IMG/VR virus record: IMGVR_UViG_3300025122_000129
Location: 1-26,302 of that record
DNA length: 26,302 bases
DNA from: a virus
Reading direction: 5' to 3' (one strand)
Shown: in pieces, positions 1 to 26,302 of the stretch
How the letters are laid out: each line of letters opens with the position of its first letter
How positions within the stretch are numbered: the first letter of the stretch is position 1
The notes under the pieces: model-generated
What the model was told of the DNA's origin: nothing
Databases searched by the model: none
Seen by the model: the letters and a program-made list of their open reading frames with translations, nothing else
Program-made: the position numbers and the translations under genes

Positions 1-88
1 GCCAGGGGCCAGGGGCCAGGGGCCAGGTGCCAGGGGCCAGGTGCCAGGTGCCAGGTGCCAGGGGCCAGGGGCCAGGGGCCAGGGGCCA
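1..88. repeat. 12-copy GCCAGG(G/T) heptamer tandem array
   Basis: Twelve uninterrupted 7-bp units start at position 1, followed by a partial unit GCCA at 85-88. Only the seventh base varies; read from the left it is G, G, G, T, G, T, T, T, G, G, G, G. The array begins at the first base of the window, so its true left border is unknown. It abuts the DnaA-box-like and GATC-rich segment to its right. Possible roles are an origin-associated iteron set or a simple satellite. An assembly break at the repeat is also possible. Confidence 0.95.
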
Positions 89-491
89 CAGGTTGTCCAC
101 ATTTAGCGCGATCGGCGTTTTACGAATTCGCGCCAAATTTGGGTCCGAGGGGTGCTAAGGGATTTTCCGATCGCGAGCCACTTATGCACAACCCTACTGG
201 ACACTATTTAACCACAGGGCCGCGCGGCTCGCGGTACGTTGGGGACGGCCCCCGGCCGACGGACCGGGCCCGGTATTACGCCCGCTGCCAACACGGATCC
301 CCCGCGGCCAAAATCGAGCCGCCGCCGAAGATCATCCGAGATCAAATCCAGGCCTCGAGGTTCGGATCCTGGGGGTGCTGTGGTATCGGTCGAGGTTTGA
401 TCGTCGCTTAGATCGAAGCTACGGCCCTCGGTTTCCAGGTTTGATCACTCAAAACCCGATCACGCGGCAATTCGTCCCTCGAAGCCCAGAC
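89..491. promoter_or_regulatory. Non-coding GC-rich segment with DnaA-box-like nonamers and clustered GATC; candidate origin
   Basis: I see no convincing gene here. Three nonamers in the same orientation resemble the DnaA box TTATNCACA: TTGTCCACA at 93-101 (one mismatch), TTATGCACA at 182-190 (exact) and TTAACCACA at 208-216 (one mismatch). GATC occurs at 110, 169, 296, 330, 340, 365, 399, 411, 443 and 458, so eight copies fall within 166 bp. The decamer AGGTTTGATC is repeated at 393-402 and 437-446. Together with the adjacent heptamer array this resembles a DnaA-dependent origin. No strongly AT-rich unwinding element is obvious, and the whole left arm is GATC-rich, so the call stays tentative. 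Confidence 0.4.
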
Positions 492-519
492 AAAAAAAAA
501 CCGGGCGCACGGCCCGGTT
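492..519 (-). terminator. Rho-independent terminator of the leftmost minus-strand operon
   Basis: The stem AACCGGGC (499-506) pairs with GCCCGGTT (512-519) around loop GCACG. A run of nine A at 492-500 reads as a U-tract on the minus strand. It sits about 20 bp beyond the stop of the 542-1288 gene. Confidence 0.9.
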
Positions 520-541
520 CAATGGTGAAACGTTGTGCCGT

Positions 542-1288
542 TTACGGGGCAATATGTTTCGCGCCCGCACCATGCACGATGATCACCTTGTCTCGGTGCA
601 TTTTCGTTAGACCCGCACACGAGCCGCACCGCTCACACGTTGACGAATAATCCGCTTCAATGGACGCCGGACAGACAGACTCTCCCCTCACTACGGGATC
701 GCTCTCATTACGCACACGATAGGTACGCCACCCGCACGCCCGCGCGGCATACAGATCTACCGAACTGCTAACGGACGCCATGCAAATCTCACGGTACGCC
801 TGAAACCGCTCGTCGCGCCATTGATGAGAGTACGCGGTATGCATTGTCGATTCAGATAAAAACGCCCGCCACACGGACAACGGAATCGCACATGGATCAC
901 CATATGAGCCGAGTCGAATCGAACGATCCGATCCTAGACGGCGAACGGCGTACGGGTCGCCAGATATATCCGCGCACGATCCGCGCTGCCAACCGCGCCA
1001 CACGGCCAACGGATCTTGCCACACTAGGACGTAGCACGGGCGATCTACATTGCGCCCGTCCACAATCCGCCCGCGTAGATCACAATCGCCGCAAATAGAA
1101 CGATCCGCGCCACTGTGAATTGCGGCAACCGGATCTATATCTGCTGTCAAAATGTACACGGGCAGCATTGCGCCAACTTTCGCATTTTTACTGGGACGAT
1201 TTACACACGTCACAATAGCAAGGATCCGCTTGCCGTCTATCTGTGATGGACCATCGTAGATCACGTAGGAGTTAGCACGTTTAGTCAT
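542..1288 (-). CDS. Conserved Cys-rich phage protein of unknown function
   Basis: 248 residues. The ATG at 1288 is preceded by a GGGGGA-type ribosome binding site. The sequence resembles a family I have seen in many phage genomes but whose function I do not know. Its recognisable pattern is an N-terminal segment ending in LTADIDPVAAIHSGAD, followed by CGDC near residue 67 and a CYVL segment. A central YGDPCAIP motif comes next, then HQWR and F-x-A, and a C-terminal cluster CPAS ... CERCGSCAG. The paired CxxC-type cysteines suggest a metal or Fe-S site. The gene is last in a minus-strand chain and is followed directly by a terminator. It lies close to the candidate origin, but nothing in the protein links it to replication. 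The family resemblance is from memory and was not searched. Confidence 0.85.
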   Translation of the reverse strand: MTKRANSYVIYDGPSQIDGKRILAIVTCVNRPSKNAKVGAMLPVYILTADIDPVAAIHSGADRSICGDCDLRGRIVDGRNVDRPCYVLVWQDPLAVWRGWQRGSCADISGDPYAVRRLGSDRSIRLGSYGDPCAIPLSVWRAFLSESTMHTAYSHQWRDERFQAYREICMASVSSSVDLYAARACGWRTYRVRNESDPVVRGESVCPASIEADYSSTCERCGSCAGLTKMHRDKVIIVHGAGAKHIAP

Positions 1289-1313
1289 TGTTCAGATCCC
1301 CCGCGTTATGGCA

Positions 1314-1595
1314 TTAGCCTTCTAATAATGCCCAAAAAGCCCGAACAGTGCGCTTTTTGCCGTTAACGGCAAATTCCCCGCGGTAGTAGTAGTTCTTGCA
1401 ACTGCATCGCACCGCTGATTCATACGTGTAGGTGTCCCCGGCGTGCTTGAAGGACACACACCAGTTGTTTTTGCGCTCCGTCTCGCGGCGCAGCCCCGCG
1501 CTCACTGGTGGCGCCCAGAAATAGCAGTTTTTATGCTTCGCATGTTGCGCCAATGCGCGTTCAACTTTCTCTCGCTGTGATTTAGATAAGCTCAT
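1314..1595 (-). CDS. Small hypothetical phage protein
   Basis: 93 residues. The ATG at 1595 has a strong GAGGGGA ribosome binding site, and the start overlaps the end of the upstream gene by 14 bp, which suggests translational coupling. The N-terminus is a basic amphipathic helix (SKSQREKVERALAQHAKHK). The middle contains a WAPP motif and the C-terminal half is rich in aromatic and basic residues (SCKNYYYRGEF, KKRTVRAFWALL). It is predicted to be soluble and has no TM segment. I do not recognise a domain. Its position between other short early genes fits a host-modulation or accessory role, which is only inference. Confidence 0.8.
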   Translation of the reverse strand: MSLSKSQREKVERALAQHAKHKNCYFWAPPVSAGLRRETERKNNWCVSFKHAGDTYTYESAVRCSCKNYYYRGEFAVNGKKRTVRAFWALLEG

Positions 1596-1776
1596 CCCTT
1601 GTCCCCTCTTTGGTGTTGTCGTCGTCTAGCCATTTGCCGCCAACGTGGAACACCTCGCCGTTAGATAACGTCACGTAGTCGCGGTTAATCGCGATACCGC
1701 GATCCGCTCGCGGTTCAAGGTCAGGTTGATCGAGCAGTACGCGCCATTGCGAATTGTTGAAGTGATAGTTATTCAT
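1582..1776 (-). CDS. Small hypothetical phage protein
   Basis: 64 residues, starting MNNYHFNNSQWRVLL. I chose the ATG at 1776 because it is preceded by GAGGCGGG at good spacing and gives an 8-bp ATGAATAA-type overlap with the upstream gene. A longer reading from TTG at 1791 would bury that ribosome binding site. The product is small and polar, has no TM segment, and ends in an acidic/basic tail (LDDDNTKEGTRDEL). No domain is recognised. Confidence 0.75.
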   Translation of the reverse strand: MNNYHFNNSQWRVLLDQPDLEPRADRGIAINRDYVTLSNGEVFHVGGKWLDDDNTKEGTRDELI

Positions 1777-1966
1777 CGATACCCGCCTCAAAAAGATTGT
1801 TTAGATCTGCCCGCACTGACTGTTTATTAATTTCATCCATTGCGCGAGCGAGCCGCAACAATTCCGTTCTAGCGGGCCGCCGCATATCCGGGCCGCCGTG
1901 TTCAAGTGTCAGTAAAATGATTTCCACGGCGGTTTCCCATGTAGGCGCACAGTTAATCGTAGTCAT
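1769..1966 (-). CDS. Small hypothetical phage protein, first gene of its unit
   Basis: 65 residues from the ATG at 1966. The start is supported by AAGGGG eight bases upstream; a longer frame reaches 2020 but would run through the promoter and leader described at 1988-2040. The protein is mostly helical, with an N-terminal hydrophobic helix (ETAVEIILLTLEHGG), a basic RRPARTELLRLARAMDEINK segment and an acidic end. No known domain is recognised. Its translation-initiation region (CTACAAGGGGAA...ATGACTA) is nearly identical to that of the 19-codon ORF at 3890-3949. Confidence 0.75.
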   Translation of the reverse strand: MTTINCAPTWETAVEIILLTLEHGGPDMRRPARTELLRLARAMDEINKQSVRADLNNLFEAGIDE

Positions 1967-1987
1967 GCTTGTTCCCCTTGTAGTTAA

Positions 1988-2040
1988 GCGGTTATGAACC
2001 GCACACGCGCACATATACACGAGGCAGCGCCGATATGCAA
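1988..2040 (-). promoter_or_regulatory. Promoter plus 5'-terminal mRNA hairpin (copy 1)
   Basis: On the minus strand, TTGCAT (2040-2035) and TATATG (2017-2012) are separated by exactly 17 bp. The expected start site is near 2005, just before the hairpin GCGGTT-CAT-AACCGC (2002-1988), which would form the very 5' end of the mRNA. The same arrangement, with the same spacing and hairpin, occurs at 2494-2548. Confidence 0.75.
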
Positions 2041-2116
2041 TAGTCTGTGTGTTATCCGATAATTGCGGGCAAGCTCGGCGAGCGAACGCGGGGCGCGTCT
2101 ACGGGAAAATTCAGGC

Positions 2117-2145
2117 AAAAAAGAACCGGGCACCTAGCCCGGTTC
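2117..2145 (-). terminator. Rho-independent terminator after the 2171-2473 gene
   Basis: The stem GAACCGGGC (2123-2131) pairs with GCCCGGTTC (2137-2145) around a five-base loop. An A-rich run at 2117-2122 gives the minus-strand U-tract. It separates the unit starting at 2473 from the next promoter at 2040. Confidence 0.85.
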
Positions 2146-2170
2146 AGTAAAATTAGCTTACGCCCCCCGG

Positions 2171-2473
2171 TTATTGGTAGTCGTCGTAATCCTCGTACCC
2201 GATATCATCGGGATACATTCCCCCGGCGACCGGATCGTCCTCGCCTGGAAGGTGGTTAACGTTCACCTGCACCTCCGTCCACTTAGACGAGAACCCTGCA
2301 CTTGGATAGGCCGCTTTCGCTTCCTCCTCGGTGTCATAAGATTCGATGTAGCACTTTCGCGCCTGACCGGCCAGGACGCTGGAACGCTCATACGTCCCCC
2401 ATCCGTACACGGTATAAACAGTGGTGCCGAACTCAGTGTCGGCGTTGATGGTGTAATAGTCGAAAGTTTCCAT
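2171..2473 (-). CDS. Conserved hypothetical phage protein, monocistronic
   Basis: 100 residues. The ATG at 2473 follows AGAGGAATAAAAC, a good ribosome binding site. The N-terminal two thirds (YYTINADTEFG, TVYGWGTYERSSVLAGQ, CYIESYDTEEEAKAAYP) resembles a small protein recalled from other phage and environmental genomes. The C-terminus is a very acidic, Tyr/Asp-rich tail (DDIGYEDYDDYQ). No catalytic motif is seen. The gene has its own promoter (2494-2548) and its own terminator (2117-2145), so it is expressed as a single-gene unit. That is unusual in this otherwise polycistronic block and suggests independent, probably strong, expression. Function unknown. Confidence 0.85.
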   Translation of the reverse strand: METFDYYTINADTEFGTTVYTVYGWGTYERSSVLAGQARKCYIESYDTEEEAKAAYPSAGFSSKWTEVQVNVNHLPGEDDPVAGGMYPDDIGYEDYDDYQ

Positions 2474-2493
2474 GTTTTATTCCTCTTAGTTGA

Positions 2494-2548
2494 GCGGTTA
2501 CATGAACCGCACGCCCGCACATATACAGTAAGCTAATTTTATATGCAA
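2494..2548 (-). promoter_or_regulatory. Promoter plus 5'-terminal mRNA hairpin (copy 2)
   Basis: On the minus strand, TTGCAT (2548-2543) lies 17 bp from TATATG (2525-2520). It is followed by hairpin GCGGTT-CATGT-AACCGC (2510-2494) and then the leader of the 2171-2473 gene. The -10 to hairpin block is almost identical to copy 1 at 1988-2040, while the 17-bp spacer sequence differs. That implies the conserved bases are functional. Confidence 0.75.
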
Positions 2549-2624
2549 CTATATGAGTTTAATCCGATATACACCGAACGGACTAAAACGGGCGTAAACG
2601 TAGGCGCAGGGCGGAATTCGGGCG

Positions 2625-2651
2625 AAAAAAAAACCGGGCGCAACGGCCCGG
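2625..2651 (-). terminator. Rho-independent terminator after the DUF932 gene
   Basis: The stem CCGGGC (2634-2639) pairs with GCCCGG (2646-2651). A nine-A run at 2625-2633 provides the minus-strand U-tract. The sequence through the loop is almost the same as the terminator at 492-519. Confidence 0.88.
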
Positions 2652-2687
2652 CTCAATGGGGTTATGTGATTATGGAACGGTTATTGT

Positions 2688-3680
2688 CTACGCGGCGATG
2701 CGATCCATTGCGACGGCGTAGGCCTTATTCTTAATCGCGTTCCCGCGCCCGAACCATGCGCTATTCAAGCGCGTATCTTCAGACCGTGCCCGAACGTGAT
2801 AGTCGGCGTATTCCGTTACCGCATTGACGAACCCCCAAGCCGTACCGCGCGATCCGACTAAGTCAGCCCCGCGAGCGCGACCGTTGAACAGTTCGATCAC
2901 GTTTTTAACTCCGCGAGGTTGATCTTCGCGTGTCTTCGGCTGATCAGGATCCCCGACAACGTCGACAACCATATCCACGAGCATGTCGCGGGAAACGGGC
3001 GTCGACATAAGGCGATCCGCGTCAGATACGAACTGGTCCCACGTTTCGCCGATACCCAGATCCGCCTTTACGACGTCCGCGTTAAACGTCGTCGAATGGG
3101 GCACCTTGATCGCGCCCGCCCCGGCGGCCCGCAGTGACATTTCCAAAGTGTTATGACAGACAACGCGCATCGCTGTGAATTGCGCCGTCGTCGCTAAAGT
3201 GCCGTCCGCCGCCGTCGCCAACAACAGATAGCCCAACAACTTGTCGCCGTTCAAGTTCACCGACGCCCCGGTATCGGCGAGCGCCCAGTACTTGGACCCG
3301 CTTCCCAACACGCCCGCCGTATTCAACCGGTATCCGGCGGAGTCAATCATGTTACTGAAAAACTCTAGGATCTCGCGCGGCTGCACGACTTGATAGCGGT
3401 TGCTGTGGACGGCGATGGGTTGCCCATTGTCTGCGCGATAGAATACGCGGCGACCGTCAAAAGTCTTCACGTTGCCGGTGTAAGGGAAACCGTCCAATTC
3501 CACGTCAAATTTGACGGGCGAACTTTTGATCTCAAAATTCATGCCCGCAGCCACGAGCCATTCTTCAATGGGTGCGCCTTCGCGCGTCTCGCCGCCAAGA
3601 TGGTGCCATGCAGCGTCGGTTCCCGCCCGGCGGGTAAAACTATACCGTCCGTCGTCGAATTGATAAATATTGTGCGCCAT
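2688..3680 (-). CDS. DUF932 phage/plasmid-like protein (TIGR03299 type)
   Basis: 330 residues from the ATG at 3680, which has a textbook GGAGG site; a longer frame from 3707 passes through that site and is rejected. The layout fits the DUF932 family: an N-terminal segment with WHHLG, then VFYRADNGQPIAVHSNRYQVVQP, followed by EFFSNMIDSAGY. The central part has SGSKYWALAD, a YLLLATAADG stretch and MRVVCHNTL, and the C-terminus has TAWGFVNAVTEYADYH. DUF932 proteins are common in phages and plasmids. Their molecular role is not established; annotations range from replication/recombination-associated to unknown. Length is normal for the family. The gene is followed by its own terminator. Confidence 0.9.
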   Translation of the reverse strand: MAHNIYQFDDGRYSFTRRAGTDAAWHHLGGETREGAPIEEWLVAAGMNFEIKSSPVKFDVELDGFPYTGNVKTFDGRRVFYRADNGQPIAVHSNRYQVVQPREILEFFSNMIDSAGYRLNTAGVLGSGSKYWALADTGASVNLNGDKLLGYLLLATAADGTLATTAQFTAMRVVCHNTLEMSLRAAGAGAIKVPHSTTFNADVVKADLGIGETWDQFVSDADRLMSTPVSRDMLVDMVVDVVGDPDQPKTREDQPRGVKNVIELFNGRARGADLVGSRGTAWGFVNAVTEYADYHVRARSEDTRLNSAWFGRGNAIKNKAYAVAMDRIAA

Positions 3681-3759
3681 AATTGGCCTCCAATTGGTTG
3701 AACACATCTCTCATATCTTAGTATACGCGGGAGCTACCGGAACGGCAACCACGGGGGCC

Positions 3760-3882
3760 TCAGTCCCGATCCCGCTCCTGCTCCTGCTTTTCCCGCTCGC
3801 GCTTTTCGCGCTGTATCCGATCCCAGTCCGTCTCGCCCTCGCAACGTTTTACGATCCACTCGATCAGTTTGAAAATAAACAT
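3760..3882 (-). CDS. 40-residue highly charged small protein
   Basis: ATG at 3882, stop TGA at 3760-3762. Residues 1-12 form a hydrophobic amphipathic segment (MFIFKLIEWIVK). The remainder is an almost uninterrupted charged helix rich in Arg, Glu, Lys and Gln, ending EQERDRD. The start lies 8 bp beyond the stop of a 19-codon ORF. A weak GGAT ribosome binding site is the only upstream signal, so it may be coupled. Composition strongly unlike random sequence supports coding. Function unknown; a membrane-associated or DNA/RNA-mimic peptide are both possible. Confidence 0.5.
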   Translation of the reverse strand: MFIFKLIEWIVKRCEGETDWDRIQREKREREKQEQERDRD

Positions 3883-3889
3883 TTAAAAA

Positions 3890-3949
3890 CTAATCCGGTG
3901 TCAGTTCCGCGATCCGTGCAGCGCTCGTCTCGCAAATCACATTAGTCAT
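3890..3949 (-). CDS. 19-codon ORF with strong initiation region
   Basis: The ORF encodes MTNVICETSAARIAELTPD. Its ATG at 3949 overlaps the upstream stop as ATGA. It is preceded by ACAAGGGGAAACAATC, almost the same initiation region as the gene starting at 1966. The product could be a leader peptide, a truncated paralogue of the 1769-1966 product (both begin MT with Cys at position 6), or a coupling device for the 3760-3882 gene. A gene this short cannot be established from sequence alone. Confidence 0.35.
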   Translation of the reverse strand: MTNVICETSAARIAELTPD

Positions 3950-4158
3950 GATTGTTTCCCCTTGTAGTGTGATGGTTTGCATGTTCGGCACTCCTTGCAT
4001 GTCGAATGATTCATGCCTTGGTTGCCCATCAGCCTGTGCCCAAAAACACACCATTGCCCGTGAGGGCATTTATGCCTAACACGCCTCTTCTTTGATCGGG
4101 AAGAGGGAATGATTGCGACCTTTCGGCCGCAGCCTAGACATGCAACTCTATCCGTCAC
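3946..4158 (-). CDS. Small Cys/His-rich putative zinc-binding protein
   Basis: 70 residues if started at GTG 4158. It contains CLGCG (residues 7-11), then KCPHGQWC, H and N-rich spacing, and CKECRTC near the C-terminus. That gives several CxxC or CxHxxxxC pairs, enough for one or two zinc sites, on a basic background (SRSKKRRVRHK). The start is uncertain: no ribosome binding site lies at proper distance from the GTG, and an AGGGGAG sequence sits about 25 bases further upstream. The stop overlaps the next ATG as ATGA. It is probably a nucleic-acid-binding accessory protein. That assignment is inference. Confidence 0.6.
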   Translation of the reverse strand: MTDRVACLGCGRKVAIIPSSRSKKRRVRHKCPHGQWCVFGHRLMGNQGMNHSTCKECRTCKPSHYKGKQS

Positions 4159-4190
4159 GGGTAGTTCGGGATACGAAATCCAGGCTCCCC

Positions 4191-4562
4191 TTAGGCGGGC
4201 ACAAAATTGAAGTAACGCCGGGGCATATGATCGAACTGCAAACTGCCCCGTCGATTATCCGACCGCCGCCGGACGACGCAGAGGCCGCCGCCGAACCCCT
4301 CAACTTCATAGTCTTCCTGCAATTCGGCGGTTGTCCATGTGTTACGCGGCTGCGATGCGCTCGCCGGTTTTTCGATTAATTGAAATTCATACAACCATTT
4401 TGGTCCTAACCGATTCCGTAATTGTTGAAGGGGCGACCACTCGCCGCGATAAGTAGCGGAGCCGGAACGCATCCAATCACTTTGCAGGCTGGTTTTCCAT
4501 TCATCGCCATGTTGTTCTGCATAAGCCTTCACGGCGGTTAATTGATCGACGGTAAGTTTCAT
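4191..4562 (-). CDS. Conserved hypothetical phage protein
   Basis: 123 residues. The ATG at 4562 has AAGGGGACACCAA upstream. The N-terminal part (LTVDQLTAVKAYAEQHG, WKTSLQSDWMRSG, LQQLRNRLGPKWL) fits a short helical phage family that I recall only as hypothetical. The C-terminal half has an AELQEDYEVEGFGGG turn and ends in a basic/aromatic segment (MPRRYFNFVPA). No TM segment or signal peptide is seen. The gene stands between the nuclease and the Cys/His-rich gene in the same direction. Confidence 0.82.
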   Translation of the reverse strand: MKLTVDQLTAVKAYAEQHGDEWKTSLQSDWMRSGSATYRGEWSPLQQLRNRLGPKWLYEFQLIEKPASASQPRNTWTTAELQEDYEVEGFGGGLCVVRRRSDNRRGSLQFDHMPRRYFNFVPA

Positions 4563-4603
4563 TTGGTGTCCCCTTTCAAAAGTTAGTTTTACACCCCCTC
4601 AGT

Positions 4604-5029
4604 TTACGCCAAAGTATGGGACTTTACAAGATTAAAAACGTCCGCCCACGGCACTGGGTTGCGCCATTGGCCTGCCGGTTCCGCGCCAGATAAACCGTCG
4701 GTCGCCAGCGCAATTGCGTCCGCCCCGCTATACAACAGGATAGAATGCGCTCGATCCTTGCAGGGCTGCTTTTTGATTAGAACCCACGCAGAGGCGTGGG
4801 CATGACGGGTCAGGAAGGAAACTTGATGCGGCGACAATCGAACAGCGTTCGCCGCGCAAACCTTTAATTCAATAAGGTGGAACTGTCCATCGGAATCACA
4901 CAACAATGTGTCCGGCACACCGGGCACGGCCCACGACTCGATGCGCGTAGCAATCCAAAACTTAGGTAGGTTGGTCCGGACTTGCTTCCAGAAGTTCGAC
5001 TCGCGGTTTTTCGCTGTCGCTACTTTCAT
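4604..5029 (-). CDS. PD-(D/E)XK nuclease, VRR-NUC / Holliday-junction-resolvase-like
   Basis: 141 residues from the ATG at 5029; a longer TTG start at 5056 is possible. The fold signature is present in order: E31, PGVPD (36-40), IELK (53-56) and Q69 in SPHQVSFL. D40, E54 and K56 fit the catalytic D...ExK triad of restriction-endonuclease-fold enzymes. Small phage VRR-NUC proteins act on branched or flapped DNA, and this is the likely role here, in recombination, resolution of replication intermediates or DNA trimming before packaging. The gene overlaps the 3' end of the terminase small-subunit gene by 68 bp in another frame, so the two are co-transcribed. No strong ribosome binding site is visible, which fits coupled translation. 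The exact substrate cannot be assigned. Confidence 0.82.
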   Translation of the reverse strand: MKVATAKNRESNFWKQVRTNLPKFWIATRIESWAVPGVPDTLLCDSDGQFHLIELKVCAANAVRLSPHQVSFLTRHAHASAWVLIKKQPCKDRAHSILLYSGADAIALATDGLSGAEPAGQWRNPVPWADVFNLVKSHTLA

Positions 5030-5573
5030 CGCCCGAAGTCGCCATAAGTGGAGCAAAACTTTCGCGAATTTTAATCAGTTCCCGCTCCACATCGGAGCGG
5101 CTCATTTGATCGATACTGCCGTGTCTGATTTCCGATTTCGAAACGTGCAACCCGGCTGTCGATCCTCTAATTTTCTCGGCGGCCACGGCAGCCGAAAACG
5201 CACCGCCGGACAAACTTTCTTCTCGCAGCCGCCACAAGTCCGCGAGATGCTGATCCTCATCGATTCCGTATTTAATCTTCATTTCAGCGCGGACTTCGAG
5301 GATCCGCTTGACGACGTGGGGGCACCTCGTCGGGTTGGTCAGTTCAGAAGCCCGGACGGACGCGCCGCGCGCGCTATAGCCCGCTTTTTCCGCCGCTTCG
5401 CGAAGCGTGATACGCCCGGTGTTTTCTACCAGCTCGCGAACGAATTTTTCCTGCTTTTTCGTCAACGGACGATTCTCTGGCAAAAAGGGCGGAGGCTTAA
5501 CTTTTCGCGGCGGGCGAGGCTTATGCCTGTCCGGGTCAGGCAAGACGAGATAGCGGCTTTGATTCACGGTCAT
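4962..5573 (-). CDS. terS: Phage terminase small subunit
   Basis: 203 residues, ATG at 5573. A Pro/Arg-rich N-terminal tail (1-36) precedes a helix-turn-helix DNA-recognition domain: LTKKQEKFV (37-45), then LREAAEKAGYS (57-67) and ASVRASELTNP. This matches the TerS pattern of conserved AGYS plus a run of short helices. The middle has KYGIDEDQHLADLWRLRE, typical of the oligomerisation core, and GAFSAAVAAEKIRG. The C-terminal tail is acidic and Ser-rich (SGDESSDSEKP). TerS binds the packaging site and regulates the large-subunit motor. The large subunit is not in this window, so the packaging genes are split. The gene is the first minus-strand gene left of the AT-rich divergent region, which probably carries its promoter. 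Confidence 0.8.
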   Translation of the reverse strand: MTVNQSRYLVLPDPDRHKPRPPRKVKPPPFLPENRPLTKKQEKFVRELVENTGRITLREAAEKAGYSARGASVRASELTNPTRCPHVVKRILEVRAEMKIKYGIDEDQHLADLWRLREESLSGGAFSAAVAAEKIRGSTAGLHVSKSEIRHGSIDQMSRSDVERELIKIRESFAPLMATSGDESSDSEKPRVELLEASPDQPT

Positions 5574-6006
5574 GACCGAATTTTGCCACAGGGCGTTAAA
5601 ATAGGAAACACTATATATATGCTCAGAACAAAAAAAATAAAAAACTCACTCAGATCGCACTAAGGTATTTTCTTGATTAAGGTAGAGTAACTTTTTTGAC
5701 CTATAAGGTAACACCTTAGTTTGACCTATTTTGTTACCACTAAGTTATTGATTTATATATAAAAAACACCTAAAGTAACACCGGTAACCGAGGTAACGGC
5801 ATATTTTTCGCAAAATAAAAAAATTCACTCAGAACGTATATATAGTAAACAGTGTTCCTTGTTCCGTGACCCGAAAACCCCAATTCCTGAAACCTCTTTT
5901 AAATCAATGACTTACGTGCCCCTTGCGTCAGACCCCCATCTATGAGACAATATGGGAGCGGCTACCTCGGTCGCAAACGTGTTCTTTAACAAAATGGAGA
6001 AAGCTT
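5574..6006. promoter_or_regulatory. AT-rich divergent intergenic region with mirrored promoter-like elements
   Basis: No gene is seen in this 433-bp gap between the divergent terS and GHKL-zincin genes. The decamer TATATATAGT occurs outward-facing on both flanks: minus strand at 5619-5610 and plus strand at 5837-5846. Each is next to CTCAGAAC (5622-5629 and 5828-5835) and an A-rich tract, with a third related CTCAGATC at 5649-5656. The core between them holds TAAGGTA and GGTAAC repeats. A GGAG site at 5997-6000 serves the plus-strand start at 6007. The arrangement suggests a shared control region for both genes, an origin, or both. Individual -35/-10 pairs cannot be fixed. Confidence 0.6.
5661..5799. 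repeat. Iteron-like TAAGGTA / GGTAAC short repeats
   Basis: TAAGGTA occurs at 5661, 5678 and 5704. An inverted ACCTTA at 5713 makes AAGGT-AAC-ACCTT (5705-5717). A GTAAC core recurs at 5687, 5708, 5775, 5784 and 5793, and inverted as GTTACC at 5733. TTGACCTAT is repeated at 5696 and 5721. This density fits operator or replication-initiator binding sites. Confidence 0.6.
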
Positions 6007-7494
6007 ATGCCTTACAAGGCAAAGGGCCGTGCTGTGCCCAAAACAGTACAACGAGCTTGGTTCGATGTAGATCGGAAAGGCCTGTCTCAATTGATGGCAG
6101 ATCGGCCCCGGTCGTTCATTCTGGCCGAGTTGATCCAAAACGCTTGGGACCAAAAAGTGATCAACGTTACTGTTGAGATCCAGAAGCTACGTCGCGGCCT
6201 CGCGGTCGTTACCGTAGTCGACGACGATCCCGACGGTTGGTCCGACTTGACCCATGCCTACACTCTCTATGCGCCGTCAGCCAAAAAGGCCGATCCAACG
6301 CTGCGAGGGCGGTTCAATCTTGGTGAGAAGCTCGTTCTGTCCGTGGCCCGTGAGGCGCGGATCGTGACGGTGACCGGCGGTGTCGCGTTTGACGCCAAGG
6401 GTCGCCACAACCTCCGCAGCCGCCGGGAATCTGGCAGTCTGTTCGAGGCGACGTTACCGATGACCGACGTGGACATTCAGGAGTTTGAGGATTTTTTCCA
6501 CACCCTGATTGCTCCGCCCGACATCGAGACGACGCTCAAGGTGCAGGATCGGACTGTGACATTGAACTCACGGACCCCGGCCAGCACCCTTGAACTGACG
6601 CTGCCGACGGTCATTGCCGACGACGACGGCAACCTAAAGCGAAGCCGCCGTGCTACGACGGTGGAGCTTTACGAGCCGACGGCGGATGAGGTGCCTCACA
6701 TTTACGAACTCGGGATCCCGGTTGTCGAAACCGAAGATCGCTGGCACGTGAACGTGCAGCAAAAGGTGCCGTTGAACGCAGACCGTGACAATGTGACGCC
6801 CGCCTACTTGGCGGAACTCCGGGTCGCGGTGCTGAACGAAGCGGCGCACTTGCTCGACACCGAAGACTTTTCAGAGTCTTGGGTGACGGAAGCCTCATCG
6901 GATGAACGCTGCACGGACGCAGTGACGGAGCGGGTGATGACGGCGAGGTTTGGGGAGAAGCGGGTCGCTTACGATCCGTCCAACCCCGAAGCGAACCGGG
7001 TCGCTGCGGCAAACGGCTACACGGTGATAACCGGGGGCACTCTGACCGGGGGCCAATGGGGGAACGCCAAAGCGGCGTCCGCCATAACGGCCGCGGGGCA
7101 GAAGTTCCCGACATCGTACGACGCGTATTCTAATAATCCGAATGCGCCCGAAGCCGAAACCGTTGATCCGGCGGATTGGACGGCGGACCAACGCGACACG
7201 GTGGAGTTTTCCAAACGATTGCACGAGCTTTTGTTAGGTTGCTCAACCGGGGTTGTGTTGGTCAAAACCGGCAACGCTTTCGCGGCGGCGTACTCAAAGC
7301 GGAGCTTGCACCTGAACGTTAACGCTCTGGGAAAAACGTGGTTCCGGCGTGAAAACAGAAAAGTTCAGGTAGAGTTAATGCTCCATGAGTTCGCGCATTT
7401 CCATGAAAGCGACCACTTGTCCGAGAATTTTGCGGATACGGTGGGAAGTCTGGGAGCCAAGCTGGCATGGCACTTGGGTCTGGGAAAGATCTAG
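6007..7494 (+). CDS. GHKL-type ATPase fused to HExxH zincin-like C-terminus
   Basis: 495 residues from the ATG at 6007, which has GGAGAAAGCTT directly upstream; a longer TTG frame from 5923 lacks such a site. The N-terminal third shows the Bergerat fold motifs: N-box ELIQNAWD (41-48, E41 and N45), a G1-like VDDDPDGW (71-78) and a G2-like GRFNLGEKL (101-109). A middle region (about 190-290) includes YELGIPVVET and VPLNADRDNV, resembling the transducer domain of GHKL proteins. A variable region follows, then HEFAH (460-464) with H470, E473 and D477 nearby, a zinc-metallopeptidase-type motif. Similar ATP-binding proteins occur in phages, from memory, without assigned function. The gene stands alone against its neighbours' direction, with its own terminator, as a cargo gene would. 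An ATP-dependent remodelling or proteolytic anti-host role is inference. Confidence 0.85.
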   Translation: MPYKAKGRAVPKTVQRAWFDVDRKGLSQLMADRPRSFILAELIQNAWDQKVINVTVEIQKLRRGLAVVTVVDDDPDGWSDLTHAYTLYAPSAKKADPTLRGRFNLGEKLVLSVAREARIVTVTGGVAFDAKGRHNLRSRRESGSLFEATLPMTDVDIQEFEDFFHTLIAPPDIETTLKVQDRTVTLNSRTPASTLELTLPTVIADDDGNLKRSRRATTVELYEPTADEVPHIYELGIPVVETEDRWHVNVQQKVPLNADRDNVTPAYLAELRVAVLNEAAHLLDTEDFSESWVTEASSDERCTDAVTERVMTARFGEKRVAYDPSNPEANRVAAANGYTVITGGTLTGGQWGNAKAASAITAAGQKFPTSYDAYSNNPNAPEAETVDPADWTADQRDTVEFSKRLHELLLGCSTGVVLVKTGNAFAAAYSKRSLHLNVNALGKTWFRRENRKVQVELMLHEFAHFHESDHLSENFADTVGSLGAKLAWHLGLGKI

Positions 7495-7504
7495 TGCCTT
7501 TAAG

Positions 7505-7535
7505 CCCGGCCCTTCACGGGGCCGGGTTTTTTTTT
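7505..7535 (+). terminator. Rho-independent terminator of the GHKL-zincin gene
   Basis: The stem CCCGGCCC (7505-7512) pairs with GGGCCGGG (7519-7526), followed by nine T (7527-7535). It begins 10 bp after the stop codon. The T-run extends into the stop codon of the convergent 7535-7723 gene. No U-tract exists in the other direction. Confidence 0.95.
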
Positions 7536-7723
7536 CAAGGCAGATCGACTTCGTAGATCCGTGAGGGGCGGTTGTCGATCAACAAATTCCGCGCTAGGAG
7601 TTCGGCTTCTGGACGTGTGTACGTTGCGGTAAGATGCAGTTCTAAGCTATACAGGCCGCGCCACACGACGATAAATTTCTGCGGCTGTTCTGTGATTGCC
7701 TCGCTTATCTGTAATTTAGTCAT
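7535..7723 (-). CDS. Small hypothetical protein
   Basis: 62 residues from the ATG at 7723, starting MTKLQISEAITEQPQKFIVV. This start overlaps the stop of the 7720-7899 gene as ATGA, so translation is probably coupled; a GTG at 7747 in the same frame lacks a ribosome binding site. The sequence alternates hydrophobic and polar residues (FIVVWRGLYSLELHLTATY), suggesting beta strands, followed by a helix (PEAELLARNLLIDN). No known domain is recognised. Confidence 0.7.
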   Translation of the reverse strand: MTKLQISEAITEQPQKFIVVWRGLYSLELHLTATYTRPEAELLARNLLIDNRPSRIYEVDLP

Positions 7724-7899
7724 GATTGCTGTAAGACGTCGTCCCACAAAGGCGGGACCGGGTCGTTCAAATCGTCTACTTTGACGATGTCAAACCCGGC
7801 TCGACCGGCGAGCCTGAACCGCCACCACCAGTAGCCAGCCAAATTAGCTGACACCACCGGCGACCACCTGTCGCCGTCTTTCGTAAGATAGTAGAACAT
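7720..7899 (-). CDS. Small Trp-rich hypothetical protein (59 aa)
   Basis: The ATG at 7899 follows AAAGAGGAGACAGAG, an excellent ribosome binding site. The stop TGA (7720-7722) overlaps the next ATG. The product starts MFYYLTKDGDRWSPVV, has a GYWWWRFRLAGRAG centre and ends PPLWDDVLQQS. The aromatic-rich middle is not long enough for a confident TM helix. The strong ribosome binding site plus the 4-bp coupling make this a convincing gene although it is short. Function unknown. Confidence 0.75.
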   Translation of the reverse strand: MFYYLTKDGDRWSPVVSANLAGYWWWRFRLAGRAGFDIVKVDDLNDPVPPLWDDVLQQS

Positions 7900-7944
7900 C
7901 TCTGTCTCCTCTTTGGTTTGAAAGCTGTCCTTATGAAGAAGGGA

Positions 7945-8205
7945 TTAAGACCAAATCGCGGCGCGCACTTCGGTGCGCGTCCTTTTGGAATCTGTGTTCG
8001 CGGCTATGCTTTGCTCCAGTGCTTTGCGAAGTATAGTTGACATCGCAGCGCCAGCTTCGATTGACGGGGCAAGTTGCCGATACTTTTCGTATGCGTCCTC
8101 GACTGCCTTTTTATACAAGTCCCTCTCAGCCGCTATCCGCGTCAGATTCTTCTGAAGTTTGCGGATCCGTTTGCGCGAGTCAGCGGACTCTGATCTCTCC
8201 GACAT
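7945..8205 (-). CDS. Small coiled-coil hypothetical protein
   Basis: 86 residues. The ATG at 8205 has GGAGATTAATC upstream, placed over the end of the preceding gene. It is strongly charged and helical: SRKRIRKLQKNLTRIAAERDLYKK shows heptad-like hydrophobic spacing, so residues 8-45 probably form a coiled coil. The C-terminal part is Ala/Ser/Thr-rich and basic (SKRTRTEVRAAIW). No catalytic motif is seen. Confidence 0.78.
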   Translation of the reverse strand: MSERSESADSRKRIRKLQKNLTRIAAERDLYKKAVEDAYEKYRQLAPSIEAGAAMSTILRKALEQSIAANTDSKRTRTEVRAAIWS

Positions 8206-8207
8206 GA

Positions 8208-8405
8208 TTAATCTCCATTATTTGTTGTTCTGATTACTGTCTCGCGCCGCGCGCAACACTTTGCACACAACGAGGTGAGAGGAGTGAACGGGGAGCATTC
8301 TTCGTCCTTGTTAAGAACACCAAGAAAGGTGTCCTCTCCGAGAGCGAATTTCTCACCGCATTGGTCGCACGTTTCCGTCTTTGTCTGCATTGTATGCTTA
8401 CTCAT
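8208..8405 (-). CDS. Small CxxC...CxxC putative zinc-ribbon protein
   Basis: 65 residues if started at the ATG at 8405; a second ATG lies at 8390. CDQCGEKF (residues 13-20) and CAKCC (47-51) form two CxxC knuckles about 31 residues apart, the layout of a treble-clef or zinc-ribbon fold. The start overlaps the upstream stop by 8 bp (ATGAGTAA), and no strong independent ribosome binding site is seen, so coupling is likely. Proteins of this kind in phages often bind DNA or host RNA polymerase. That role is not shown here. Confidence 0.7.
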   Translation of the reverse strand: MSKHTMQTKTETCDQCGEKFALGEDTFLGVLNKDEECSPFTPLTSLCAKCCARRETVIRTTNNGD

Positions 8406-8646
8406 ACGTGACTTCGTACTGACAGATCATCGCTGCGTCGGGCGTCAAGTTCTGAGCGCAGTCCCAGCTTGTGAGATCTCCGAACTCCTGCCGGAGCGCG
8501 GCCGTGCAGGCTTGCTCGTAAAGGGACAGGTTGATCTGCGCTTGGATGTCGCCGCCGAACGCTTCGACGTAAGTCTCCGAGAGGAGCCGAGCGAAGTGCT
8601 CGCAGGCATCACCAGCAAGAGCAGTCAGCAGAACTATCATTGCCAT
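8398..8646 (-). CDS. Small protein with hydrophobic N-terminus and four cysteines
   Basis: 82 residues. The ATG at 8646 has GGAGAACTTGAT upstream. The first 12 residues (MAMIVLLTALAG) are hydrophobic but lack a positive n-region, so a signal peptide is possible but weak. Cysteines at 15, 47, 63 and 75 could make two disulfides if the protein is exported. The remainder is acidic and helical (SETYVEAFGGDIQAQINLSLYEQ). This would fit a periplasmic or envelope-acting phage product, but a cytosolic protein cannot be excluded. Confidence 0.68.
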   Translation of the reverse strand: MAMIVLLTALAGDACEHFARLLSETYVEAFGGDIQAQINLSLYEQACTAALRQEFGDLTSWDCAQNLTPDAAMICQYEVTYE

Positions 8647-8703
8647 ATCAAGTTCTCCGTTTCATATGTATGGCAGTCTAGCGGACAATATGGGACTGGT
8701 CAA

Positions 8704-8736
8704 TAAAAAAAACCGGGCGCACTAGGTACGCCCGGT
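8704..8736 (-). terminator. Rho-independent terminator after the 8826-9128 gene
   Basis: The stem ACCGGGCG (8712-8719) pairs with CGCCCGGT (8729-8736) around a nine-base loop, with an A-run at 8704-8711 on its left (minus-strand U-tract). A second weaker inverted repeat, CTCCGGC (8747-8753) and GCCGGAG (8771-8777), lies between it and the gene. Confidence 0.82.
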
Positions 8737-8825
8737 CGGTCGAGCGCTCCGGCGTCGAGGGGACAAATCAGCCGGAGTGGGATGCGCGTGGTGTGTTCCG
8801 CCGACGCGCGCGGCGTGGAGGAGGA

Positions 8826-9128
8826 TCAGTGGAGGGATCCTTCGTCGATCAAAACTGACTCTAAAATTTCCTCGTTTGGCGTTCCTTCTTCTTCAGCACT
8901 CATGTTCGAAGCGACAGCGATGCTCACCGCAGACCCGAGGATCCCGAGCGTGTGCGTTTGATCTGACGACCCTCGCAGCAGACACTGTATCATCACGGTT
9001 AACGCTCCGCCCATCGCTGCGTCGAACGTCAACTCCTCGTCGTAAAATTTTTGCACGAGCTTTTCTGTTAATTCTGCTGCGCTATTGAAATCGTTAATTT
9101 TGTTTTGGGCTTCAGAAGACATGTTCAT
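8826..9128 (-). CDS. Small hypothetical helical protein
   Basis: 100 residues if started at the ATG at 9128, which overlaps the upstream stop as ATGA; the ATG at 9122, two codons in, has AAGGA at better spacing and is the alternative. The N-terminal part is a charged helix (AAELTEKLVQKFYDEELTFD). A central Gly/Ala/Val-rich segment follows (TLGILGSAVSIAVASN), moderately hydrophobic and possibly membrane-associating. The C-terminus is acidic. No domain is recognised. It is co-transcribed with the 9125-9310 gene and ends before the terminator at 8704-8736. Confidence 0.7.
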   Translation of the reverse strand: MNMSSEAQNKINDFNSAAELTEKLVQKFYDEELTFDAAMGGALTVMIQCLLRGSSDQTHTLGILGSAVSIAVASNMSAEEEGTPNEEILESVLIDEGSLH

Positions 9129-9310
9129 CCTTGCTGTATCCGCCCCCACGCCCGTCCCAATGCAACCGTGTCCTCTTTGGACAGGCTGTCAGAAAATTCA
9201 ACCAAAGCCGCTTCGATTATTCGGACAGCGGCGACCCATTCTAGAGTTTCCTCGTAGACTGGGGGTACGTCGTCCGCCGGGGGCGGAGGAAGGTTTATAA
9301 TGTTTGACAT
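9125..9310 (-). CDS. Small hypothetical protein
   Basis: 61 residues. The ATG at 9310 has AAGGAAACAAAAACT upstream. The N-terminus is Pro-rich (NLPPPPADDVPP). A helix (EWVAAVRIIEAALVEFSDSL) and a short basic end (GRAWGRIQQG) follow. No known domain. It is the first gene of a two-gene minus-strand unit and is divergent from the plus-strand membrane-protein gene at 9385, sharing a 74-bp intergenic region. Confidence 0.7.
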   Translation of the reverse strand: MSNIINLPPPPADDVPPVYEETLEWVAAVRIIEAALVEFSDSLSKEDTVALGRAWGRIQQG

Positions 9311-9325
9311 AGTTTTTGTTTCCTT

Positions 9326-9354
9326 TTGACTTAGGCGTCAGCTTATCTTACATT
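9326..9354 (+). promoter_or_regulatory. Sigma70-like promoter for the 43-aa membrane-protein gene
   Basis: TTGACT (9326-9331) and TACATT (9349-9354) are separated by 17 bp. The expected start site lies shortly before the GGAGGAAAGG ribosome binding site at 9371-9380. Confidence 0.65.
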
Positions 9355-9384
9355 GTCTTATACATCAACCGGAGGAAAGGAAAA

Positions 9385-9516
9385 ATGGAGTATATCATGC
9401 AGGATCAATTGAAATCGAACGAGCGCTATCGAAGACGAAAAAGCTGGGAAAAACTCTACATGTGGATCGCTACGGGATCCGTGATAGCCTTCTCGCTTTC
9501 CGGCATTATGCTGTGA
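9385..9516 (+). CDS. 43-residue single-TM protein
   Basis: The ATG at 9385 follows GGAGGAAAGGAAAA, among the best ribosome binding sites in the window; a longer frame from 9316 would read through promoter and ribosome binding site. The N-terminal 26 residues are strongly charged (QLKSNERYRRRKSWEKL). A C-terminal hydrophobic segment (MWIATGSVIAFSLSGIML) can span a membrane, which would leave the basic domain in the cytoplasm. It runs against the surrounding genes under its own promoter. Candidate roles are a small holin-like or superinfection-related membrane effector. No endolysin neighbour is present to support lysis. Function unknown. Confidence 0.75.
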   Translation: MEYIMQDQLKSNERYRRRKSWEKLYMWIATGSVIAFSLSGIML

Positions 9517-9550
9517 GCGAGACGATGCTGGCGTCCGAAGACGCGCGGCG

Positions 9551-9754
9551 CTAGGCGTTCTCAGCGTTCCGCCGAGCGGCAATTTCCTCTTTCAAAAACT
9601 TCTGATCTTTTTTAGATAGATTTTCCCGTTTCCATGCCTCCCACATCAAACGCAACTGGCCCGATATTGATCGAGCTTCAATGCGAGCGACGGCGGAAAT
9701 TTCCTCGTACATGGGGCGGGTGACAAGCACCGATTTCCATTTAGTCGTATCCAT
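9551..9754 (-). CDS. Ribbon-helix-helix-like small DNA-binding protein
   Basis: 67 residues from the ATG at 9754, with GGAGAATACTTTAAAA upstream; a longer frame into the polymerase gene is rejected. The pattern WKSVLVTRPMYEEISAVAR followed by SISGQLRLMWEAWK fits the RHH fold: a short beta strand (KSVLV), a first helix (MYEEISAVARIEA) and a second helix (ISGQLRLMWEAW). A charged tail follows (KKDQKFLKEEIAARR). RHH proteins are dimeric repressors or antitoxins. Being last in the replication operon, directly behind polA, it may autoregulate the operon. No toxin partner is seen. Confidence 0.65.
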   Translation of the reverse strand: MDTTKWKSVLVTRPMYEEISAVARIEARSISGQLRLMWEAWKRENLSKKDQKFLKEEIAARRNAENA

Positions 9755-9813
9755 TTTTAAAGTATTCTCCGGTTGGGCTGCGTAATGGGAGTCTATCGGA
9801 TTCTCCAAGAAAA

Positions 9814-11718
9814 TCAAGAGGCTTCGCCCCAACTGCGCCCGATTTCAATATCGCAGCGGTTGGGAATTTCAAGCAGTACAGCTTGTTCCATAATCTCCGC
9901 GTATTTTTCAGCCTCTTTCCGGTTCTCAACCGAAAAGCACAGCTCGTCGTGGATTTGAACGAGTGGCACCACACCGGTCTGGAACAAATTTATCATGCTC
10001 TGCTTGCACATGTCCGCAGCGCTGGCTTGGATCAGTCGGTTTAAACTCTTATATGTGTATGCGCGCACGAGTCGTGTCGTAGCGCCGTACGCGGCTATGG
10101 CTTCCTCCCTCGGGAGCGCTTTGTGCATCTCAAAGGAATCGGGTTCCCACAGATCGAAGCGACACTTGCGGCCTCGGAGGCTGCGTATAGAGCCGCTGGA
10201 GCGCGGATCGTTCAATCTACTGCTTACCCCTCGCATAAGTTGTCGAACGAACGGTACGCGCTCGTGGTAGCGGTCTGTGAGGGTCTTGGCTTCGGCTTTG
10301 TCAATGTCGAGTTGTTCCGCTAGCTTGTTGACTCCCATGCCGTACATCATCGCAAGATTAATCATTTTTGCTTGCTTGCGGGGAATTTCCGCCATCTCGG
10401 CGACGAGGCTGTGGAAGTCCATTTTCGGGTCGTTGGTATAGCCTTCCAGAAATTCGGACAAGCCCTTTAATTCCGTATTTTTTGAATCCCCGTAGGCCTT
10501 GGCGTAGTGCACCAAGATCCGTGGTTCCTGTTGCGAATAGTCGATCGCCGCCCACTGTTGCCCTTCTTCTGGGAGGAACAGACTTCGGATCATGGGGCCG
10601 AGGGTCGGGTTCCGCGCAGGCAACTGCTGAATGTTTGGGTTCTGATAACTTAGGCGACCTGACACGGTTCCGCCGGAATCGCTGCGGTTTTGATTGATGT
10701 GCGCGTGAATGCGCCCGTCCTTTCCAACATATTTGAGAACGTTGCCGACAAAGGCCGAATGTGTTTTGTTCAGTTCCCTCGCCTGCATGATGAGGGCGGG
10801 TAATTCGTGAGAGTGTTCTGACAGGAATCCGCGCGTAAACGACGGTGCACCCTGTTCGGTTTTTGGGTATGACAGGCCCACCTTTTCAAAGGCCGCAGCG
10901 ACCGATTGAGCGGCCCAGATTTCGACATCTTTCCCGGCAAGTTTTTTAATCTTTCGGAGCGTGGCCTTTTCCTGTTTGATGAGTTCCTGTTTGGTCCGTT
11001 CGGCGCGGTCTAGATCGACGCGAATACCTTTCCATGTCATTTCGATCAGGCACGGCAGCAAGGCCATTTCCAATTCCCAGATGGTGGACAGTTCCTGCTT
11101 CATCAGTTCCAACTTAAAGGAGTGCCACAGTTCCAGCGTTAATCGGGCATCGGCTTCGCCGTATGGCCCGACATACATGGCGGGCAATAGATACAGTTCT
11201 GCTTTTGGATCTACGCCAAATTCCTGCGCGGCTTCGGTGAGCAGGCGTTCGCTTTTGGCTTGGGACAGGTAATCGTAAGCCAGTGCATTCAAAGAATAGG
11301 AAAAGCGGTTTTCATCGAGCAGGCTGGCGGTGATCATCGTGTCGATGAGCTTGCCCTTCACCGTGAAACCCTCGTGTTTCAGAAAACCCACGTCATAGGC
11401 GGCGTTATGAAAAATCTTATCCGCAGGGCATTCGCAGATTTTTTTAATCCAGCGGTGCACTATGCGTTCATCCAAATTGCCGCCGCCCACGTGGCGGATC
11501 GGCACGTAGCCATTCCACGATGCGGTGGCTACGGCATAGCCAACAACTTCCCCGTTGCCCGTGGCCCAGCCGGGACCGTGGGTTTTCAGGTTGGGATCTT
11601 TTGTTTCCAGATCGATGGCAATTTCAGTTGCGGAGGTGAGATCGGGAAGCTCGCTTGGGGGCACCCATTCGCTTTTCGGTGGAAACATCGCCATCTGAAG
11701 TTTAGTAACCGGTTTCAT
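9814..11718 (-). CDS. polA: Family A DNA polymerase with 3'-5' exonuclease
   Basis: 634 residues. The ATG at 11718 overlaps the helicase stop as ATGA. The exonuclease domain is intact: ExoI IDLE (D36, E38), ExoII HNAAYD (N105, D109) and ExoIII YGEAD (Y186, D190). The polymerase domain has motif A DYSQQEPR (D393), the RLSYQNPNIQQLP region before it, motif B R447-K451-L455-Y459-G460, and motif C HDE (590-592). The residue matching E. coli Pol I F762 is Leu455, the Leu762-type variant discussed for aquatic phages, where it has been linked to slower synthesis and temperate or less virulent life styles. There is no 5'-3' exonuclease domain, as usual in phages. It replicates the phage genome together with the upstream helicase and primase. 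Confidence 0.97.
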   Translation of the reverse strand: MKPVTKLQMAMFPPKSEWVPPSELPDLTSATEIAIDLETKDPNLKTHGPGWATGNGEVVGYAVATASWNGYVPIRHVGGGNLDERIVHRWIKKICECPADKIFHNAAYDVGFLKHEGFTVKGKLIDTMITASLLDENRFSYSLNALAYDYLSQAKSERLLTEAAQEFGVDPKAELYLLPAMYVGPYGEADARLTLELWHSFKLELMKQELSTIWELEMALLPCLIEMTWKGIRVDLDRAERTKQELIKQEKATLRKIKKLAGKDVEIWAAQSVAAAFEKVGLSYPKTEQGAPSFTRGFLSEHSHELPALIMQARELNKTHSAFVGNVLKYVGKDGRIHAHINQNRSDSGGTVSGRLSYQNPNIQQLPARNPTLGPMIRSLFLPEEGQQWAAIDYSQQEPRILVHYAKAYGDSKNTELKGLSEFLEGYTNDPKMDFHSLVAEMAEIPRKQAKMINLAMMYGMGVNKLAEQLDIDKAEAKTLTDRYHERVPFVRQLMRGVSSRLNDPRSSGSIRSLRGRKCRFDLWEPDSFEMHKALPREEAIAAYGATTRLVRAYTYKSLNRLIQASAADMCKQSMINLFQTGVVPLVQIHDELCFSVENRKEAEKYAEIMEQAVLLEIPNRCDIEIGRSWGEAS

Positions 11719-13223
11719 AGCAAGTAGCTCAAATGCAGGTTTTCCGGCTCGACAATATATAGGCTTTGTCTTGTACGTGTCACCCCCACGTAAAAAACGC
11801 GGTGTGTGTCATTATTGAAATCTCGTGCCGCCGCTGGCGCTAAATCGGAAAACAAAACAACGTTGTCCGCTTCGCCTCCCTTAGATTGATGAATGGTGGA
11901 CAAGCGGATACGAGGCTGGGCATTAAACTTTTCTCCGCGCCGCAACAGGGCAACAATGTACGCACGATCTGCATCCGGCAGTTTGTCCATTGCTTCGTGC
12001 CAGATTTGATCTTCGGTAGCCAACAAGCCGTGTTGTTTTTGAAGTTTTTCCAACGTGAACATGGCGGTTTCATCTTCGAGGATTTTTTTGTGTCCACGTG
12101 TGATGCGAACACCGTTGCCCGTCATGTATCCATAGACACACTGGGCCGTGTGCAGTGAGACTTCGTTCCCTTTCCGCAAGGCTTCCCATCCATTCACAGC
12201 TTCCGATAATTTTTCGGAAATAGATCGCTGGCGGGGACGTTCAAACAGGTAACCCATTGAGCGCAGTGTGGTGTCCAGAGGCTCCAGCATGTAGTTCGCT
12301 TGGGTAAGGATGAGCCATGAGCCGTGGGACAAGTCTGCTTCAGACAGATCGTAGATCCGTTCGACGGTGCCCTTTTCCTGCCGGGGCCGATATTGCTTGG
12401 GATACCGATCTGTGATTCGCGACACAATTTTATCGGCAACGGTATGGACGCTTTGTGGGATACGATACGATTGCTCCAAGGTTTCGGAGCCTCCGGGCAG
12501 GTGGATGAATTGATTTATGTCGGCTCCCGCCCAGCGGTAGATCGCTTGGTCGTCGTCGCCAGCGCAATACATTTTTTCGCTGTGGTCATCCAGACCGTGG
12601 GCAATGTCCCATTGCAGGGGACTCAAGTCTTGTGCTTCATCGAGAAAGCAGACTTTGAACCGTGGGCAGTGGTCTGCCAAATTTTCCGCAAACATCACGA
12701 GGGTGTCGGTGTAGTCCAGCAAGCCGTTTGCTTTTTTATATTCCCGGTAGGCGCGGTCCACGTAGGACACCTCTTCCCAGACGTTATCTATGTTGGATTG
12801 GTTGTATTGCTCGCGAATGGAAATTTTTCTCAACCGCGACAGATTGATGAGGCTTAAAATGGGGTGGTCGGACAGGGAAATAGTCGCCTCGTCATTCACA
12901 AATAGGTCTGAGTTAGATCGAACAAGCTGGATCCCAAGACGGTTTGAAAGTTCGTGGAAGTGTTCCGTTTTCATTTGTTGATCGTTCCGCAAACCCAACA
13001 GGCGATAGGACAAGCTGTGTAGGGTGCGAAAATAAAGTAAGTCATGCTCCGCATCCAAGTTAAAGCGCTTCGCGGCGCGGTCCCGCGCTTCCGTGGCCGC
13101 TTTTTTTGTGAACGAGAGGAATGCGATCTGGTTAGGAGGCACTTCATCGGCCAGAGCTTGATCAACCAGATTCAACAGCGTCGTCGTTTTGCCCGTACCG
13201 GGGGGTCCGAAGATCCGAAACAT
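11715..13223 (-). CDS. SF1 (UvrD/PcrA/Dda-like) DNA helicase
   Basis: 502 residues from the ATG at 13223, where Walker A falls at residues 6-13 (GPPGTGKT); longer frames to 13418 read through the neighbouring gene. Motifs in order: Ia FLSFTKKAA (35-43), II LDEAQD (194-199), III GDDDQAIYRWAGA (222-234), IV QSYR (251-254), V STIHQSKGGEAD (442-453) and VI FYVGVTRTRQSLY (477-489). The protein is shorter than UvrD and lacks a long 2B domain. SF1A helicases move 3'-5' on ssDNA; the compact shape also recalls phage Dda. The start codon lies one base after the upstream stop and the end overlaps polA as ATGA, so helicase and polymerase are translationally linked. It is the likely strand-opening enzyme for PolA. 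Confidence 0.95.
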   Translation of the reverse strand: MFRIFGPPGTGKTTTLLNLVDQALADEVPPNQIAFLSFTKKAATEARDRAAKRFNLDAEHDLLYFRTLHSLSYRLLGLRNDQQMKTEHFHELSNRLGIQLVRSNSDLFVNDEATISLSDHPILSLINLSRLRKISIREQYNQSNIDNVWEEVSYVDRAYREYKKANGLLDYTDTLVMFAENLADHCPRFKVCFLDEAQDLSPLQWDIAHGLDDHSEKMYCAGDDDQAIYRWAGADINQFIHLPGGSETLEQSYRIPQSVHTVADKIVSRITDRYPKQYRPRQEKGTVERIYDLSEADLSHGSWLILTQANYMLEPLDTTLRSMGYLFERPRQRSISEKLSEAVNGWEALRKGNEVSLHTAQCVYGYMTGNGVRITRGHKKILEDETAMFTLEKLQKQHGLLATEDQIWHEAMDKLPDADRAYIVALLRRGEKFNAQPRIRLSTIHQSKGGEADNVVLFSDLAPAAARDFNNDTHRVFYVGVTRTRQSLYIVEPENLHLSYLL

Positions 13224-13224
13224 T

Positions 13225-14412
13225 TTAAGCCGGGTTATCCAAACATTCGTTCGCTGAAGCGGTTTCTTGAGAGTCTTCAAGATTAGCCAGCATCTTCGCC
13301 ATATCATCAATTTCAACGTAGGATTCGCCGCTGTCATCAAAATCGCTAGGCGCTTCCACGAAATTTTGTGAGGAAAACCGATGAAAAGTCGGTGCCGTGA
13401 CGCAACACAGGCAATCATTCCATTGGAATTCTCGTATCCCTCGCAGATGTTCTTTCACGGTAGTTATTTTATTGTTTACATGACGCTGATGCTCCCGCAC
13501 ATAGTGAATAATTGTTTTCTTTTTCCCGGTTGGCGTCAGGGCCGTCTTTTCCCGGTCTTTAAAATAGTATTTCGTTTCTTTCATTGGCACACTAAATGTG
13601 ACGCGATAACCTTGTTTTCGGATGGACACCGACCACTGTTGATCTTTGTACATCCAAAAATTTAGTGCACTGCAAAAAATACATCGCAAAAAGGCTTCAA
13701 CGGATTCCCAACAATCTTGAATGGGTTCCTTGTCCATTGTTGAAAGGCCCCACTGGTTCCTTTGTATGTAAGCACCACCACTATATTGACCGCAGCGCCC
13801 CCGTTTTATTGGGAAAGAAATGCGTTTAGGCATTCTCTGCCGCAGAATCTCCACTTCCCCGGCCTTGTTTACGGAGGAATAAAAAGAAACCCAAGCAAGT
13901 TTGTCGTCTGATATGTCCCGAAAGGCTATTCCGCACTCGTACACCGCCAACGACTTATGTCCGGGTTTTTTCAAGTCGCACCCTAAGCGTTTTGGTGCTT
14001 TGACGGCGTAAATAAATTCGCTGGGGCAAGAATCCTCCAGTTCCACGGAGCCTTTAAATTTTATCTTTTTTCTTTCGCTATTTTTTCTTGATAGCGCAAC
14101 AAACATGATCGAACTCAACTTCGTGGTATCCAGAACCTTAGAAGTGTGCGTTTTCGATCCGACGTGGGGGATATAGGGGCCGATATTCCTCAACGCTTTT
14201 CGTGTTTTACGATGCGTTTCACTGTAGAGGGTCTTACATAAAAGACGCTTTTGAACTATGTCTATATTCTCCAGCAATCCAGACAATGTTTTATAAGTTC
14301 CGACGCGGCCAACCGGCTTCGACATTCGACGTGTCTTCATGCGGGGCTTAGTCTTTGGCCGCCGTATTCGCACGACAAACCAGTCCCATATTTTTCGCAT
14401 TTGTTTAAGCAT
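13225..14412 (-). CDS. Unknown protein in the replication operon (395 aa)
   Basis: The ATG at 14412 follows GAGAGGT. The N-terminus is very basic (residues 10-35 include RIRRPKTKPRMKTRRMSK), suggesting nucleic-acid contact. The middle holds VYECGIAFRD and several Cys. The C-terminal third carries a KKKTIIHYVREHQRH ... VKEHLRGIREFQWN motif that I recall from other phage proteins of unknown function; the conserved His/Arg pattern may be a binding site. The end is acidic (DDSGESYVEIDDMAKML). It sits between primase and helicase, all same strand and tightly packed, so a replication role is likely. No catalytic signature can be named. Confidence 0.85.
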   Translation of the reverse strand: MLKQMRKIWDWFVVRIRRPKTKPRMKTRRMSKPVGRVGTYKTLSGLLENIDIVQKRLLCKTLYSETHRKTRKALRNIGPYIPHVGSKTHTSKVLDTTKLSSIMFVALSRKNSERKKIKFKGSVELEDSCPSEFIYAVKAPKRLGCDLKKPGHKSLAVYECGIAFRDISDDKLAWVSFYSSVNKAGEVEILRQRMPKRISFPIKRGRCGQYSGGAYIQRNQWGLSTMDKEPIQDCWESVEAFLRCIFCSALNFWMYKDQQWSVSIRKQGYRVTFSVPMKETKYYFKDREKTALTPTGKKKTIIHYVREHQRHVNNKITTVKEHLRGIREFQWNDCLCCVTAPTFHRFSSQNFVEAPSDFDDSGESYVEIDDMAKMLANLEDSQETASANECLDNPA

Positions 14413-14438
14413 TCGTTATATACCTCTCTCGGGGAACA

Positions 14439-15977
14439 TTAAAACGGTGCGTCTTTATTTTCCCCGAAATCTGGGGTAGGCACTTCGACGGAGTGCTGTT
14501 CGTGGGCCGGGATAGACCACACGCGGACAGGTTTACCCCGGACTTTGAGGAGGATAGATTTTCCGTTTATGTCCCGTAAGCGTTGCGCCATCTTGTGCGG
14601 TTTGAAATCAAAGAACCGGTTCTTTCGCAGGAAGGCATCAAAATCCTTGAGTCGAAAATAAGTGATACCTTCTTCATCATCCGTGTAGGGGCGGCGTAAG
14701 AGTATTTCCTCCCGTTCACTGGCGCGTTGCTTGCTCGTGCACCACTCTTCGAGGAAATCATAAAACTGCCCCGCGATGCTGGCATCTTGACTCACTTCCA
14801 GTACGTTGCCCTCGGTTTGCGTCATGTCCGTCAACAAGTGGTTAAGGCGTCCTTCCCACACTTGTTTGGTTTGCGTACGTGGCATGAAATTCAATTGTTC
14901 GACGCAGGCTCGCTGGAAGGTTGGCTGGTTCATTAGACCTTCTGTGTCCATTTCCAGCGGCTGCCCGTTCACGTCTACAAACCAAACAGGAGGCTGGCTG
15001 TTATATTTTCGCAGGTTGGCGATAAGTGTTCCGGTGGCCGTGGCGTCTACGCCGTGCTTTCGGGTGCGGCATAAATCAGCATTGCAAAAAGCGTTTATGG
15101 GGCTGTCTTTGCACTTATAGGTGTAGTCCTTTTTTTGCAACTGCTTGGCGACAACGTTGACTTCCGAGAGCGGTAGCGGGGGCGTGAGGTAGTTAGTGTT
15201 GTAATTTAAAATCTCCGTTTCCCACGAGTCTGGGAAGGCTTTTCGCAGGAAAACGCCAACATTAAACAGGCCGTTGTTTCGGGATCCCTCGCTGATTTTT
15301 TGAGAACACAGGTGTTGAAGGCACGGAGGGCCGTCGGGAATGGGGGTACTGTCCGTGGCTTCAATGGTCAGGGACAGCAATTGCTCCGGTGTTTGAACAT
15401 ATTTTCCGTGCAGTTCGAAAAACTCAGAAAGCGTGGCAGCAGAGCCGTCATCGTGGATGGCGTAGCGCAGCCCCTCGGCGGCATCATAGTAAGGAATGTT
15501 AAGAAAATTCCCTACGTCCCCCCTGTCCAGATTCAGTTGAATTTGTTTAGGAAACACCTCACACGTGCCATAGCCCAGCCCTGCACCTAAATTCTGCAAA
15601 ACCTCTTGCATATCTTTGGCGGCAATCCAATCCGTGCAGAACAGAAAGCAATGTGCCCCGCCGGATTTGCTCCGACAAACAACAAGCGGTAATTTGGATT
15701 TGCGGATTTTATCAACAAGCGCTGTGTGGTCGAGCGGATATTCATCAACATCGATGCAACCCCAGCGGCATTCATTCGTTTCGTTTATGGGAATGATCCC
15801 AACAGAAACCCCTTCGCCGCTCAGGTGCTTTTCCCATAGAGCCGTGGTGCGTGGTTCGCGAACTAGGTTGGCTTTTCCTAGATTTTTCCCGTTCGCGTTT
15901 TTTCGGTTTACATTGTAGGTTCCGTACGCCTGTCTCAGGCCGTCGAAAATACCTGCAAATTTTCCTGCATCAGACAT
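14439..15977 (-). CDS. Archaeo-eukaryotic primase (AEP) superfamily protein
   Basis: 512 residues from the ATG at 15977, which follows AGGGGGGTTTC. The AEP catalytic motifs are visible: CIDVDEY (D76, D78), SKSGGAHCF (H109) and the third acidic/basic motif CEVFPKQ (E140, K144), followed by LDRGDVGNFLNIPYYD. This matches the primase type seen in phages and in TOTE-associated elements. A PriCT-like helical region follows (EGSRNNGLFNVGVFLRKA), then a Cys cluster YKCKDSP ... CNADLCRTRKHG that may bind zinc. The rest (about 330-512) is a helical C-terminal region with DDEEGITYFRLKDFDAFLRK resembling a winged-helix end; no helicase Walker motif is present. It should make primers for PolA. The gene begins just after a nested hairpin at 15987-16039. 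Confidence 0.85.
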   Translation of the reverse strand: MSDAGKFAGIFDGLRQAYGTYNVNRKNANGKNLGKANLVREPRTTALWEKHLSGEGVSVGIIPINETNECRWGCIDVDEYPLDHTALVDKIRKSKLPLVVCRSKSGGAHCFLFCTDWIAAKDMQEVLQNLGAGLGYGTCEVFPKQIQLNLDRGDVGNFLNIPYYDAAEGLRYAIHDDGSAATLSEFFELHGKYVQTPEQLLSLTIEATDSTPIPDGPPCLQHLCSQKISEGSRNNGLFNVGVFLRKAFPDSWETEILNYNTNYLTPPLPLSEVNVVAKQLQKKDYTYKCKDSPINAFCNADLCRTRKHGVDATATGTLIANLRKYNSQPPVWFVDVNGQPLEMDTEGLMNQPTFQRACVEQLNFMPRTQTKQVWEGRLNHLLTDMTQTEGNVLEVSQDASIAGQFYDFLEEWCTSKQRASEREEILLRRPYTDDEEGITYFRLKDFDAFLRKNRFFDFKPHKMAQRLRDINGKSILLKVRGKPVRVWSIPAHEQHSVEVPTPDFGENKDAPF

Positions 15978-15986
15978 GAAACCCCC

Positions 15987-16039
15987 CTGATCGAGACGGC
16001 GCGTCATGCGCCGTCATTATTTTTTTATTTTTCGATCAG
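15987..16039. promoter_or_regulatory. Nested inverted repeats in the SSB-primase gap; plus-strand terminator-like hairpin
   Basis: Inner stem GACGGCGC (15995-16002) and GCGCCGTC (16008-16015) has loop GTCAT and a T-rich tract after it at 16020-16032, so it reads as an intrinsic terminator on the plus strand, against the operon. An outer pair CTGATCGA (15987-15994) and TCGATCAG (16032-16039) encloses it. In the operon mRNA the outer helix ends just before the primase ribosome binding site. Confidence 0.6.
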
Positions 16040-16830
16040 AAAGGCACATCTTCCTCTATTTCTGTACCGCCCTCTTCCTGCTGATGCTTAACGGTTACCG
16101 TTCCGGTTTTGATGCTGTGAGCAAATTGACGGGCCTCCTGATAGTGGTCCGCGTGTTCAACGGGGCCTTCCAAGGTCACGTCCCAATTGAACCATTCGCC
16201 CTCATCGTTGCCGTCTTCGATGACCTGCAACGTGTAAATATAGGCAAAACGGGGTGGGCTAAAAAGCTTCCCAGCGTCGTTGGTCATTACCCGCGAGGCA
16301 ATCATGCTGTTCCATTTTCGAGATTTTTTTAAGGCCGTGCTTTTCATCGCCAGCAACGCAACAGTGGAACTCTTGTTGTCGTTCAGCACCAGCAGGTAGT
16401 GGTGGTGCGTGTCCTCAAGGTAGGAGCCGCTTTCCGTATAGTCCTTGTTGTCTTCAGGACTTCTGGTGGTTTCCGGGCGTTTTTCGTCAGGCGTGTAGAT
16501 GGCGACCGGAGCATTATTCCCGTCCCCGCGCGGAGTCCACTCAATGAACCGGCGTTGATAGGCTGCGGGAATAACACGTAGCTTTCTATCCGTGTAAAGC
16601 TCGTTAGTGACCGTGTTCCAGACATCCCCCGGCGACGCGTTAATACCCAGCGCCTTCAATTGCTTGATGCTTTTCTGGCTGCTGGCCTGTAGCAGTTTCA
16701 AAAACGGAAGTGCGAGGTCTTCCTGTCCCACCTCTTCGTTGCCCACCCCCGCGTCCAATTCGAACAGCGACGTATCTAGTCCAGCCGTTAACTCTTTGTT
16801 CACTTTCTTTTTGGTCATTTTCGCCGCCAT
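16036..16830 (-). CDS. Putative phage ssDNA-binding protein (SSB-like)
   Basis: 264 residues. The ATG at 16830 shares one base with the upstream stop (TAATG). The pattern EDLALPFLKLLQASS, PGDVWNTVTNELY, LRVIPAAYQRRFIEWTPRG and TALKKSRKWNSMIASR fits a phage family I recall beside primase and polymerase genes. The C-terminus ends EIEEDVPF, closely resembling the acidic DDDIPF-type tip by which bacterial SSB proteins recruit partners. This tip and the position at the head of the replication operon support an SSB role, but a classical OB fold cannot be demonstrated by eye. It probably coats single strands exposed by the helicases. Alternative: a replication accessory protein that mimics the SSB tail. 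Confidence 0.7.
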   Translation of the reverse strand: MAAKMTKKKVNKELTAGLDTSLFELDAGVGNEEVGQEDLALPFLKLLQASSQKSIKQLKALGINASPGDVWNTVTNELYTDRKLRVIPAAYQRRFIEWTPRGDGNNAPVAIYTPDEKRPETTRSPEDNKDYTESGSYLEDTHHHYLLVLNDNKSSTVALLAMKSTALKKSRKWNSMIASRVMTNDAGKLFSPPRFAYIYTLQVIEDGNDEGEWFNWDVTLEGPVEHADHYQEARQFAHSIKTGTVTVKHQQEEGGTEIEEDVPF

Positions 16831-17402
16831 TATTTGGTTCCTCTTTTGATTGTTACCCGCTGCCCAACGAAGACGCCGAACAGTTCCATTGGGATTTCTT
16901 CACCCTGTTCCACCCTTTCTTTCACAAAGGCTTTGAGCGTCGAGGGATGAACATCTGTTTTTTGAGCAGGAGAAAATCCCTGCCCTTCGATAATGGATAC
17001 AAACTCACGGGCCTTGGTATCTTCGTTTCGTCCGAAGTTCACGCTTACCGTGTTTTTGATCAGATCATCGAATTCGTGGTCGCGAAGCCAAGTGAAAGCG
17101 GCTTCTTTGTTGTCCACTTTTATGTGGGCACCGTAGGTTTGTTTCAAAGAAATTTTTGATCCATCTTCCAGTTCAAATGCCGATAAGCCCATCTCAGTGA
17201 GCATGGCCGGAAGATCTTCATCCGTGAGTTTTAGCAGGTTTTTTTTCTTTTGCTTGAGCAAATTTTCCAATTGCTCAATATTTTCTTCGGTTTCAATTAT
17301 CCGCTCGGCAACTTCAGCAACGGTTTTCAGATTTGTATCGTCAACGTTGCTTAGTTTGGAAGAGACGGAATCGGCTTCCATATCGAAGATTAAATCGCTC
17401 AT
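16830..17402 (-). CDS. Conserved coiled-coil phage protein, first gene of replication operon
   Basis: 190 residues. The ATG at 17402 has AGGAGAAG upstream. Residues about 25-60 form a coiled coil (AERIIETEENIEQLENLLKQKKK). A compact domain follows: ELEDGSKISLKQTYGAHI, AFTWLRDHEFDDLIKNTVSVNFGR and HPSTLKAFVKERVEQGEEIPMELFGV. This resembles proteins in many phages next to SSB-like genes, of unknown role as far as I recall. The tight TAATG junction with the SSB-like gene suggests the two products are needed together. A chaperone or loader role is inference only. Confidence 0.82.
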   Translation of the reverse strand: MSDLIFDMEADSVSSKLSNVDDTNLKTVAEVAERIIETEENIEQLENLLKQKKKNLLKLTDEDLPAMLTEMGLSAFELEDGSKISLKQTYGAHIKVDNKEAAFTWLRDHEFDDLIKNTVSVNFGRNEDTKAREFVSIIEGQGFSPAQKTDVHPSTLKAFVKERVEQGEEIPMELFGVFVGQRVTIKRGTK

Positions 17403-17452
17403 ATCGACGCTTCTCCTGTTCCGTGGTTCGTGTTTGAAAGGGTGATTGGCCC

Positions 17453-17481
17453 TTTACGTTGCCGATAATGTCTTATATCAT
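17453..17481 (+). promoter_or_regulatory. Putative promoter of the SNF2-type helicase gene
   Basis: TTTACG (17453-17458) and TATCAT (17476-17481) are 17 bp apart, and the start ATG at 17503 follows an AAGGGGG site. It overlaps, back to back, the opposite promoter at 17465-17493. Confidence 0.45.
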
Positions 17482-17493
17482 TGCACAAGTCAA
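17465..17493 (-). promoter_or_regulatory. Putative promoter of the replication operon
   Basis: On the minus strand TTGACT (17493-17488) and CATTAT (17470-17465) have a 17-bp spacer. The leader runs about 55 bp to the ATG at 17402. It overlaps the plus-strand candidate, so firing of one may occlude the other. Confidence 0.55.
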
Positions 17494-17502
17494 GGGGGAA
17501 CT

Positions 17503-18960
17503 ATGTCCAATTACCAATGGAAAACGAAGCCGTACGACCACCAAGTTACGGCGTTAAAAAATTCTTGTTTTTCAGAGTATTACGCCCTGTATATGGAAAT
17601 GGGCACGGGCAAAAGCAAAGTTATTGTGGACACGATGGCGTTGCTGTTTGAAGCAGGACACATCGACACGGTTCTTATTTTGGCCCCGAAAGGCGTTTAC
17701 GACAACTGGATCCGCTTGGAGATCCCCCGGCACTTACCTGAGCGGATCCCGCACAATCTGGTGCGGTGGCAAAACAACCTCACGAAAAAATTCATTGCCG
17801 ATATGCAGGGCATTATCTATCCCGCAAAACGTAAAGCGGACACATTACACACTTTGGTGATGAACATAGAGGCGGTGAGTACCAAAAAAGGTGCCAGCAC
17901 TGTTTTGAAATACTTAAAAAGTAATCCCAAAAATTTATTGGTCGTGGATGAAAGCACGACGATCAAAAACCACAAAGCACTTCGAACAAAGAACATTATA
18001 AAGGCGGCGCAGTTTGCAAAGTACCGGCGCATTTTAACCGGTTCGCCCATTACAAAATCCCCGATGGATTTGTACAGTCAATGTGCGTTTTTAAGCCCCA
18101 AGGCTTTAGGCTTCAAAAGTTTTTATGCATTTAGAAATCGTTACGCACGGATGCAGCAACGTTATATTGGTCCCCGAAGCATTCAGGAAATTGTGGGTTA
18201 CCAACGGCTTGATGAACTGAATGAAAAGCTCAATCGGTTCTCGCTGAGAACACTTAAAAAAGATTGTTTAGATCTGCCCGAAAAAATTTACATGCGCCGA
18301 GACGTTCCTTTAACCGCCGAACAAGAACGCCTCTATCGACAGATGAAAAAGTTGGCGCTCGCGCAGTTCGATCAAGGAGAACTGGCAACCACTTCTTCTG
18401 TCTTGACACAAATCATGCGACTTCAACAAATCACCTGTGGGTTTTTGAAACCGGACAATGGTGAAATAGAAGAGATCAAAAACAACCGCCTAGATGAACT
18501 CATGGCGGTTGTCGAAGAGTTTCAGGGAAAGGCGATCATATGGGCCTCGTGGACGCACGACATAGGCCGGATTGTCCAAGCCCTGCGCCGTCGCTTCGGT
18601 GACGAAGCGGCGGCCTCCTACTTTGGCGAAACGGAACAGAAGAATCGACAGAAAATAGTCGAAAAGTTTCAGGATCCCGATTCAGAATTGCGGTTTTTTG
18701 TCGGCCAGCCGAGAACCGGGGGGTTTGGATTAACTCTCTCCGTGGCTCAGACGGTCATCTATTTCAGCAACAGTTATGATCTAGAGATCCGGCTCCAGTC
18801 GGAAGACCGCGCCCATAGAATAGGCCAAGAAAATAACGTGACCTATATAGATCTAGTTACTCCAGACACCATTGATGAAAAAATCCTGCAAGCACTGCGG
18901 GATAAAATCAATATCTCAAGTCAGGTGCTGGGAGAAAAGGCGCGGGAGTGGCTGATCTAG
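17503..18960 (+). CDS. SNF2/Rad54-type SF2 helicase (translocase)
   Basis: 485 residues from the ATG at 17503 (AAGGGGG upstream); a longer frame from 17446 would read through the promoter region. Motifs in order: Q-like YDHQ (11-14), I MGTGKSK (33-39), Ia LILAPKGVYDNW (58-69), II VVDEST (147-152, DEST in place of DEAH), III LTGSPI (178-183), IV IIWASW (345-350), V GGFGLTLS (406-413) and VI QSEDRAHRIGQ (432-442). The RAHRIGQ signature is diagnostic for the SNF2 family. SNF2 proteins translocate on dsDNA and remodel protein-DNA or branched structures; phage versions probably aid fork restart or strip host proteins. It is divergent from the replication operon and its stop overlaps that of the convergent virion gene. 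Confidence 0.95.
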   Translation: MSNYQWKTKPYDHQVTALKNSCFSEYYALYMEMGTGKSKVIVDTMALLFEAGHIDTVLILAPKGVYDNWIRLEIPRHLPERIPHNLVRWQNNLTKKFIADMQGIIYPAKRKADTLHTLVMNIEAVSTKKGASTVLKYLKSNPKNLLVVDESTTIKNHKALRTKNIIKAAQFAKYRRILTGSPITKSPMDLYSQCAFLSPKALGFKSFYAFRNRYARMQQRYIGPRSIQEIVGYQRLDELNEKLNRFSLRTLKKDCLDLPEKIYMRRDVPLTAEQERLYRQMKKLALAQFDQGELATTSSVLTQIMRLQQITCGFLKPDNGEIEEIKNNRLDELMAVVEEFQGKAIIWASWTHDIGRIVQALRRRFGDEAAASYFGETEQKNRQKIVEKFQDPDSELRFFVGQPRTGGFGLTLSVAQTVIYFSNSYDLEIRLQSEDRAHRIGQENNVTYIDLVTPDTIDEKILQALRDKINISSQVLGEKAREWLI

Positions 18961-21900
18961 GGGCGGTACGAACCGATCCCTTGGTTGATCAAGCCTGAAG
19001 TAATGTCTCCGGGGAACATCTGAGCAAAGCGCTGTCGGTTCTCAAGCGTTGTACCTTGGGCCGTGGGTTGTGGTGCAGGTGCGGGAGCCGTGGGCCGTGG
19101 TGCGGGAGCGGGTGCGGGAGCGGGTGCGGGAGCAGAGGCCGCTGGGGCTTGTCCGGGGATTAACGCACGTCCCACACGTGGAATATATTCCATGAGCGGT
19201 TTTACAAACCCACGAGACTGGGGGGTTGGGGCGTCTTCTGGAAAAGGCTGTTCAACGTCTTCGGCCCGGAATACGTCATAACCTAGAACGGGTCGTCGCA
19301 CAATAGCGGCAACGGGTGCCCCAAGGCTGTAAGCTATAGCATTACCTATGATTTGAGCCGCAGCTACCTTTTCCTTTTCGGTACGCCCTTTTTTAAGAAG
19401 CGCTTCTAACAGTTCCGCCCCGTCTTTTCCCGGCGTAGAGGCCTTGATAAGAATGTCCTGAATCAGAACGGAGGGCATGTCATTGAGATAGGCTTTTGCG
19501 AAAGTTGCGGCTGCACCCGGTATTTGAACTGTCCCGCCCATTCCTGTTTTTGCTGCAAAGGTGCGACCCGCTGCCGCACCAATTACTCGTGCCGCAAATA
19601 CAAAAAGCGGAGAGTCGTTTTCCAATATTTTAGATACATCTTCGCCCTGATCGGCTAGACGTTCCAGTTTAGCCATTTGCGTGATGATATTGTCTAGTTT
19701 TTTGTTAAACGTCGTACCTACGATTTCATCATCGACCAGAGCCTCAAGAAGCGGGGGCATTCTATGCCCGTTATGCTCCGGTTCAAATAAAACCTTGTGG
19801 ATCTTTTTAAGGCTATAGCCGTCGGGGGTTCGCGCCTCTTCAAAGGCGTATTTGATAATCGAGTCCCTGAAAGCCTCACGAGCCTCTGTATTAGGGTGCC
19901 CCTTTGCCAAGCGAACCAATTCTTTGTACTGAGCAGAAAAGTTTTTGTTGTCCTTCCGAAATATGTTTGCCACTACTTTGGTAGGGTTTTCGTTCCCTAA
20001 AAGTTTTGCCCACACAGCTTCTTTTTGCATGCTCGTCCAAAAATCACCTACGGGCGTCGCCGTTTCACCCGGACCTTTAAGTGCAAAATCTACACTGTCA
20101 GGGAAGTCGGGATGGTTGTTGTAATAAGCCGATACCAATTGATCTCGTTGGGGAAGGTCCGTTAAATCCTTCCGTAACGTACTTAGAATGTCTAAGGAAA
20201 GAATCTCTTTGTGGTCCTCTAAAAACTTTCCCCATTTTTTCTCGTCTACTATCGCACGATTAATGGTTTCCCCCGTCGCGGGGTTCCGAACCGGAGTGAC
20301 AACAACAGCCTCATCTCGAAAGGCCTGTCGCAGGAACATATCCAGAGCGTCATTGACGCCTGCTTTTCTTAGACCTTCGTCTTCAATGAGCGATGCTATA
20401 TTTGGAACAGAAAACCCTTCTGCTGTTTTGTCAATACCTCTTGAGGCGGTTTCTAATAGGGATAGGGCCTCTTGAAGTTCGTTATACTTTATAGCAACCG
20501 CATTACTGCTTCCCTTGAACATTTCATCTAACGCTAATTCTGGCGGTACTTTATATTGTCCCGTTCCCTTTACGTGTCCCAGAGTTCCACCAAAGCTCCT
20601 TGAAAAGCTGTCGTTAAGTGATCTGGAAAACGTGTAGGCTTTTATCAATTTTTTTATATTAGAACCTACATCCTGAGCTTCATCAATTACTGCTCCAGAA
20701 ATGGGGTCTATGTTAAGGTTGGCCCCCATATCATCCAGCGCCGCGTCCGCTAATTCGCCATAAATTCGACGGGCGTTATAATTAACCACTTCCCCGGCTT
20801 GCGTACTTCTTACGCTGTTCAGCATTTCCGATCTAAAATTCATAAGCTCTCGTAACGTGGTACGTTTAAAATGCTCCGGTGCTGTACCATCCGGATTACT
20901 GACGCTTGTAAGTTCGGCAGTTAGCCTCTCTATTTCGGCATCTGTCTTCCGAAGATTCAGCTTTTTCCTTGCCAAGTCTGCGGCGTTTTTTCGTTGTTGG
21001 GACGACAAATTTTTTGTCACACCCTCAATAGTTTCATAGGTGCCGGGTGCCCCTCCTTTTTGCGGCGTGGTTCGAAAGGCCCTTTCCGCTGCGAGCAGTT
21101 TTTCATCTGGGGTTAAACCCGTACCCATAGCCCTGCTGCGAAGATACTTATTTAACGCCAGTCCCGCTGATTGTCCTGCGGATTTTTTTACCGCTTTGTT
21201 TAAATAATCGGACAGCTTTTGGCTGTTTTCTAACTGCTCCGTTAATTGCCCCCACAATTGACCATCTGGGTTTTCTAGGTCTTTGAGAAAAGCGGGGATA
21301 CCCGCTCTCCGTAATTCTTTAAGCGTTACGCCCGGTTTAAAAAGCTTGGCGTATTCGTCATTCCACCGTTTTGCAATATTGTCTACAGACACCTCCATTG
21401 TTTTATCAACGTTCTCATAAAGGCTCTTTTCTACACGCCGCGCTTCTGTTAATGCGCTTTTCATAGTTTTGTGAACTTGCTTATTGACCTCTCTTTGTAT
21501 GGTCGCTGGTGTAGCGTCGGTGCGTTTTGCAAACTCTTCTGTTGTAGTAACCGCATTATCCAACCGTGTATCAAACCATTTTGTAAATGTGTCCTGAAGC
21601 ATTTTTTCTTCTAGCTTCGCCGCCATGTTGACGAGATTTGGATCTGAGTGAGAATAAAGCGCCGTTATAAGTCCGGTTAGTGCAGCATGGCCGTCTCTAG
21701 CCGACCTTTTGTGAACAGCGGAATAAGCGGGGCTTACGTCCGACAAGAACTTTTCTAATATGGAATACGTCGTGCTTCCCGTTAATTGAGACGGCGTAAG
21801 TTCAACCACCTTTCCTGAAACGTCTTCAAACCGTGCATTGCGAAGCGTGGCTAAAAACTCTTCTGGAGTTTCCTCGATACCTCTCTTTTGTAATTCCTCA

Positions 21901-23198
21901 AATAGGTTGACCATGTAATCCGCAGCCTTTTGCTCTCTGGCTCCTTTGCCGAAAGCAGAGCTGACTTTTCGAAAAGGAACTTTGACGAGGGAAAGCATGG
22001 AGCCGGGATAAATGACAGAAGCGGTGACTTCAGCGCCTAATTTAGCCCCGGCTTGAGCCGGATAGAGTTCTTCTGCAATCATTGCCCCGAAAGGCGTCCA
22101 CGCAAGGCCTAACGCAGTTTCGCCTGCAATTACGCTCTTGGGGTGTTCAACGAGGGCTTGCCCAACCTTTCTTAATACCTCTGCGCCGCCCTCCAAGGAT
22201 TCCTGCGAGGCCCTTGTTCCCCTAGCCGCTCTCGCACGGACCCTAGCCGCTTTCTCCCCGGCCTGTTGACGACCCCAGTCGAACATTTTCCTGACAAAGC
22301 CAGAATGGTCGTCGGCTTCTTTAGCCCCCATCACGGCTACGTTTTTAGCAATTGCTGCGGGGGCCAAATTTGGAATGTCTTTTAGCACGTTCGCTATTTG
22401 AAATGTAGCGGGAATAGATCCAATAAACATGCCAGCCGTTCTACCCGCTTCATAACGTGGGTAATCGGCAAGTTCCAATGGGCGCGGTTCACCAAAAACC
22501 TCTTCTACACCTTTTCTGGCAGCAAGTTCCGCACCAATCGCTCCTCCAAACACACCCGCTAAATAGCCCATGCCTTTTGCAATAGGCCCCAATCTTGCGG
22601 CTGCCGCAGCTTTTGCCGCCTTTGGCGCAAGATTCAGAATACGTGCCGATAAATTAGGCTTTTGTACCCCTGTTGCACGTACCCTTGGATCAATCTGACG
22701 AGGTGGGGAAGGATCCCGTGCGGTTTCTCTTAGCTTTTGACCTGCCGCCGATGCTGCACCCGCTGCGCCACGCATAACTTTTCCTGCGCCGCGTCCCCCA
22801 TATGCGCCACCCGCTCCCAAAGCAAGTGTGGGGGCAAGCTCTCTTCCGAAACCACGGGCCGCAGCCCCATAGCCACCCCCGTATTCTTCACGGTCTACGC
22901 CTGTTAATTTGCTTATGATTTCGTCGTAAGAATAGCCCGCTCGTGTGGCGGCTTCTATACTAAAACGGGTTTCTTGGGCCAGTCGTTCAGCTATTTTTCG
23001 CTTGGCCTCTAAATCCTCATCACCCTTTTCTCGTAGGGCCGCATAAGCCCCACGGGTATCAAAATTTTCTATAAATCTGGAACCTGTTGGAGAAACCCCT
23101 AAAATGGGACGAGCCGTTTCCGCTGTGTTTCCAATACTCGATAAAGTATCTTCATCCAGAATTTCGGAGGGGTCTAAAAGGTCTGTGAAATCAGCCAT
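18957..23198 (-). CDS. Large internal virion / DNA-ejection-type protein (1413 aa)
   Basis: The ATG at 23198 starts 6 bp after the upstream stop. The N-terminus is acidic (FTDLLDPSEILDEDTL). Gly/Ala-rich amphipathic segments follow around residues 105-170, 190-275 and 355-415. Then comes a long helical body with charged coiled-coil stretches, an Ala-Pro repeat tract near the C-terminus, and a final ENRQRFAQMFPGD ... GIGSYRP motif. A similar (R/Q)xxxxFPxD-type ending is, from memory, frequent in giant internal proteins of aquatic phages. Size, composition and the position after two other virion-type genes resemble T7 gp15/gp16-like ejection proteins. No lysozyme or transglycosylase catalytic motif was recognised. 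A tape-measure function is the alternative. Confidence 0.7.
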   Translation of the reverse strand: MADFTDLLDPSEILDEDTLSSIGNTAETARPILGVSPTGSRFIENFDTRGAYAALREKGDEDLEAKRKIAERLAQETRFSIEAATRAGYSYDEIISKLTGVDREEYGGGYGAAARGFGRELAPTLALGAGGAYGGRGAGKVMRGAAGAASAAGQKLRETARDPSPPRQIDPRVRATGVQKPNLSARILNLAPKAAKAAAAARLGPIAKGMGYLAGVFGGAIGAELAARKGVEEVFGEPRPLELADYPRYEAGRTAGMFIGSIPATFQIANVLKDIPNLAPAAIAKNVAVMGAKEADDHSGFVRKMFDWGRQQAGEKAARVRARAARGTRASQESLEGGAEVLRKVGQALVEHPKSVIAGETALGLAWTPFGAMIAEELYPAQAGAKLGAEVTASVIYPGSMLSLVKVPFRKVSSAFGKGAREQKAADYMVNLFEELQKRGIEETPEEFLATLRNARFEDVSGKVVELTPSQLTGSTTYSILEKFLSDVSPAYSAVHKRSARDGHAALTGLITALYSHSDPNLVNMAAKLEEKMLQDTFTKWFDTRLDNAVTTTEEFAKRTDATPATIQREVNKQVHKTMKSALTEARRVEKSLYENVDKTMEVSVDNIAKRWNDEYAKLFKPGVTLKELRRAGIPAFLKDLENPDGQLWGQLTEQLENSQKLSDYLNKAVKKSAGQSAGLALNKYLRSRAMGTGLTPDEKLLAAERAFRTTPQKGGAPGTYETIEGVTKNLSSQQRKNAADLARKKLNLRKTDAEIERLTAELTSVSNPDGTAPEHFKRTTLRELMNFRSEMLNSVRSTQAGEVVNYNARRIYGELADAALDDMGANLNIDPISGAVIDEAQDVGSNIKKLIKAYTFSRSLNDSFSRSFGGTLGHVKGTGQYKVPPELALDEMFKGSSNAVAIKYNELQEALSLLETASRGIDKTAEGFSVPNIASLIEDEGLRKAGVNDALDMFLRQAFRDEAVVVTPVRNPATGETINRAIVDEKKWGKFLEDHKEILSLDILSTLRKDLTDLPQRDQLVSAYYNNHPDFPDSVDFALKGPGETATPVGDFWTSMQKEAVWAKLLGNENPTKVVANIFRKDNKNFSAQYKELVRLAKGHPNTEAREAFRDSIIKYAFEEARTPDGYSLKKIHKVLFEPEHNGHRMPPLLEALVDDEIVGTTFNKKLDNIITQMAKLERLADQGEDVSKILENDSPLFVFAARVIGAAAGRTFAAKTGMGGTVQIPGAAATFAKAYLNDMPSVLIQDILIKASTPGKDGAELLEALLKKGRTEKEKVAAAQIIGNAIAYSLGAPVAAIVRRPVLGYDVFRAEDVEQPFPEDAPTPQSRGFVKPLMEYIPRVGRALIPGQAPAASAPAPAPAPAPAPRPTAPAPAPQPTAQGTTLENRQRFAQMFPGDITSGLINQGIGSYRP
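19073..19137. repeat. Ala-Pro coding low-complexity tract
   Basis: A degenerate 6/12-bp repeat (GCGGGA, GCGGGT units) encodes the alternating Ala-Pro linker of the 1413-aa protein on the minus strand. It is probably an extended, flexible spacer before the C-terminal motif. The same tract creates a spurious Gly-Ala reading frame on the plus strand. Confidence 0.8.
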
Positions 23199-23204
23199 GA
23201 TTAC

Positions 23205-23891
23205 TTAAAACGTGAAAAATCGATCTAAATCTTCATCTTCCTCTTCCATGCCTATACCCATTTTTCGCTCATAAGCGTTCGTCAACTTATCGTATTCTCT
23301 TTGAAGCGCCCGCGCCGAGGATAAATCGCGTTTGGTTTTTATAATTTGTTTGCGATCTAACTCCCCCGATTCTAGCTTTTCAAGTAAAAGTTTACCGGCA
23401 AAATCCATAGTGCGGGAGGCGGTTTTAAACTGATTCAAAGATCGTCGGTCATTATAGATAAAACTTTTTGAAGGAACTTGCAGTTTCTGCAACCTTAATT
23501 GGAGTTGTAAATTTTCCTTTCCTGAAATAGTTTTCATCATTTCAGTAGTGGCGATAGTACTTAGCGCATCTAAAGCCGGTATAAGCTCTTCGGCGGATTG
23601 CGACATTGATGGAATGTCTGTACCAAATACCTCATTAGCTAAATCCGAGGCTTGGTTAATATAGAAGTTTGCTTTTGCAGAAACGCCTGTCCCCGCCGTC
23701 AGATCTAAACCCTCAGAAACGCCTAATAAATTAACTTGGCTTTCCTCCCCACGGTCAGGCAAAACCTCCTGCATAAAATCTTCATAGGGTCGATCAGAAT
23801 AAAAGCGCGTATGAAGTTCACGGGCAAGATCTTCAGAGGCCATATCCGCGAACTGAGGATAGCGCTGTTTAAAGTCGGCTATTGTTGGCAC
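23205..23891 (-). CDS. Internal virion protein candidate (228 aa)
   Basis: The GTG start at 23891 has AAGGGGTATTTAAC upstream. The N-terminal segment IADFKQRYPQFADM plus DLARELHTRFYSD and YEDFMQEV (residues 4-43) is a motif shared, from memory, by several phage structural and ejection-associated proteins. The centre is helical with Ala/Ser-rich stretches. The C-terminal third is a charged coiled coil (KRDLSSARALQREYDKL) ending in an acidic tail (EEEDEDLDRFFTF). It is sandwiched between the two large virion genes with gaps of 12 and 6 bp, so all three belong to one transcript and probably one structure, such as the internal core. Function inferred from context. Confidence 0.72.
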   Translation of the reverse strand: MPTIADFKQRYPQFADMASEDLARELHTRFYSDRPYEDFMQEVLPDRGEESQVNLLGVSEGLDLTAGTGVSAKANFYINQASDLANEVFGTDIPSMSQSAEELIPALDALSTIATTEMMKTISGKENLQLQLRLQKLQVPSKSFIYNDRRSLNQFKTASRTMDFAGKLLLEKLESGELDRKQIIKTKRDLSSARALQREYDKLTNAYERKMGIGMEEEDEDLDRFFTF

Positions 23892-23903
23892 GTTAAATAC
23901 CCC

Positions 23904-26302
23904 TTATCTCCCCTTTGGCCCGTAGACTAGCCTGTCTAGCGCGGCTTCCCTTTCGGCCCCGTTTGAATCAAAAAAGTTCGGATCTACATCTTCAAACTTC
24001 AGGTCCATAGCATTTTGTATGGGCATGGTTAGCCCCAGCTTCTTTCGTCCTTGGAGAGCCGCAAGCACCATTTGTGGGAGGGCCTTGCGCGTTTCGAGGC
24101 CTTGCGCGTTTAGCGTGGGATCCAGATAGCCTGTTATAAAAGCGGATAAATAATCCTCCTGAGCAGGAGCTAACGTTCCTTCCGCATAACGCTTCCATAG
24201 GGGCCTCATTGCAAAAATCCTTCGATCTCTTTCTGCTTGAGTGCCGCCCGGAATGTTGTCAAAAACACCCGGTGTGCTGCCTTTAAGATATTCAAGGGCC
24301 TCCTGATCTAAGACCCTCTTTTTAAGCGCCAATGTGCCATATATTGAATCGGCCTCTAGCCCGTGATCTATGTCAAATTGTCGTACGCTTTCATCTAGTT
24401 GGTATATGAACTTGTTCCAGTTGTCTGTGCCCATTGCGATTTCGAGTTGTCTATCGAACGCGGACTCTCGCAGCAAATCTTCTCTGGTGAGTTGGCCCGC
24501 GGTCGCCATCAAGAAGTTCATCCCAAGTTTTTTCTCAAACATCCGTAGCTCTCTGTCCGAAAGCTTCTCTTTGAACTCCTGCACCCTATGAAATTGAGAG
24601 GCCTCCGCATAACCCCGCCTCTCCGCTATTTCTTTTTCTAGCTCTAGAGATAGTCTTCCTGTTTGCGCCGCTGCTAGGCCTAAACTCCACTCATCTAGAC
24701 TTCTAGCGCGTTGTAATCTTAGCGCCTCGCGCCCTTGTCTAAGCTGGGCCTCATTAAGATTTTCGTTAAGGCGTAGTTCTCTTTCAGACCTTATGTTTTG
24801 GTTTTCTTCTCTATGCTGGGCTAGTGCCCGATCAGTTTCCAGTCTTAGATTAGTCTGGGTAAGCGCTGCATTATTTGTCATAATAGTTTGCGCTAGGCTG
24901 GTTTTTATCGTTGCTGCTCTGTCGATAGTGTTGTATAGGTTATCTACCTCGCTTATAGCAGCATTGATCCTGCCGGTCAGCGCACGACCTTCTAAAGAGT
25001 TGTCGCCTTCATTTTTTGCAAGTGCTGCCTGCAAGGTGCGAGTTGCCAGCGCTAAAGTCTGTTCCTGCGTGTAATCACCCTCTTTCATCTTAAAAAGATT
25101 TCGGGCATCAAAATTCCCCTTTGACACCTGAAATATCAAGTCCTTTTCAAGTTTACGCTCCCCCGCGACGAACTCTCGGTGCGCGGTTTCTTCTTTTTCG
25201 GTGGCCGCGAGGGCGGCGGTTTTCACACCCCGTTCTTCCTGTCTTTGCAGCGCCAGACGTTCCCCCATAGTTTTAGGCACTTGCGAAAAAGCGGCTGCAA
25301 ACTGCGCCGCAGGAGATCGTGAGGCAACATTCTCACCACCCGCACCGCGCCCACCGGCAAAGTTTAAGCCCGCACCCGCAATGTCAAAGAGCATCTGGGA
25401 TTTAGTAAACTCCTTGTCAGAGCCTAAAACGTCTTCGTAAAGTTTAAGCCGCTCGTCAAAGTTTTTTTTAAAGCGCTCGGGATCTTGATACTGTGTGTCA
25501 AAGTCTGCCTTTGTCGGGTCAAAGCGCATCGTGCCCGGATCTCCGAGTACTGTCGCCTCTGTTGTCCCCGCATTTGCAAGGGGTGCTGCTTTGTAGCTAA
25601 AGGCCTCCGGGGCTATTCGACTTCTAACGTTGCCTCCCCCCAGAGTTCTAGTAGCCCTCGCTGCTACATCAGATAGGGGTGCCCTCTTGCTTAAATCGGG
25701 AATGCTATCTGCCGTAAACAGGTCTGCTGCTGTGTAGCTCGGCATCGTGGCCCTATCTCGGGGACCTAACCTCTGAATAGTGGCATCGGGGACGTTATAT
25801 CCCTTCAGAGCGCTCTCGCCCCCTGCTATAGGGGTTATCTCCGTTTTAAAATCCCCAAGCCCAAGCAGCCGTTGAATAGTGGGATTACCATAGGCCTCCA
25901 ACCCCAATGCCCCCAAGCCACCTAGACCCAGCGCTGTAGCACTCCACGGATTTGCGAGGGCGGCTCTCCAACCCTGTCCGGCTCCCCATTGGAGACCGCG
26001 ACCTACAGAACCCAAGGCTTTGTCTGCGACACCACCGCCCCAGTCAAAATGCTGTACGGGGCCGCCTTGAGCAAAACGCTGTATCGGGCCGCCGTAGGCC
26101 ATTCCTCCGGGCGGTGGTCCCATCATGGCTCCGGGCGGTGGACCCATCATGGCTCCGGGCGGTGGACCCATCATCGCTTCAGGGGGGAGCGCTTCCATTG
26201 CCGGTTGTGCACCAGCCATCATCAAATTGCCGACGCCCTCTCCCATCGGAGTGGCTTCGCCCTCTCCCGTCAGCATTTCAGCACTACTCGATAATTCCTG
26301 CA
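23904..26302 (-). CDS. Large virion protein, 5' end cut by the window edge
   Basis: The frame is open to the right edge: no stop lies between the ATG at 26276 and base 26302, and the upstream codons read QELSSSAE. No ribosome binding site precedes that ATG, so the true start is probably outside. The visible part is at least 790 residues. It contains a Pro/Gly/Met repeat (PPPGAMMG three times), Gly-rich GGPIQRF and GGPVQHF motifs, and a Gly/Leu-rich hydrophobic segment (ATALGLGGLGALGLEAYG). A large Gln/Arg/Glu-rich helical region with coiled-coil character follows (about 400-600), then a compact C-terminal domain. It is the first visible gene of the three-gene virion set. An ejection-protein or internal-core role is likely but unproven. 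Confidence 0.75.
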   Translation of the reverse strand, partial: QELSSSAEMLTGEGEATPMGEGVGNLMMAGAQPAMEALPPEAMMGPPPGAMMGPPPGAMMGPPPGGMAYGGPIQRFAQGGPVQHFDWGGGVADKALGSVGRGLQWGAGQGWRAALANPWSATALGLGGLGALGLEAYGNPTIQRLLGLGDFKTEITPIAGGESALKGYNVPDATIQRLGPRDRATMPSYTAADLFTADSIPDLSKRAPLSDVAARATRTLGGGNVRSRIAPEAFSYKAAPLANAGTTEATVLGDPGTMRFDPTKADFDTQYQDPERFKKNFDERLKLYEDVLGSDKEFTKSQMLFDIAGAGLNFAGGRGAGGENVASRSPAAQFAAAFSQVPKTMGERLALQRQEERGVKTAALAATEKEETAHREFVAGERKLEKDLIFQVSKGNFDARNLFKMKEGDYTQEQTLALATRTLQAALAKNEGDNSLEGRALTGRINAAISEVDNLYNTIDRAATIKTSLAQTIMTNNAALTQTNLRLETDRALAQHREENQNIRSERELRLNENLNEAQLRQGREALRLQRARSLDEWSLGLAAAQTGRLSLELEKEIAERRGYAEASQFHRVQEFKEKLSDRELRMFEKKLGMNFLMATAGQLTREDLLRESAFDRQLEIAMGTDNWNKFIYQLDESVRQFDIDHGLEADSIYGTLALKKRVLDQEALEYLKGSTPGVFDNIPGGTQAERDRRIFAMRPLWKRYAEGTLAPAQEDYLSAFITGYLDPTLNAQGLETRKALPQMVLAALQGRKKLGLTMPIQNAMDLKFEDVDPNFFDSNGAEREAALDRLVYGPKGR
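26107..26178. repeat. Three 24-bp tandem repeats encoding PPPGAMMG
   Basis: Units at 26107-26130, 26131-26154 and 26155-26178 differ by only one base from one to the next. They lie inside the partial virion gene and encode an eight-residue Pro-Gly-Met repeat. Near identity at the DNA level suggests recent slippage or duplication. Confidence 0.92.

Follow-up and report, generated by a model that had tools for sequence, protein, structure and literature searches.

We analysed a stretch of viral DNA of 26,302 bases (hereafter the window), an IMG/VR virus record that is classed as linear and is perhaps a fragment. It encodes a replication module (family A DNA polymerase, UvrD-type helicase, TOTE-type primase and SNF2 helicase), a small terminase subunit, and two proteins that resemble those of cyanophage Pam3; the replication region has no nucleotide match in 50,697 phage GenBank records, and hence no close known phage among them. 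Genes resembling those for Pam3 gp33 and gp34 adjoin both the TOTE-type archaeo-eukaryotic primase gene (14439-16007, - strand) and the SNF2 helicase gene (17446-18960, + strand). The subject of this analysis is a single gene on the + strand (6007..7494, stop included), with the polymerase side of the window on one flank and the terminase side on the other; it encodes a protein of 495 amino acids (P0001). A Shine-Dalgarno-like GGAG (5996..5999) stands 7 nt ahead of its ATG at 6007, and this choice of start is supported by close relatives, which share the beginning MPYKAKG and diverge upstream of it. Downstream there is an intrinsic terminator (7502..7537, + strand) with a 12-bp stem (7502-7529) and then a T run, as expected from an earlier note on this DNA, which had described a strong terminator here. 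That note had also called the upstream region repeat-rich: the divergent intergenic region between the small terminase gene (terS) and the focal gene (5574..6006) does contain a 25-nt direct repeat in two imperfect copies (5695-5744), in an AT-rich spacer, but the term is only modestly apt. Its description of the gene as transcribed against its neighbours applies to most of them, which are on the - strand, but not to all. No sigma-70 promoter match above chance was found upstream of the gene. The spacer also holds an AAGGT-AAC-ACCTT dyad and may be an operator region.

The N-terminal part of the encoded protein is almost certainly a GHKL ATPase. Its ATP-binding domain (residues 18-165, 6058..6501) carries, where the earlier note had placed them, the N-box ELIQNAWD (residues 41-48, 6127..6150), the G1 box DDPDG (residues 73-77, 6223..6237) and the G2 box or lid RGRFNLGEK (residues 100-108, 6304..6330). 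In an alignment of 120 homologous proteins that remained after removal of duplicates, E41, N45, D48, G77, G101, G106 and K108 are invariant (120/120), as are Q252 and R260 further downstream; N45 and the G2 glycines, to which the earlier note had drawn particular attention, are thus never lost. D73 is kept in 95 of the 120 homologues and is replaced by Asn in 18. The HATPase_c_3 model matches the focal protein with an E value of 2.6e-4 in a single-sequence search, which is below the Pfam cut-off, and is matched by 75 of 88 family members. An AlphaFold model of the whole protein (pLDDT 92, with 88 homologues in the input) was compared with solved structures by Foldseek: Hsp90/TRAP1 gave the best match (E about 1e-12), followed by MutL, MORC and GyrB, with E values for these four groups ranging from 1e-6 to 1e-12. 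Strands and a helix are predicted downstream of the ATPase domain, and this secondary structure, together with Foldseek matches to proteins that combine GHKL and S5 domains, points to an S5-like transducer domain (residues 166-284, 6502..6858). Within it, the switch loop QQKVPLNADRD (residues 251-261, 6757..6789) contains the invariant Q252 and R260 and a basic residue, Lys or Arg, at position 253; this loop resembles PLNxSRE of Hsp90 (HtpG 331-337) and QTK of GyrB, and by analogy with Hsp90 its Arg may touch ATP. The model then predicts a small α/β domain (residues 285-385, 6859..7161), a possible counterpart of the Hsp90 middle-domain lobe.

The C-terminal tail (residues 388-495, 7168..7491) very probably has a minimal zincin fold, to judge from the AlphaFold model (pLDDT 97.7 for this segment alone, from 89 rows), Foldseek and a profile of the tail. 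The HEFAH to which the earlier note had pointed is located at 460-464 and forms part of a predicted metal site, HExxHxxxxxH (H460, E461, H464 and H470; 7384..7416). The columns of this site were counted over 118 proteins: H460 is kept in 115, and E461, H464 and H470 in 117 each. Because of this conservation the motif cannot be a chance occurrence, for which the expectation by composition is 0.02 per protein of 495 residues. Three further residues had been proposed to contribute; H470 is upheld as the candidate third ligand, but E473 (Glu in 37/120) and D477 (Asp in 44/120) are not conserved. In a tail-only alignment of 89 rows, with a mean column identity of 29%, four columns and no others are without variation (H, E, H and H); it excludes two homologues with degenerate sites, as well as rows in which the tail is lost, truncated or frame-shifted. 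In those two homologues (L008:8001-9503 and L127:5400-6740), HExxH is degenerate and all GHKL motifs are intact. We also noted a short ORF (L228:1336-1761) that consists of the zincin part only, from a Planctomycetota bin in which a different contig carries the gene at full length.

Matches between the tail and known structures are weak by Foldseek (jannalysin, selecase, PprI, SPRTN and Wss1; probability 0.75-1.0, E 4e-3 to 0.3, the best E against the PDB being 3.7e-3). The tail profile finds myroilysin by sequence (E 8e-4), and also proabylysin and Wss1, in alignments that register on HExxH and, for Wss1, on the next His too. When the focal protein was searched alone, there was no sequence match in the PDB, so that profiles were needed, and none to a Pfam peptidase, including the WLM, YgjP-like and SprT-like models. 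The WLM model is weakly matched by 7 of 88 family members; none of these three models is matched above cut-off, the best E values, from single members, being 0.005, 0.004 and 0.07, respectively. Bearing in mind the weak Foldseek E values of a tail of 108 residues, the zincin assignment draws on motif conservation, fold match and profile matches combined. The proposal that GHKL and zincin domains are fused in one 495-residue protein has therefore withstood both of the challenges that the earlier note had set it: HExxH is conserved among homologues, and the predicted C-terminal model is zincin-like.

Seven close viral relatives were found first; a profile search yielded 122 IMG/VR viral stretches, of which 80 were kept. 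Homologues are also present on 44 bacterial and archaeal contigs and six plasmids, and just one of 50,697 phage GenBank records carries the family, that of a metagenomic 485-kb phage. Uncultured phages commonly carry the family, and fourteen loci are on contigs of 200-485 kb, whereas plasmids and cells seldom do (3/386 cyanobacterial and 3/392 Planctomycetota-sample genomes, with the centre genomes counted in). None of Pfam, NCBIfam and PHROG has a model specific to it: the focal protein has no NCBIfam match above cut-off and no significant PHROG. One main branch of the tree is rich in phages and plasmids, with 72 viral, 21 genome and 3 plasmid rows intermixed (15 changes between viral and non-viral labels, by a quick method); the other is cellular, mainly cyanobacterial and actinobacterial. 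Nearly every member of either branch has the order GHKL-then-zincin. We found no description in the open-access literature of GHKL paired with HExxH, a zincin, WLM or a metallopeptidase.

The earlier note had inferred from its placement that the gene is cargo, and comparison with related phages agrees. There are 26 contigs of the window's phage group with the polymerase gene polA followed by terS, and the focal gene is present in six of them. These six carriers have a terS at least 91% identical to that of the window, and the other 20, more distant, contigs are without the focal gene. Since other genes otherwise occupy the slot, the focal gene behaves as lineage-specific accessory cargo. One such alternative slot (L165:5165-7719) encodes a protein resembling class-3 lipases (E 6e-8 against a solved lipase), and also a protein with a YCGPAVLSFLTG motif that matched no solved structure. 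A survey of homologue neighbourhoods, as the earlier note had suggested, uncovered no dedicated partner gene for the phage copies: the commonest neighbour clusters (serine recombinases, DUF932 and other GHKL genes) each occur in a minority of loci, and an obligate operon partner was therefore rejected.

When these neighbourhoods were clustered, it emerged that large phages carry two more GHKL genes, both divergent, next to members of the focal family. One of them (cluster 7) has a match to PHROG 6077 (E 3e-64 for the member on contig L086), a group that includes gene 173 of E. coli phage 4MG and in which some members are annotated 'RIIA lysis inhibitor' or 'histidine kinase'. Its zincin-tailed branch aligns with the focal family over the full length, HExxH to HExxH (hhalign probability 96, E 3.6e-9), and its tail reads HExxHxxGxDGxxxH, or nearly so, in 14 of 15 IMG/VR members. 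The homology is seen in profile-profile comparison only, and the focal protein itself was rejected as a member of PHROG 6077 (E 0.12 over 60 residues). Cluster 7 genes lie 0.4-5 kb from a focal-family gene on large phage contigs (+ strand: L086:7067-8383, L085:6504-7883 and L115:3834-5141; - strand: L084:2586-3947) and on a contig of a Phycisphaerae metagenome-assembled genome (L029:6017-7357, - strand). Both families occur on one contig in seven cases (148-435 kb), always 0.6-16 kb apart and in five cases at most 5.1 kb apart, a closeness that is partly selected because the cluster 7 seeds were taken from within 6 kb; the later search for this cluster had no distance restriction. In cultured phages, 110 records match cluster 7, often with tail-less proteins that end at 357-398 residues: five of six sampled matches to PHROG 6077 stop at 357-382 residues and have no zincin (4MG gene 173 and its relatives in Lucjan, Pluto, Klebsiella phi1 and ABPH49), and the relative in Moorella phage MTATph1 retains HETLH.

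The second GHKL gene (cluster 5) is PHROG 8203, of the type of Pseudomonas phage YuA gp29 (L237:1998-3176; others are L128:7442-8947, L076:7241-8680 and L232:2492-3685). Its proteins share with the focal family GHKL-like motifs, a small α/β region and a zincin-like C-terminus, but the G2 box precedes the N-box (GQFGSGNK ahead of LREFVSNAID) and a conserved EExxH replaces HExxH in the tail; to judge from this motif order, they are apparently circularly permuted GHKL ATPases. Together with PHROG 6077 and PHROG 8203, the focal family falls within a broader superfamily of phage GHKL proteins, of which it forms one branch; in part of this superfamily the zincin tail has been lost or has degenerated. 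The ATPase would seem able to function without the tail, because two homologues have lost the metal site and most sampled cultured relatives in PHROG 6077 are tail-less. These relatives lead us to regard the ATPase as the older or a separable function, and the tail as an effector.

The Hsp90 family (TRAP1, HtpG) provides the best PDB fold matches and a similar switch loop (PLNxxR(D/E) here, PLNVSRE in HtpG), but the focal protein differs in ending with a putative protease tail; we know of no Hsp90 that has one, and full-length sequence homology to Hsp90 (HtpG) was not detectable. The zincin of about 108 residues is similar in its HExxHx5H, predicted fold and profile to the WLM/SprT-like proteases Wss1 and SPRTN and to the minigluzincins jannalysin, selecase and proabylysin, although this similarity is near the detection limit. 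In contrast to all of these, it is fused to a GHKL ATPase, and unlike Wss1 and SPRTN the focal protein has no recognised DNA-binding part and none for SUMO or ubiquitin binding. Membership of a WLM or SprT Pfam family was rejected, the profile matches being below cut-off. MORC and paraMORC proteins also combine GHKL and S5 domains, in some cases with C-terminal effector domains such as a nuclease or TIR (PMC2292703), whereas the putative effector here is a zincin, and there is no restriction-modification or helicase operon. The MORC S5 hallmark is GhXhhpXXRhl (PMC2292703); the focal loop QKVPLNADRDNV lacks the Gly eight residues before the Arg and has Asp after it, and we do not class the protein as a MORC. 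By analogy, its architecture fits the paraMORC pattern of GHKL plus effector, here a predicted peptidase (PMC2292703).

T4 RIIA and RIIA-like proteins likewise have an N-terminal GHKL domain and a variable C-terminus (PMC7824862), and RIIA proteins recur among matches of the focal protein in BFVD, a collection of predicted viral structures. According to a review of jumbo phages, RIIA orthologues are GHKL proteins whose C-terminal domains vary greatly and which belong to poorly understood counter-defence systems (PMC7824862); the T4 RIIA record is annotated as a protector from prophage-induced early lysis. The sequence relation to T4 RIIA is, however, weak and confined to the GHKL part. Membership of the T4 RIIA family was rejected: the focal protein matches no RIIA PHROG at E<=1, whereas T4 RIIA itself matches six RIIA-named families. 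As regards the pairing of RIIA with RIIB, the focal gene is the single + strand gene at its locus, and none of three recurrent neighbour clusters tested resembles T4 RIIB. On the predicted structures, the link to RIIA is structural only.

Our best reading, to which we give an even chance as a whole, agrees with the earlier note's inference of an ATP-gated protease: the protein would be an ATP-gated metallopeptidase whose target is a protein of the host or of a defence system, and its gene an accessory one for host takeover or counter-defence. The GHKL ATPase and transducer would close as a dimeric clamp upon ATP, as in Hsp90, MutL and GyrB; the minimal zincin (HExxHx5H) would cut a protein that the clamp holds or presents; and phages would carry the fusion to these ends in the manner of the RIIA group of GHKL proteins. 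The predicted folds and active-site residues of both domains are well supported, by modelling and conservation. We infer dimerisation and ATP-dependent closure by analogy with other GHKL proteins, and infer too the coupling of the predicted proteolysis to ATP and a host or defence protein as the target. Peptidase activity we consider probable; that ATP gates it seems to us slightly better than an even bet, and a role in counter-defence or host takeover falls a little short of one. In favour of an ATP-gated peptidase we count the predicted structures, the retention by 120 divergent homologues of the residues for catalysis in the two domains, and the order of the fusion, kept in both tree branches and in a second family as would be expected if the domains work together; we also count the accessory status (6/26) without a dedicated phage partner gene, the proximity of the paralogue families on seven contigs, and the frequency of RIIA as a structural match. 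Against it we count the loss of the metal site in two homologues, the tail-less relatives in PHROG 6077, the weak Foldseek E values of the tail, and the purely structural nature of the RIIA link, with no RIIA PHROG matched by the focal protein.

As far as we know, the energy-dependent proteolysis of bacteria and phages is attributed to AAA+ machines; if our reading is true, a GHKL clamp with its own conserved zincin would be a different design. Relatives occur in more than 100 viruses, many of them with very large genomes, and this suggests that an ATP-controlled protease used in infection has gone unrecognised. More tentatively, there may be a class of ATP-dependent proteases powered or gated by an Hsp90/MutL-type GHKL clamp, not built on AAA+, that is widespread in huge phages, with divergent paralogue pairs from neighbouring genes possibly forming one complex. 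Residues E41, R260 and E461 offer a testable biochemical handle on RIIA-like phage GHKL proteins.

Two other readings we consider improbable. The protein might act at replication forks or on DNA-protein crosslinks, its GHKL clamp sitting on phage DNA (as in MutL or MORC) and its SPRTN/Wss1-like tail degrading proteins trapped on the genome as it replicates. The tail does resemble SPRTN and Wss1, some members match WLM (7/88, best E 0.005), and replication genes (PolA, UvrD and primase) adjoin the focal gene in the window; however, the gene is missing from most of the related phages that share these replication genes, the protein has no recognised DNA-binding domain, and neighbours at other loci are mixed. 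The second holds that this is a RIIA/Hsp90-like ATPase whose tail is a metal-bound docking or structural module and not a protease. The tail-less PHROG 6077 relatives, the pair of homologues in which the tail has degenerated beside an intact ATPase, and the EExxH of sampled PHROG 8203 relatives would all suit it, but a purely structural metal site would call for the His residues and not for the catalytic Glu, which 117 of 118 homologues retain in HExxH.

There is a similarly small probability that the protein is an effector of defence or exclusion, toxic once triggered, that aborts infection by a competing phage, the cellular and plasmid members then being host defence. The best PADLOC match is negligible (E 0.07), and members are mostly in phages and largely without a conserved partner; what speaks for this reading comes from particular loci. 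Genes annotated as SIR2-HerA anti-phage genes are located about 4 kb from the copy on a Rhodovastum plasmid, and on a Cyanobium contig (L055:8341-14026) the GHKL-zincin gene is directly followed by a TIR-TPR gene. On Picosynechococcus plasmids, genes for a diadenylate cyclase, the GHKL-zincin protein and a CHAT protease stand in a row (L013:7424-13895, L014:7392-12669 and L015:7423-12386). A diadenylate cyclase is found beside the Picosynechococcus copies only, and a general partnership with diadenylate cyclase and CHAT was rejected on that account; within these plasmids, the three genes have the look of a cassette for signalling or defence.
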